Of a stretch of DNA of 64,000 nt, positions 1 through 64,000 are shown in pieces. The notes under the pieces were generated by a model. That model searched no databases. It was not told where the DNA came from and was given only the letters and a program-made list of their open reading frames with translations. This stretch comes from Acidobacteriota bacterium (GTDB taxonomy: Bacteria > Acidobacteriota > Terriglobia > Terriglobales > Acidobacteriaceae). Position 1 is the stretch's first letter, and every line of letters starts with the position of its first letter. The stretch lies in assembly GCA_021778845.1 (NCBI GenBank), contig JAJYBU010000017.1, forward strand, positions 1 through 64,000, in the 5' to 3' direction. The position numbers and the translations under genes are program-made.

Positions 1-1
1 C

Positions 2-508
2 GTCGGCTCCACAGGTCACGTCAACTTCACCACGTCCAAAGCCAGCCGGTGGCAGACGGATTCGCGCCGCTGCCACATCAATTGGGTCATTCTCGACAGC
101 GACTGGGAGGCTGAGTTCTGCCGCGTAGCAGAGAATCATCCCCGTGTGCGCGCCTACGTCAAAAACCACAATCTCGGCTTCGACGTGCCCTATCGTCACG
201 GCTCGGGCAGCCACGTCTACCGGCCCGACTTCATCGTTCTGGTGGAGGATGGCCACGGCGAAGACGACCTGCTGCATCTGGTGGTCGAGGTCAAGGGCTA
301 CCGCCGCGAAGACGCCAAGGACAAGAAACTCGCCATGCAGACCTACTGGATTCCCGGCGTCAACGCCAGCGGCCAGTTTGGGCGCTGGGCCTTTGTGGAG
401 TTCATTGAGGTCTTCGGCATGGAGGCCGACTTCGCAGCCAAGGTTGAATCCGAGTTCTGCCGCGTGATGGACTCCGTCACCCAGCCCCAGCCCGCGCAGC
501 CTGCATAG
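2..508 (+). CDS. C-terminal part of a type III-like restriction endonuclease/helicase subunit (5' end outside window)
   Basis: Frame open from window start; contains RPDFIVLVEDGHGEDDLLHLVVEVKGYRREDAKDKK, a nuclease-like D...(E/V)EVKG motif seen at Res C-termini; directly upstream of a DNA methyltransferase. Confidence 0.75.
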   Translation, partial: VGSTGHVNFTTSKASRWQTDSRRCHINWVILDSDWEAEFCRVAENHPRVRAYVKNHNLGFDVPYRHGSGSHVYRPDFIVLVEDGHGEDDLLHLVVEVKGYRREDAKDKKLAMQTYWIPGVNASGQFGRWAFVEFIEVFGMEADFAAKVESEFCRVMDSVTQPQPAQPA

Positions 509-524
509 AGGAAAAGGAAGAATC

Positions 525-3329
525 ATGGCCAGGACGACAAAAGATAAGCCGAAGAAGATCGTCGAAACCCTCCTGCACGATGAGGCGTCGCGCAAGAACA
601 TTCCCACGGCGGAGTATCAGTCCGTCATGCGCGCCGAGGAACTCTCGCCCATCCGCGTGGCCTATGAACGGCGCAATCGCGACCTGGACCCGCAACTGGT
701 CTGGCGCGGCAAGGACGAGCAGGACTGGTCCGATCTGGTGGTGGCCGCTCCGCCGCTCTACATTCAGGAGAAGGTTCACCCCAAGGTGCTCATCGACGAC
801 CTGCAGCGGCAGACGCAGGCGAGCAAAGATGCAACGGCCCCGCAGTTCGATCTGTTTGCCGACTTCAACGGTCTGCCCAGCACGGAGGCGCGCACGGAGT
901 TTTATCAGCACGACGCCCACTGGTCGAACCGGATGATTCTGGGGGACAGCCTGCAGGTGATGGCGTCATTGGCGGAGCGCGAAGGACTGCGCGGCAAGGT
1001 GCAGTGCATTTATCTCGACCCACCCTACGGCATCAAGTTCAACTCCAATTTTCAGTGGTCCACGACCAGCCGCGATGTCAAAGACGGAAATGTCGATCAC
1101 ATCACACGGGAACCCGAGCAGGTGAAGGCGTTTCGAGACACCTGGCGGGATGGGATTCATTCCTACTTGACATATCTTCGAGATCGCCTAACCGTTGCGC
1201 GGGATTTGCTCAGCGATTCCGGCTCGATCTTTGTGCAGATTGGGGATGAGAATGTGCATCGCGTGCGCGCATTGCTCGAAGAGATATTTGGTGAAGATAA
1301 CTTTGTAAGCTCAATTCAGTTTCAAACTACAACTGGCCAAGCATCTGATATTTTGCCTAGGTCGGGAGATTACGTTCTCTGGACTGCTAAGCACAAAGCG
1401 AGCTTGAAATATCGAGTCCTCTATAAGGAGAAAGATCTCAACGAGCTTGCTAGCTACTCGAACGCGCTGTCCATATTGAGTGGGGAAGTGCGGCGACTGA
1501 CGGAGTCGGAAATTAAGGGCGCGGTTGCGATTTCTGAAGAATGGAAGGTCTATTCTGCGCAAAACTTGCGTTCACAGGATTCAGGCAATGAAGGCAATCG
1601 CCAGTTTGAGTATCGCAGAAGACTCTTTGATTGTGGACCGAATCATCACTGGAAAACGGCTCCAATCCCAGGAGTTAAGCGCCTTGGACACGCTTCGCGT
1701 ATCCAGATCAACGGAAATACACCGAACTACATCCGCTTTGTTGATGATTATCCCGTAATCGAATACACAAACAAGTGGGATGATACAGCAATTGCTGGAT
1801 TTAGCGGCGATAAGAAGCGATATGTTGTCGAAACCCCCGCGAAGGTAATTCAGAGATGCGTATTGTTAGCTACCGATCCCGGTGACCTTGTATTGGACCC
1901 AACCTGCGGCTCCGGCACAACCGCCTTCGTTGCCGAGCAATGGGGCCGCCGCTGGATCACCATCGACACCTCTCGCGTCGCGCTTGCTCTCGCTCGTGCC
2001 CGTATCATGGGCGCTCGGTATCCGTATTACCTTCTGGCTGACAGCCCCGAAGGGCAGACGAAAGAAGCAGAGCTTCAGGGCAGAGTTCCATCCGGAGGGC
2101 CGACACACGGCAACATCCGTCATGGCTTTGTCTATGAGCGCGTGCCGCACATCACGCTGAAGTCCATCGCCAACAACGCCGAGATTGACGTGATCTGGGA
2201 GGACTACCAGACGCGCCTGGAACTGCTGCGCACGCAGTTGAATGCTGCACTGGGCAAACAGTGGGAAGAGTGGGAGATTCCCCGCGAGGCCGACGCCAAG
2301 TGGCCCGCCAAAACCAAGGAACTCCACGCCGCATGGTGGGAGCAGCGCATCGGCCGTCAGAAGGCCATTGACGCCTCCATCGCCGCCAAGGCCGACTTCG
2401 AGTATCTCTACGACAAACCCTACGACGACAAAAAGAAGGTCCGCGTCGCCGGTCCCTTCACCGTCGAGAGCCTGTCGCCGCACCGCGTGCTGGCCGTGGA
2501 CGAGAATGAAGACCTGATCGAAACCTCTGGCCGCGCCGACGCCGATACGCGAGACGCAAAGAACTTTGTCCAGGTCATCCTCGACAACCTGAAGACCAGC
2601 GGCGTGCAGCAGGCGCACAAGGAAGACAAGATCACCTTCACCACGCTCGCGCCGTGGCCCGGCAACTACATCTGTGCCGAGGGCCGCTACAGTGAAACCG
2701 ATGGAAGCGAGAAGCGCGCCGGCATCTTCATCGGCCCAGAGTTTGGCACCGTGACCCGCGAAGACCTGGTGGCCGCCGCGCGCGAGGCCGGCGATGCCGC
2801 CTTTGACGTGCTGATCGCCTGCGCCTTCAGCTACGACGCCCACTCCGCCGACTTCAACAAGCTGGGCCGCATTCCCGTGCTGAAGGCCCGCATGAACGCC
2901 GACCTGCACATGGCCGCCGACCTGAAGAACACTGGCAAGGGCAATCTGTTCGTCATCTTCGGCGAGCCGGACATTGAGATTCTGCCCGGAGCGGACGGCA
3001 AGTTGCAGGTGAAGGTGCGCGGCGTAGATGTCTTCCACCCAAGCACCGGCGAGGTGCGCAGCAACGGCCCGGATGAGATTGCCTGCTGGTTCCTGGACAC
3101 GGACTACAACGAGGAGAGCTTCTTCGTGCGCCACGCCTACTTCCTGGGCGCGAACGATCCGTACAAGTCGCTGAAGACGACGCTGAAGGCCGAGATCAAT
3201 GAAGAGGCATGGGAGTCTCTGCACAGCGACACCTCGCGCCCCTTTGACAAGCCGGAGTCAGGACGCATCGCCGTCAAGGTCATCAACCACCTTGGCGATG
3301 AGGTGATGAAAGTCTTTCGGGTGAACTGA
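525..3329 (+). CDS. Site-specific DNA-methyltransferase (type III Mod-like, N6-adenine class)
   Basis: YLDPPYGIKFNSNFQW (DPPY motif) and LDPTCGSGTTAFVAEQWGRRWITID (SAM-binding motif I), beta-class order; 934 aa. Confidence 0.9.
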   Translation: MARTTKDKPKKIVETLLHDEASRKNIPTAEYQSVMRAEELSPIRVAYERRNRDLDPQLVWRGKDEQDWSDLVVAAPPLYIQEKVHPKVLIDDLQRQTQASKDATAPQFDLFADFNGLPSTEARTEFYQHDAHWSNRMILGDSLQVMASLAEREGLRGKVQCIYLDPPYGIKFNSNFQWSTTSRDVKDGNVDHITREPEQVKAFRDTWRDGIHSYLTYLRDRLTVARDLLSDSGSIFVQIGDENVHRVRALLEEIFGEDNFVSSIQFQTTTGQASDILPRSGDYVLWTAKHKASLKYRVLYKEKDLNELASYSNALSILSGEVRRLTESEIKGAVAISEEWKVYSAQNLRSQDSGNEGNRQFEYRRRLFDCGPNHHWKTAPIPGVKRLGHASRIQINGNTPNYIRFVDDYPVIEYTNKWDDTAIAGFSGDKKRYVVETPAKVIQRCVLLATDPGDLVLDPTCGSGTTAFVAEQWGRRWITIDTSRVALALARARIMGARYPYYLLADSPEGQTKEAELQGRVPSGGPTHGNIRHGFVYERVPHITLKSIANNAEIDVIWEDYQTRLELLRTQLNAALGKQWEEWEIPREADAKWPAKTKELHAAWWEQRIGRQKAIDASIAAKADFEYLYDKPYDDKKKVRVAGPFTVESLSPHRVLAVDENEDLIETSGRADADTRDAKNFVQVILDNLKTSGVQQAHKEDKITFTTLAPWPGNYICAEGRYSETDGSEKRAGIFIGPEFGTVTREDLVAAAREAGDAAFDVLIACAFSYDAHSADFNKLGRIPVLKARMNADLHMAADLKNTGKGNLFVIFGEPDIEILPGADGKLQVKVRGVDVFHPSTGEVRSNGPDEIACWFLDTDYNEESFFVRHAYFLGANDPYKSLKTTLKAEINEEAWESLHSDTSRPFDKPESGRIAVKVINHLGDEVMKVFRVN

Positions 3330-3341
3330 GGATTGCCGCCG

Positions 3342-5414
3342 ATGGAGTTCCGAATTGCAGACACATTTACGGACAGCCTGGCCCGCCTGACCGGCGAGGA
3401 GCAGAAGGCCGCAAAGACGGCCACGTTTGACCTGCAAGTAAATCCGTCCAATCCCGGCCTGCAACTGCACAAGCTGGACAAGGCCAAGGACCACAACTTC
3501 TGGTCGATCCGCGTGAGCCGCGATCTGCGCATGATTGTGCATCGCACCGGCACGAGCCTGCTGCTCTGCTATGTTGCCCACCACGACGATGCTTATCAAT
3601 GGGCAGAGCGCCGACGGCTGGAGACGCACCCGAAGACCGGCGCGGCGCAACTGGTGGAGGTGCGGGAGCGCGTGCAGGAGATCACCGTTCCCAGGTATGT
3701 GGAGGTGGAGCATCCTGTCACGAAGCCGCGCGTGCTGCAGGGCATCTCTGAGGGGACGCTGCTGTCCTATGGCGTGCCCCCGGAGTGGGTAACTGACGCG
3801 CTGAACGCGACCGAGGACACGCTGCTGGAGATTGCAGGCCATCTGCCAGGCGAAGCCGCCGAGGCATTGCTGAATCTGGCGACCGGCATACGGCCCCCGT
3901 TGGCTGAGGTTGCGCCCGCAGGTGGCGATCCCTTCGAGCACCCGGACGCGCTGCGCCGCTTCCGCGTGATGAAGAACGTCGAAGAGCTGGCGTTGGCGCT
4001 CGACTACCCGTGGGAGCGCTGGGCGGTGTTTCTGCATCCAGCGCAACGCAAGCTGGTGCAGAAGAACTTCAACGGCCCGGCGCGGGTGGCAGGCACGGCG
4101 GGGACAGGCAAGACCATCGTGGCGTTGCACCGTGCCGCGCACCTGGCGCGCTCGAATCCGCAGGGGCGTGTATTGCTGACGACCTTTTCTGAGCCGCTGG
4201 CAAACGCACTTCGAGCAAAGCTGCGACTGCTGCTGCACAGCGAGCCGCGACTCGGCGAGCGGATCGAAGTCTACTCGATGGATGCGATTGGGCGGCGGCT
4301 CTACGAATTGAATCTTGGAAAACTACGTATCGCGTCGAGTTCCGTGGTGCGTGACCTCATGGAACAGGCTTCCCAGGCGGTGGGCGGGCACAAGTTCTCG
4401 TTGCGCTTTCTGACGACGGAATGGGAGCAGGTGGTCGATGGCTGGCAGTTGGAGAGTTGGGAGGACTACCGGGACGTTGTTCGGCTCGGGCGGAAGACGC
4501 GCCTGAAGGAGCCCCAACGGCAACTGCTGTGGCCGATCTTCGAGCAGGTGCGTGCTGGATTGCGGGAGCAGGTATTGCTGACGACTTCCGGAATGTTCAA
4601 CGTGTTGGCCCGGCACTATGCCGCAGGCGCATCCGCACCGTTCGACTTCGCAGTCGTCGATGAGGCGCAGGACATCAGCATCGCCCAGGTTCGATTCCTC
4701 GCAGCCATCGGCGCAGGCAGGCCCAATGGCCTCTTCTTTGGCGGCGATCTTGGCCAGCGCATCTTCCAGCAGCCGTTCTCATGGAAGACTGCGGGAGTGG
4801 ATGTGCGCGGTCGATCCACGAGCCTCAAAATCAATTACCGGACATCGCACCAGATTCGATCGCAAGCGGATCGCCTGCTGGAGCCGCAGATCGCGGACGT
4901 TGACGGAAACCTTGAGGAGCGCAAGGGGACGGTCTCGCTCTTCAATGGGCCGCAGCCGGACATCAAAACTTATCCGTCTACGGATGAGGAGAGCAAAGCA
5001 GTTGGTGATTGGTTGACCCACCTGCTCAAGGATGGAATGCAATCGCACGAAATCGCGCTTTTCGTCCGCTCCTCCGCCCAGCTTGACCGCGCCAAGGCCG
5101 CAGCCCAACGGGCAGAGATGAAGTACAAAATTCTCGACGAGCATGTTGAGACGACTTCCGGCTATCTGTCCGTAAGTACGATGCACTTGGCAAAGGGACT
5201 GGAGTTCCGGGCGGTGGGCGTGATGGCGTGTGATGACGAGGTGATTCCGCTTCAGGAACGAATCGAGACTGTCACGGACGAATCCGATCTTGAGGATGTC
5301 TATAACACCGAACGGCACCTGCTTTACGTCGCCTGCACCCGTGCCCGCGACCATTTGCTTGTGACCAGCACCGAACCTGCGTCAGAGTTTCTGGAAGACC
5401 TGCTGGCGATTTAG
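3342..5414 (+). CDS. Fusion of N-terminal RelE/ParE-fold domain to UvrD/REP-like superfamily 1 helicase
   Basis: N-term ...FWSIRVSRDLRMIVHRTGTSLLLCYVAHHDDAYQWAERRR (RelE-like); then GTAGTGKTIVALHRAAHLA (Walker A), VVDEAQD (Walker B), INYRTSHQIR, STMHLAKGLEFRAVGVM, YVACTRARDHLLVTS (UvrD motifs). Start taken at ATG 3342. Confidence 0.85.
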   Translation: MEFRIADTFTDSLARLTGEEQKAAKTATFDLQVNPSNPGLQLHKLDKAKDHNFWSIRVSRDLRMIVHRTGTSLLLCYVAHHDDAYQWAERRRLETHPKTGAAQLVEVRERVQEITVPRYVEVEHPVTKPRVLQGISEGTLLSYGVPPEWVTDALNATEDTLLEIAGHLPGEAAEALLNLATGIRPPLAEVAPAGGDPFEHPDALRRFRVMKNVEELALALDYPWERWAVFLHPAQRKLVQKNFNGPARVAGTAGTGKTIVALHRAAHLARSNPQGRVLLTTFSEPLANALRAKLRLLLHSEPRLGERIEVYSMDAIGRRLYELNLGKLRIASSSVVRDLMEQASQAVGGHKFSLRFLTTEWEQVVDGWQLESWEDYRDVVRLGRKTRLKEPQRQLLWPIFEQVRAGLREQVLLTTSGMFNVLARHYAAGASAPFDFAVVDEAQDISIAQVRFLAAIGAGRPNGLFFGGDLGQRIFQQPFSWKTAGVDVRGRSTSLKINYRTSHQIRSQADRLLEPQIADVDGNLEERKGTVSLFNGPQPDIKTYPSTDEESKAVGDWLTHLLKDGMQSHEIALFVRSSAQLDRAKAAAQRAEMKYKILDEHVETTSGYLSVSTMHLAKGLEFRAVGVMACDDEVIPLQERIETVTDESDLEDVYNTERHLLYVACTRARDHLLVTSTEPASEFLEDLLAI

Positions 5415-5531
5415 TGTGAGCGCGTGATGTATCCATCCAGTTCTTGCGTCAATGGCGTCCGATAACAACGACAATGTTTGAGGAGTTGCTGGCCCGCATT
5501 GATCCACCAACCGCTGGGCAGAGGTCTCAAG

Positions 5532-5551
5532 GGCAGAGGACGTGGGTTCGA
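5532..5551 (+). repeat. Degenerate second copy of tRNA-Asp T-arm segment
   Basis: GGCAGAGGACGTGGGTTCGA vs GGCAGAGGTCGCGGGTTCGA at 5652-5671 (18/20), exactly 120 bp upstream. Confidence 0.45.
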
Positions 5552-5644
5552 TAAGGGTCCAATCAGCGTTGCTAAGGGTGTCTCAGGGCGCTCAAACGGG
5601 CCATTCGTGCCCCTGATTTCTATAAGTTACGCGTGGTAGGTTTG

Positions 5645-5689
5645 CTGTCACGGCAGAGGTCGCGGGTTCGAGCCCCGTCGTCCCCGCCA
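5645..5689 (+). other. 3'-half fragment of tRNA-Asp(GUC), probable att site/island boundary
   Basis: CTGTCAC (anticodon loop, GTC) GGCAG AGGTC GCGGG TTCGAGC CCCGT CGTCCCC G CCA; matches the layout of tRNA-Asp from anticodon loop to encoded CCA; no matching 5' half (GGGGACG...) directly upstream. Confidence 0.75.
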
Positions 5690-5910
5690 TACAAAGTGAA
5701 GAACTTAGCTTCGTATGGGACCTCATGTGACACCCAAAAAGGGACACGATCAGGGCACAATAAGCGAGTTACGCTTGAGTGCCTGTTTTTGTGGGTTCCC
5801 TCTTTGTGCCCATGTTTGTGCCGTTGCCTGGCATTCCAACTGGCTTCATGCGAAGCGCAGAGCTAATTCAGGGCGGGTGCTTCGTCCCGCATCGCGGTAG
5901 TGTTCTTTGG

Positions 5911-7154
5911 TTATTTCCGAAGCAGCGGGACTGACTCCATGTGTTGTTTGATCTGAAGTCGGGCATCTCTGCCGAGCGGAAGATCATTCTGGAGCGTCGG
6001 CCAAACCGTATTCATCCGGTCTGCTGTTTCCCGTGCGGTATCAAGAACGAGTTTCGTAGGCACCTGGGCCTTCCGCGCGAAGCGTTCAAGTAATCAACAT
6101 TCAACTGATTCGCGGCCTTTTCTTTGGCAATAGAGAGCGCGAACCGACCATCGGCGATGTAGCGCAGAGTAGAGACGAAATCGTAAGCCGGGGACAAACG
6201 CGGCATGCGTTCGTCGGGATAGATCAGCGACCAGTTCTTGAGGTGCATATCGTTGTTGCCGATCCCCACGCTGAAGATCAAGCGGCGGATGAACTCGGCA
6301 AACTGCTCCTCATCGGTCAGCCGCCACAAATCGGTCGCCATGTTGGTGTAACTGTAGTTCTTGTATTTCGCTTCGGGAAACTGACCGTAGAGCTGATTGA
6401 AGTTCTCAATGTGGATGCGGGTGCCGTTGGGGCCCCTATCAAATCGGCGGATGTAATAGGCATTCCCCTTGAGCTGCTGCCAGGCCTCCGGCACCCCCTG
6501 GATCTGGTTGAGGGGAGTCAGGCCTATCTCGGGAACCTGGATGCCGACCTCCCGCGCAAATGTCATCATCGAAAACTCGTTCTCCGGCAGGCCCGGAAAC
6601 GCGGGGGACGGGAGCTTGACGATCCAATGACCGCCGACGCTGGAGGCAGGAATCGAGAGCTGGCGATTCGGATTGCCGATGGCAGAGAGTTTCAACTGCT
6701 CGCCAGCTAGAGAAAAATGCAGCACGTCTCGCCCGGCGCGCACGCGCGCCACTGTGGGGTTCTTTTCAGAAGGCGGTAGGAGGCGGCCTTCGGCATCACG
6801 CACCGTGATAGCGCCGGGAAGATCGTTGCCGAGGAGCCAGAGCAGGAAAAACTCTCGCTGAGCGTTGACTTCTCCTCGATCTGCGATGAACTGGCACAAG
6901 GCTCCTTCTGGTAGCAGATTGGAGAAGAATGGAGGCAGCCTGCGCGTGACGGGACGAACGTTCGGCATGACGTTCCGGTAGGCGTCGTAGTCGCTCAGAC
7001 TCAAGACTGGCCGGTTTGCATCGGCGACGTAGTCTGTGTCGAAGACGAAGAGGTTTTGGTCATTGGGCAGGTTCGTGATGGTGCCGACTAAGTTTTCCCC
7101 CAGTCGGACCTCCAGCACCGTGGGCCGGTTCGGATTACTCGCTGTCTTCGGCAT
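5911..7154 (-). pseudogene. hipA: HipA-family toxin kinase, frameshifted near the C-terminus
   Basis: HipA motifs (LPPFFSNLLPEGAL, NEFSMMTFAREVGI, YIRRFDR, GNNDMHLKNWSLIY, LSPAYDFVST); main ORF 6012-7154 runs into RGRPRCLRNSF. A 1-nt frame change at ~6087/6088 restores ERFARKAQVPTKLVLDTARETADRMNTVWPTLQNDLPLGRDARLQIKQHMESVPLLRK*. Confidence 0.8.
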
Positions 7155-7437
7155 CTTCTGGAACGACTCCTACGAGAGGTATGCTGTCCGCACTGGCTGA
7201 TTGGCCTCCGGCATGTCCGAGAAGAGCCCTCACAGCAGGGACAAGATGCTTGGGAACAAGGACAGGCTCCATCTCTAAGACGCGGGTCATCTCCAGCAGT
7301 GTGGAGACGCGCAGGTCGCCTCCGCGCTCGATTCGTGATACGGCGCTTTGTGGCTGCCCGATGCGCGAGCCCAGCTCCGACTGCGTAAGGCTTTTCGATT
7401 CGCGAGATTGACGAAGCTGATCTTGAATAGATGCCAT
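7135..7437 (-). CDS. hipB: HipB-like XRE-family antitoxin
   Basis: QLRQSRESKSLTQSELGSRIGQPQSAVSRIERGGDLRVSTLLEMTRVL (HTH_3); overlaps hipA start. Confidence 0.85.
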   Translation of the reverse strand: MASIQDQLRQSRESKSLTQSELGSRIGQPQSAVSRIERGGDLRVSTLLEMTRVLEMEPVLVPKHLVPAVRALLGHAGGQSASADSIPLVGVVPEDAEDSE

Positions 7438-7683
7438 GACATATATCCTCGATCAAACATATCTCAAGGCATATATGACGAATGCGAAGCGAATCGGAGT
7501 TTGTGAGCGTGGGCGATCCTACTTCCGACATCGGCAAAAGCGAGCGCAACGAGCGTTGGTCCCATGACGTGAGCGGTATGGCGGAGTTTTTGCCTGGAGA
7601 AGAGTTGCGACCACCGTTTAGTGGCGGCATTGGACGACAGGTCTTTTCGGTTGACGGAGTTTTCTTTCATCTGCTAGCTTTTT

Positions 7684-7699
7684 CTGTATACAGTATCCC
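7684..7699 (+). promoter_or_regulatory. GntR-type operator copy 1, overlapping predicted gcl promoter
   Basis: CTGTATACAGTATCCC, identical to the 16-mer at 12144-12159; preceded by TTGACG (7651) and a TAGCTT -10-like element (7675). Confidence 0.7.
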
Positions 7700-7748
7700 G
7701 TATGCGTAGGAGTGCACGGTGCTGACTGATGATTACAAGGGGATGCCC

Positions 7749-9584
7749 ATGTCCAGGATGAAGGCAATCGAAGCGGCAGTTCTGGTATTAGACCGTGAGG
7801 GGGTGGACACGGCTTTCGGTGTTCCTGGCGCTGCAATCAACCCACTGTATGCCGCACTTCGCAAACATGGTGGAATTCGCCACATTCTGGCGCGGCACGT
7901 GGAGGGCGCATCGCACATGGCCGATGGCTACACCCGTGCCAAAGCCGGCAATATCGGCGTGTGCATCGGGACCTCGGGGCCGGCTGGGACCGATATGATC
8001 ACAGGGCTGTATACATCTGCGGCTGATTCAATCCCGATTCTGTGCATCACCGGACAGGCGCCACGGGCGCGACTCTATAAGGAAGATTTTCAGGCCGTCG
8101 ACATCGAGTCTATTGCGAAGCCCGTTGCGAAATGGGCAGTCTGCGTGCGTGAACCCGCACTGGTGCCGATGGTCTTTCAGCAGGCATTCCATATGATGCG
8201 CTCAGGGCGTCCTGGCCCGGTGTTGATCGATCTTCCGTTCGATGTACAGATGGCGGAGATCGAGTTCAACATCGAAACCTACCAGCCGCTGGCGGTCTAC
8301 AAACCGGCCGCATCGCGGCAGCAGGCACAGCGGGCGATCGAGATGTTGAATGCGTCGAAGCGGCCGCTGATCATTGCTGGGGGCGGCATCATCAATGCCG
8401 ATGCGAGCGACCTTCTCGTGGAGTTTGCGGAGTTGACCGGGGTGCCCGTGATCCCCACGCTCATGGGTTGGGGGACCATCCCGGACGACCATATTCTGAT
8501 GGCAGGCATGGTTGGTCTGCAAACCAGTCACCGCTACGGCAACGCTACGTTTCTGGAGTCTGACTTTGTCATGGGCATTGGCAACCGATGGGCCAACCGG
8601 CATACCGGCTCGATCGAGGTATATGCCAAGGGACGGAAGTTCGTGCATGTCGATATCGAACCAACACAGATTGGACGCGTGTTCGGGCCGGACTTCGGGA
8701 TTGTCTCCGATGCTCGCGCGGGGCTCAAGCTCTTTATCGAGGTGGCGCGCGAGATGAAAGCGGCCGGTAGTCTCGCTGACCGTTCGGCATGGGCAGGCGA
8801 ATGCCTCCACCGCAAGAACAATATGCTACGACGCAGCGATTTCGACCAGACCCCACTGAAGCCGCAGCGTGTGTACCAGGCCATGAACGAGATCCTCGAT
8901 CGCGACACATGCTACGTGACCACCATCGGTCTGTCGCAGATCGCGGGGGCACAGTTCCTGCATGTGTACAACCCGCGGCACTGGATTAATTGCGGACAGG
9001 CGGGTCCGCTCGGCTGGACGATGCCTGCCGCGCTGGGCGTCTGCGCCGCCGATCCGAAGAAGAAAGTTGTGGCTCTCTCCGGTGATTACGACTTCCAGTT
9101 CATGATGGAAGAGTTGGCGGTCGGCGCGCAATACAAGCTGCCCTACTTGCACATAGTGGTCAACAACTCCTATCTTGGCCTGATTCGGCAGGCCCAGCGC
9201 GGCTTCCAGATGGACTTCGAAGTCAGCCTCGCCTTCGACAACGTTAATATTCACCCTGAAGAGTGTGGAGTTGTGGGTTACGGGGTCGACCATGTCGCCG
9301 TCGCAGAGGCTCTGGGATGCAAGGCAATTCGGGTCAAGACAGTCGGGGAGTTCGAGAGCGCGTTCGCGCGGGCACATGCACTGATGGAGGAGTATCAGGT
9401 GCCAGTTGTGCTGGAGTTCATCCTCGAACGCGTTACGAACATCTCCATGGGCACCGAGGTCGACAGTGTCACCGAGTTCGAAGAAATCTTATGTCTCGAT
9501 CCGTCACTTTCTCTCCGTAAGCGTCTAGACATGGATGCACTTCCGGAACTGGTTGAGGCGGAAGCGACACCTGCATCTCGGTGA
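7749..9584 (+). CDS. gcl: Glyoxylate carboligase (tartronate-semialdehyde synthase)
   Basis: Very close to E. coli Gcl: [68 protein letters not shown] at 7749 has AAGGGG 8 nt upstream. Confidence 0.95.
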
Positions 9585-9668
9585 CCGCGCATGTGACATT
9601 GCACAAAATACAACCGTGCATTTAACGCCCGTGACGCCATGATCGCACGGGAGCAAAGGAAGAGATCG

Positions 9669-10484
9669 ATGCCAAAGTTTGCCGCAAACCTGACAATGAT
9701 GTTTACCGAACTTCCATTCCTCGATCGCTTCGCAGCGGCAGCGGCGGCTAGCTTCCAGGCGGTTGAGTTCCTCTTCCCTTACGACTTCGAGAAGCAGCAG
9801 ATTGCCGACCTGTTGGCGGCTAATGAACTGACTCTGGTGCTGCACAATCTTCCCGCTGGCGATTGGGCGGGGGGCGAACGCGGCATCGGCTGCCATCCGG
9901 CGCGGGTGGATGAGTTCCGAGCCGGAGTCGACCGCGCCATCGACTATGCCACAGCGCTCGGTTGTCCGCGCGTCAACTGCCTGGCTGGCATCCTGCCGGC
10001 TGGGGTAAGCGCGGATGCTGCCCGCGCGACGCTGGTCGAGAATCTGCGCTACGCCGCTGCCAGGCTCGAAGCCGCCAACATCGAACTGCTACTCGAGCAT
10101 GTCAATAGCCGCGATATTCCCGGATTCTTCGTCGACCGCTCGCGCCCGGCGGTGGAGATCATCACGGAGGTAGCATCCGCGAACCTGAAACTACAGTACG
10201 ACATCTACCACGCGCAGGTGCTGGAAGGCGACCTCGCCCGGACTATTGAGACGGAGTTTGCGCGCATCGGCCACATCCAGTTAGCCGATAATCCCGGTCG
10301 CCACGAACCGGGAAGCGGCGAGATCAACTTCCCTTACCTCTTCCGCCGGATCGACGAACTCGGCTACACAGGCTGGATCGGATGCGAGTACAAGCCTCGC
10401 ACGACAACGATCGACGGATTGGGCTGGTTCGAACCGTATCGAAGCACACGGCCAGCCACGCAGACACCTTCGAGCACTTCCTGA
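9669..10484 (+). CDS. hyi: Hydroxypyruvate isomerase
   Basis: MPKFAANLTMMFTELPFLDRFAAAAAASFQAVEFLFPY...LHNLPAGDWAGGERGIGCHP; follows gcl. Confidence 0.92.
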   Translation: MPKFAANLTMMFTELPFLDRFAAAAAASFQAVEFLFPYDFEKQQIADLLAANELTLVLHNLPAGDWAGGERGIGCHPARVDEFRAGVDRAIDYATALGCPRVNCLAGILPAGVSADAARATLVENLRYAAARLEAANIELLLEHVNSRDIPGFFVDRSRPAVEIITEVASANLKLQYDIYHAQVLEGDLARTIETEFARIGHIQLADNPGRHEPGSGEINFPYLFRRIDELGYTGWIGCEYKPRTTTIDGLGWFEPYRSTRPATQTPSSTS

Positions 10485-10507
10485 GCCTCATACCCTGGAG
10501 AAAATCA

Positions 10508-11410
10508 ATGAGCAAAATTGGATTTATTGGTCTCGGCATCATGGGTCATCCGATGGCCGGTCATCTGCAGAAGGCCGGTCACGATCTGTTTCTGTTCTCT
10601 CGGAGCAACGTCCCGGCGGATCTAGTCCGCGACGGCGCCATTGCATGTGTGTCGAGCTCCGATGTCGCTTCCAAAGCTGACATCGTGATCACGATGGTAC
10701 CGGATACCGCCGATGTCGCCGCGGTGTTATTTGGCAAGAAAGGGGTTGCCGAATGCCTTTCCGCGGGGAAGATCGTCATCGATATGAGTTCGATCTCTCC
10801 AATCGAGACAAGAACATTTGCCGCCCGCATTGGCGAATTGGGAGCGCACTACTTTGACGCGCCTGTCTCCGGTGGCGAAGTGGGCGCGAAGGCCGCCAGC
10901 CTCACCATCATGGTCGGCGGTCCTGAGTCGCTCTTTGCTCAGATCGAGCCCATACTTCGGCTGATGGGGAAGAATGTCACACTGGTCGGAGGCCACGGAG
11001 ACGGTCAAACGGCTAAAGTTGCGAACCAGATCATCGTTGCTTTGACGATTGAAGCGATTGGCGAGGCACTCCTGTTCGCATCCAGGGCCGGAGCCGATCC
11101 CAGCAAGGTGCGTGCGGCCCTCATGGGTGGATTCGCCTCTTCACGCATTCTTGAAGTGCATGGCCAGCGAATGATCGATCGCAACTTTGAGCCCGGATTC
11201 CGTATTGCATTGCATCAGAAAGACCTGAACCTGGCTCTGGCGGGGGCCAGGGAGCTGGGCATTTCTCTCCCCAATACGGCCACATGCCAGGAGTTGTTCA
11301 ATGCATGCTCCGCTCATGGCGGCGCGGCCTGGGATCACTCCGCAATGGTTCGCGCCCTCGAACTGCTTGCCAATCACGAGATTGCGCCCGACGCTGCGAA
11401 GGAGACTTAG
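10508..11410 (+). CDS. glxR: 2-hydroxy-3-oxopropionate (tartronate semialdehyde) reductase
   Basis: MSKIGFIGLGIMGHPMAGHLQKAGHDLFLFSR, FDAPVSGGEVGAKAASLTIMVGG, KVANQIIVALTIEAIGEAL; beta-hydroxyacid dehydrogenase family next to gcl-hyi. Confidence 0.9.
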   Translation: MSKIGFIGLGIMGHPMAGHLQKAGHDLFLFSRSNVPADLVRDGAIACVSSSDVASKADIVITMVPDTADVAAVLFGKKGVAECLSAGKIVIDMSSISPIETRTFAARIGELGAHYFDAPVSGGEVGAKAASLTIMVGGPESLFAQIEPILRLMGKNVTLVGGHGDGQTAKVANQIIVALTIEAIGEALLFASRAGADPSKVRAALMGGFASSRILEVHGQRMIDRNFEPGFRIALHQKDLNLALAGARELGISLPNTATCQELFNACSAHGGAAWDHSAMVRALELLANHEIAPDAAKET

Positions 11411-12117
11411 ACCGGGCTGCTTCCGCCAAGAATAGCAACACGGGCGTTGGCAATGTGGCGCGACGTCGCTTTGGCGATAGCGGCCTCATCGCGTGAAGCC
11501 ATCGCTTTCAGCATGGATGCGTGCTCATTCACGACGCCCTGGCGTCGCTCGAGTGTAGCCAGCGCAAAGGATCGCAGAGGAAGAATGTCAGAGCGAAGGT
11601 CTCCAAGCATTCGCTTGAGTCGAATGCCATCGGCGTAGGCGAGAATCTCATCGTGGAACGCCGTATCCAGTCGTTCCATCTCGCTAAGATCGTCAACATA
11701 CTTCCGCATGCGTTCGACGATCCGTTCAATCTTCACATAATCGCGTTTTTGCATACGCCGCGCAGCGCGCAAAGCTGCAATCGTCTCAAGAGATTCTCGG
11801 ATCTCCAATATGCAGCCGACCTCGTCAAGCTTCAACTCCCGGACGACCGTTCCGCGTCCGCCTCGGGGCTCAACCATCCCTTCCGTTTCAAGCCGTCGGA
11901 GTGCCTCGCGAACCGGGGTGCGGCTCGCCCCTAGGCGGGTCGCAATTTCAACTTCGATCACCGGCGCACCGGCGGGCATCTCGCCAGACAAAATCGCCGC
12001 TCGCAGGCGATCGTAGATCTGATCCCGCAGAGGCCGTGGACGCTGCAGGGCGCCGCGAGCCCCAATTGTACTTGCCTGGTTCCGTGTCCCTACGGCCATG
12101 TCTTGGAGTCTATCCAT
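11407..12117 (-). CDS. GntR/FadR-family (FCD domain) transcriptional regulator
   Basis: PLRDQIYDRLRAAILSGEMPAGAPVIEVEIATRLGASRTPVREALRRLETEGMVEPRGGRGTVV wHTH plus FCD-like C-terminal domain; start may be 12098. Confidence 0.9.
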   Translation of the reverse strand: MDRLQDMAVGTRNQASTIGARGALQRPRPLRDQIYDRLRAAILSGEMPAGAPVIEVEIATRLGASRTPVREALRRLETEGMVEPRGGRGTVVRELKLDEVGCILEIRESLETIAALRAARRMQKRDYVKIERIVERMRKYVDDLSEMERLDTAFHDEILAYADGIRLKRMLGDLRSDILPLRSFALATLERRQGVVNEHASMLKAMASRDEAAIAKATSRHIANARVAILGGSSPV

Positions 12118-12143
12118 CTCCGATCAGGTGGGTCAATAGTTTC

Positions 12144-12159
12144 CTGTATACAGTATCCC
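12144..12159 (+). promoter_or_regulatory. GntR-type operator copy 2
   Basis: CTGTATACAGTATCCC identical to 7684-7699; abuts the -35 box at 12160. Confidence 0.7.
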
Positions 12160-12188
12160 TTGACAAAGCCCTGTCGCACACATACTAT
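12160..12188 (+). promoter_or_regulatory. sigma70-like promoter of glcD operon
   Basis: TTGACA (12160-12165) - 17 nt - TACTAT (12183-12188). Confidence 0.7.
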
Positions 12189-12201
12189 CCGATTCGCCTC
12201 C

Positions 12202-12217
12202 GGGATACCGTATACAC
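12202..12217 (-). promoter_or_regulatory. GntR-type operator copy 3 (inverted)
   Basis: GGGATACCGTATACAC; reverse complement GTGTATACGGTATCCC matches CTGTATACAGTATCCC at 14/16. Confidence 0.65.
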
Positions 12218-12250
12218 GCGCTCTGAAATTCTTCGACGGGAATCAGATTC

Positions 12251-13720
12251 ATGCGGACACAGACATCCGGCAAGACGGACCTTCACCAGCGGTTTGCCAC
12301 CATTGTCGGCGATTCCAATACCATCAGCGCTGCCAGCGAGTTGCGCACGTATGAATGTGACGGCCTTACGGGAACCCGCGTCACGCCTGCGCTTGTCGTA
12401 CTGCCTGGGACAACCGAAGAAGTCTCCCAATGCGTTCGTCTGGCGAACGAACTTGGCATGCCGATCGTCGCACGCGGCTCCGGTACAGGTCTGTCAGGCG
12501 GTGCGGTACCAAGTCCAGAATCGCTCATCATCGGTCTCTCGCGCATGAATGCCATTCTCGAGGTGGACCTTCCGAATGAACGGATCCGCGTACAGCCTGG
12601 GGTCGCAAATCTGGACGTAAGCCGGGCAATTGCTCCGCACGGCTACTATTACGCTCCTGATCCATCGTCACAATCCGTCTGCTCGATCGGCGGAAATGTA
12701 GCAGAAAATTCCGGCGGCGCACACTGTCTGAAATATGGCTTCACGGTGAACCATGCCATGGGCGCAACCGTCGTGCTGGCAGACGGTACAGTCGTTTCGA
12801 TCGGTGGCCCGCTGGCGGACTCACTGGGTTACAACCTCATGGCGCTAATTGTCGGCAGCGAAGGAATGATGGCTGTGGTAACCGAAGTCTGGCTGCGTAT
12901 CATACGGTTGCCACAGAAGACACGCACGATCTTTGCAACGTTTCCGTCGACCGACGAAGCGGGTGCGGCCGTCTCGGCGATCATAGCGAACGGCATCATC
13001 CCAGCAGCCATCGAGATGATGGACCAGTTAGCCATCAAGGCTATCGTCGCTGCCACCGGTGTCGACTGGCCGCTCGACGTCGGTGCAGCCCTGCTCGCGG
13101 ATATGGACGGCATCGCTGCAGAAGTCGATCACACCGCCGAGGCGGCGATCGCATCGATGAAGCAAGCAGGAGCGGTCGATGTGCGCACGCCGCGCGACGC
13201 GGCAGAGCGTGCGCTGATGTGGAAGGGCCGCAAGAGCGCCTTCGCTGCGGTGGGACGCATCAGCCCCAACTACTACGTCCAGGACGGGGTCGTCCCGCGC
13301 AAGCAGATTGCCGCCGTCTTGCGCGAGATCGCAAGGCTTGCTGCCGAAGCAGGATTGTGCGTGGCCAACGTCTTTCACGCGGGTGACGGCAACTTGCATC
13401 CGCTGCTGCTCTATGATGCCCGCGTACCAGGCGAGGAGGAGCGCGCCGAGCACGTGGCCAGCGAGATTTTGCGAGTGTGCATCCGGTATGGCGGTTCCAT
13501 CACCGGTGAGCATGGCGTAGGACTCGACAAAGCACCGTATATGGGCGAACTCTTCAATGAGAATGACCTTGAGACGATGAGCCTTGTGCGGTGCGCCTTC
13601 GATCCGGCAGGGCGGCTCAATCCAGGCAAAGTATTTCCTACGCCACGGCTTTGCGGTGATCGGCCCGGCCCCTTCGTGTTGTCCCCTCTCGAACGTCTTG
13701 ACATCGCGGGGCGTGGTTAA
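12251..13720 (+). CDS. glcD: Glycolate oxidase FAD-linked subunit GlcD
   Basis: PIVARGSGTGLSGGAVPSPESLIIGLSRMN, SVCSIGGNVAENSGGAHCLKYG, ANVFHAGDGNLHPLLLYD, SITGEHGVGLDK. Confidence 0.95.
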   Translation: MRTQTSGKTDLHQRFATIVGDSNTISAASELRTYECDGLTGTRVTPALVVLPGTTEEVSQCVRLANELGMPIVARGSGTGLSGGAVPSPESLIIGLSRMNAILEVDLPNERIRVQPGVANLDVSRAIAPHGYYYAPDPSSQSVCSIGGNVAENSGGAHCLKYGFTVNHAMGATVVLADGTVVSIGGPLADSLGYNLMALIVGSEGMMAVVTEVWLRIIRLPQKTRTIFATFPSTDEAGAAVSAIIANGIIPAAIEMMDQLAIKAIVAATGVDWPLDVGAALLADMDGIAAEVDHTAEAAIASMKQAGAVDVRTPRDAAERALMWKGRKSAFAAVGRISPNYYVQDGVVPRKQIAAVLREIARLAAEAGLCVANVFHAGDGNLHPLLLYDARVPGEEERAEHVASEILRVCIRYGGSITGEHGVGLDKAPYMGELFNENDLETMSLVRCAFDPAGRLNPGKVFPTPRLCGDRPGPFVLSPLERLDIAGRG

Positions 13721-14901
13721 TGTTCGATTCCACAAACCTACTCGAGCCAGCCAGCCTCACCGAGGCCGCCGCGCTAATGCAGGAGCACCGCAGTGCTGGA
13801 ACTCATCTTGCCTTTATCGGCGGCGGCACGCACACGATCGGTCAGCCAGCGAGCGGCGACGTATTGTTTTCAACTCGCAAACTTAACCGAATCATCGAGT
13901 ACGCTCCGGAAGACCAGACCGTTACCGTCGAGGCTGGAGTCACGGTCGCGCAACTCACTGAAGTGCTCGCCTCGTGTGGCCAGCGTCTTGTCCTGGATGT
14001 AGCTGATCCGCACCGCTCGACGATCGGCGGCGCCATTGCGTCCAATGCCTTTGGGCCCAGACGCCTGCGATTCGGTTCGCTCAAGGACCTTATCCTCGGC
14101 ATATCTCTCGTGCGCGCCGACGGCATCGAAGCCCGAGCGGGCGGCAAAGTCGTGAAGAATGTTGCCGGCTTCGACATCTCAAAGTTTGTCGTCGGCTCCC
14201 ACGGTACATTAGCGCTCATCACATCCGCGACGCTGCGTGTTCATCCGCTCCCGGACGTGTCAGAGGCTATCCGTGTTACCCAACTGTCTGCAGGACAGGT
14301 ATGGGACTTGGTCATGGCGATGCGCGAACAGCAGCTTGAGCCAACAACCATCATCGCCGTGGGTACAACAGACGGCCCCGGTGACTATGATGTCGATGTT
14401 GTGTTTGAGGGTGTTCGATCCGGCGCCGATGCACAGGCCAACTGCCTGCGCAACATAGCTGAGCGCCGAGGCTGGTCGATGGAAGAACTCCCGTCCGACC
14501 GCGTCCTCGCAGCCGATGCGGAGGCTCTCTCCGCCGGACCGTTACGCGTGCACTGCACCACCTCACCCTGCGAGTTCGCTCAATCCAACGAGCGCGCGAT
14601 TAGACCGTTAATGCACACACTGACTTCACCCGTAGTAAGCACGTATCCTGCGCTCGGAATATTTACGGTCGCAGGTACACCAACTCCTGCGACGACGGCA
14701 GAGCTTGCGAACTGCCGTAAGCAGATTGAACTGCGCGGCGGATCGCTGATCGTTGAAGCGCAGCCAGCCCCACACGACGGCGCGCCGATGATCGAGCCCT
14801 GGGGAACGCCACCGCCGTCGTTTCAATTAATGCGAGAGATCAAAGCACGTTTCGACCCCAATGGCCGACTGGCCTCGGGCCGTTTTGTCGGAGGCCTCTA
14901 A
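13720..14901 (+). CDS. glcE: Glycolate oxidase subunit GlcE
   Basis: FAD-binding FIGGGTHTIGQPASGDVLFSTRKLNRIIEYAPEDQTVTVEAGVTVAQL; between glcD and glcF. Confidence 0.92.
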   Translation: MFDSTNLLEPASLTEAAALMQEHRSAGTHLAFIGGGTHTIGQPASGDVLFSTRKLNRIIEYAPEDQTVTVEAGVTVAQLTEVLASCGQRLVLDVADPHRSTIGGAIASNAFGPRRLRFGSLKDLILGISLVRADGIEARAGGKVVKNVAGFDISKFVVGSHGTLALITSATLRVHPLPDVSEAIRVTQLSAGQVWDLVMAMREQQLEPTTIIAVGTTDGPGDYDVDVVFEGVRSGADAQANCLRNIAERRGWSMEELPSDRVLAADAEALSAGPLRVHCTTSPCEFAQSNERAIRPLMHTLTSPVVSTYPALGIFTVAGTPTPATTAELANCRKQIELRGGSLIVEAQPAPHDGAPMIEPWGTPPPSFQLMREIKARFDPNGRLASGRFVGGL

Positions 14902-16199
14902 TGAGCGCACCCCAGACCTCAACTGGAGCTGAACGCTCGAATGTCGATCTCATGTCGGACTGTGTCCACTGCGGCTTCTGCTTGCCAGCTTGCCCGACCT
15001 ATACCTCATGGGGAGATGAGATGGATTCGCCGCGTGGGCGCATCGATCTGATGAAAGGCTTGCACGACGGCGTCATCCAGATGGACGACACCGTTGTCGC
15101 GCACTTCGACTCCTGCCTCGGCTGCATGGGATGTATGACCGCGTGCCCCTCCGGCGTCCGCTACGATCTACTGATCGAGTCGACGCGTGCGCAGATAGAA
15201 ACCACTTACCAGCGGCCTGCTGCGGATACTCTGTTTCGCAAACTGATCTTTAGGCTTTTCCCCTATCCCAAGCGACTGCGCCTCGCCGCATTGCCGCTGC
15301 GGCTCTATGTTCGCACTGGCCTTCAGAGCATGATCCGCGGGTCAGGCATGTTGCGTCTCCTGCCGGATCGTCTCGCTCAAATCGATGCGCTCGCGCCTCC
15401 CATCGCCACGGAAGCATCCCTTGCAGAGTTCTATTCTGCTCAGACCGCATCCCCACGTCTGCGTGTTGCGATGATCGCGGGTTGCGTGCAGCGCGTCTTC
15501 TTTCCCAATGTCAATGAAGCGACCATCCGGGTTCTGACCGCCGAGGGCTGCGACGTCGTTGTACCGAAGTTGCAAGGCTGCTGCGGTGCGCTCTCACTCC
15601 ATAGCGGTCGCATCGACGAAGCGAAAGGCTTCGCAGCCCGGCTCATTTCAGCGTTTGAAGGCGAGCAGGTCGATGCCATCATCATCAACGCCGCCGGATG
15701 CGGTTCGGCATTGAAGGAATACGGTCATCTGTTTGCCGACGACGAAGTCATGCGCGAACGGGCCAATGCTTTCGTCGCAAAAGTTCGCGACATCAATGAG
15801 TTCCTGGCTCAACTTACCCCGATCGCACCTCGCTATCCACTCCAACGCCGTGTCGCGTATCACGATGCATGCCATCTTGCGCACGCGCAAGGCATTCGTT
15901 CACAACCTCGGGAGCTGTTGAGTTCGATACCGGGATTAACGCTGTGCGAGATCCCCCATGGGGACCAATGCTGTGGCAGCGCCGGCACCTATAACCTCTT
16001 CGAGCCCGAGAGCGCAATCGAGATTGGGGAACGCAAGGTGAACAATGTCCTGTCGACACACCCCGACATCCTGGCGAGCGCAAACCCGGGATGCACATTA
16101 CAGATTCAATCATTGCTGAGAAAGCGGAACATCACGTTGTGCGCAGCCCACCCGATCGAAATCCTTGACGCTTCAATTTCCCGGCGAGAACTCGCCTGA
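14901..16199 (+). CDS. glcF: Glycolate oxidase iron-sulfur subunit GlcF
   Basis: [32 protein letters not shown] domains ([23 protein letters not shown]). Confidence 0.95.
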
Positions 16200-16215
16200 A
16201 AGAAGGTTCCCCTCA

Positions 16216-17907
16216 ATGCAAACCTGGACTCAAATCTACACTCCGGTCGCACACAGTCTCGGCTGGTCTGCCCTGGTTGCCGCACTTCCGGCCGTCGTTT
16301 TGTTAGTTCTTCTGGCGTTCGCACACGCCAAAGCTCATTGGGCGGCGTTGACTGGACTTGCCGTTTCTCTCAGCATCGGCATTTTTGTCTTCGGTATGCC
16401 GGCGAAGCTCGCTCTGAGTGCTGGCCTGCTCGGTGCGGCCTATGGCCTCTTTCCGATTGGATGGATCGTTCTTGGTGCGATCTTCATCTACGATGTGGCA
16501 GTAAAATCCGGTGATTTCGACATTGTAAAAGAGTCGATTGCGGGCGTAGGAATTGACCGTCGCTTGCAAGTGCTGCTCATCGCTTTTTGTTTTGGTGGGT
16601 TCATTGAAGGCGCGTCGGGATTTGGAACTCCGGTGGCGATCTGCGCTGCCATGTTGATCGGCCTTGGCTTCGAGCCTCTCCCGGCCGCTGGCCTGTGCCT
16701 CATCGCTAACACCGCACCCGTAGCCTTCGGTGCACTGGGAATTCCAGTCATCACCCTCGCTGCGGTCACGGACCTGCCCGTTGACCTGCTGAGCGCCATG
16801 GTGGGCCGCATCCTCGTTCTATTCTGCCTGGTAGTTCCCTTCTGGGTAGTCTGGGTACTGTGTGGTCGCCGCAAGACGATGGAAATCTGGCCGGCCTGCC
16901 TGACCGTTGGCATCACGTTTGGTGTTACGCAGTATGTCATCAGCAACTACGTTGGACCTTCGCTGGCCGCGGTCGGAGCAGCCGTTGTCGCCTCGTTTTC
17001 GCTCATGCTGCTTCTCAAGTTCTGGCAACCAGCAACCACATGGTCCTTCGCGCATGAAGATCAGGCCCAACGAGTAATTGAGCACTCCAGCCGGCGTATT
17101 CACGCAACCCGCCGCAAAGTGCAAGCCTGGACACCGTGGATACTGCTCTCCGTGTTTGTATTCGCCTGGGGCCTGACACCGATCAAGAACTTTCTGAACG
17201 GCGGGACCCCGGCTGCTCCAAATTTCCTGAGCGGAATCTCCTATCGCGCCATCACAGTCCCATTGCTGCATAAGGCGGTGACGCGGATGCCTCCGGTGGT
17301 CTCCAAGTCAACCGCCGAACCAGCAATCTTCATCTTCAACTGGCTTTCAGCAACCGGAACCAGCCTGCTGTTGGCCGGCGGCATCAGCGGATTGCTGAGG
17401 GGTCTTACCCCCGTCACCCTCTTCTGGGTTTTTGTGGGGACTCTGAAGCGAATCCGCTTGTCCCTGATTACGATCGCGGCCATGATGGCTCTGGGCTTTT
17501 CCACCAGGTATGCAGGAATGGACTCGACCATGGGACTGGCATTTGCAGCTTCCGGCGTTCTCTTTCCCTTCTTTTCCCCGCTCCTCGGCTGGCTAGGTGT
17601 AGCCTTGACCGGCAGTGACACCTCGTCCAATGTGCTGTTCGGCGGCTTACAGCAAACCACGGCTCGACAGCTAGGACTTTCGCCGATATTAGCTGCAGCT
17701 TCCAACAGTGCTGGCGGTGTGATGGGCAAAATGATCGACGCCCAAAGCATCGTCGTCGCCGGAGTGGCCACGGGACAGCAAGGCGGAGAAGGACGGATTC
17801 TACGCTATGTCTTCCTGCACAGTGTTGTGCTCGCAGTTCTGGTTGGCATCGTAGTATTCCTCATTGCCTATGTATTCCCATCGGTGATTTCTGTGGCAGC
17901 CAAGTGA
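16216..17907 (+). CDS. glcA: LctP/GlcA-family lactate/glycolate permease
   Basis: [52 protein letters not shown]; LctP signature; follows glcDEF. Confidence 0.88.
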
Positions 17908-18206
17908 GCCGACTTGCTTGGCTATGGAACGCTGATTTCGATAGGAGCTAAGCCAACCCATGCAGTAACTCTCAACTGAGTCCGTGGCGGTGGCAGGTGC
18001 ACTCTGCCACTGACCTACTTCCCCTGCACAAGACGAATGTGTTTTACGCTTCTGACTTGCAGAAACTGTCTGCTTCATAACGTAACGTGGCGCGTGCATC
18101 CATCGGATTTTAAGTCCGCTCACACTGTTTATGCCATTACGCACATGCCATCCCACGATTCGAGCCCTATCGATCAAACGACAGCGAAAAATTTCAACAC
18201 GAGTAC

Positions 18207-19100
18207 TTACCGGGGCTTAATCAGCCTTGCTAACGCAAAATCCCTGAACTTTGTGACGATGGCTGAGCGACTCGCTTTGCGAACGGCGAGGCCAATTTCT
18301 GACATTGGAATATCGTCTGCGATTTCGCATACCGCGACAGGGGTCGTACTCTTTCGGACCGCGGATGCAGGGAGTATCGCAATTCCAGCGCCAGAATCGA
18401 CCAGTGCAATCAGCGTTGGCATCTCACCTGCGATCTGACATACCTTAGGGACGATGCCAGCATCGCGAAGCATGCCCAATAGCAAATCATGGAAACCCGG
18501 AGCATGTTTCCGCTCGTACATAACAAAGTCCTGATTCGCCAGTTCGCTCAATCTAACTCGCTTCCTCTTTGCCAGCCTGTGAGATGCTGGCACCACCAGC
18601 ACAAACCGTTCCTGATGGACAGGAACGACCTCAAGTCCCCAGTGCTCGCTGATGGGTAGTCTAAGGAATCCAATATCGATCGTTCCGTTGTTCAGCATCT
18701 GAATCTGATCCATGGTCAGAATGTTTCGAAGCGAGAACTCCACTTGTGGATGTAACTCTCGGAACTCACGAATAATACCTGGGACGATCTCATTGCCGGC
18801 GGTAGAAATAAATCCGATACGTAGCAAACCCGACCTACCGGCGGCTGCCAGCTTCGCCCTGTGAATTGCCTGGTCCAATCCCTCCAGAACGCCGGCTACA
18901 TCCTCATGAAAGGCAATCCCCGCAGCAGTCAGTACCGTCCTGCGCCTGTTTCGTTCCAGAAGTCTTACGCCCAGTTCCTCCTCCAGCGCCTTTATTTGAA
19001 GGCTGAGTGCGGGCTGGCTCAGGTGAATGATCTCAGCCGACCGGACAAAGCTCAGCGTCTCTGCAATGGAGAGAAACGAACGAATCTGGCGAAGTTCCAT
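18207..19100 (-). CDS. LysR-family regulator, probable MdcR
   Basis: MELRQIRSFLSIAETLSFVRSAEIIHLSQPALSLQIKALEEELGVRLLERNRRRTVLT; divergent from mdcA. Confidence 0.85.
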   Translation of the reverse strand: MELRQIRSFLSIAETLSFVRSAEIIHLSQPALSLQIKALEEELGVRLLERNRRRTVLTAAGIAFHEDVAGVLEGLDQAIHRAKLAAAGRSGLLRIGFISTAGNEIVPGIIREFRELHPQVEFSLRNILTMDQIQMLNNGTIDIGFLRLPISEHWGLEVVPVHQERFVLVVPASHRLAKRKRVRLSELANQDFVMYERKHAPGFHDLLLGMLRDAGIVPKVCQIAGEMPTLIALVDSGAGIAILPASAVRKSTTPVAVCEIADDIPMSEIGLAVRKASRSAIVTKFRDFALARLIKPR

Positions 19101-19106
19101 CCCTTC

Positions 19107-19148
19107 ATTGTATTTTCAAAACTCATTACAGACTGCAAAAAATACAAT
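19107..19148. promoter_or_regulatory. Inverted repeat in LysR-mdcA intergenic region
   Basis: ATTGTATTTT (19107-19116) and AAAATACAAT (19139-19148), perfect 10-bp inverted repeat. Confidence 0.6.
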
Positions 19149-19204
19149 TTCCCTTATCTATCTCGGAAGCGCCTAATTGGAGCGTTGGAACAGGAGCACC
19201 CCGG

Positions 19205-20863
19205 ATGACACATCAACCGCTAGAGCCGCTACAGCGATCGTGGACGACGCGACGCGATGAAAAGCGGCGACGTATGCAGCAGGTTCAACCCTGGATGAAT
19301 GGCCCAATCCTGCCGAGCACAAAGATCATCGAAGCCCTGGAATCTCTCATCGTTTCCGGAGATCGCATTGTTCTCGAGGGGGACAATCAGAAGCAGGCTG
19401 ACTTCCTCTCACGCTCACTGGTGAAGGTCGATGTCAAAAAACTACACGATTTACACCTGATTATCTCCAGCATCAGCCGCGCAGAGCACCTCACATTATT
19501 TGAACTCGGCATTGCGAAGAAAGTGGATTTCGCCTACGCCGGGCCGCAAAGCCTACGCGTCTCGCAGCTTCTTGAAGACGGCATTTTGGAGATTGGCGCA
19601 ATCCACACGTACGTCGAGTTGTACGCGCGTCTGCTAGTTGATCTGGTGCCAAATGTCGTCCTCGTATGCGCGGAACAGGCGGATGCACAAGGAAATCTCT
19701 ACACCGGCCCGAACACTGAAGACACACCCGTCATCGTCGAGGCTGCGGCCTTCCACGACGGCATCGTGATCGTTCAGGTCAACGAGATTGTGGATAAGCT
19801 TCCACGCGTCGATATCCCAGCGTCGTGGGTCGATGTCGTCGTCGAAGCAGATCGTCCCTTTGCCGTCGAGCCATTGTTTACGCGTGACCCCCGGCACATC
19901 AATGACCTGCAGATTCTTGTTGGCATGATGGTCATCCGCGGCATCTACGAGCGGCATCAGATCCACTCCTTGAATCATGGCATTGGCTTCGATACGGCTG
20001 CGATCGAACTCCTACTGCCGACCTATGGCGAATCGCTCGGACTACGCGGAAAGATCTGCGAGCACTGGACGCTCAACCCCCATCCGACGATGATCCCGGC
20101 TATCGAGAGTGGCTGGGTGAAGAGCATTCACTGCTTCGGCAGCGAGGTCGGTATGACAGACTACATTGCAGCGCGGCCGGACATCTTCTTTACAGGTCGC
20201 GACGGAAGCCTGCGTTCGAATCGAGTACTGTGCCAACTCGCAGGCCAATATGCCGTCGATGCGTTCATCGGTTCGACACTGCAGATGGATGCAGACGCAA
20301 ACTCTTCGACCGTTACCACAGGACGTCTCACGGGGTTTGGTGGAGCGCCCAACATGGGCCACGACCCACATGGCCGTCGGCACAGTTCGCACGCTTGGCT
20401 TGAATTGATCACCGACAAGGGGCCGATTGTCCATGGCCGCAAGGTTGTCGTACAAACCATCGAAACCTTCCAAAGCGGAGGCCTTCCTGCCTTTGTTGAA
20501 ACCCTCGACGCAGTTCAGGTAGGCAAGAAAGCGGGCATGCCGATCGCACCCATCATGATCTACGGCGACGATGTCAGCCACGTCGTGACGGAAGAGGGGA
20601 TCGCCTACCTCTATAAGGCTGAAGGACAGCAAGAGCGTCGTCGTGCGCTCGCAGCAGTCGCAGGAGTCAGTCCCGTCGGTCTGAAGGCAGTTGCTTCTGA
20701 GACGGCAGCTCTCCGCAGGAAGGGAGTCGTCGCTTACCCCGAAGACATCGGCGTCCATCGAATGGAAGCGAAGCGGTCTCTACTGGCTGCGAGGAGCATG
20801 GAAGATCTGGTCGCATGGTCCGGCGGGCTATATAACCCACCCGCAAAGTTTCGGGGGTGGTAA
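19205..20863 (+). CDS. mdcA: Malonate decarboxylase alpha subunit (acetyl-S-ACP:malonate ACP transferase)
   Basis: DFLSRSLVKVDVKKLHDLHLIISSISRAEHLTLFELGIAKKVDFAYAGPQS; first gene of mdc order. Confidence 0.93.
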   Translation: MTHQPLEPLQRSWTTRRDEKRRRMQQVQPWMNGPILPSTKIIEALESLIVSGDRIVLEGDNQKQADFLSRSLVKVDVKKLHDLHLIISSISRAEHLTLFELGIAKKVDFAYAGPQSLRVSQLLEDGILEIGAIHTYVELYARLLVDLVPNVVLVCAEQADAQGNLYTGPNTEDTPVIVEAAAFHDGIVIVQVNEIVDKLPRVDIPASWVDVVVEADRPFAVEPLFTRDPRHINDLQILVGMMVIRGIYERHQIHSLNHGIGFDTAAIELLLPTYGESLGLRGKICEHWTLNPHPTMIPAIESGWVKSIHCFGSEVGMTDYIAARPDIFFTGRDGSLRSNRVLCQLAGQYAVDAFIGSTLQMDADANSSTVTTGRLTGFGGAPNMGHDPHGRRHSSHAWLELITDKGPIVHGRKVVVQTIETFQSGGLPAFVETLDAVQVGKKAGMPIAPIMIYGDDVSHVVTEEGIAYLYKAEGQQERRRALAAVAGVSPVGLKAVASETAALRRKGVVAYPEDIGVHRMEAKRSLLAARSMEDLVAWSGGLYNPPAKFRGW

Positions 20864-21801
20864 TGATCGCCGATCTCATGTCCAAGTCGGCTACAGCAAT
20901 GGTCTGCGCACGATCCGAAGCAGAGAGACTGGCTGCTTGGCTAGCTCGTCTCTGCATGCAGGCGCTGGTTGCTGAGGCAGAATTGACGCCTAAACCAGGC
21001 CTTGTCGATCGTCGTGGTTCAGGAACTCACAACGATCTGTCGCTCTCCATTATGAGGCGATCCGCGCTGGCGCTACAGCCGTACTTTTATCAAATGGCCC
21101 TCATCTCTTCGGGCGCTTGCGCGAGCCAACAGTTGCGCGAACACCTCGCTGCCATCGGCCGCGAAGCTGAGCGCGCTATGTACATGACAACTGGCGGCAG
21201 CAACTCTCATAAAGGATCCATCTGGGTTCTGGGCTTGCTTGCCTCGGCGGCTTCGATAACAAATAGGGACACAACTGCGACGGCAACAGCGATCGCTGAA
21301 ACTGCAGGAACCATCGCCGCGTTTCACGATCGCGCAACGCCTCGGCTGGTAACTCACGGTCACGTCGTAGCGGCGAGGTATGGGGTTCGCGGTGCACGGG
21401 GCGAAGCCCTTGAAGCCTTCCCTCATGTTGTCCATGTTGGCCTGCCCACTCTTCGAGCACGACGTGCAGGTGGTGCTACAGAATCGGTGTCGCGCATGGA
21501 CACACTACTCAGCATCATGTCTCGCCTGGAAGACACCTGCGTGCTCTATCGAGGGAAAGCCGCTGCCCTCCAGGCCGTAAGATCCGGAGCTCGCAAAGTC
21601 ATCGCAGCTGGCGGATGTGGCTCCATGCATGGGAAACAGCAGTTGCGACGGCTTGACCGTAAACTCCTCACCCTCGGAGTCTCTCCCGGCGGAAGCGCGG
21701 ATCTCCTCGCAGCAACTCTATTTCTCGATGCGGTCGAACGTAGGCAGAACGAAGTGCAAAAGGACCGAAGCTGGTCGGAGGATACTGATGGAGAAAATTG
21801 A
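20857..21801 (+). CDS. mdcB: Triphosphoribosyl-dephospho-CoA synthase
   Basis: EAELTPKPGLVDRRGSGTHNDLSLSIMRRSALAL, TGGSNSHKGSIWVLGLLA (CitG/MdcB family). Confidence 0.92.
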   Translation: MVMIADLMSKSATAMVCARSEAERLAAWLARLCMQALVAEAELTPKPGLVDRRGSGTHNDLSLSIMRRSALALQPYFYQMALISSGACASQQLREHLAAIGREAERAMYMTTGGSNSHKGSIWVLGLLASAASITNRDTTATATAIAETAGTIAAFHDRATPRLVTHGHVVAARYGVRGARGEALEAFPHVVHVGLPTLRARRAGGATESVSRMDTLLSIMSRLEDTCVLYRGKAAALQAVRSGARKVIAAGGCGSMHGKQQLRRLDRKLLTLGVSPGGSADLLAATLFLDAVERRQNEVQKDRSWSEDTDGEN

Positions 21802-22081
21802 ATTTGACTACCCGGCGCAGCACAAGGTGCTGAAAAGAGCCCACGTTGGCGTTGTCGGTTCCGGTGATCTGGAAGTGCTTCTGGAGCCGCTCGAAGGCGA
21901 CAGAGCGCATGTTTCCATCCAGACAAGCGTCGATGGTTTCAAGGACACATGGAAGGCTGTACTGGACCGTTTCTTCGCAAAGTATGACGGTGCCGTCCGC
22001 ATCGAGATACACGATGCCGGAGCAACACCCGGGAGCGTCTTGTTGAGACTGGAGCAGGCAGTGGAGGTGAGCCAGCGATGA
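21788..22081 (+). CDS. mdcC: Malonate decarboxylase acyl carrier protein (delta subunit)
   Basis: MEKIEFDYPAQHKVLKRAHVGVVGSGDLEVLLEP; MdcC family. Confidence 0.93.
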   Translation: MEKIEFDYPAQHKVLKRAHVGVVGSGDLEVLLEPLEGDRAHVSIQTSVDGFKDTWKAVLDRFFAKYDGAVRIEIHDAGATPGSVLLRLEQAVEVSQR

Positions 22082-22953
22082 GCGAACAACGGAACGATAC
22101 GAAATTCATCAATCGGCAAAGCTTTATCGAACTGAATGCACGAGAGCGAGCGGAGATTCTCTTTGATACAGGCACATCCCGCGAATTGGCAGGTCCCTTC
22201 GACCGCATGGAATCGCCCTGGCTCGCTATGCAGGGAGTGACGCCACAAGCCGACGACGGCTGCGTCGTGATGAAGGGCAAGATCTCTGGACAGTCTACCG
22301 TCGTCATCGCGCTTGAAGGCGCATTTCAGGGGGGAAGCCTTGGCGAGGTCTCGGGCGAGAAACTTACGGCCGCGCTTGACCTGGCCTGTGCCGATAACGA
22401 GAAGGGTATCCGGACAAATGCTGTCATGCTTCTTGAAACAGGCGGGGTACGGCTTCAGGAAGCCAATCTTGGATTGGCTTCCATTGCAGAGATCATGGCT
22501 TCGATCCTTGTGCTTCGCCGACATGTTCCGGTGATCTGCATCATTGCCGGCACGGTGGGATGTTTTGGCGGCATGTCCCTGGCCGCCGGTCTTGCGAGCT
22601 ACGTAGTGATGACGCGTGAAGCTCGTCTCGGCATGAATGGACCGGAAGTGATCGAGCAGACGTCGGGCGTCGAAGAGTTTGATTCAAGTGATCGAGCGCT
22701 CATCTGGGCGATCCATGGAGGCGAGCAGCGATTCGCGATGGGTCTAGCCGATGCGCTCGTCGAAGACGATGCGCAGCAGATGGTTGAAGCCGTTCAAAGC
22801 TTCATTGCCAAAGGCGTTCCTGCTGTGCACCGCAGTTCCGAGATTGCGCTGTATCGCAGTCATATCGCAGCTCTCGACGCATCACGTCAGTGGGATCCCA
22901 AAGAGCTGCGCGCCATCTGGAAAGCTGACGTTGCTACGGAGGACACTCAATGA
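22078..22953 (+). CDS. mdcD: Malonate decarboxylase beta subunit
   Basis: SFIELNARERAEILFDTGTSRELAGPFDRMESPWLAMQGVTPQADDGCVV; carboxyltransferase-type fold. Confidence 0.93.
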   Translation: MSEQRNDTKFINRQSFIELNARERAEILFDTGTSRELAGPFDRMESPWLAMQGVTPQADDGCVVMKGKISGQSTVVIALEGAFQGGSLGEVSGEKLTAALDLACADNEKGIRTNAVMLLETGGVRLQEANLGLASIAEIMASILVLRRHVPVICIIAGTVGCFGGMSLAAGLASYVVMTREARLGMNGPEVIEQTSGVEEFDSSDRALIWAIHGGEQRFAMGLADALVEDDAQQMVEAVQSFIAKGVPAVHRSSEIALYRSHIAALDASRQWDPKELRAIWKADVATEDTQ

Positions 22954-23786
22954 GTGAATACAAGGGTATTCGAGGAGCCGTGTGGTTCAAAGCCCTCACC
23001 GGACAGTCGGCGCCACTCAGCGGCGGCCCCGCCTCCGTGCTGGCGGCAGATGCACCCCTGGGTAATGACACCGCTCGTTTCCTATGTGTTGTTCCTAACC
23101 CGGAGGGACGCTTCCCTTGCGCGCGACACGGCGAAGTAGGCCTCGAAGAAGCCTACACACTAGCTACCCGCGTCCGCGAAGTCATCCATGAAGACAACAA
23201 CACCATCAAGCGTCCCATCATTGCGATTGTGGACGTGAAAAGTCAGGCGTATGGCCGACGCGAAGAGACGGCTGGCATCTTTCTTGCCGCGGCAGCAGCG
23301 GCAGACGCCTACGGATCGGCACGGCTTGCAGGCCACCCTATCATCACACTGGTCGTCGGTCATGCCTTCTCTGGAGCCTTCCTTACCCACGGCTATCAGG
23401 CCAATCGTCTATTAGCATTCGACGATGACGGCGTGATGATCCACGCGATGCACAAAGCGGCGGCGGCCCGCATCACGCGGCGCTCGGTCGAGAGTCTCGA
23501 AGCGTTAGGCAAGACCATCGCGCCCCTCTCCTATCACATTCGCGACTATGCAAAGCTTGGCCTGCTCCACAAGTTGCTCCATGTTGAGAATCCAGAGGAC
23601 CCTCCGCAGCAGGAGATTCAGGCTGTGCAGAAGGAACTCATCACAGCAATTGTCGACACTCGCAATAGCCCCGTTGATCTTCGTAGTCGGATGACTTCGC
23701 CAGGCGCACTCGACATGCGTAAGACGTCCATTCAAGTTCGTAACCTGCTCGAAACTCAGTGGGCAGAGATAAGGCATGCACAATGA
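22950..23786 (+). CDS. mdcE: Malonate decarboxylase gamma subunit
   Basis: PNPEGRFPCARHGEVGLEEAYTLATRVREVI, VDVKSQAYGRREETAGIFLAAAAAADAY. Confidence 0.92.
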   Translation: MSEYKGIRGAVWFKALTGQSAPLSGGPASVLAADAPLGNDTARFLCVVPNPEGRFPCARHGEVGLEEAYTLATRVREVIHEDNNTIKRPIIAIVDVKSQAYGRREETAGIFLAAAAAADAYGSARLAGHPIITLVVGHAFSGAFLTHGYQANRLLAFDDDGVMIHAMHKAAAARITRRSVESLEALGKTIAPLSYHIRDYAKLGLLHKLLHVENPEDPPQQEIQAVQKELITAIVDTRNSPVDLRSRMTSPGALDMRKTSIQVRNLLETQWAEIRHAQ

Positions 23787-24730
23787 TTAAAATTTTGGCA
23801 AATGCACTCATCCCTGTTTTCGTGGGTCTTCTGGCTGGCTACCTGGCTGGCCTCCGCAAATACGTCGACAACAAGAACGTCAAGACCTTAATCATCTTTG
23901 TCATGAGCTTTGCTGTTCCCTGCGCGTTGTTCGCCACTATTGCCCGAACACCGCATCAACTGCTATGGGGACAGGGAAAGATCGCACTGGTGCTCGTGGT
24001 TGTGTACGGCATCATCTATGCAGTCACCTATTTCAGTTCGCGGATACTGAGTAAGGACTCCGCACGAGACAGTTCCGTCCTTGCGCTCACCCTGACCTTC
24101 CCCAATATTGCGGCGGTTGGCTTTCCACTGCTGGAAGCCATGTACGGAGCCCAGCAGAACATCGTCGTAGTCGTTGGTATCGCCGTCGGAGCCATCACCA
24201 TCACTGCAATTACGCTTGCAATCCTTGAGGGAGGAACTGCCGAAGGCCGCGCCCTTTCGACTGCAGCATGCGTACGTATTTCCATGTGGAAGGCACTGAA
24301 GAAGCCCGTCTTCTGGGCTCCCATGCTCGGTATCATCACCGTCATCATCGGGCTTCATCTCCCCAGCTATCTTGACCGCAGCCTCACCCTCTTCGCAAAT
24401 GCAACGGCAGGATCAGCCCTGTTCCTTACAGGTCTGGTTGTATCGGCGCAGCGCTTTGAATTGACATGGGGTGTGATGTGGGCGGTCTTCGTGAAGAATA
24501 TTCTTCAGCCGGCGCTGTGTTTAGGAATAGCTCGCTTGCTGGGATTACCGCTTGACCTGACTCGCTCGGTTGTATTGATGACAGCTATCCCGTGTGGCTT
24601 CTTCGGAATTGTTTTCGGTAAACATTTTGATGTGACGCCGCCGGTGGCAAGCTCCGGTCTCATCGCGAGCTACGTGGTGGGGATCTTTAGTTTGGCTGGA
24701 TGGATCATCGTCCTTACCTACCTTCACTAG
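23783..24730 (+). CDS. mdcF: AEC-family transporter, MdcF-like malonate transporter
   Basis: MIKILANALIPVFVGLLAGYLAGLRKYVDNKNVKTLIIFVMSFAVPCALFATIAR; auxin efflux carrier family in mdc order. Confidence 0.85.
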   Translation: MIKILANALIPVFVGLLAGYLAGLRKYVDNKNVKTLIIFVMSFAVPCALFATIARTPHQLLWGQGKIALVLVVVYGIIYAVTYFSSRILSKDSARDSSVLALTLTFPNIAAVGFPLLEAMYGAQQNIVVVVGIAVGAITITAITLAILEGGTAEGRALSTAACVRISMWKALKKPVFWAPMLGIITVIIGLHLPSYLDRSLTLFANATAGSALFLTGLVVSAQRFELTWGVMWAVFVKNILQPALCLGIARLLGLPLDLTRSVVLMTAIPCGFFGIVFGKHFDVTPPVASSGLIASYVVGIFSLAGWIIVLTYLH

Positions 24731-24738
24731 GAACCCGC

Positions 24739-25437
24739 ATGTTTACCTATAAGGGACGCGCCGTCCAAACGCATGATCTGTTGAAGATCAACCCGAAATA
24801 CCTTCTCGATGAAGCCACAGCCCGCGGCGACACAGTACCAGGCTGGGCAGAAGAGTACGTGCGTCACGTATCCTTTGCGGTAGTTCGCCGAGGCTTTACA
24901 AGCGAAACCTGTCTACCGATCGGGATCCGTGGATATGACAGAAACCAACGATGGGCCGCTTCCTGTTCTCCGCATGCGATCCTATATTTAATTGCACCGT
25001 CTCAGTTGTTAGGGCTTGCCGCAGCTCCTTCAAGAGTGGCGGAGGTTCCAGCGCTTCAGTCCCTAGAGATATTAAAAGCTCTCTGGCTTGATTTTGATCG
25101 CCCTTGGGGGCCGGGAGGCAGCGTTGGCTTTGAGCTTGCAACGGGCAGTAACATGGCGCACGTCGAAAGCGATCTCGATATCGTCATCCGCACTGCAAAG
25201 CCTATAACGCTTGAAGAGGCAAAGTTCCGTTGCGCCCAGGCGACGGATCTCCCGGCAACCGTCGATATTCGTGTCGAGACTCCTGCGTGGGGCTTTTCCC
25301 TGAAAGAATACGCACGAGAAGACCGCAAGGAGATCCTTTTGCGCACACCGAATGGACCTGTGCTCGGGAGTGATCCGTGGCGCAACGAACCCGACATGCT
25401 AAACGCCGCAAAGAGCTTTGAGAGAGCGAGACTATAG
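24739..25437 (+). CDS. mdcG: Phosphoribosyl-dephospho-CoA transferase
   Basis: HDLLKINPKYLLDEATARGDTVPGWAEEYVRHVSFAVVRRGFTSETCLPIGIRG. Confidence 0.9.
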   Translation: MFTYKGRAVQTHDLLKINPKYLLDEATARGDTVPGWAEEYVRHVSFAVVRRGFTSETCLPIGIRGYDRNQRWAASCSPHAILYLIAPSQLLGLAAAPSRVAEVPALQSLEILKALWLDFDRPWGPGGSVGFELATGSNMAHVESDLDIVIRTAKPITLEEAKFRCAQATDLPATVDIRVETPAWGFSLKEYAREDRKEILLRTPNGPVLGSDPWRNEPDMLNAAKSFERARL

Positions 25438-26367
25438 ATGGGCATAGCGTTTCTGTTTCCCGGTCAAGGCTCGCAGATTCCCGGCATGCTTCACACCTTG
25501 CCAGACCACCCCGTCATTCGGAAGACATTGGATGAAGTGAGCCAGATTCTTGGTAGTCACATACAGGATCTCGATTCCGCCTCCGCACTCGAGTCAACAG
25601 TCTCAGTTCAATTAGCACTTTTGTCCGCTGGCGTAGCGACCGCCCGTACCCTCGTCGCAGAAGGTGTAGAACCTCAGGGTGTTGCTGGCCTGTCCGTAGG
25701 TGCCTTCGCCGCTGGCGTCCAGAGTGGCGTTATCGAACTGTCGGACGCAGTGCGCCTCGTACAACATCGTGCCGAGATGATGGCCAGCCTCTACCCCAAT
25801 GGTTACGGCCTTTCAAGCATCATTGGACTAACAGAGCAGCAGGTCGCACAGCTCGTTAACGATCTACACACAGCAGATGCCCCTGTATATCTGGGCAACA
25901 TCAATGCACCCCGGCAGATTGTCATCGCAGGCTCCGACGCTGGGATGACGAAGGTCCTTGCCGCTGCTCAAAGGATCGGCGCTCGCAAAGTTGAACGCCT
26001 CCATGTACCTGTGCCTTCACACTGCCCTCTTCTTGAGCCTGTCGCTGCCTCCCTAAGAACGATGTTGCGAGCCATGACCATCCACCAGCCCACAACGGTC
26101 TATGTGGGCAATGTGACCGCGAGAGCACTGCGAACCCCCGAGGCCATTGCCGAGGATCTAGTCAGCAATATTGCGCACGGGGTTCGCTGGTTTGACGCAA
26201 CAACGGTTCTTGAAGAATTAGGATGTCGTCTATTTTTTGAGATGCCATCAGGCCATGTGCTGCGCGAACTCGCCCGGGAAGCTCAACCTGAAGTGAGAGC
26301 TTTGTCTATCGGCGAGAGCACCATACCCTATGCGTTGCGCCTCGCATCGCAATTACACGATTTGTAG
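25438..26367 (+). CDS. mdcH: Malonyl transacylase (malonate decarboxylase epsilon)
   Basis: MGIAFLFPGQGSQIPGMLHTLPDHP, GLSVGAFAAGVQSG; FabD-like family. Confidence 0.92.
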   Translation: MGIAFLFPGQGSQIPGMLHTLPDHPVIRKTLDEVSQILGSHIQDLDSASALESTVSVQLALLSAGVATARTLVAEGVEPQGVAGLSVGAFAAGVQSGVIELSDAVRLVQHRAEMMASLYPNGYGLSSIIGLTEQQVAQLVNDLHTADAPVYLGNINAPRQIVIAGSDAGMTKVLAAAQRIGARKVERLHVPVPSHCPLLEPVAASLRTMLRAMTIHQPTTVYVGNVTARALRTPEAIAEDLVSNIAHGVRWFDATTVLEELGCRLFFEMPSGHVLRELAREAQPEVRALSIGESTIPYALRLASQLHDL

Positions 26368-26558
26368 TACTCTCATGCCCGCTTCGTCGATAATACCTAC
26401 ATAGAATCGGACACATGGCTTAACAAAATTTCCAAGGTCGGATAATCCAGTCTCTGTAAACCTTTATGCGAACGTTCGATCCCGACCGCGCATCCAACAG
26501 TTCAAATACTCGAGCCCGTGGCACCCAATGCCGCTGTAGCAACAATACCGGATCCTCA

Positions 26559-29500
26559 CTACGCGCTTCCCGGCGTCTGAGTTCTCGATGGTCCCCCTCG
26601 GCGCAAAGCCCTCCGTTTGATGAGTAGAAAGAAGATGGGGACAAGCACCAGAACGTGGATCGTCGATGTAATCATTCCTCCAACAATGGGTGCTGCGATC
26701 GGCTTCATCACATCCGAACCGATGCCAGTTTCCCATAGGATCGGTGCAAGACTCAGAATCACCGCTGCTACGGTCATCAACTTTGGCCGCAGACGCTGCA
26801 CCGCACCTTCCATAATGGCCTGCTCCAGCGCCGCGTCGGTCATAGGTTCGGGCAGCGCGAGATGTCGCTGGAAGGCATCCTCCAGATACACCACCATTAC
26901 TACGCCCGTCTCCACCGCGATACCAAATAGCGCAATATAGCCGACCCACACCGCGACGCTGAAGTTATAACCGAGCGCCCACTGTAACAACAGGCCGCCA
27001 GACATTGCATAGAGCGTAGGAACGATCAGCACCACAGCTTCGATGGCAGATTTAAAGACAAGATAGAGCAGAAAAAAGATTGCGCAGAAAACAATCGGCA
27101 GGATGATCCTCAAACGTTGTTTTGCGCGCATCTCGAACTCATACTCTCCAGCCCAGCGCCAGGTGTAGCCTGCCGGAAGCGTCAACTTCTGATGCAGCAA
27201 CTGTTCCGCTCGATGCACAAAGCCGTCGTAGTTATGCGTGTTGAGATTGAGATAGACATAGCCAGTCAACGCCCCGTCTTCGTCACGGATCATCGACGGG
27301 CCGCGCGAGTAGAAGACGTGAGCCACTTCGCCAAGAGGAACCTGCTCTCCCGAAGGGGTTGCAATCAGCGCCCTGGAAATCTCCTCAGGATGATCGCGAA
27401 AGTCATGCAGATAGCGGACAGCGATGGGAAAGCGTTCACGGCCTTGCACGTTCTGCGCTATGTCGGCGCCGCCAATCTCTGACGTCACAACGCGCTGCAC
27501 ATCAGCCACACTGAGGCCATAGCGTGCGGCTTGTGAGCGGTTCACCTCCACATTAAGATAGAAGCCTTGTGCTACGCGCTCTGCAAATACAGAGTTCGCG
27601 TCCGGCATGGCGGAGAGCACCTGCTGCATCTGCGCTCCGATATCCTCAATGGTCGAGAGATTGGGTCCCTGGATCTTGATGCCGACCGCGGTCTTGATGC
27701 CGGTAAGCTCCATGTCGAGTCGGTTCGCAACAGGCATGGTCCAACTGTTCGTCAACCCCGGAAACTGCAACTTCTCATCCATGTCATGGATCAAAGTTTC
27801 GTACGTCATGCCCGGGCGCCACTGCGCACGGGGCTTCAGCATAATCGTCGTATCGTACATATCGAGGGGTGCGTTGTCTGTCGCGCTGTCAGAGCGGCCG
27901 ACCGTTCCAAAGACTGTAGCAACCTCCGGGAAGGAGCGGATGATCCGGTCCTGCTCCTGCATCAGGGAGACAGCCTGCGTCATCGAAATACCCGGCAGCG
28001 CATTCGGCATGTACAGGGCGGAGCCTTCATACAGTGCCGGCATAAACTGGCTGCCGATACGAAAGTAGAGCGGAACCGTCACGGCCAGAAAGACAAGGTT
28101 CAGCGCGATGACCACCTTCCAGTGTTCCAGGCACCAGCGCAGCACGGGAAGATAGATAGCCTGAGCCATGCGCGCCGCCGGGTTTTGTGACTCGGGACGC
28201 AGCTTCCCACGCAGGCAGAACGGCATCAGCGCAGGCACCAGCGTGATCGAAAGCAGTGAGGAAAAGATGAGTGCAAGCGTCTTCGTCCACGCCAGCGGAC
28301 GGAACATGCGGCCTTCCTGTGCCTCCAGCAGAAACACAGGAAGAAAGGACACAACAATAATGAGCAGCGAATAAAACAGCGCCGGCCCAACCTGCTGCGC
28401 AGCGCCCACAAGAACACGTCGCCGCTCGGCTCCGTCCGGTACATCCGTGCGCTCGGAGAGGTGGCGATACCCATTCTCCACCATGACGATGGCAGCGTCG
28501 ATCAGCACGCCGACGGCCAGCGCCAGGCCTCCGAGCGACATGATGTTGGAGCTGACATGCAAAAAGTACATCGGGATGAACGCTGCCAGCACCGCTATCG
28601 GCAGCGTCAGGATGGGGACCAGGGCAGAACGGAAGTGGAATAGAAACGCAATGCAGACGAACGCCACAATAATGGCCTCGGCAATCAGGTCTCGCTTCAG
28701 AGTGTGGATCGACTCGTCGATCAACCAGGAGCGGTCGTAAGCCGTCACAACCTCAACTCCGGGTGGCAGCGAAGGCGCGATCTCACGGAACTTCGCCTTC
28801 ACCCCGTTGATGACGTCGAGCGCGTTCATGCCATAGCGCATCACCACAATGCCACCGACAGTCTCACCTTCACCCTGCCAGTCAGCCGCGCCGCGTCGCA
28901 CATCCGGCCCGAATGACACCGTGCCCAAATCTCGCACCAGCACAGGCGTTCCGTTCTTGCTCCCAACAGCAACGTCTTCCAGATCGGTGAGCGAGCGAAG
29001 ATATCCAAGCCCGCGAATCATATACTCGGCTCCGCTCATGTTGAGTACATCTCCGCCAACTTCATTCGTACTCTGTCGCACGCGGTCGATGACAGTAGAA
29101 GCAGAAATTCCGTACGAGAACAACTTATTAGGATCGAGATTCACTTGGTACTGGCGCACAAAGCCGCCAATGCTCGCCACCTCCGCGACACCCGGCACGG
29201 TTTCAAGTTGGTAGCGCAAGTACCAATCCTGCAACGCGCGCAGGTCTGCCAGACTCTTCGTATGGCTACGGTCCACAAGGGCGTACTCGTAGACCCAGCC
29301 AGCACCCGTGGCATCTGGACCGATTGCTGGATGCACGTCCGCAGGAAGCTTTCCTGCGATCTGCTGCAGGTACTCAATCACGCGCGATCGCGCCCAGTAG
29401 AGATCAGTCCCATCCTGAAAGACGACGAAGACGTAGGAATCGCCAAACATGGTTTGCGCGCGCACGTTTTTGACGTTCGGAGCCGAGAGCAACGCGGTCA

Positions 29501-29708
29501 CAATCGGGTACGTGACCTGGTCTTCAATCACATTCGGTGGCTCTCCAGCCCACGGGGTATGAATGATCACCTGCACGTCGCTGATGTCGGGCAGAGCATC
29601 GAGCGGCACCCGCTTCATACACCATAGCCCTGCAACAAATAAAAAAATCGCGCCCGTGAACACGAGGAATGGATTGCGCGCACACCACGCAATGATGCGT
29701 GAGATCAT
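26559..29708 (-). CDS. cusA: CusA/CzcA-family heavy-metal RND efflux pump
   Basis: MISRIIAWCARNPFLVFTGAIFLFVAGLWCMKRVPLDALPDISDVQVIIHTPW; APIVGGMITSTIHVLVLVPIFFLL; upstream 81 nt of called ORF excluded. Confidence 0.9.
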   Translation of the reverse strand: MISRIIAWCARNPFLVFTGAIFLFVAGLWCMKRVPLDALPDISDVQVIIHTPWAGEPPNVIEDQVTYPIVTALLSAPNVKNVRAQTMFGDSYVFVVFQDGTDLYWARSRVIEYLQQIAGKLPADVHPAIGPDATGAGWVYEYALVDRSHTKSLADLRALQDWYLRYQLETVPGVAEVASIGGFVRQYQVNLDPNKLFSYGISASTVIDRVRQSTNEVGGDVLNMSGAEYMIRGLGYLRSLTDLEDVAVGSKNGTPVLVRDLGTVSFGPDVRRGAADWQGEGETVGGIVVMRYGMNALDVINGVKAKFREIAPSLPPGVEVVTAYDRSWLIDESIHTLKRDLIAEAIIVAFVCIAFLFHFRSALVPILTLPIAVLAAFIPMYFLHVSSNIMSLGGLALAVGVLIDAAIVMVENGYRHLSERTDVPDGAERRRVLVGAAQQVGPALFYSLLIIVVSFLPVFLLEAQEGRMFRPLAWTKTLALIFSSLLSITLVPALMPFCLRGKLRPESQNPAARMAQAIYLPVLRWCLEHWKVVIALNLVFLAVTVPLYFRIGSQFMPALYEGSALYMPNALPGISMTQAVSLMQEQDRIIRSFPEVATVFGTVGRSDSATDNAPLDMYDTTIMLKPRAQWRPGMTYETLIHDMDEKLQFPGLTNSWTMPVANRLDMELTGIKTAVGIKIQGPNLSTIEDIGAQMQQVLSAMPDANSVFAERVAQGFYLNVEVNRSQAARYGLSVADVQRVVTSEIGGADIAQNVQGRERFPIAVRYLHDFRDHPEEISRALIATPSGEQVPLGEVAHVFYSRGPSMIRDEDGALTGYVYLNLNTHNYDGFVHRAEQLLHQKLTLPAGYTWRWAGEYEFEMRAKQRLRIILPIVFCAIFFLLYLVFKSAIEAVVLIVPTLYAMSGGLLLQWALGYNFSVAVWVGYIALFGIAVETGVVMVVYLEDAFQRHLALPEPMTDAALEQAIMEGAVQRLRPKLMTVAAVILSLAPILWETGIGSDVMKPIAAPIVGGMITSTIHVLVLVPIFFLLIKRRALRRGGPSRTQTPGSA

Positions 29709-31279
29709 CACATCCCTCCCGCAACACTGACGCCAAGTTGTTTTGTCGCCACGGTCTGGCCTCCACGTTGGACTGTCACCGACACCTGCCATGTGCCAGC
29801 GGTCGAAAGTTGTACCGTGCCTTCATAGGACCCACTGCCCTTCTCTGCCAACATTGCCGCAGCGTGTTCCGCCGCCATACCCATGGCAGGCATCGCGGGC
29901 ATAAAGAACGTTGCCTTCACCTGCGCCCCGGTCGCTGGTTTTCCGTCCGCATCCGTCACCTTCACGCGCACCGTATTCGAGCCATTTCGTGGAGGGGATG
30001 GCTCCGTGCTGAAGTCAATCTGCATAGCCTTTCCCGGCGCGGCGCTTGTGCTCTGCGGTGGTGCAGGCGCTGCAAAGCCTCCCACAGACGCTTGAAGCTG
30101 CGCCTCCGAGTCCACCAGAAAATTAGCTGAGCTAACCACCTGGTCGCCTGCCTTCAGGCCCTTCAGTACCACAACGGAATCGCCGATCTGCGGCCCCGTC
30201 TCAATCGTACGTGGCTCCAGATAGCCTTCCCCGTGGTTTACAAAAGCAATCATCCTTGTGCCTGTCTGTAGCACGGCAGAGGCTGGCATCACCAACTGGC
30301 GTCCTAGCGGTGCCGCAATCACGACGTTCACATACATCCCCGGTTTCAGCACGACGCCAGGATTGCGAAATACAAGTCGCACTCGCACCGTTCGCGTCGC
30401 TGGATCCACCTGCGGCAGAATCTGGTCGATCCGCCCTCCAAAATTGCGGCCCGGATACGCATCGACTGAGACCTGCGCGGAGTCACCCGGCTTCAACCGG
30501 CCTACATCGTTTTGAAACACATTCGCATATACCCACACCGTCGAGAGGTCGGCAATGGTATACAGCTTCGTCTCCGGCTGCACATACGCATTCGGCAGAG
30601 CGTTGCGTTCAATCACATACCCCGATGCCGGTGAGTCGATGGCCATGTTCCGCTGCACCTTCCCACTTTGCTCCAGCTCAGTGATGGCCTGCGCCGGAAC
30701 GCCGAACTGCTGCAACCGCTCTGCCGCGGCCTTAAGCAACCAGCCACCCTCCTTCGCCGCCATTCCATTCGCATCCGGTGCAAACGCCTTCTGGTTCTGC
30801 CGCGCCAGCACATACTCCTGCTCGCTGCTCACCACGTCCGGGCTATACACCGTGAACAGTTGCTGTCCCTTGTGCACATACTGGTAGGTCGCATTCACCG
30901 AAACATCCTGGATCCATCCAGGAAAACGAGTCTGCACATAAGAAACCTTCTCCTCGTCGATGTCTACATTGCCGGGAACATTGACATCGTCGTTCAGATT
31001 TCTGAATTCCACCGTCGCCGTCGTGACGCCAATCTCCTGCAGGCGTTGCGGAGACAACTGCACCGGTGCCAGGGCCATCTCGCCGTGCGAAGGTGTGCCT
31101 GCCGCCGACGTTGACGGTGCAACACTCTGCGGACCGCGCGCCACCACCACCGACTCTGACGAGGCCGCTTCCGGCATCGCACGATTCCGGTACACAAGTA
31201 CATACGCAAGCATCGCAGCCAGCACGATGCAGACGGCAACGGCCGCCACGAACGCAATCAAATAAGGACGTGTCTTCAT
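29708..31279 (-). CDS. cusB: CusB-like periplasmic adaptor with C-terminal FixH/YtkA-like domain
   Basis: MFP motifs (GWIQDVSVNATYQYVHKGQQLFTVYSPD, LKGLKAGDQVVSSANFLVDSE) plus extra C-terminal Ig-like segment with Met-rich FFMPAMPAMGMAAEHAAAML. Confidence 0.88.
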   Translation of the reverse strand: MKTRPYLIAFVAAVAVCIVLAAMLAYVLVYRNRAMPEAASSESVVVARGPQSVAPSTSAAGTPSHGEMALAPVQLSPQRLQEIGVTTATVEFRNLNDDVNVPGNVDIDEEKVSYVQTRFPGWIQDVSVNATYQYVHKGQQLFTVYSPDVVSSEQEYVLARQNQKAFAPDANGMAAKEGGWLLKAAAERLQQFGVPAQAITELEQSGKVQRNMAIDSPASGYVIERNALPNAYVQPETKLYTIADLSTVWVYANVFQNDVGRLKPGDSAQVSVDAYPGRNFGGRIDQILPQVDPATRTVRVRLVFRNPGVVLKPGMYVNVVIAAPLGRQLVMPASAVLQTGTRMIAFVNHGEGYLEPRTIETGPQIGDSVVVLKGLKAGDQVVSSANFLVDSEAQLQASVGGFAAPAPPQSTSAAPGKAMQIDFSTEPSPPRNGSNTVRVKVTDADGKPATGAQVKATFFMPAMPAMGMAAEHAAAMLAEKGSGSYEGTVQLSTAGTWQVSVTVQRGGQTVATKQLGVSVAGGM

Positions 31280-32634
31280 GGTTTCACCTCTGCTGCGGGG
31301 GGCGCGGATAGGTTGATAGGTGCGCCTGTGGCAAGCTCAAGATCGGCCAGCCGTGTATCAAAATCAGCAACCGCCTGAAGCCATTCCAGGTCGATGTTGA
31401 TCACCGTCATCTGGCTGTCGAGCAGGTCCAGAAAGTCCGTCTTGTCATTCGCATAGGCAATCACGCTCGACTGCAATGTGGCCTCTGCCTGCGGACGCAG
31501 ATCATCGTGATACATCCGTGCGAGCTCTTGCGCTGATCGCGCCTCGACAAGCCCTTCTTGAATCTCTCCGAATGCGGCACGGCGCAGTGCCACCAACTCT
31601 GCATCCTGCTCCGTGGCTTGCACCGTTGCCTCTGCAATCTCCGCATCATGCTTGCGGTGATTCAGCCAGGGAAGATTCATCGAGCCTTCCACCATGTAGC
31701 TATTGCGCATGTTAGTGGTGGGCTGCATCAGCATGTAGCCCGCCGAGACGGTGAAGTCCGGAACGTACGCCTTCCGCGCCAGCACCTGCTCGGTGTGACT
31801 CTGCTCCGCAGCCGCCTTCGCCGCCCTCAAATCAGGCAACTCCTGCAGCGCAAGTGTTTCGAGCGTCTGCACCGTAGGCAACGGCGACAGCACAGCAAAC
31901 TCTCCAGTCACACGCAACGGGTCTGCGGGGTCGCGTCCCAGCAGCGTGTTCAGGCGCGCCCGCGCAAGGTCCGCATCGTGGTCGAAACGAATCATGTGCT
32001 CCGCCAGGCCAGTGAGCGTGACCTGCGCCTTCAGAATGTCCTGCTGCGATACCTTGCCAACCGCATACTTGATACGCGCCGCCTCAATCGCCTGGCGCGC
32101 AATCCCCACATGCTGGTCGTGGATCCGCATCTCATCGTCTGCACGCAGCAGATCGTCAAAGGCCTTGTGCGCTCGCACTCGCACCTCTAGTCTCACCTGG
32201 TCCAACTGTGCCTTGGCCACCTCCACGCCGGATGAAGCCACGCTCGTGCGCAGCGCCCGCTTGCCCACTCCCGGCAGCGTCTGGCTGACGCTGAACATGT
32301 TCAACGCCTGGTTGTAATTCCACGGCTGCTGAAGCGGAACGCCCCACCCCCGATACATGGCCGACGGATCGTCGAGCGCGCCAGCCAGCGGAACATGCGC
32401 CTCGGCGACAGCAACTCGACGAGCCGCGACCGCAATCTCAGGATTCCCTGCCAGAGCCAGCCGTTCAACATCCTCCAGCGTCAGTGCCGTCCCGGAGGCC
32501 TCCGCCGGAGGGTTCTCTTCAAGCAGCGCGGCAAAGGCCGCCAGCGGGTCGCTCGCCGCAAACGTCTGCGCGCGGGAAGCGCTGGTCGACGCACTGAGCG
32601 CCACCATGCAACATGCAACAACAAACAATTTCAT
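31276..32634 (-). CDS. cusC: CusC/TolC-family outer-membrane efflux protein
   Basis: Signal peptide, LALAGNPEIAVAARRVAVAEA, AKAAAEQSHTEQVLARKAYVPDFTVSAGYM. Confidence 0.88.
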   Translation of the reverse strand: MKLFVVACCMVALSASTSASRAQTFAASDPLAAFAALLEENPPAEASGTALTLEDVERLALAGNPEIAVAARRVAVAEAHVPLAGALDDPSAMYRGWGVPLQQPWNYNQALNMFSVSQTLPGVGKRALRTSVASSGVEVAKAQLDQVRLEVRVRAHKAFDDLLRADDEMRIHDQHVGIARQAIEAARIKYAVGKVSQQDILKAQVTLTGLAEHMIRFDHDADLARARLNTLLGRDPADPLRVTGEFAVLSPLPTVQTLETLALQELPDLRAAKAAAEQSHTEQVLARKAYVPDFTVSAGYMLMQPTTNMRNSYMVEGSMNLPWLNHRKHDAEIAEATVQATEQDAELVALRRAAFGEIQEGLVEARSAQELARMYHDDLRPQAEATLQSSVIAYANDKTDFLDLLDSQMTVINIDLEWLQAVADFDTRLADLELATGAPINLSAPPAAEVKP

Positions 32635-32744
32635 GGACTCTCTCCCAAGGGCTGCGGGTATACAAGCCGGGCTGCGCGTCTACTATGCGCCGAGGCGCAG
32701 GTAGCCACACGAAGGCCCAGGTTCAGCCGGCAAAGGATGGAGTT

Positions 32745-33116
32745 CTAGATTCGAAGTGCAAACGCGCCGCCCGGCGGGAACTTCGGCGGCGGTGCTTTGG
32801 ATGCGTTACGACACACGATACTCGAACGACTACTCTCTTCGAGTGCCTTCGCGTGGGGCACAATGACAAGCCTCTGTGAATGCTCAGATGAGTACGGTTG
32901 CGCCGGGGACACAATGAAATTCTGACCCTGAATCTGACAACACGCACCGCTTGCTCCCATCACAGGCGAGCAACAGTCCGGGCCCATCTCCATCTGTTTG
33001 CAGCAATCAGGCCGTCCAGCCTTCTGCATACCCAGCAGGCACGCGGCCGCCGGCATCGCAGTCCAGAGGACGACAACGGCCAGCAGGAACAACGCGGATT
33101 TTCTGCCCCAATTCAC
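32745..33116 (-). CDS. Small secreted Cys-rich protein, possible metal-binding
   Basis: Signal peptide then CLLGMQKAGRPDCCKQMEMGPDCCSPVMGASGACC; upstream of cusCBA, same strand. Confidence 0.65.
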   Translation of the reverse strand: MNWGRKSALFLLAVVVLWTAMPAAACLLGMQKAGRPDCCKQMEMGPDCCSPVMGASGACCQIQGQNFIVSPAQPYSSEHSQRLVIVPHAKALEESSRSSIVCRNASKAPPPKFPPGGAFALRI

Positions 33117-33274
33117 GTGTAAGCGTCCTGTCCGTCAATTATAAGCTTCAGTGACCTGCCCGTTCGCCGCAGTGATAGACATCACCTATGCGCGCTTGAA
33201 AACTCGATGTGTCATGCATTCGTCAAGCCCAGCAGCTACAGCCGGACAATGATCGTTCTGCCAGTCGACACTTA

Positions 33275-33511
33275 CTATTCCGACTTCGATCGCTGAGCAG
33301 AGCGATCAAACCGGAACACATAGCGCAGCAGCCCTGCGTTAATCGCAAACAGCACTGTTGAACTGATCGCCGCAGGAATGGCCGCACGAGCTTCGTGACG
33401 GAAGATGGCTTCCATACTCACCGTGAGCAGCCAAAGCTGGACCACCACGCAGGTTGCGACAAACACAAGAATGGAAGTAAAGAGGGCTGTGCCCTGCTGC
33501 TGGACGCTCAT
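33275..33511 (-). CDS. Small two-TM membrane protein (DUF6755-like)
   Basis: 78 aa, two hydrophobic segments; overlaps end of Rieske gene in the nitrate-reductase operon. Confidence 0.65.
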   Translation of the reverse strand: MSVQQQGTALFTSILVFVATCVVVQLWLLTVSMEAIFRHEARAAIPAAISSTVLFAINAGLLRYVFRFDRSAQRSKSE

Positions 33512-34044
33512 GCCGAAACCTCCACCCCTGTAGCAAACAACTCATCGCCACGTCGTTCAATGACGATCCTAGCTAACGGACGTGTAGGGGGGCCGGCCGT
33601 GGGACGTCCTGCCTTAAGGTCAAACGCACCGTTGTGGCACGGGCAAAACAGATCGCGATCCTGCGCCTTGTAGACAACCGCGCACGAGAGATGCGTACAC
33701 ACCTGTGAATACGCGACGATCTGCCCCTCCGGCATGGATACCGCGATGCAAGGATCTTTGTCCGTCGGATACCGAAAGAGCATCGAACCTTCGCGCTCCA
33801 GGTCGAGCGCTGAACCGATGGGCCGCTCCGCAAACACGGCTTCACGATGCCAATGCCCAATGCCTGCCGCAGCCCAGTTTGCAGTTGCCAGCAACGCCGA
33901 GCCGAGCGTTAGAAACTTCACCATTTCGCGCCGTGCCACGTAATGGTCGCCTTCCCACTCCACAGGGAAATCCTTCTTCCACTGTTCATCCGTTGTTTCA
34001 GAATCGCAATTCTCGCAGTGCTTGCAGCTCTTATTCTCTTCCAT
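33508..34044 (-). CDS. Rieske [2Fe-2S] protein
   Basis: CTHLSCAVVYKAQDRDLFCPCHNGAFD (CxHx..CxxH); N-terminal TM segment. Confidence 0.92.
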   Translation of the reverse strand: MEENKSCKHCENCDSETTDEQWKKDFPVEWEGDHYVARREMVKFLTLGSALLATANWAAAGIGHWHREAVFAERPIGSALDLEREGSMLFRYPTDKDPCIAVSMPEGQIVAYSQVCTHLSCAVVYKAQDRDLFCPCHNGAFDLKAGRPTAGPPTRPLARIVIERRGDELFATGVEVSA

Positions 34045-34667
34045 TACGCATTCTCCAACATGAGTGCTACGTCATAGGGGTCGCGCGGTAATGCAGCGGC
34101 CGTGCCTGCAATCTGCACAACGTCGATGTCGACTCGCTGAACCTCAGGCGGCACCATCACGTACACCTTCGTTCGTACGACCTCACCGCCAAACTTCCAC
34201 TCGTTGATCGGAATACCTCGCCGCGTGCGCTGGATATCCTGCATCGTCGTGTACGTGAGCGCTCCTGAAGGACAGACCGTCGCACACATGGGCTTCTTGC
34301 CCACGCTGCTGCGGTCGTAACACATATCGCACTTCATCATCTGGTCGATGTCAATCTGATACTTTGGAACCCCGAACGGGCAGGACATGACGCAGTTCGA
34401 GCAGCCAATGCAACGCGGCTTGAGCGAACTCTGCACCACTCCATCCGGCGTCTTCTTGATAGCGTCGGCCGGACATACCTGTGCACAGATCGGCTCCTCA
34501 CAGTGCATGCAAATCTGTGGCGCCGTCTGCACACTCTCACGCCGCGCAACGGTCTCCAGATGAATCATCGAGACCCCACGGTGCGTGTCGCATTCAGCGC
34601 AAGCCTGCACGCAAGCCTGGCATCCAATGCAGCGCGAGTAATCGATGAAGAATTCTGCGTTTTTCAT
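34044..34667 (-). CDS. 4x[4Fe-4S] ferredoxin-type electron-transfer subunit (NrfC/DmsB-like)
   Basis: [47 protein letters not shown]. Confidence 0.93.
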
Positions 34668-36886
34668 CGGATGCCTCCCGCCTGCACTTCCAACGCTGCA
34701 ATCGCATCATGCGGAGCCTCTGTTTTGCAGACACGAACGGCACAGATCTTATACTCCGGAATCATCGACTGAGGGTCGAGCGCTCGAATCGTCATATTAT
34801 TCGCCGATCGGTCGAGCGGCCAATGATACGGCACAAACACAGTGTCTGGCCGAATCGTCCTTACGATCTTGGCATGGACCACCACGCTTCCTCGGCGGCT
34901 TTCCACCTTGACGTAGTCGTCATCAGCGATGCCAAGCTTCTCCGCCAGCACGGGGTGCAACTCGCAGAACGCCTCTGGCACCTGATCTACCAGAGCGCCA
35001 ATGCGGCGGGTCTGCGTTCCTGAAAGAAAGTGGGCTACGACGCGGCCGGTCGTAAGAATAATCGGATACTCACCATCCGGCATCTCAGCAGAAGGCCGCC
35101 AGTCGACAGGAATAAAGTGCGCTTTCCCATCCGGATGGCCAAACCTTCCACCTTCGTAAAGACGGGGCGTTCCAGGATGATCCAGCGTAGGGCACGGCCA
35201 GCAAATTCCATTGTTCTTCTCGATCTTGTCCCAGGTAATTCCGAAATAGTCTGAAACGCCGCCCTTCGACGCAACCCGCAACTCGTCAAAGATCTCCTGC
35301 GGCCCCGAGTAGTTGAACTTGTCTCCGTGTCCCAGCCTGCGTGCAATCTCGCAGATAATCTTCCAGTCTTCGCGTGCACCTTCAGGCGGAGCCACCACCT
35401 TCCGATGACGGATCACGCGCCCCTCCGTATTGGTGGTTGTCCCCTCGTCTTCCTCCATCAGAGATCCAGCGAGCACAATATCGGCGTGCCGAGACGTTTC
35501 AGATAAAAAGAAATCAATATTCGCGTAAAACTCCAGCTTGCCAAACGCTTCACGTGTGAAGTTCGCATCTGGCAGTGAGACCACCGGGTTGAAGCAAATC
35601 GAGATCAGTCCCTTAATCTTGCCCGCGTGAATGGCCTCTACGAGTGGAATCGCTGATAGCCCTTTTTGCGGCAGCGATTCCTCAGGAACGCCCCACACTC
35701 CTGCGATGTACTTGCGATGCTCAGGGTTTGAGATGTCCCGGTTGCCCGGAAGTTGGTCGCATTTACCTCCTTGCTCCCGCGCTCCCTGTCCATTGCCTTG
35801 GCCGGTAATCATAGCGTAGCCACAGCCTTCGCGGCCCAGTCGGCCTGACGCGAGAACAAGCGACATCACGGCAATACAGTTCTCCACACCCTTGCTATGG
35901 TGCTCGATCCCCTTCGCATGCAGGACAAAGCTGCTCTTCGCAGGCCCAAATAATTCTGCAGCGCGGATAATCATCGCAGATGGAACGCCCGCGATCTTTG
36001 ACGCATACTCTGGCGTATATTTCTCGACGGACCGCGCCACTTCTTCAAAGCCAGTCGTATGCTGTTCAATAAACTCTCGATTGATCCAGCCACGCTCGAT
36101 CATCACATGGAGCATGCCGTTGAAGACTCCGATATCTCCACCGGGCTTAACGGGAATATACAGATCCGCACTGCGCGCGATCGGAGTCATACGCGGGTCG
36201 ATGACGATCAACTTGGCGCCCCGGTCCCGCGCTCTCCAGATATAGTCCGTAGTGATAGGCGATGTCTCGGAGATATTCGCTCCCGCTACAAGAATCACAT
36301 CGGCCTCCACAATATCGCTCCATGGATTGCCGCTCCGATCAATGCCGAAAACCTTCTTCGAGGCGGTAGCGGACGACACCATGCAGAGCCGTCCGTTGTA
36401 ATCAATATTCGCCGTCTGCAGCGCGACGCGCGCAAACTTGCCCATCAGATAAGCCTTCTCGTTGACCAGCGACGCGCCGGTAAGCACTGCGAAGGAATCT
36501 TTTCCGTAAGCTCCCTGTATCCGCTTGATTTCCGCTACCACACGATCGAGCGCAGCATCCCATTCGATCGGCTCAAACCCCTTCCCTTCCACGCGAGCAA
36601 GCGGGCTCTTGAGGCGGTCCGGATGCTCATCCTGCATGTATCGCTTGATGCCTTTTGGGCACAGCATGCCGCGATTGAACGGAAAGTCCTCCCACGGCTC
36701 AAAGCCAACAACCTTATTATTCTGTACGCGCAACTGAATGCCACACTGCTGGCCGCAGAAGCAGCAGTGCGTTTTCACCAGCTTGTCGTCTTCCCGCGTA
36801 TCGGTCCATCCACCAGGAGGCACGCGGTGCAACGTTGGCCCAAATTGCTTTACAAGATCGGGAATATCAGTAGAAGGTTTTGCCAT
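34664..36886 (-). CDS. Molybdopterin (bis-MGD) oxidoreductase, nitrate-reductase-like catalytic subunit
   Basis: [24 protein letters not shown]-terminal 4Fe-4S; Mo-oxidoreductase motifs [41 protein letters not shown]; next to narK. Confidence 0.9.
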
Positions 36887-36901
36887 GAGGGTTCCTGTCT
36901 C

Positions 36902-37978
36902 CTAACGCTTTTGTGCGGCCGCGATCCACATGCTGTCCTGGGTGAGCGCAATGTTCTTGCGGCGGCAGGACGGACAAACGTCCTGGTAGTGCGTAGCATT
37001 CGCAAGCTGATATTGAATATTGAGCGCAGCCTGCACCTGCTTAAGGTCATCCATTTGCATGCGCGAGCCATACATCAAACCACAGCGGATGCACACCGCC
37101 TGCTCCCCTTCCACGCCCGCACGCTTATAAAAGTCCACCCCCAGTTGCGCTGGCCGCTGAAAAATATGAAAGAACTTCCCGAAAGGAAGATAGAGCAGCG
37201 TAATGATCACAGTGATCGCATGCAACTCCGATAGAAAGGTGTAATGCAAACCCTGCATCAGGTGCGTGGATGCAGTAAGAAATAATCCCGTGATCGAAAT
37301 AGCAAATAGCAGAATCAGAGGCATCAGGTCGTCGGCAAACTGTTGTACCGCCATAGCGCCGTGGTCACGCCCACGCCGCCAAAGCGCAGCGAAGACTCCG
37401 ATCAACACCATCACCGCTGCAATATCCAACGCATTGAACATCAATTCGGCAATGATGGAATTCAGCGGGAACTGCACAACAGGTATCCCAAAGAGAAACG
37501 CCCGGTACATCTGCTGAGAGCTTCGCAGCGTCTCGAAGTGAAGCCAGCCGAACGAGAGCGGAAACGTAATGGCCGCAGCCATCAGACATCCCCACGCCAG
37601 GAACCAGTGAGCTGTCCACCGCATCCTCGACCTTCGACCGATGAAGCGTTGCAGAACAATATTGCTCCAGAGGATCTCGAAGAGGTGCACTATATTTTTG
37701 GAAAATCTGCGCGGCTGAAGAAATACCTCCCATCCCCGGAACCAGTAAAGACGAGTTGGCGGCCGCCGTAACCACATGGAGAAGCGATAGCCTAGACCGA
37801 AGGCCGCAAATAAAGTGGCCCCTGCATAAGACACCAGCGCAGGGTCAAAGTAGCGCAGCCCGCGGCTCCCTATCAAAATCCCCCCGATGAGTGCAGCCGT
37901 TGCCAGCAGCCCCCACGTCGTCGCATGAATTACATCCGAGCCACCAGCCTTCGCGACATTCCTGCTATTCTTCTTCAC
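36902..37978 (-). CDS. NarI/HdrE-like membrane subunit with C-terminal CxxC motifs
   Basis: Multiple TM segments ([56 protein letters not shown]), CIRCG and CPSC near C-term; GTG start overlaps the narK stop. Confidence 0.75.
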
Positions 37979-39150
37979 GCCCTTACCTCCGTCCCACTCG
38001 TTACGGGGTTTCCAGACCGCAGGAGAAAGATTAAACACACCAGCGTGAACAACGCCAGAGCAATAAATCCAAGCATAAAGGATCCGGTCAACTGCTTAAT
38101 GGCGCCTAACAGGAGAGGCGGGAAAAATCCTCCCAGTCCTCCAGCCGCACCGACAACTCCCGTCACGCTTCCGACTGAATCTGGAAAGTACTCCGGCACA
38201 AGTTTGAACACCGCTCCATTTCCCAGACCAATCGCAGCAGCCATGCCGAGTGCGCCAATCGTAAACGCGACCATGCTCGGAATCGCGAGGACGACCGCCA
38301 TCATGGCAGTGAACGAAAAAACATAGATCAGAATTCGTTTGCCACCGACCTTATCCGCCAGTGTCCCTCCCACTGGCCGAAGCACAGTTGCCAGCACGAC
38401 AAACCCAGCAGTCCGCATTCCCGCCTGCTCAGGAGTGAGCCGGAAGATGTCAGATAGAAAGATCGGGAGGTAGATCGCCATCGCGACGAAGCCTCCGAAC
38501 GTGAGGAAGTAATACAGGCTCAACAGCCAGCTTCGCGAGTCCCGCAAAGGAAGGAAGAGTTCCTTTATCGGCTTTGCTGGCCGTGGGTTTGGAGCATTGC
38601 GTGCCGCAATCACAAACAGCACCAGCCAAACCGACAGGCCGACTCCAAACGTCCAGAATCCCCATCGAACACCGTATGCCCGCGCGATGAACGGAGCACC
38701 AAACGCCGCGACCGATTGCCCGATATTTCCAGCGCCATACACTCCCAGGGCAAAACCCTGCCGCTTCGCCGAGTACCAGCCGCTCACGAAACCAACCCCA
38801 ACAGAAAAGCTTGCCAGGCCAATCCCTATAAAAAAACCGTACAGCAGGAGATGCTTGTAGTCGGTAATTCCACCCATCAAAAATGCTGGAATAATCGAAA
38901 ACATCATCGTCGCAATAAAGATGATGCGTCCACCGAACCGATCCGTCAGGATGCCAAGCGGGATGCGTCCAACGCTTCCCAGCAGAACAGGCAGTGCCAC
39001 CGCCAGGCTCTTCTCCAGTGATGAAAGATGCAGTTGGTGACTGAGGATCGGCATCATGGCTGAAAGCGATCCGAACACCGCGAAGCAAAAGCCGAAAGCA
39101 CCCGTTCCCAGCGTCAGTTGCAGCGGCGAGCGATGCATGAGGTCCTTCAT
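37975..39150 (-). CDS. narK: NarK-family MFS nitrate/nitrite transporter
   Basis: [55 protein letters not shown] (nitrate signature-like). Confidence 0.88.
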
Positions 39151-39275
39151 GCCGCAAGTATACGACCCATGTCGATCAAAACCTATGACTTAAGTCGCAT
39201 TCCACGCCACAGCCAAGACAACTCTGCTCAAGCAAACAATCAACGCCGCTGCGAGATCGTTCCATAAGGCTCTCC

Positions 39276-39292
39276 CCCTGATCTGATCAGGG
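39276..39292. promoter_or_regulatory. Perfect palindrome in narK-hao intergenic region
   Basis: CCCTGATC-T-GATCAGGG, 8-bp arms. Confidence 0.5.
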
Positions 39293-39438
39293 ATACAAGC
39301 CGCTCGCTTACTCATCCCGTCCGGTATCCGATCAAGCCGAAGCAGGCGCGGCTCCTGTCACTGTACCGAAGACGAAACAGGCGTAAATTTCCTGTGGCAT
39401 GAAGCCGAAGTCATGCATGTTTCAGGAGGAGAAAGATC

Positions 39439-40791
39439 GTGGACATCAAATCGAAATTCGCTTTGGGTGCAGGGTTACTAATGGTTTGCTGTCTTACGAT
39501 GGCGGGCCAGAAAACAACAGCCGTGAAGCCCACCGCCGCAAAGAAGAACGTCGCGGTGACGAAGCTTAAGATCTCCGCCGAAGGCCAGGCCTGTCTGGAC
39601 TGTCACGCCGGCACCACCCCGGTTGTGGTGAAGCAGTGGCGCGACAGCGAACACTCCAGACAAGGGGTCGATTGCTACTCCTGCCACAAGGCCAACGACA
39701 GCGACCCCGCTGCCTTCGATCACTACGGACAGAAAATCGCAGTCATCGTCACGCCGAAGTATTGCGCGCGCTGCCATACCACCGAGGTTGATCAGTATGA
39801 GCACAGCCGCCACGCCAAGGCCACGCAGTTCATCGGTTCGCTCGACAATGTCCTCGGCGAGATCGTCGAAGGCGCACCGGCCGTGCAGAGCGAGTGCGTT
39901 CAATGCCACGGCAGCAACGTGCAGTATCTCGGCGACGGCAAGTTCAGCTCCAGCACCTGGCCCAACAGCGGCGTCGGCCGCGTCAATCCCGATGGAAGCA
40001 CCGGTTCCTGCTCCGCCTGCCACGGACGTCACTCGTTCAGCGTCGCGCAGGCACGCCAGCCTGAGACGTGCGGCAGGTGCCACCTGGGCCCGGACCATCC
40101 CCAGATCGAGATCTATAACGAGTCCATGCACGGCGTCATCTACAACGCCAGTGTCGACAAGATGAATCTGAACTCCAAATCCTGGATCGTAGGCAAAGAT
40201 TACAGCGTCGCTCCCACCTGCGTTACCTGTCACATGAGCGGCACGCCGAACCACCCACAGCCTACGCACGATACAGGCACGCACCTCAGTTGGACACTTC
40301 GGCCTGCCATCAGTATTCATCAGCCCAACTGGGAGCAGAACCGCGCCGCCATGCAGGACGTCTGCCTCAACTGCCATGCCACCGGCCTGGTTAGCAACTT
40401 CTACAAGCAGTACGATGACACCGTCAACTTTTACAACAGCAAGTACGGCGAACCCGCAACGAAGATCATGAAAGACCTTGCTGACGCCAACAAGATCACG
40501 TCGACTCCCTTCGACACCCAGATCAAGTGGGACTACTTCGAACTATGGCACCATGAAGGCCGCGACGCACGCATGGGTACCGCAATGATGGGCCCCGATT
40601 ACACTCAGTGGCACGGCTTCTATGAGGTCTCCAAGGACTTCTACATGCACCTCATCCCCGATGCGGAACAGTTGATGCCCGGCGTCACCAAGGACATCAT
40701 GAACTCACCCGACAACCGTTGGATGAAGGGTATGACCAAGGAGCAGATCCAGCAGCAGATCGAGTACTACAAGAAGAGGTACAACCAGTAA
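39439..40791 (+). CDS. Octaheme c-type cytochrome, hydroxylamine oxidoreductase (HAO)-like
   Basis: Signal peptide and eight CXXCH motifs (CLDCH, CYSCH, CARCH, CVQCH, CSACH, CGRCH, CVTCH, CLNCH); HAO-like NESMHGVIYN and MMGPDYTQWHGFYEVSKDFY regions. Confidence 0.88.
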   Translation: MDIKSKFALGAGLLMVCCLTMAGQKTTAVKPTAAKKNVAVTKLKISAEGQACLDCHAGTTPVVVKQWRDSEHSRQGVDCYSCHKANDSDPAAFDHYGQKIAVIVTPKYCARCHTTEVDQYEHSRHAKATQFIGSLDNVLGEIVEGAPAVQSECVQCHGSNVQYLGDGKFSSSTWPNSGVGRVNPDGSTGSCSACHGRHSFSVAQARQPETCGRCHLGPDHPQIEIYNESMHGVIYNASVDKMNLNSKSWIVGKDYSVAPTCVTCHMSGTPNHPQPTHDTGTHLSWTLRPAISIHQPNWEQNRAAMQDVCLNCHATGLVSNFYKQYDDTVNFYNSKYGEPATKIMKDLADANKITSTPFDTQIKWDYFELWHHEGRDARMGTAMMGPDYTQWHGFYEVSKDFYMHLIPDAEQLMPGVTKDIMNSPDNRWMKGMTKEQIQQQIEYYKKRYNQ

Positions 40792-40822
40792 CACAATCAC
40801 GTGCCGCAACCACTCAAATAGC

Positions 40823-40858
40823 GATGCCCTGGATCTCAACCACGAGATCCAGGGCATC
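40823..40858. terminator. 15-bp perfect hairpin between convergent genes
   Basis: GATGCCCTGGATCTC-AACCAC-GAGATCCAGGGCATC. Confidence 0.75.
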
Positions 40859-40909
40859 AGTCCGCCGTAGCAAAGCCCCCATGAGGCGCTCACGGCACAA
40901 CCTCCCCGG

Positions 40910-41938
40910 CTATTGAGAAAGCGCCGTTGAGGACGATCCCTCATTGAGCGAATAGCTGCTCAGCACCTTCATGTAATTGGCGCGATGGAACACCGCCGGA
41001 TTGGGCACATTCTTCTGGCTCATACTTCCCTGCATCTGCCGAATCGACTCATAGCTGTGCTCGTCCAGCCAGCTTTCCACCCCGGTCAGCATCGATCGCA
41101 GGGAGCCAATTCCGTGCTGCAGCAACTCTGACGTCGTCATCGCCACCCTGGCTCCTGCCATCATTGATTTCAGTATGTCCGCCGATGAATGCACTCCTCC
41201 CGTAATGGCAATGTCGGCCTTGACGTTGCCGAAAAGAATCGCTGCCCAGTGCAGACGCAGTGTCAGATCGGAGGAGCGGCTCAGTTCCAGGCTCGGAAAC
41301 ACGTCAAGCGTCTCGAGGTCGAAGTCCGGCTGATAAAAACGGTTGAAGATCACCAGGCCATCAGCACCGGCTTCATCCAGCCGCTTGGCAAAGTTCGTCA
41401 TGGAACTGAAAAAGGGACCAATCTTTACAGTCAGTGGAATCTTTAGTTGCGACTTCACCGAGCGCACCAGACGAACGTACTGATCTTCAATCGAAGCGCT
41501 GTCGTGCTGGCCATTCGTGGCCATAAAGTAGATATTCAACTCCACGCCATCTGCTCCGGCCTCCTCCATCAGCTTGGCGTACTTTACCCATCCGCCTTCA
41601 GAGACTCCGTTGAGACTGCCAAAGACTGGAATGCCCACTGCCTCCTTGGCCTTGCGGATGTGCTCCAAATAGGCATCCGGCCCCGTGTTGTAACTCTCCA
41701 TGCTCGGAAAGTAGCTCATCGCCTCGGCAGATACATCGGTGGAACTCCATAGATACGTGTCCAATTCGTTGGACTCGATATTAATCTGCTCCTCAAATAA
41801 TGAGTGCAACATGATCGCCGCAGCGCCGGAGTCCTCCATCTGGCGCAGGTGAACGATCTCCCTGCACAGTGGCGAAGATGAAGCCACAAGAGGGTTTTTC
41901 AATTGAAGTCCAGCGTAGTTTGTGGATAGATCCATCAT
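40910..41938 (-). CDS. Dihydroorotate dehydrogenase-like flavoprotein
   Basis: MMDLSTNYAGLQLKNPLVASSSPL, EEAGADGVELNIYF, GADGLVIFNRFYQPDFDLETL, ITGGVHSSADILKSMMAGA. Confidence 0.88.
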   Translation of the reverse strand: MMDLSTNYAGLQLKNPLVASSSPLCREIVHLRQMEDSGAAAIMLHSLFEEQINIESNELDTYLWSSTDVSAEAMSYFPSMESYNTGPDAYLEHIRKAKEAVGIPVFGSLNGVSEGGWVKYAKLMEEAGADGVELNIYFMATNGQHDSASIEDQYVRLVRSVKSQLKIPLTVKIGPFFSSMTNFAKRLDEAGADGLVIFNRFYQPDFDLETLDVFPSLELSRSSDLTLRLHWAAILFGNVKADIAITGGVHSSADILKSMMAGARVAMTTSELLQHGIGSLRSMLTGVESWLDEHSYESIRQMQGSMSQKNVPNPAVFHRANYMKVLSSYSLNEGSSSTALSQ

Positions 41939-42110
41939 CGTTCTCCATCTCTTTCGTTTGCCTGGCGTCGGAGCCAATCCCCGACGGGAATGCAGCCACC
42001 TCTTCCCCTATTCTGCTCCTCCTTCGTGCTCCTTCGCCACGCAACGTCCGCACCAGGCTTCAAAAACCATCGACGGCCTCGCCACCAAATTGAGGAAAGG
42101 CCCAAGTCCT

Positions 42111-43532
42111 TTACTTCGGAACTACAGGCCCATCTTCCTGCTCAACTTCATTTCCTTCCCCTGGAAATGGCCAATTGCGATTGAGTGGTTGCGTCTCTTC
42201 GCGGACGGCTTTCGACACGTGGTCGATCTTCAGATTCTCAAACACATGCACTCCGAGCTTTCCTGCAGTAGCGAAGTCCATATCGCCATCGTGATCAAAG
42301 TCCGCTGCAACGATCTGCGTGCCGATGGTCGCCGTGCCATTCACGGAGAGCGCAAGCCGCGTGAATACAGGGTCTGCCGCCGGATCGGCAATCTCCATCG
42401 TAGTAACCGCTGTGCGGCCAAACTTCGCTTTCACCCTTGCCGCCCGGACCTTTGCTGCAGCCATCGTCTCCGCACTCGGAAGCCGATACGCGTAGACGAC
42501 AATCGGATCATACGAGCCTGGATCATTGCCGGAATGCCCGCGATAGCGCTTACCCGTCACCAACTCCGGTTGTCCATCTCCGTCAAGGTCAATCATCGCC
42601 AGAGCATGCGACTGCGAGAAAGACTCATCGATGCTGTGCCGTATCCAAAGCCTATGCCCAGGCGTCCCAGCTTGCTCCAGCCAATACAGACCATACCCAT
42701 GCCCCTGCCCATAGATCAGATCGAGCTTGCCATCGTGATTCACGTCGTACCCGATAATCGGAAAGCCAGTATCACCAAGATCCCAGTCCGGATGCCACAC
42801 CCACTGATCGGCATCCGCATTGATCTGCTGAAACCACCCATGCGGTGTGAGGATGTCAGCCTTTCCATCGCCATCCACATCCGCGATGCCAATCCCGTGA
42901 CCATCCTGCTCGCTGCCGCCAACATGATGCACGCGCGGCTCACCCTTGCTGAAATCCACCCAGATAATTCCCGAGTGGTTATAGTGCGCGAGCGCAAGGT
43001 CTGGCTTTCCATCGCCGTTGATATCTCCAAACGCACCGCCCTCCGTGTCGTAACTGTCGGTGATTTTTTCCGCCTTCCACTGCGTGCCCGTCACAGTCGC
43101 CGCAGGGCCAGGATTCCGATACCACCACAGCCCATTGGTAATCCATCCCGTTGTCACCACATCAGGCAGCCCATCGTGGTCTACATCCACAATCCACTCG
43201 CCGCAGTCTGAGACAAACTCGTTATGAATGCCCACCGTACGGAACTGATGGCGCTTCCACTCTCCGCCGCCCGCGCCAGGATTCTCGTACCAGTAGGCGC
43301 CGCTCAACAAATCGACAAACCCGTCGCCATTCATATCCAGCATCGAGATTCCTTCTGCGTGGTCTGTCCCCAGCCGATGCACCAGAAACGCACTGCGCGG
43401 CTTGCCATCAGGTCCCGGCCCCGGATGCTGCATGCGAAACTCCGTGGCGTGTGCAGGGTCCTGCGCTCGTGCCCCGCCAGGCATCCCAGCCAGCAGAGCC
43501 AGCGCGAACGCAATGCGTTTTGAAAGATTCAT
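42111..43532 (-). CDS. Secreted FG-GAP/VCBS-repeat protein
   Basis: Signal peptide; repeats such as DMNGDGFVDLLSG, DINGDGKPDLALAHY, DVDGDGKADILTP, DVNHDGKLDLIYG. Confidence 0.85.
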   Translation of the reverse strand: MNLSKRIAFALALLAGMPGGARAQDPAHATEFRMQHPGPGPDGKPRSAFLVHRLGTDHAEGISMLDMNGDGFVDLLSGAYWYENPGAGGGEWKRHQFRTVGIHNEFVSDCGEWIVDVDHDGLPDVVTTGWITNGLWWYRNPGPAATVTGTQWKAEKITDSYDTEGGAFGDINGDGKPDLALAHYNHSGIIWVDFSKGEPRVHHVGGSEQDGHGIGIADVDGDGKADILTPHGWFQQINADADQWVWHPDWDLGDTGFPIIGYDVNHDGKLDLIYGQGHGYGLYWLEQAGTPGHRLWIRHSIDESFSQSHALAMIDLDGDGQPELVTGKRYRGHSGNDPGSYDPIVVYAYRLPSAETMAAAKVRAARVKAKFGRTAVTTMEIADPAADPVFTRLALSVNGTATIGTQIVAADFDHDGDMDFATAGKLGVHVFENLKIDHVSKAVREETQPLNRNWPFPGEGNEVEQEDGPVVPK

Positions 43533-43561
43533 CATTAGGTGTGTCTCCTGCGAACAGTGCC

Positions 43562-44902
43562 TTACGTGAGCTGCATGGTCTCCGGGTTCCAATGAACAAC
43601 ACTGTCGCGTTGCACGCTTAGGTTGCTCAGCAGCGCAGCACCCGCAGCGCGAAAGCCAAAGGTCGCATCTTCGACAACCGGTTTTCGGGTGCGAACAGAC
43701 TCGAAAAAATTGTGAAAGTGGTCGTAGCTGTCAGAGTATCCCGAAGGTGCTGAGAACGTTTCGATCTCCCGCGGCGGCGGCCCGGCCGGATGCTGCATCG
43801 GATACTTCTTGCGGTACTGCTCGATGTAGGCCTTCTGCATCGCATTCGTAAACGTGCCGACCGTATAACCCGGTTCCCGCTCAAGCGGTGTCCGGGTTAC
43901 CGTAACGTTGTTGCCCGCGATCTCCATCAGGCCTTCCGACCCGGTAAACAGAAATCCTTCGCTCTCCTGTCCGCCATCGACGAAGTTCACATGCAGGCTC
44001 AAATTAAAGCCCTCAGGATAGTCGAACAGTGCAAGCAGCACATCGTCGGTATTGCGCCCGTCCTTCCAGAAGCGCAAACCACCCGTTGCCATCGCTCGCG
44101 TCGGACCATGCACTCCTGTGATGAAATGCGTTCCGCTGAACAAGTGGACGAACAGATCGCCCGCCACCCCCGAGCCGTAGTCATTCCACTTGCGCCACTG
44201 GAAGAATCGTTCCGCAGAGAATGGAATATGCGGCGCTGTCCCTTCAAACCGCGGCCAGTCGCACGTCTCCGTCGAAGCGTCCAGCGGAATCGAGTAATTC
44301 CATGCGCCGATCGACGAGTTTCTATCCCATCGCGCTGTCACCATATTCAGCTTGCCGATCGCTCCCGAAGCCAGCAACTCCTTCGCCTTCGCATACACAA
44401 TCGAACTCACGCGTTGGCTGCCCACCTGAAGAATGCGATCCGAAGCCTTCACCGCCGCGATGATCTCCGGCCCATCGCTGTAGAGATGGATCATCGGCTT
44501 CTCCAGATACACATCTTTACCCGCGCGGAGGCTGTCCACCGCAGCCTGTTTGTGCCAGTGGTCAGGCGTAGCGATCAGCACCGCATCAACGTCCTTGCGG
44601 CTCAGAATCTCGCGGTAGTCGCGCGTCGTGAACAGGTCCGCACCCCACAACTCCTTCGCGTGCGCGAGCCGTCCGTCGTAGCAATCGGCCACCGCCACCA
44701 GCTTCACGCCCGGCACCTGCAGCGCCGTCAGCGTGTCGCCCTGACCCTGCCAGCCTGCTCCGATCAGCGCAAGCTGAATCATGTCATTCGGAGATCGGGG
44801 CGCGGACGCAGGCGTTTGCGCAAACAACGGGTGGACACGGGTCGCCGCCATCGCCAGAGTCGTCTTGGCGGCGGAATGGAGGAAGGTTCTGCGATCAAGC
44901 AC
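43562..44902 (-). CDS. Gfo/Idh/MocA-family oxidoreductase with Tat signal
   Basis: RRTFLHSAAKTTLA signal; ALIGAGWQGQGDTLTALQ Rossmann; DAVLIATPDHWHKQ; YLEKPMIH. Confidence 0.92.
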   Translation of the reverse strand: MLDRRTFLHSAAKTTLAMAATRVHPLFAQTPASAPRSPNDMIQLALIGAGWQGQGDTLTALQVPGVKLVAVADCYDGRLAHAKELWGADLFTTRDYREILSRKDVDAVLIATPDHWHKQAAVDSLRAGKDVYLEKPMIHLYSDGPEIIAAVKASDRILQVGSQRVSSIVYAKAKELLASGAIGKLNMVTARWDRNSSIGAWNYSIPLDASTETCDWPRFEGTAPHIPFSAERFFQWRKWNDYGSGVAGDLFVHLFSGTHFITGVHGPTRAMATGGLRFWKDGRNTDDVLLALFDYPEGFNLSLHVNFVDGGQESEGFLFTGSEGLMEIAGNNVTVTRTPLEREPGYTVGTFTNAMQKAYIEQYRKKYPMQHPAGPPPREIETFSAPSGYSDSYDHFHNFFESVRTRKPVVEDATFGFRAAGAALLSNLSVQRDSVVHWNPETMQLT

Positions 44903-45262
44903 TTCGGGGACTCCTCAAGACTGTCAGAATCGAAACGGATGCTGCGAACTAGACACAAACACTACCCGAACCCGCAGAGGCTGTCCAGCCTCACCGTCAG
45001 TTCTTGACGCTCCAGACCCTATCCTTCGCAATCACGCCGTCAGACGAGTGCGCCGATGAAATTTGCGCGAATTCACGAAGCGCGGTTGCCCATCGGTGGA
45101 ACGCGTGGTGCGATCTCTGGAGCCGGCGCAGCAGGCTTTTGCGGTGCAAGAAAGGTCCGGGGAGTGGGCTCGGAGTTACTGGTATTGGACAGCCATTTGT
45201 CCTATCCTTAGCCTCACTGAGCCTGAAAATTGCTGGAAGAATTTCTAGTTGGAGTTGGATGT

Positions 45263-46327
45263 ATGCGAATGGACGGAACCTGGAGGCTGCTGCTGGTCGG
45301 CGCTCCACTGCTGGTCGTTGCACAGATGATAGCCGCGCAGGAGACCGCGCCGGCGATAGCCGCTCCGCAGCCCACACAGGCTACAGAACCGCAGATTGCC
45401 GCCCCCACCAAAGTCGCTGCTGCGGCCAGGCCAGCCAAAAAGCAAAAGACAAAGAAGGTCGAGTACACCGGCCCTAACACTGTAATTGTGCTGCCTCCGA
45501 CTCCCATGCTCGATGAGGAAGGCAAGCAGCGCCTCGATCCCGATGCCAAGCCCATGTTCAACCCCGCCGTGCGCCAGCAACGCGATAAAAAGGGGCACCC
45601 GCTGTTCGACGACAAGGGTAAGCCCGTCTTCCAGACTGCGACCGACATGGGCTACGACGAGCACGGTAAAAAGATCAAGATCCACAAGGAAAAGGAACCG
45701 AAGAAGGTTCCCGTGATCATCAGCCGCGGCACATTCACCGTCGATGGCATGATTGGCAAGGCCGAACTGAACTACAACATTGCCGACCTGAAGTACGTCT
45801 ATCTCTACGCTCCCGGGATCGGGACATTGGTTGTGTCGAATCGTCCGTTTACAGGCTCCAAGGAAGAGAAGGGTGCCTTCAACCAGAAGACCCTGACCGT
45901 AACCACCGGGGACCACACCTTGCAGGTCGCATCGGACAATTTGCTGCTGAGCAAGAAGCCGGCATCGGCGTTTGTACTCGTGGACCGCGAGTTCAACCTA
46001 CCATCGCCCTATCCTGTAATGGGCTATGGAACGGTGCTGAAGCCTCCGTATGTGTGGCCCGGCGGTCGCCCAAACGAAGATCTCAAGGGAGCGTTCGTGA
46101 AGCCGCCACCGATCCCCATCAACCTGCAGCCCGTGCTGCTGCTGCCGCCATGTCCGGAGGGGCAGATGCGCAAGCCGGCACCAACCGCTCTGCCAGGCCA
46201 GAAGACCACTCCGCAGCCCTGCGTCTTGATCCCCAAGGGGACGGCTACGCTCTCAGGGCCAGCGACGAAGAAGCCTGTCGCCTCGGCACCTGCTGCAACT
46301 CCATCACAAACGCCACCATCGCAGTAG
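45263..46327 (+). CDS. Secreted protein of unknown function
   Basis: N-terminal signal-like MRMDGTWRLLLVGAPLLVVAQMIAAQ; Lys/Pro-rich; no recognised domain. Confidence 0.7.
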   Translation: MRMDGTWRLLLVGAPLLVVAQMIAAQETAPAIAAPQPTQATEPQIAAPTKVAAAARPAKKQKTKKVEYTGPNTVIVLPPTPMLDEEGKQRLDPDAKPMFNPAVRQQRDKKGHPLFDDKGKPVFQTATDMGYDEHGKKIKIHKEKEPKKVPVIISRGTFTVDGMIGKAELNYNIADLKYVYLYAPGIGTLVVSNRPFTGSKEEKGAFNQKTLTVTTGDHTLQVASDNLLLSKKPASAFVLVDREFNLPSPYPVMGYGTVLKPPYVWPGGRPNEDLKGAFVKPPPIPINLQPVLLLPPCPEGQMRKPAPTALPGQKTTPQPCVLIPKGTATLSGPATKKPVASAPAATPSQTPPSQ

Positions 46328-46350
46328 AATTCCCGCAATTCAACGCAGAG

Positions 46351-46377
46351 AAGAGGCGACCCAACGGGTCGCCTCTT
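46351..46377. terminator. Hairpin terminator between convergent 45263-46327 and rplS
   Basis: AAGAGGCGACCC-AAC-GGGTCGCCTCTT, 12-bp stem. Confidence 0.85.
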
Positions 46378-46401
46378 GATGTTTCAGGGATGCAAGACAA
46401 A

Positions 46402-46758
46402 TTACGCGGTGCGCGCAACTTCCTTCAGGCGAGCAGCCTTGCCGCGCAATCCGCGGAGATAGAAGAGCTTGGAGCGGCGTACCTGGTAGGACCGAATCTT
46501 CTCAACCTTGTCCACAACCTTGGAGTTGTACGGAAAGATGCGCTCGACACCCTGGCCAAAGCTCATCTTACGGACGGTGAAAGAGCCTTGCGGACCCTTC
46601 TTGCAGGCAATGACCATGCCTTCGAACGCCTGGAGGCGCTCTTTGTCGCCCTCTTTGATCTTCACCTGCACACGGACTGTGTCGCCGGGGGCGAAGTCGG
46701 GGAGGTCGGTACGCTGGAGCTTGTCGGCCAGCTTCTGCATGATGGGATGGATAGACAT
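46402..46758 (-). CDS. rplS: 50S ribosomal protein L19
   Basis: [51 protein letters not shown]. Confidence 0.97.
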
Positions 46759-46840
46759 GATAGGTTCCTTACGTAAAGTCGCAGGATTCAGTTTACATGA
46801 GATGAGAGGCTTTTGCAGGGATTTTCCACATCCCATGCGA

Positions 46841-47722
46841 TCAATCCCCTCGCCGATAGCCCAGAGTAGCTAGAAACTCCCGGTCGTCATCCGTAAGATC
46901 CGCGCCGGAGAGCAGGTCTGCACGATTGGCGAGCGTCTTGGCCAGCGCTGCCTGGCGACGCCAGCGGCGGATAGCCTGATGATCCCCACTGCCCAGTGGC
47001 TCGGGAACCGACACACCCAGAAACTCTGCGGGACGCGTGTAGTGAGGGTAGTCCAGCAGCCCGTTCGACGCGTTGGTCGAGCGCGGCGGAGCCTGCACAT
47101 CAGCAGAAGCATCAGTTCCTCCGCCCCCCGAGGCCCGCCCCTTCCTTTCTTCCTCGAGGTCCTGCGCATCGCCTTCCCCGAAACTCTCATAGCGACTGGA
47201 GTCCGCATGGCCAAGGACGCCCGGCAGGAGCCGAACCGTAGCGTCCACCACAATCGCGGCAGCCAGTTCACCGCCCGAGAGAACATAGTCGCCAATTGAC
47301 AGCTCTTCATCGCACAGCAATTGGCTCACCCGCTCGTCGACGCCCTCATAGCGGCCGCAGATCAGAACCACGCGGTCAAGTGCAGCCAGGCGGCGGGCCG
47401 TGGATTGCTTGAACGGCTTCCCCTGCGCCGAAAGCAGAATGACCGTTTCGCGCGAACCGTCGCGTGCCGGTCTGGGTGCGATAGCCAGCGATTCGAGGCA
47501 CTCGAAGATCGGTTGGGGCTTCAACACCATCCCCTCCCCACCTCCGAAAGGACGGTCGTCAACGGTCCGGTGGCGGTCGTGCGTAAAGCTCCGAAGATCA
47601 TGGACGTGGGCGCTCGCAAGGCCCGTTCGCAGCGCACGCGATACGACGCCGTGGCCCAGAATACCCTGGTCAGGCAGTGCGCCAAAGAACTCGGGAAAGA
47701 TAGTGAGGATGTCAAAGCGCAT
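46841..47722 (-). CDS. trmD: tRNA (guanine-N1)-methyltransferase TrmD
   Basis: [57 protein letters not shown]. Confidence 0.96.
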
Positions 47723-47822
47723 GAAGGCAGAAACCACAGCTCGAAAATTGGATGTCCACTGTGAGTGTACGGCTTGGGTTTGGCTTTGCTAGTCGAAGAA
47801 GAAACAACGCCCCGAACCCGGT

Positions 47823-48500
47823 TCAGGGCTCCGGCGTCGCCGGAGGAATCAGGTCTTCCTCCGCGTCGAGGAGTCCGTCAGGAAGGCGCATCGTGATGCG
47901 GCGCGCCGCAATGTCGACGTCCTCGATCCACGACAGAACAAACGGTACAAGGATCGGCTCAGTGGCCTCGACGTCATCGGCTTCGTCCGTTACTTGCACA
48001 GGACGGCTGAGTTCGACAGCCAGCAGCGGAGCCGCATCCTCGATGCGCGTGCGACCATCAGGGCCAGTGGCAAACTCTACGTCAACAACCCTCCCGACAC
48101 CGACCGCTCCGCTGGTCGTAGCAGACGCGTTGTAGAGGGTGCAACCTACCAGATCACCAACGAAAAACGTTCCAGGGTCCAGTGTCGGAAGCTGATCGTT
48201 GGCTATCAGAATTTTCTGCCCGGCCAAGGCTTCGGCAGCCGAGATACTATCGCAGCCCGACAGCTTGAGCACCACGCGACCGGCATTCTTGCCCGTAGGA
48301 AACCAATGCTCCTCGATCCTCCGGCTGGCAGCTCCAACTACGGGCATCGTCGCGTCCGCAGAGGCTAGAACGACGTCGCGGCTCCCTGCAAAAAGGTCTG
48401 GAAGATCACTGAGCGGATCGGCAAGGAGTTCACCCCGCCTCCCCTGTGGGCGTAGCAGCCGGGCAATCGGAAACCATCCGGAAGTCGATGGGGAGTTCAA
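47823..48500 (-). CDS. rimM: 16S rRNA processing protein RimM
   Basis: IARLLRPQGRRGELLADPLSD; PRC-barrel-like C-term; rpsP-khpA-rimM-trmD-rplS synteny. Confidence 0.9.
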   Translation of the reverse strand: MNSPSTSGWFPIARLLRPQGRRGELLADPLSDLPDLFAGSRDVVLASADATMPVVGAASRRIEEHWFPTGKNAGRVVLKLSGCDSISAAEALAGQKILIANDQLPTLDPGTFFVGDLVGCTLYNASATTSGAVGVGRVVDVEFATGPDGRTRIEDAAPLLAVELSRPVQVTDEADDVEATEPILVPFVLSWIEDVDIAARRITMRLPDGLLDAEEDLIPPATPEP

Positions 48501-48692
48501 TGGGAGTGGCTCCGGGAGGCGTCACGGCTCGCGGTAACACCAGGAAAGGCCTCCGCCTCTCCCCGTCCGCTAAAGTCGCAACGCCGCGTCTAAGGTGATG
48601 GCAAGACGAAAGCCTCACCTTTTGCAAATCAAAAACCCATGGACAGAGTTTCAGCGCGGAATCGCGATAAGCGACAGCGGTGCTCTCTCGCC

Positions 48693-49013
48693 TCAGTCCC
48701 TGTCGTGGGCTTCGTGGTCGTGATGCGTACGTCCGGCTTCCACAATGTCGAGCGAAAACCTGTGCTGCAGCTTCATGCTGGCTGCACCGAGAATCGTACG
48801 CAGCGAACGGGCCGTCCGCCCCTGCTTTCCGATCACTTTCCCAATATCGGTTGGCGAAACGTGGAGGCGAAGGACTGTAGCGTCCTGTTGGGTGATCACT
48901 TCCACCTTAACCGCGTCGGCATCATCAACCAATGCGCGGGTGATCTCCGTTATCAGGGTTTGCATTTCCGCTACGGCGAAGTTGCGGTCGGGCAGCGCAG
49001 TAGAATCAGACAC
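48693..49013 (-). CDS. khpA: KH-domain RNA-binding protein KhpA
   Basis: VSPTDIGKVIGKQGRTARSLRTIL (GxxG KH motif); synteny. Confidence 0.93.
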   Translation of the reverse strand: MSDSTALPDRNFAVAEMQTLITEITRALVDDADAVKVEVITQQDATVLRLHVSPTDIGKVIGKQGRTARSLRTILGAASMKLQHRFSLDIVEAGRTHHDHEAHDRD

Positions 49014-49269
49014 TCGTACACCTCAAGAGAGTATTGAGCCTGCACCGCAGTAGGGGAGCCACTTCTCTTGTCTGGAAGGGGTCTCGCCGGTTACCGCTTT
49101 GAGGTGTCGCGCAAATCAGGGCAGACAAATAAAGTGTTTTGAAGCAACAATCTACGATCAACATCAAAACGGCGGTATTGGCTATCGTGAGTGTACTGCA
49201 ATTCTGCTTGACTTTGCCACACTCTTTGGATTTTAGCGAGTGCCACGGAAGTTACAGAGCGTTGGTTAC

Positions 49270-49539
49270 TTATGCCGCAGGAGCCTCTTCCGGGGCTGCA
49301 TCCGCAACCACTGGCTGGTACTTGGCCAGAAGTTTACCGACGGTCTCCGAGAGTTGTGCCCCCTTGGATGTCCAATAATCGACGCGGTCACGCTTGATCT
49401 GAACGCTCGCCGGATTGGTGCGGGGGTTGTAGGTGCCTACCACCTCGACCGAACGGCCGTTCCGGGCGCGATCTTTTTCGATGACAACGACGCGATAATG
49501 AGGCTGCTTACGGGCGCCAACGCGCGCCAAACGAATCAT
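49270..49539 (-). CDS. rpsP: 30S ribosomal protein S16
   Basis: MIRLARVGARKQPHYRVVVIEKDRARNGRSVEVVGTYNP. Confidence 0.97.
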   Translation of the reverse strand: MIRLARVGARKQPHYRVVVIEKDRARNGRSVEVVGTYNPRTNPASVQIKRDRVDYWTSKGAQLSETVGKLLAKYQPVVADAAPEEAPAA

Positions 49540-49910
49540 CAACACAGGGGTAGATCCTCTCAGAAAAACTTGAATGATTTCAGGGTTGCCGCCCATTATC
49601 CTCGATGCATGAGGATCTCCTGATCGGCACAACCGACGGACGCGAAAGTCCGAACACCTAAGTATCGCGGATTTCTGCCCATTCTGCAATGGCTGGAGCG
49701 AATTTTCTGCGACCTTTGCGGTGCAAAACGCTGGCTATGCCATTCCCCGCGCGGAAACTTCCCCCGCCCGGCCCCGGTTTGCCGGTGCCCCGGCGGGTAA
49801 CGACCAAGGGTACGTTCTATAAATGGTTCATCCAGAGGCCGATGCGTGCAGTAGAATTCTTTGGTAACACGTGGCACTGAACTATTTATCGTTACGATCG
49901 ATTTGAGTTA

Positions 49911-49940
49911 CCTCCCGGAAGGAGGGTCGTTTGGCGACCC
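49911..49940 (+). promoter_or_regulatory. Overlapping hairpins at PilZ ribosome-binding site/start codon
   Basis: CCTCC-CGGAA-GGAGG (49911-49925) masks the SD; GGGTCG-TTTGG-CGACCC (49924-49940) puts TTG start in the loop; the two share 49924-49925. Confidence 0.5.
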
Positions 49941-50257
49941 TGCAACGATCCTACGAAACCGTTCCAGTCCGCGCAGCGGTGCGTTTCCCCTTGCGCCTGG
50001 AAATTGTGTTGCGTACGATCGAGCGGCAGTATCCGGCGGTTACCGAAGATGTATCGGCGAATGGACTACTATTTACCGCCGAGAGCCTGCCGCCGATAGG
50101 CATTGAAGTGAAGTTCGACTTGACGATGCCTGCGGAGATCATGGGTGGGGTGGATGACGTACTGCTGCATTGCGTGGGACGGATTGTTAGACATCAACGG
50201 ACTGCAGACAGACAAATGGCGGCCGCGGTCATCGATGAATACTCTTTTAGAGGCTGA
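49931..50257 (+). CDS. PilZ-domain protein
   Basis: RAAVRFPLRLEIVLRTIERQYPAVTEDVSANGLLFTAESLPPIGIEVKFDLTMP; TTG start with AAGGAGG SD. Confidence 0.75.
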   Translation: MATLQRSYETVPVRAAVRFPLRLEIVLRTIERQYPAVTEDVSANGLLFTAESLPPIGIEVKFDLTMPAEIMGGVDDVLLHCVGRIVRHQRTADRQMAAAVIDEYSFRG

Positions 50258-50263
50258 GCAGTT

Positions 50264-51067
50264 ATGAGCGATGAGTTGGCGAATGGCAATGCGTTAGAGC
50301 GTAATGATGATCTCGCAGGAGATCTGGACGACCTGGAACCCGGTGACCCCGGTCCAGACGGTGGCATCCGCGTCATCCTTGCGGACTCGCAGGCCATCTA
50401 TCGCGTCGGGATGCGCAAGGTCTTTGCACTGGAAGATGACATTCGCGTCGTAGCCCAGGCCGAGACGCTCGAAAATCTTTATGCGGCGCTGCAGCACTTC
50501 CCTACCGACGTCGTGCTTCTCGAAGGACACCTCATCGCCGGCACAGTCGACGCCATCCCGGAGTTCATGCGCCGGGCTCCGCATGCCAAGTTGATCGTGC
50601 AAATCTCTTCGAGCGACGAAGGCAACACCGTCGAGCTATTCCGGCGCGGCGTGCGCGGCGTAGTGCCGCGGTCCATCTCTCCGGAGTTGCTGGTGAGATG
50701 CGTGCGCAAGATCGCCGCTGGCGAAACGTGGATTGATAACCAGTCGATCAGTTGGGTCATCGACGCCTATCGCGAGCAGGCGACAATGCTCACCAATCCC
50801 AAGTCCCAGCCCCGCCTCTCAGAGAAAGAGTTGGCGATCATTGCCTGCATTACGCGCGGCATGCGGAATAAAGAGATTGCCTATCAGATCGGGACTACCG
50901 AGCAGGTGATAAAAAATTACCTGCGCAAGATCTACGACAAACTCGGTGTGGCGGACCGCCTCGAACTCGCGCTCTATTGCCTGCACCACAAGATTCTCCA
51001 GTCGCAGCCGGGAGGCGCGGAAGCTCCGTTCGTGGACCCGGGGATTCCACTGCGCGCGAAGCTGTAA
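50264..51067 (+). CDS. NarL/LuxR-type response regulator with degenerate receiver
   Basis: Receiver-like RVILADSQAIYRVGMRKVF...DVVLLEGHL; HTH LSEKELAIIACITRGMRNKEIAYQIGTTEQVIKNYLRKIYDKLGVADRLELALY. Confidence 0.9.
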   Translation: MSDELANGNALERNDDLAGDLDDLEPGDPGPDGGIRVILADSQAIYRVGMRKVFALEDDIRVVAQAETLENLYAALQHFPTDVVLLEGHLIAGTVDAIPEFMRRAPHAKLIVQISSSDEGNTVELFRRGVRGVVPRSISPELLVRCVRKIAAGETWIDNQSISWVIDAYREQATMLTNPKSQPRLSEKELAIIACITRGMRNKEIAYQIGTTEQVIKNYLRKIYDKLGVADRLELALYCLHHKILQSQPGGAEAPFVDPGIPLRAKL

Positions 51068-51133
51068 CGATCCCGTTCCGCGCAGTTGCCTGAGTCCCTG
51101 CGTGCGGATACACCTGGATGAGGGCGGTTCACG

Positions 51134-52438
51134 ATGAAGCTGCTGCAGCCGTTTCAAGCGCTTGATGCAAAACAGCGGCGCGTCTTTCTCGCCTGTTTTC
51201 TGGGTTGGTCGCTGGATGCGTTTGATTTCTTCCTGCTGACCTACTGCCTCGACTCGGTCGGAGCGACATTCCATCTCTCCTTGAAAATTGTCGCAGAGAG
51301 TCTGTTCTGGACCCTGGCGATGCGGCCCGTGGGAGCACTCCTCTTCGGCTGGCTGGCGGAACGCTACGGTCGCCGTCCCACGCTGATGATAAACATCGCA
51401 TGCTTCAGCGTGTTCGAACTGGCGTCCGCATTTGCGCCAAGTTGGCCGGTGTTCCTCGTATCGCGGGCATTGTTCGGAGTAGCCATGGGTGGCGAGTGGG
51501 GCGTAGGCGCGGCGCTCGCTCTCGAGACACTCCCCGTCGAAGTGCGCGGCTTCTTCTCCGGCCTGCTGCAGGAAGGCTATGTAACCGGCAACCTGATCGC
51601 CGCCGCCGTGGCCGGGTTGTTCGGGCTGTTCATCGCGCACCTGCATCCGCAGGGGTTTGCAGGGAGTTGGCGAATGCTGTTTGTCATCGGCGCCCTGCCG
51701 GCGCTGCTGGTGTTCTACGTGCGCTCCTCGGTCGAGGAGTCGCCGTCGTGGGAGGCGGGCAGGCAGGCCCGTACGGTTAAGCAAAGCAAGCCCCGCAAAT
51801 CGATGATCACGTCGGCTCACAACGGCCTCGCGCTGGTCATCCGCTATGGCCGCTCGTTTCTGTTCCTCACCGTGCTCATGTTCTCCTTCAACTCCCTGAG
51901 CCACGGAACACAGGACCTTTATGCAACCTTCCTCAAGCATGATGACGGCCTGTCCGTCCCAACCGTATCCGCAGTGGCGATGATTGGGATGCTGGGCGCA
52001 GTACTCGGCGGCCTGGTCTGCGGCACACTCTCGGAGCGCTTTGGCCGCAGGCGAACCATCGTTGTTGCAGCCTTGCTCGCAATCCCCATGATTCCGCTCT
52101 GGGCATGGAGCCATACGGTCGTGATGCTCGCCGTCGGTGGATTCCTGATGCAGTTCATGGTGCAGGGTGCGTGGGGAATCATCCCGGTGCATCTGAATGA
52201 GCTGGCGCCGCCAGCAGTGCGAGCCGTGTTTCCCGGCGTCGCGTATCAACTCGGAAATCTCATGGCATCTCGCAACGGCGTCTTTCAGGCGGGCATTGCA
52301 GCCCACTTCTATGGCGGACGCCTCGCGCCAGTCATGTCGTGGACCGTGCTGGGGATAGCCCTGCTGGTGGCGCTCGTCACCTCGCTCGGACCCGAAGCCA
52401 AAGGCGCGGACTTGTCCAATGTCGACGCAAGTAGTTAG
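51134..52438 (+). CDS. MFS transporter (sialate/lactate:H+ symporter-like)
   Basis: FLGWSLDAFDFFLLTYCLDSVG, RPVGALLFGWLAERYGRRPTL, GVAMGGEWGVGAALALETLP. Confidence 0.88.
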   Translation: MKLLQPFQALDAKQRRVFLACFLGWSLDAFDFFLLTYCLDSVGATFHLSLKIVAESLFWTLAMRPVGALLFGWLAERYGRRPTLMINIACFSVFELASAFAPSWPVFLVSRALFGVAMGGEWGVGAALALETLPVEVRGFFSGLLQEGYVTGNLIAAAVAGLFGLFIAHLHPQGFAGSWRMLFVIGALPALLVFYVRSSVEESPSWEAGRQARTVKQSKPRKSMITSAHNGLALVIRYGRSFLFLTVLMFSFNSLSHGTQDLYATFLKHDDGLSVPTVSAVAMIGMLGAVLGGLVCGTLSERFGRRRTIVVAALLAIPMIPLWAWSHTVVMLAVGGFLMQFMVQGAWGIIPVHLNELAPPAVRAVFPGVAYQLGNLMASRNGVFQAGIAAHFYGGRLAPVMSWTVLGIALLVALVTSLGPEAKGADLSNVDASS

Positions 52439-52465
52439 GGTTACTGTGTTGGCTGGAGGAAGACA

Positions 52466-53242
52466 ATGTCTACGCCGGTGGTTGAGTCTCCCAAAATATT
52501 TTCACCAGAACTGGTGGCCGCGCAGCCGTATCTGATCGAGCAGGATTGGGCAGCCTATACGTCCGAGCAGCATTCCATATGGACCGAGCTAGTAACCCGC
52601 AGAATGCCGCAACTCGAACAGCACGCGTGCAGCGCATACCTCGAAGGTTTCGAGCAGATTGGGCTTCAGGTCGACCAACTGCCGCAGTTGGCCAGGGTGA
52701 GTGCGCGGTTGCAGCCACGCACCGGCTGGAACTCAACGCCCGTCAGCGGTTTCCTCCCGTCGGACGCGTTCTTCGAAATGCTCGCAGCGCGAAAGTTTCC
52801 CACCACCACCTGGATTCGCAGCCGCGACGCCATGGAGTACACTCCCGAACCTGATATCTTTCACGACGTCTTTGGCCATGTGCCAATGCACGCGCACCCC
52901 GTCTTCGCAGATTTTCTGGAGCACTACGGAAAAGTCTGCGCAAGCCTCAAGAGTGCGGAAGCACTCGAACGCATGGGCCGCCTCTTCTGGTTCACCGTGG
53001 AGTTTGGCGTCATCCACGAGGCCGGAAAGATCAAGGTCTATGGCAGCGGTCTGATCTCATCGCACGGCGAGTGTACCCACGTTGTCGAGCGCGGCGCGGG
53101 TCTCGAGATTCGCGAGTTCAACCTCGATCAAGTCCTCCACACCGTCGTAGACGTAAGCAAGATGCAGCCCGTGCTCTATGCAATTGAAAGCTTCGACCAA
53201 ATCTACGAGGCCGCGAAAGAAGCGGAATCCCGGCTAACTTAA
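52466..53242 (+). CDS. phhA: Phenylalanine 4-monooxygenase
   Basis: EYTPEPDIFHDVFGHVPMHAHPVFADFLEHYG, FWFTVEFGVIHEAGKIKVYGSGLISSHGE. Confidence 0.93.
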   Translation: MSTPVVESPKIFSPELVAAQPYLIEQDWAAYTSEQHSIWTELVTRRMPQLEQHACSAYLEGFEQIGLQVDQLPQLARVSARLQPRTGWNSTPVSGFLPSDAFFEMLAARKFPTTTWIRSRDAMEYTPEPDIFHDVFGHVPMHAHPVFADFLEHYGKVCASLKSAEALERMGRLFWFTVEFGVIHEAGKIKVYGSGLISSHGECTHVVERGAGLEIREFNLDQVLHTVVDVSKMQPVLYAIESFDQIYEAAKEAESRLT

Positions 53243-53344
53243 TGACCCGCAGCGCGCACGGAGCAAAGGCTCGCTGCGCGCCAGCGTGTATTGCCGGATT
53301 TGCCCTCGGCGCCGAGTAACGATATGCTGGAAGGAATGATAGTG

Positions 53345-53407
53345 ATGCGCAGCGCAGCTTGTTGTAACTGTCCCGGCCTCGTGGTCTCGGACGCTGCTGC
53401 TTGTTGA
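53345..53407 (+). CDS. Putative Cys-rich leader peptide (MRSAACCNCPGLVVSDAAAC)
   Basis: Short ORF: ATG CGC AGC GCA GCT TGT TGT AAC TGT CCC GGC CTC GTG GTC TCG GAC GCT GCT GCT TGT TGA; 4 Cys of 20 codons, all TGT; GGAAGG SD-like 10 nt upstream (GTG at 53342 gives spacing 7). Confidence 0.6.
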   Translation: MRSAACCNCPGLVVSDAAAC

Positions 53408-53443
53408 ACGCTGGATAAGCGAAGCCTGAGAATTACCCCGAGT

Positions 53444-53475
53444 GCCCACGAATCAAATCGTGGGCTTTTGTTTTT
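53444..53475 (+). terminator. Intrinsic terminator/attenuator between leader ORF and sulfite/nitrite reductase
   Basis: GCCCACGA-ATCAAA-TCGTGGGC followed by TTTTGTTTTT. Confidence 0.8.
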
Positions 53476-53513
53476 CTGCGGAAGCATCTTTGCGAGAGCG
53501 ATTGGAGAATGCA

Positions 53514-55241
53514 GTGAGCGAAGTAGTCAAGACTGGTACCAGTGACGTTGCAGCGAAAGAGACGAAGGCGCAGCGGTCCGAGCGACTGAAGCGCGAGAAG
53601 AATCCCTGGAACGCATGGCACGAGGTGGAGCAGTTTGCGCGCGACGGCCGCGCCAGCGTTCTCCCCGAGTGGAACAGCTTCTACTTCAAGTGGTGGGGAA
53701 TCTACACCCAGGGCGACGGCCTCGGCGTCACCGGCGGCAAGGGCGGCGAGGGCAAGGCCAGCGACTACTACATGATGCGCATCGGCCTGCCCAACGGCCT
53801 GCTGACCGCCAGGCAACTGCACGCAATTGCAGCGATGACAGAGAAGTACGCACGCGGCGTAGCCGACATCACAACGCGCCAGAATATTCAGTGGCACTGG
53901 TTGACCCTCGAATCTTTGCCGCTGGTGGTGCAGGAGTTGGCGGCAATCGGGCTCAGCCCCAAGGGCGCCTGCGGCGATGTCGCGCGCAACGTCACAGGCT
54001 GCCCGCTCGCGGGACTGGACGGGCATGAACTCCTCGATGCCTCGCCGCTCACCTTGCAGGTAGCGCAGATGCTGACCGGCAATCCGGAGTTCGTCAACCT
54101 GCCGCGCAAGTTCAAGGTGAGCATCACCGGCTGCCCCATCTGGTGCAGCTTTCCCGAGATCAACGACGTCGGGTTGACCGGACTCAAGCGCATCAAGGAT
54201 GGCAAGGAAGAAGTTGGATACAGCATTCGCGTCGGCGGCGGCCTGTCCGCCGAGCCGCATCTTGCCGTGCGATTGAACGCGTTCATCCCGCAGGACAAGG
54301 CACTGGCCGTGGTCCACGCTGTCTGCGAAATCTTCCGCGCCCAGGACGCCCTGCGCGAGAGCCGCACCCATGCCCGCCTGAAGTATCTATTCCTGCGCCA
54401 CGAGTGGACAGCCGAGAAGATGCTTGCCGCCATTGAGGAAAAACTCGGCTATACCTTCGATCCCTGCGAGGAAGGCCCGGTCGCGCAGGATATCTATCGC
54501 GACCACGTCGGCGTGCACCAGCAGCGTCAGCAGGGCCTCAGTTACGTCGGCGTGACAGTCCTCAACGGCCGTCTCAATCCGCAGCAACTCCATGCGCTCG
54601 CGAGTTTGAGCGAAGACTTCGGCGACGGCCATCTGCGCGCCACGATTGGCCAGAATATCGTGCTGGTGAATATCCCCAACGCCAACGTTCCGGAGTTGGT
54701 AGAGAAGATCACCGCGCTGGGATTGCAAGTCGAGCCCTCAGTGTTTTATCGCGGCGCGATCGCTTGCACCGGCACGGAGTTTTGCAAGCTCGCGATTTCC
54801 GAGACAAAGGGCTTCGCAAAATGGCTCGTCCGCGAGATGGAGGAGCGACTGCCGGAGTTCGATCAGCAACTGCGACTCCACGTAACCGGTTGCACAAATA
54901 GCTGCGGCCAGAGTTGGATCGCCGACATCGGCCTCGAAGGCAAGAAGCTCAAGAAGGATGGGCAGATGGTCGACGCGTTCTATTTCTGCGTCGGCGGAGC
55001 CGTAGGCCAGTATGCTGGAATCGCGCGTCAGATTGGGTTTCGCGCCACCGCAGAGGATTGCCCCGACGCCATCGAGCGGCTGCTGCGCGGCTATTTGAAG
55101 CAGCGCAGCGAGGGCGAGAGTCTGCGCGCATACTTCCGGCGCACCAGCGATGACGATCTCCGCGCACAGCTTGCCGGTGCCGTCGTGGAGCCAGTCGAAC
55201 GCGATCCATCACCAGGACGTGTTCCGACGAATGTTGGTTGA
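53514..55241 (+). CDS. Siroheme [4Fe-4S] nitrite/sulfite reductase (NirA/SirA family)
   Basis: DVARNVTGCPLAG, FKVSITGCPIWCSFPEINDVGL, ACTGTEFCKLAISETKGFAKWL, LHVTGCTNSCGQSWIADIGL; GTG start with GGAGAA SD-like. Confidence 0.92.
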   Translation: MSEVVKTGTSDVAAKETKAQRSERLKREKNPWNAWHEVEQFARDGRASVLPEWNSFYFKWWGIYTQGDGLGVTGGKGGEGKASDYYMMRIGLPNGLLTARQLHAIAAMTEKYARGVADITTRQNIQWHWLTLESLPLVVQELAAIGLSPKGACGDVARNVTGCPLAGLDGHELLDASPLTLQVAQMLTGNPEFVNLPRKFKVSITGCPIWCSFPEINDVGLTGLKRIKDGKEEVGYSIRVGGGLSAEPHLAVRLNAFIPQDKALAVVHAVCEIFRAQDALRESRTHARLKYLFLRHEWTAEKMLAAIEEKLGYTFDPCEEGPVAQDIYRDHVGVHQQRQQGLSYVGVTVLNGRLNPQQLHALASLSEDFGDGHLRATIGQNIVLVNIPNANVPELVEKITALGLQVEPSVFYRGAIACTGTEFCKLAISETKGFAKWLVREMEERLPEFDQQLRLHVTGCTNSCGQSWIADIGLEGKKLKKDGQMVDAFYFCVGGAVGQYAGIARQIGFRATAEDCPDAIERLLRGYLKQRSEGESLRAYFRRTSDDDLRAQLAGAVVEPVERDPSPGRVPTNVG

Positions 55242-55250
55242 GGAGAGGTT

Positions 55251-55901
55251 ATGAGTTTGTTCCCAATCTTTCTGAAGCTCGCTGCTCGGCCTTGCGTGGT
55301 CATCGGCGCAGGAAATATCGCGGAGTCAAAGATCGAGAGCTTGCTCACGGCTGAAGCGAGCGTCACCGTCATCGCTCCTGATGCTCTGCCGCGCGTGCAG
55401 GCATGGGCTGCCAGCGGCGAGCTTACCTGGAAGCAGCGCGAGTATCGCGTGGGTGATCTGGCGGGCGCATTCCTGGTCGTCGCCGCAACGGCCACCGCAG
55501 CGGTGAATCGTGCGGTGTACACGGAAGCCACAGCCGCAAATATCCTGTGCAATGCGGTCGATGATCCACCGTTCTGCGACTACTATTTCCCGAGCGTCGT
55601 GCGTAGAGGCGAGTTGCAGATTGCAATCTCGACCGCCGGTGAGAGTCCGGCCCTGGCGCAGCGCCTCCGCAAGGAGATCAACGCGCAGTTGCCCCTCGAC
55701 ACTGGCGAGTGGTTGATGGAACTCGGCCGGCTGCGGCGCGAGGTAACAGCCGTGGAGCCAGTGGGCGAAGACCGCAAACTGCTGCTCCATCAACTCGCGC
55801 AGCGCGAGGTCTGCGGCTTTGCGGAGTGCCCTTCCCGCCTGCGTGCGCGCCAGCATGCGCAGGAGCATGGCTTTTTGCCTGCAGCGGAGATTGCCCAATG
55901 A
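55251..55901 (+). CDS. Precorrin-2 dehydrogenase/sirohydrochlorin ferrochelatase (CysG N-terminal/Met8-like)
   Basis: MSLFPIFLKLAARPCVVIGAGNIAESKIESLL, NAVDDPPFCDYYFPSVVRRGELQIAISTAGESPALAQRLRKEI. Confidence 0.93.
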   Translation: MSLFPIFLKLAARPCVVIGAGNIAESKIESLLTAEASVTVIAPDALPRVQAWAASGELTWKQREYRVGDLAGAFLVVAATATAAVNRAVYTEATAANILCNAVDDPPFCDYYFPSVVRRGELQIAISTAGESPALAQRLRKEINAQLPLDTGEWLMELGRLRREVTAVEPVGEDRKLLLHQLAQREVCGFAECPSRLRARQHAQEHGFLPAAEIAQ

Positions 55902-56674
55902 CTATAGCTCAGAAGGGCACAGTATATCTGGTCGGTGCAGGGCCCGGCGATCCGGAGTTGCTGACAATGAAGGCGCTGCATCTGCTGGAGTCGGCCGACG
56001 TCGTGCTGCACGATGACCTCGTACCCGAGGAGGTGCTGCACCTGGTGCATCGTCATGCTCTCCTGACGAGTGTGGGCAAGCGTTGCGGGCGTCCGCGGAT
56101 CACCCAGTCGGCCATTCATGCGCGCATGATCGAGTCTGCGCGAGATGGCCAGTCGGTCGTGCGTCTCAAGAGTGGCGACCCGCTCGTCTTCGGTCGCGCC
56201 AGCGAGGAGATTGCTGCACTCCGGGCTGCCGGCGTGAAGTTTGAAGTCGTACCAGGAGTCACCGCCGCTCTGGCTGCCGGAGCAGCGCTGGCGTTACCCC
56301 TCACCGATCGCAAGACGGCGAGCAAGCTCATCTTCTGCACAGGCCATCACGCAGATGGAAAGGACCTTGCTCCGGTATGGAGCGGCCATCTGCCGGAGGA
56401 TGCCACCCTGGTCGTCTACATGCCAGGGCGCGATATGGCGAGGATCGCGCGCGAACTTCGGAACGCAGGCCTTCCGGACGATGTCGCGTGCTGCGCCGTC
56501 TCGCATGCGGCCACTGCGCGGCAGAGTTGGGTCGCGGCGCGGTTGAATGATCTAGCGCACCTGGAGTGCGGACCAGCTCCAGTCCTCCTGCTCGTAGGCC
56601 GAGCCATGCAGTCGCTGCTCGTGGGCGATGCAGACACTCAGGTCTTAGCCCTGATCGATGAAGCCACCGCGTAA
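55898..56674 (+). CDS. cobA: Uroporphyrinogen-III C-methyltransferase
   Basis: GTVYLVGAGPGDPELLTMKALHLLESADVVLHDDLVPEEVL, VVRLKSGDPLVFGRASEEIAAL, VVPGVTAALAAGA. Confidence 0.95.
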   Translation: MTIAQKGTVYLVGAGPGDPELLTMKALHLLESADVVLHDDLVPEEVLHLVHRHALLTSVGKRCGRPRITQSAIHARMIESARDGQSVVRLKSGDPLVFGRASEEIAALRAAGVKFEVVPGVTAALAAGAALALPLTDRKTASKLIFCTGHHADGKDLAPVWSGHLPEDATLVVYMPGRDMARIARELRNAGLPDDVACCAVSHAATARQSWVAARLNDLAHLECGPAPVLLLVGRAMQSLLVGDADTQVLALIDEATA

Positions 56675-57022
56675 GCGACAACCAATAGCCCGGCCGTCGC
56701 TTCAACATTGATTCCTGATCTCTTGTGATGCCGCTCATTCCCCTACCACGAGCAGCCTCCCTACACTGGTTGCCCCCCAGGGATTCAGAGCCGTTGCAAG
56801 GAAAAGACTTACCAATGTTTTCCACAGCGATACCCTCAAAAATACCCTACGCTGAAAAGGGGATTCATACCCCGATTGTGGGGGCACTTTTCTGTGCCTT
56901 CCAGGGCCACTTCGGACCTTCGAACGGCTCATCATTTTGTCCCGATGAAGACCCGAGATGAGCGTTATGACACCGAGAATGCGATCCTCAGTGTGATCTC
57001 ACAACGCACACAGGTTGTATCG

Positions 57023-57637
57023 TCAGCGGCTGCGAGGGTTGGGTATCCATCCATTCACTTCAGCCTTGATCCGACTACTCGTATCAAGGATCGAAACTCT
57101 CTCGCCCACCACCAGAGATTCTATCAAGATATCGAGGCAGAAGCCGTTGCGGTTCTGGGCGCTCGGAACCTTGAGAGCCGAAACAGCCCCACTCTGAAAG
57201 CACGCAGCACCAAGTTGCTGCGTAGGCGTCAGCTTCTTACGAGCATTCAATATGAACCGCGACGGAGTCGCACTGACCAACTCGTCATAGGATGTGCCAA
57301 GATCCAGATACAAGTCAGGCATGGTCAAATCAAGAACACGTTGCAGATCGCACTCAAGAGTCAAAATCAGATCCGGGTCGCGTGGCGCACCGCGAAGTTG
57401 ACCGTCCGCCGTTGAGAAGAGGGCTTCGGCTTCGAGAAGCGCTGTCATCTGACTGTCTGCTGTGTATAGAACCGGAAATGTATGAGGCGCGTTATAACGG
57501 CCACCACGCTCAAATGCGCCCACAGCGGACAACGGATTATCACGCCAGCGATCAGCGATGAGCCGATAGCTGGGCTTTGTGCAGGCGGTCAGCGGAGCGT
57601 GCTCCAATACCGTGATGATTTTTTCGATGGAGTGCAA
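57023..57637 (-). CDS. RES-domain toxin
   Basis: YRLIADRWRDNPLSAVGAFERGGRYNAPHTFPVLYTADSQMTALLEAEA (RES R...E...S pattern). Confidence 0.82.
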   Translation of the reverse strand: MHSIEKIITVLEHAPLTACTKPSYRLIADRWRDNPLSAVGAFERGGRYNAPHTFPVLYTADSQMTALLEAEALFSTADGQLRGAPRDPDLILTLECDLQRVLDLTMPDLYLDLGTSYDELVSATPSRFILNARKKLTPTQQLGAACFQSGAVSALKVPSAQNRNGFCLDILIESLVVGERVSILDTSSRIKAEVNGWIPNPRSR

Positions 57638-57647
57638 TTGGTGCTCG

Positions 57648-58022
57648 CTAGGCCGGTTGCCTGACGTTCATGGCGTCTACGAATAGCTCTAACGGGGTCA
57701 GGTCACCCTTCTCGATGAACTCGATGGGCGCGTGATTCTCAAGATTGCGGTTCGGAGCATTGAGGAATATCCGGGCGTTCGTCTTGTCGCCGGCATAGAG
57801 TTCCACCAGCGCCACCCAAATGCGGTACAGCCGACGCAGCTCCCCTTGAAGACTGCTGGCATCGGGCGACTTGCGAACCCCTGGTGCTTTACGCCCAATG
57901 GCCTCGGCGATCATTGCCACCGGAACATTGAACTCACGCGCAATCCGCGCCGCATCCAAACGGCCGGTGTCTGGGTTGAAGAGTGCTGGCTCCATTGCAG
58001 GTATGGTGTGGGCAGCAGACAT
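57648..58022 (-). CDS. Xre/MbcA/ParS-type antitoxin (DUF2384-like)
   Basis: Upstream of RES gene; RIAREFNVPVAMIAEAIGRKAPGVRKSPDASSLQGELRRLYRIWVALVELYAGDKTNARIFLNAPNRNL. Confidence 0.8.
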   Translation of the reverse strand: MSAAHTIPAMEPALFNPDTGRLDAARIAREFNVPVAMIAEAIGRKAPGVRKSPDASSLQGELRRLYRIWVALVELYAGDKTNARIFLNAPNRNLENHAPIEFIEKGDLTPLELFVDAMNVRQPA

Positions 58023-58201
58023 ATGCACCTCTACAAAGACGATATAGTGACGAATCAGTTGCGTCAAGGTTTTGTAATAGTATCTCTACTTTCACCTCAA
58101 AATCTTCTTTTCAAAATGTGCCCCTCTATAGAAGTCCGTACAACTCGATTTTTAGGCGTCTTCGAGCGTCGTATTTCCAAACAAATCAATCGGACAGAAG
58201 A

Positions 58202-58414
58202 TCAGCTTTGTTCTTCTTGCAACGATCTTTCGATCTCTTCCCACACGATGCGAACGAACTCGACGCTATCCCGCACCTGCTCTCGGATGGGTACGGTGTT
58301 TGAGCTGAGATATTTTGCTTGGCGCAATCGGAAGGCGGCAATGCGGCAAGCGTTCTCCAGCCACCAGTCCTTTGGCGGCTGGGAGTCACCCGGCGATGTC
58401 ATGTGTCCGCTCAT
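58202..58414 (-). CDS. Small protein coupled to dnaE2, unknown function
   Basis: 70 aa; ATG directly follows dnaE2 TAA (TAAATG); acidic helical C-term. Confidence 0.5.
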   Translation of the reverse strand: MSGHMTSPGDSQPPKDWWLENACRIAAFRLRQAKYLSSNTVPIREQVRDSVEFVRIVWEEIERSLQEEQS

Positions 58415-61400
58415 TTAGTGGAAGTCGTGGGACTGCGTTGGTGCTGCTGTGACATTCAACTCTTCGATGTGCCTGGCTCGAATGTGGATGACCCTATCGA
58501 CGTTTTGCAGTGTCCCTTCGACTAAGAGGAAGCGGGCATACGTTACGAGTGAACGGTTCCGTTCGTACAGTTCTGGGTCGATGATCGCGTTGGAGATGCC
58601 AGTCTCGTCTTCGATGGAAAGGAAGATGAAGCCACGGGCCGTACCGGGTCGCTGTCGAGCGATGACGCAGCCAGCGATGCGGACTTTGACTCCGTGGCGA
58701 AGCATACGGAGATCGTCGGCACGGCATACGCTCATTCTGCGAAGTTGGTCGCGGCAATGCGCCATCGGGTGACGGCCTACCGTGACACCTGTCCCCGCGT
58801 AATCGGCAACCATGCGCTCCTCGGGATTCATGGGTTGCAAGGGCGAACTCTGCTCTTCGTCCTGGTCCAACGATTCCAAGAGCGGTCCTGCCTGCCTCCC
58901 TGCCCTCTGGACTTGCCAAAGAGCATCGCGACGATGTGAACCTTCGCCAATCGAGTTGAGCGCACCAACCTCGGCAAGCGTGGCGAGGTCGGCGCGAGAA
59001 AGCGAAGGTACTCGGCGGGCGAGTTCTTCGATAGAAGCGAAGGCTCGGTGCTCTCTTGCGGCCTCAAGTTCTACAGCGGCCTTCTCTCGAAGCCCATGTG
59101 CAAAGCGAAGGCCAAGACGGAGTGAAAGCGAACCGTCTTCTTCGCGCTCCAGCGTACACGGCCAACTTGAACGCATCACGTCGATGGGCCGTACACGGAG
59201 TCCGTGACGCTGCGCGTCCTTGACGAGTACAGCTGCGGAGTAGAAACCCATCGGCTGGTTGTTGAGGATTGCGGCGGTGAACGCTCCGAGGTAGTGGAAC
59301 TTGAGCCATGCACTCGCATAGGCGATAAGGGCGAAACTGGCCGCGTGGGACTCAGGAAAGCCATACAGGGCGAAGGAACTGATCGACTGGATGATCTCCT
59401 CCTGGGCTGAGATTCCGACTTGATTCTTGTCCATGCCCTCGCGGAGCTTGATCTCTAACGCCCGCATCTTGTCGGCGGAACGACGGTTTCCGAGTGCGCG
59501 ACGCAGCTCTTCCGCCTCGCCGCCAGTAAAATCCGCGATGGTCATGGCGATGCGAAGCAACTGCTCTTGAAAGAGTGGGACTCCCAAGGTCCGGCGTAGC
59601 ACCGGCTCCAATAGTGGGTGCGGATAGCTAACCTCCTGCCTGCCCTGCCGCCGCTCCATATACGGATGCATCATTTTGCCGACGATGGGGCCGGGACGGA
59701 TGATTGCGACCTGCACCACCAGGTCATAGAACTTGTCGGGATTGTTGCGAGGAAGCGAGGCCATCTGTGCCCGCGACTCAACCTGAAACAATCCGATGGT
59801 GTCGGCCTTGCGGAGTGAGGCGTACACCTGCCGGTCGTCGTGCGGTATCTGCGCGATGTCTACCGTCTTGCCGTAGTGACGCGGGATCAGGTTGGTGCAG
59901 TCCTTGAGGACAGCCATCATGCCGAGACCCAGCAGGTCTACCTTGATGAGGCCCATGTCGCTGACATCTTCCTTGTCCCACTGGATGACGTTGCGACCGG
60001 GCATACTCGCCGGTTCTATTGGAACGACGGAGGCGAGCTGGCCTTGCGCGATAATCATGCCGCCCGAATATTGCCCCAGATGGCGCGGCAAGTCGAGCAT
60101 CCGAATCGAAAGCTCAAGGTACTTGGCGATGCGAGGATGTGCGAGGTCGAATCCGGCCACGCGGAACTGCTCCTGCATCGTGTCGGTCGCGCCCTTCCAC
60201 TCCCACGCACTGACGAGCCGCGTGAGGCGAGTCAGGGTGTCTTCATTGAAGCCAAGAGACTTGCCGACTTCGCGGGCTGCTGACTTGCCGCGATAGGTTA
60301 TGACGTTGGCGCACATCGCGGCTCCAAGCTGGCCGTAGCGGGTATAGACATACTGGATCGCCTTCTCACGGTCTTCCCCAGAAGGAAGATCCAGGTCGAT
60401 GTCCGGCCACTCTACGCGCACCTCGGAGAGGAACCGCTCGAAGAGCAGTTCCATCCCTACGGGGTCAACAGCGGTGATGCCGAGCGCGTAGCAAACGGCG
60501 GAGTTCGCTGCGGAGCCTCTGCCCTGGACGAGGATGCCGTTTTTCCGGCAGAACTCAACGATGTCCCACACGATGAGGAAGTATCCAGCGAGTCCCAGTT
60601 TGGTGATGAGCGCAAGCTCTCTCACCACTTGTTTCTCTGCACGTTTGCGCAGGCTGGCGCTGCTCTTTGCGCCGTAGCGATTGAGAACCCCTTCCATCGT
60701 CCGCTTGTAGAGAAAGGTGTCCATCGTTTCGTCGTCACCCACTGGGTAGAGCGGAAACTGGTAGCCCATGTCCTTCATCTCGAATTGGAGGCGCGAGGAG
60801 AGTTCGCGTGTCTCGGCTATAGCCTGCGGGATGTCTCGGAAGAGCACGGCCATCTCCCGAGCTGGCCGTAGGTGGCGGTTTGCGTTGTGCTGCAAGAGCA
60901 GGCCTGCACTATCAAGCGATGTGTGGTGCCGGATTGTTGTCAGCACATCTAGCACTTCTCGCTCGAACGCAGTCGCCATGTTCACGCCATTCGTCGCTAG
61001 AACTGGAAGGTGGAACTCCTTCGAGAGGGAGACAGCAGCATCGTTGCGGGCTTCCTGTTCGCGGATGCGGTGGCGCTGGAGTTCGACGTATACGTTCTTC
61101 GGGCCGTAGGTCTGAACGAGTGAACGGAGAACTCGTCGCCCTTCGTCCATCCCGCCTCTTTCGAGCGCAGCGGCGAGCGGTCCTTCATCGCCGCCGGTCA
61201 AGCAAACCAATCCTTCACAATGTTCCCTAACTTCGCGGAGAGTAGCGACGCCCTCGCCCTTTGTATTTTGTCTGAGCTTGTAGCCAGTGATGAGCTGCGA
61301 GAGGTTGCGATAGCCTGTCTGCGATTCGCAAAGCAAGCTCAGCCGTATCGGTCTTTCAGGGATGGTGTGCGGTTGCCACTCTGCTGGTTGCACCTGCAAT

Positions 61401-61624
61401 CCAAGGTCACTGACCGAAATTTCGGCTCCGACGTGCGAGCGCAGCCCCAGCTTCTTTGCGGTCGTGTAGAGCCGTGGTGCTCCATAGAGGCCGTCGCGGT
61501 CGAGGATGCCGAGAGCCGACATGCCGAGTTTGGCGGCCTGCTCTACCAAAGCCTCGGGGAGCGAAGATCCTTCAAGGAAGGAGAAAGCAGAGCGGGCGTG
61601 GAACTCCACATAGTCCTCAGTCAT
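58415..61624 (-). CDS. dnaE2: Error-prone DNA polymerase III alpha subunit DnaE2/ImuC
   Basis: EFHARSAFSFLEGSSLPEALVEQAAKLGMSALGILDRDGLYG (PHP), GRGSAANSAVCYALGITAVDPV, EWPDIDLDLPSGEDREKAIQYVYTRYG. Confidence 0.95.
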   Translation of the reverse strand: MTEDYVEFHARSAFSFLEGSSLPEALVEQAAKLGMSALGILDRDGLYGAPRLYTTAKKLGLRSHVGAEISVSDLGLQVQPAEWQPHTIPERPIRLSLLCESQTGYRNLSQLITGYKLRQNTKGEGVATLREVREHCEGLVCLTGGDEGPLAAALERGGMDEGRRVLRSLVQTYGPKNVYVELQRHRIREQEARNDAAVSLSKEFHLPVLATNGVNMATAFEREVLDVLTTIRHHTSLDSAGLLLQHNANRHLRPAREMAVLFRDIPQAIAETRELSSRLQFEMKDMGYQFPLYPVGDDETMDTFLYKRTMEGVLNRYGAKSSASLRKRAEKQVVRELALITKLGLAGYFLIVWDIVEFCRKNGILVQGRGSAANSAVCYALGITAVDPVGMELLFERFLSEVRVEWPDIDLDLPSGEDREKAIQYVYTRYGQLGAAMCANVITYRGKSAAREVGKSLGFNEDTLTRLTRLVSAWEWKGATDTMQEQFRVAGFDLAHPRIAKYLELSIRMLDLPRHLGQYSGGMIIAQGQLASVVPIEPASMPGRNVIQWDKEDVSDMGLIKVDLLGLGMMAVLKDCTNLIPRHYGKTVDIAQIPHDDRQVYASLRKADTIGLFQVESRAQMASLPRNNPDKFYDLVVQVAIIRPGPIVGKMMHPYMERRQGRQEVSYPHPLLEPVLRRTLGVPLFQEQLLRIAMTIADFTGGEAEELRRALGNRRSADKMRALEIKLREGMDKNQVGISAQEEIIQSISSFALYGFPESHAASFALIAYASAWLKFHYLGAFTAAILNNQPMGFYSAAVLVKDAQRHGLRVRPIDVMRSSWPCTLEREEDGSLSLRLGLRFAHGLREKAAVELEAAREHRAFASIEELARRVPSLSRADLATLAEVGALNSIGEGSHRRDALWQVQRAGRQAGPLLESLDQDEEQSSPLQPMNPEERMVADYAGTGVTVGRHPMAHCRDQLRRMSVCRADDLRMLRHGVKVRIAGCVIARQRPGTARGFIFLSIEDETGISNAIIDPELYERNRSLVTYARFLLVEGTLQNVDRVIHIRARHIEELNVTAAPTQSHDFH

Positions 61625-63125
61625 ACACACCTGCGATAGTCCACGCCTTCGGTGCGCGTTCAAAGCGCAGGCGGAGGGCGTAGAGCGGCTGCACAACGAC
61701 GGCATCCCATTCGTCGGCCTCGCATGTTCGTCCATCCCACCAATAACCGCTCGACTGCCAGGGGCCTTTGACTTCTGCTAGGTCAAGTCTTCCGCCTTCC
61801 CAGAAGAGAAGCGACGGAGTTCCGTTCTTCAACGCCACCCGGACGGGTTGGGCCGGACGGAACCTGCGGAGTGCAAGGCATGACGACTTCGATGGGGGCG
61901 AGCCAATGGCGAGGACACTCGGACGGAAGGCTGTCATCGTGACTTCATCGTCACGATGGCTGTTGCATAGCTCCGCTGCGCCTACGTTGTGGTCGCCGGC
62001 AATCGAGCGAAGTCTTGCGAGTAGGATGTCGAGCTTATCCGGCTCCGGGAATTGCGCTTGAAAGAGGCCGCGCTGTGCCGTCTGCGGACGCGCGGCCTCT
62101 GTGGTGAGCGTCACCCCGAGGATGGCGGCTTGTGGCGGGTGGCTCTGCAAGTCCAGATTGAGCAGCTTGAGCAAAAGGTCGCGGCTTTGTGTAGCGATAG
62201 CGGGACGGATGTGTCGCTCGTAGGCAGGGGCCTTGTCCAGTTGCAACGCAAGTGTGAGACTACGCAGAGCGTAGGCGCGTTCGACTGCGGAGCGCATGAT
62301 GCGTTCCAGCATCGGCGACACAACGAATAGCAGCGAGTCCAACAGGACAAGCGGCGTATCGAGTATCGCGGTTTCGGAGAGTATAAGGTCTGCCTCTTCC
62401 GGCACCAGCAGATGATCTTCCGTGCCACGGGCGAGACGTTGCAGGCGTCTCGCTTGCTGTCCGATACGACTGATGAGCGAAGTCTCGGGCAGTGCAGAAA
62501 GCTCTCCCAACGTTCGTATTCCCCATCTGCCAAACACCGTCAAAGTGGCATCATCGCAGCGGAGCAATGCGATGGGCAGCGGGGCAAGTCGCTTTGCCAG
62601 GTCATGCGTTTGTACGCAGACCACTCCCGTATGCGAACGAGCGAGTAGCACGCTTGCTTCCGCATTGGAGCAAGTAGCAATGCTGCAAGGAAAACCTGCC
62701 GCCTCAAGCTGAGACTTCAGCCTCCGGGCGTACTGTTCTGCGGTGCCGAATAGCGTCTCAGTGCCGGTACGATCTATCAGCAGCGAGACGGATAATATAT
62801 GGGCTTGGGCATAGCTGTTGAGTGGCCCGGATAGAGCTTCGATTCGTGGGGAAAATCGCTCGGCAATGTCCAACACCTCTTCAAAGTTTGCAGTCTCCTC
62901 AGCGATGGAACGATTGCGAAAGAGCATCGGTCCTGTCGCCTCAGCTTGAACTTTGCTCATGCCACGCGAAACGCCCTGACTTCTGGCTGCGCGGTTGATG
63001 GAGACAACGCGCTGAAGCGGGGCGATGCCCTCGATGACGGCGAGGGCGTGGGAGCGTGCGGCGGCGTCCGATCGCAGCCATGCGACTACCGGAAACTCCG
63101 GTATGTGGATCGCGGCGTATTCCAT
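61617..63125 (-). CDS. imuB: ImuB-like Y-family polymerase homologue
   Basis: EYAAIHIPEFPVVAWLRSD, AVIEGIAPLQRVVSINRAARSQGVSRGMSKVQAEA; overlaps dnaE2 by 8 nt. Confidence 0.9.
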   Translation of the reverse strand: MEYAAIHIPEFPVVAWLRSDAAARSHALAVIEGIAPLQRVVSINRAARSQGVSRGMSKVQAEATGPMLFRNRSIAEETANFEEVLDIAERFSPRIEALSGPLNSYAQAHILSVSLLIDRTGTETLFGTAEQYARRLKSQLEAAGFPCSIATCSNAEASVLLARSHTGVVCVQTHDLAKRLAPLPIALLRCDDATLTVFGRWGIRTLGELSALPETSLISRIGQQARRLQRLARGTEDHLLVPEEADLILSETAILDTPLVLLDSLLFVVSPMLERIMRSAVERAYALRSLTLALQLDKAPAYERHIRPAIATQSRDLLLKLLNLDLQSHPPQAAILGVTLTTEAARPQTAQRGLFQAQFPEPDKLDILLARLRSIAGDHNVGAAELCNSHRDDEVTMTAFRPSVLAIGSPPSKSSCLALRRFRPAQPVRVALKNGTPSLLFWEGGRLDLAEVKGPWQSSGYWWDGRTCEADEWDAVVVQPLYALRLRFERAPKAWTIAGVYD

Positions 63126-63128
63126 CCG

Positions 63129-63995
63129 CTACCTCCCCGCCGCACGCATCCACGGAGCTGTCGAATTCCATTCGACCGCTCGGCCCGGTGCTTTCTTGCC
63201 GTAAGGATTTGCCACCCGCTGGCGGACGACTTCGGTTGCGTAGGTCATGCAGTCGAAGAAATGGATTGATTCGCTTGGAGCCAAGTGCGGTGAGCAGTCG
63301 AGTACGCACTTCGCGCTCGATCTGGCGCATGGCTCCTGAGTCAGGAGTAGCAGGATAGCGTCGCCTTCCTGCGCGGCGCGGCTGAACCGATACCAGGTTG
63401 CCGACGGGATGCGAAGAGCTTGCTCCGGGGAGACTGAGGCAAGGTCAAGTACCACGACTCGAAAGCCTCCCGCTTGGAGAATCTGGTCTGCTGTACGAAG
63501 AGCCTTGTCCAACTTGCTCCACGGCTTTGCATCACGCCTCAGCCCGCCTTGTACTGCTGCGGGCGAGTTGGCACGTTCGCGGGCCTCATCCGCAGTTCTC
63601 CGGTCAATTTGCCGTAAAGGGTCGGACGCATCCGCACGGCGGGCGTTGAAATGCTCGTAGACGACCTGCTCTGCTGGGGCGGCTGCGAGGCTTAGCCTTT
63701 GGTTTGGATAGCCTGGGGTACCTTCCATCTTTTTGAGCCCGGTTTCCGCCTTTTGAACGAGCATCTTCTCCAATGCCCAGTCGATACACTTTGTCTCGGT
63801 GCGTGGGTGGCGAATGCCGTGGTGCTGCGTCGATCTATCCGCTGCGTCATTCGGGCTTGGCGTGCCGACTCTCCCGGTCTGGCCGAGTTGGGGGGTCGCT
63901 CTTTGCTCCTGCACGTCCGAAAAACGCACCCAAAGAAGGTTCTTAAGTTGCACTCCAGCGGCGGCGGCGCTCCTTGCGTCGAGGCTGTCGCTCAC
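63129..63995 (-). CDS. imuA: ImuA-like RecA-fold protein (start uncertain, near window edge)
   Basis: LDKALRTADQILQAGGFRVVVLDLASVSPEQALRIPSATWYRFSRAAQEGDAILLLLTQEPCARSSAKCVLDC; upstream of imuB. Confidence 0.82.
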   Translation of the reverse strand: MSDSLDARSAAAAGVQLKNLLWVRFSDVQEQRATPQLGQTGRVGTPSPNDAADRSTQHHGIRHPRTETKCIDWALEKMLVQKAETGLKKMEGTPGYPNQRLSLAAAPAEQVVYEHFNARRADASDPLRQIDRRTADEARERANSPAAVQGGLRRDAKPWSKLDKALRTADQILQAGGFRVVVLDLASVSPEQALRIPSATWYRFSRAAQEGDAILLLLTQEPCARSSAKCVLDCSPHLAPSESIHFFDCMTYATEVVRQRVANPYGKKAPGRAVEWNSTAPWMRAAGR

Positions 63996-64000
63996 GTCGA

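Follow-up and report, generated by a model that had tools for sequence, protein, structure and literature searches.

A conserved cysteine-codon leader and terminator upstream of nirA in Acidobacteriaceae: a predicted leaderless transcription attenuator of sulfite reduction

The sulfite reductase operon in a 64,000-nucleotide stretch of acidobacterial DNA (contig JAJYBU010000017.1, hereafter the window), which belongs to a draft genome of 3.77 Mb, is preceded by a short open reading frame rich in cysteine codons and by an intrinsic terminator. We interpret this element as a ribosome-mediated transcription attenuator that senses the supply of cysteinyl-tRNA, a reading to which we give a probability of roughly 0.8. 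The original prediction, made from this single sequence, had proposed a Cys-codon leader and an attenuating terminator on the operon, and comparison across 40 genera strongly supports it. The features of the window copy, all on the forward strand, are as follows.

53300-53305, +, predicted -35 element TTGCCC (family consensus TTGAC[GTCA]), 17 nt from the -10 element
53323-53328, +, predicted -10 element TATGCT, ending 7 nt before ATG 53336; predicted transcription start at about 53336
53336-53407, +, putative leaderless leader ORF of 23 aa, MIVMRSAACCNCPGLVVSDAAAC, assigned from promoter-start spacing and comparison with locus L142
53360-53371, +, candidate regulatory Cys codons TGT TGT AAC TGT; TGTTGT-N3-TGT invariant in eight Granulicella-group loci
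53378-53385, +, 5′ arm of hairpin P, CUCGUGGU, within the leader ORF
53379-53390, +, 5′ side of the candidate antiterminator (UCGUGG 53379-53384, CUCGG 53386-53390)
53435-53442, +, 3′ arm of hairpin P, ACCCCGAG, adjoining the terminator
53438-53451, +, 3′ side of the candidate antiterminator (linker CCGAG 53438-53442, terminator 5′ arm CCACGA 53446-53451)
53444-53475, +, intrinsic terminator and T tract; 8-bp stem, invariant in eight relatives, and 6-nt loop
53504-53507, +, Shine-Dalgarno-like GGAG of nirA
53514-55241, +, NirA-type ferredoxin sulfite/nitrite reductase, GTG start (NirA family protein, E 7e-116)
55251-55901, +, precorrin-2 dehydrogenase (CysG N-terminal/Met8-like)
55898-56674, +, uroporphyrinogen-III C-methyltransferase (CysG C-terminal/CobA-like)

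The operon thus consists of nirA followed by two enzymes of siroheme synthesis, and the start of nirA lies about 107 nt downstream of the leader stop codon. By their NirA proteins, the closest named relatives of the window are Granulicella, then Edaphobacter, Terracidiphilus and other Acidobacteriaceae, and the nearest solved structure is that of Mycobacterium tuberculosis NirA (1zj8). A RES/Xre-type toxin-antitoxin pair lies just past the operon on the minus strand (window 57023-58067). The same genome encodes a second, distant NirA-like homologue (33%; L002, G000:C61:63817-65247) whose gene contains one in-frame TGA.

The leader ORF contains the cysteine codons originally described (TGT TGT at 53360-53365, TGT at 53369-53371 and TGT at 53402-53404) and ends at TGA 53405-53407. 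Its start had been placed at ATG 53345; ATG 53336 is very probably the true start, and ATG 53345 an internal alternative. In the nearest relative (L142), whose NirA is 92% identical to that of the window, the ATG located 7 nt past the -10 element is kept and the codon corresponding to ATG 53345 is ATA. A promoter search of the window with a threshold of 9 of 12 consensus bases found none, because TTGCCC and TATGCT match 8 of 12; the lack of any promoter upstream of 53336 had been named as grounds for abandoning the prediction, and this candidate pair with its 17-nt spacer now provides a predicted one. In the family, a TTGAC-17-TANNNT promoter whose -10 element ends 6-8 nt before an in-frame start codon is present in 62 of 87 loci, whereas the same promoter-start spacing never occurs in the other two frames (0/174). 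This spacing, together with the ATA codon of L142, suggests that the leader is probably translated from 53336 on a leaderless mRNA. The apparently leaderless start, visible in the promoter-start spacing only, had escaped the original prediction.

Of 200 Acidobacteriaceae genomes searched, 131 yielded NirA homologues, and upstream DNA was taken for 110 loci. Using a joint detector for a short ORF with at least three Cys in 12 codons and a terminator hairpin of -9 kcal/mol or lower within 75 nt, we found the module in 92 of these 110 upstream regions, representing 37 of 40 genera, versus 3 of 330 dinucleotide shuffles. The search of orthologous operons suggested with the original prediction thus shows that the Cys codons are kept across the family. 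Among 286 segments of the window, the detector was positive in a single one; this match, on the minus strand at about 45.7 kb, lies inside a longer open frame and was taken as chance. A whole-genome pattern search for Cys triplets alone was too unspecific and was dropped. Among 21 further loci from named records, nearly all present a Cys leader and a terminator before nirA, some with only two adjacent Cys codons. The position of the module varies: it heads a cysD-cysNC-cysH-nirA operon in which nirA is internal (L196, L197), precedes a YeiH-like gene followed by nirA (L200-L202), or lies further upstream of nirA (L021). We could not detect it at three phoU-nirA loci, at the second nirA copy of one genome (G116), in three of the six loci of genus g45 or at the window's own cysD-cysN-cysH cluster. 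We also read the DNA upstream of nirA homologues outside the family, and of these one alone (L208, in G223, from another family of the phylum) has a convincing Cys leader and terminator. The NirA homologue that follows it is distant (37%), and the design may therefore not be confined to Acidobacteriaceae. The module also accompanies an acidobacterial-type nirA (57% identity) on a contig labelled Betaproteobacteria from a bog metagenome-assembled genome (L163), which corresponds either to mis-binning or to transfer.

Cysteine makes up 21.5% of the residues in 92 leaders, and TGY triplets are concentrated in the reading frame (489 in frame versus 172 and 92 in the other two). In the eight Granulicella-group loci, the invariance of the Cys pattern was read from alignment columns 1-6 and 10-12. 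Across loci the leader peptides are diverse, e.g., MCCACCCALRRTCG, MCRCTCCCCCCCCAFVSSDARGLLT and MRSAACCPCPDLGVWDAACG, and retain their Cys codons. The leaders prefer UGU, a feature that the original prediction had not noticed: the UGU:UGC ratio is 326:163 in leaders versus 16:288 in nirA genes, that is, 67% versus 5% UGU, indicating that the control codons are the rare synonym.

The intrinsic terminator was confirmed as described, GCCCACGA-ATCAAA-TCGTGGGC at 53444-53465 followed by TTTTGTTTTT up to 53475, 38 nt upstream of GTG 53514. The region has the layout of a ribosome-mediated attenuator: a short ORF in which codons for the pathway product are enriched, a terminator between this ORF and the first structural gene, and downstream genes that belong to the pathway of the amino acid, as illustrated by the module preceding cysD-cysNC-cysH-nirA and by a NirA closest to that of M. 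tuberculosis.

The antiterminator of the window copy is less clear. The original prediction proposed pairing of UCGUGG (53379-53384) with CCACGA (53446-53451); this pairing is possible, and it extends to a bipartite one with CUCGG:CCGAG, but only the window and L142 have the helix intact, its centre being unpaired in six of the eight Granulicella-group sequences, and the compensatory changes anticipated for it do not occur in any of the eight. The exact 6-bp helix in L142 is not better than chance. In the window, the candidate duplex has a predicted energy of -17.3 kcal/mol (z -1.35, p 0.14), and antiterminator pairing is not above that of shuffles (0.54 versus 0.56). In the Granulicella group, a hairpin P has three pairs changed on both sides, with 88.5% of cells paired and covariation modestly above shuffles (22/500). 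It contests the same leader arm as the candidate antiterminator and leaves the terminator arm free, abutting the terminator without overlapping its core.

At the level of the family, pairing between leader and terminator arm is supported by comparison of sequences. For the leader segment past the Cys codons, pairing with the linker and the 5′ arm of the terminator exceeds that of shuffled segments (mean z -1.2, Wilcoxon 5e-11, uncorrected for relatedness), and native partners pair better than partners swapped among loci (0 of 20000 permutations reached the native value, again uncorrected for relatedness). By group, and with the same lack of correction, the swap test is significant in B (p 5e-5) and D (p 0.01) and not in C or E; in Granulicella it gives p 0.22 (n=6). 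Across the family as a whole, leader and terminator arm are thus co-adapted. Pairing in group B persists through many coordinated changes. The leaders of this group retain the motif GCCGG in two different reading frames, which indicates that selection acts on the RNA, and the neighbour of the motif covaries with its partner (e.g., CUUGUGGG:CCCAUAAG, ACUUGUGA:UCACAAG, CUUCGUU:AACGAAG and GUGAAU:AUUCAC).

Folding of the full-length RNA at equilibrium revealed no effect of the ribosome, the terminator winning at every ribosome position, in comparison with an imperfect comparator in which only four stem pairs were blocked; any switch must therefore be kinetic and decided during transcription. For this reason, we modelled instead a transcript whose terminator 3′ arm is not yet made, with the edge of the stalled ribosome 13 nt beyond the first Cys pair. 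The predicted probability that the terminator 5′ arm pairs upstream is 0.64 in the stalled state; it drops to 0.24 when the ribosome has reached the stop codon, and shuffled leaders give 0.48.

In the mechanism that we propose, RNA polymerase would start at or beside ATG 53336, and ribosomes would load directly on the leaderless leader ORF, with its cluster of mostly UGU Cys codons. With an ample supply of charged tRNA-Cys, the ribosome would reach the stop codon, the leader segment past the Cys codons would be masked or passed, the terminator at 53444-53475 would form, and transcription would end before nirA. Under cysteine scarcity, it would stall on the Cys codons, and the segment just past them would be available for pairing with the linker and with the 5′ arm of the terminator. 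The terminator would then fail to fold in time, and transcription would continue through the sulfite reductase/siroheme operon. Read-through into the operon would thus occur very probably only when cysteine is scarce.

Among other explanations, the least improbable, although still unlikely, is a translational attenuation of the mycobacterial type, in which stalling in the leaderless Cys ORF would alter downstream translation by coupling and the hairpin would be incidental. The same kind of leaderless poly-Cys ORF indeed precedes mycobacterial nirA (PMC4633059), and the acidobacterial genomes encode other leaderless Cys ORFs lacking a terminator; however, a strong terminator with T tract in 92 of 110 loci, the co-adaptation of leader and terminator arm, and the possession by nirA of its own Shine-Dalgarno-like site, about 107 nt from leader stop to start, are difficult to reconcile with it. 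We consider it still less probable that a metabolite-binding riboswitch (for instance for a sulfur compound or siroheme) governs the terminator, the Cys-rich ORF being accidental. The leader region is structured (z -2.07) and hairpin P covaries in Granulicella, but Rfam searches at gathering and permissive thresholds gave no match (best chance score 13.4 bits versus a cut-off of 37), and what the genera have in common is in-frame Cys codons, the frame itself and the leaderless start rather than any single structure.

It is just as improbable that the ORF product is a functional Cys-rich small protein, e.g., a metal- or sulfur-binding one, co-expressed with the operon: the position of the peptide is conserved, but the peptide sequences diverge apart from Cys, the tail is conserved as RNA yet read in two frames, and rare UGU codons dominate. 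Finally, the terminator could be the 3′ end of an upstream transcript and the ORF a product of chance, since the upstream gene, which encodes a phenylalanine 4-monooxygenase and ends at 53242, has the same orientation. This we find the hardest to believe of all, since nirA or its operon retains the module where the upstream gene is a different one, and the module has its own predicted promoter.

The closest precedent for the proposed attenuator is found in mycobacteria, whose poly-Cys upstream ORFs the original prediction had mentioned. Its statement that none was known in the present context needs revision, since a Cys-enriched leaderless small ORF has already been shown upstream of mycobacterial nirA (Shell et al., 2015, Fig. 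7C; PMC4633059). Mycobacterial leaderless poly-cysteine short ORFs are also the subject of Canestrari et al. (2020), as cited in PMC9094748 and PMC9031893. In both phyla, such ORFs head cysteine-metabolic operons including nirA, and cysteine sensing through ribosome speed has been proposed for those of mycobacteria. At mycobacterial cys operons, conserved terminator hairpins were not found in an earlier study (PMC1262725), whereas the acidobacterial leaders, which share the leaderless start as judged from promoter spacing only, are followed by a conserved terminator; this terminator and its pairing with the leader point to transcription attenuation. A second relative is uORFC-8-2 of Rhodobacterales, in which conserved tandem Cys codons in an upstream ORF are followed by an intrinsic terminator and ribosome-mediated attenuation has been proposed (PMC8632094). 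That element, a single conserved RNA motif with mostly UGC codons from one alphaproteobacterial order, lies before cysS and regulates cysteinyl-tRNA synthetase, whereas the acidobacterial leaders are diverse, UGU-dominated and apparently leaderless and precede genes of sulfate/sulfite assimilation, here nirA. The classical trp, his and leu attenuators likewise combine codons for the pathway product, a terminator and a competing antiterminator, for which the present module has a candidate, but the module differs from them by its cysteine/sulfite pathway, its leaderless start and the location of the antiterminator 5′ arm inside the tail of the leader ORF.

We found no published description of such an attenuator in Acidobacteria in a literature search that covered a minority of subscription journals; attenuators predicted in this phylum had almost no assigned functions (PMC2965389). 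Few cases of cysteine-directed attenuation have been described, and the present one adds a whole family with dozens of genera, joining two features earlier seen apart, the leaderless Cys ORF and the intrinsic terminator. It also offers a natural test of how ribosomes that load without a Shine-Dalgarno sequence keep up with RNA polymerase, and of the reasons why cysteine sensing is placed ahead of this one sulfite reductase in unrelated bacteria.

A genome-wide pattern combining the leaderless promoter and the Cys pair gave matches in 29 of 60 genomes and few in the reversed-pattern control; in one genome (G174), the pattern of the leaderless promoter has seven matches genome-wide, four of which start Cys-rich small ORFs. 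The presence of the same module before YeiH-like and 1-Cys peroxiredoxin genes suggests a sulfur/sulfite regulon. Leaderless Cys attenuators may accordingly represent a general sulfur control of Acidobacteriaceae, covering nirA, cysD-cysNC-cysH-nirA, YeiH-type sulfite-resistance transporters and 1-Cys peroxiredoxin, with a terminator-less set (TlpA-like, c-type cytochrome) acting at another level, the whole having arisen independently of mycobacteria and converged on nirA; we regard this broader scenario as evenly poised between true and false. YeiH is linked to sulfite resistance in Salmonella (PMC12880088). A leaderless Cys leader with terminator was observed before YeiH-like genes (PF03601) in L227, L237 and L239 and before 1-Cys peroxiredoxin genes in L226 and L242. 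Leaderless Cys ORFs without terminator (e.g., MQTNPRLCCCCRVLLAPTVVYRVR and MHIASRLCCCCR), possibly corresponding to another mode of control, occur at L172, L173 and L174 of G174 and at L240 and L243, and precede genes encoding CHRD/cytochrome-c or TlpA-like proteins.
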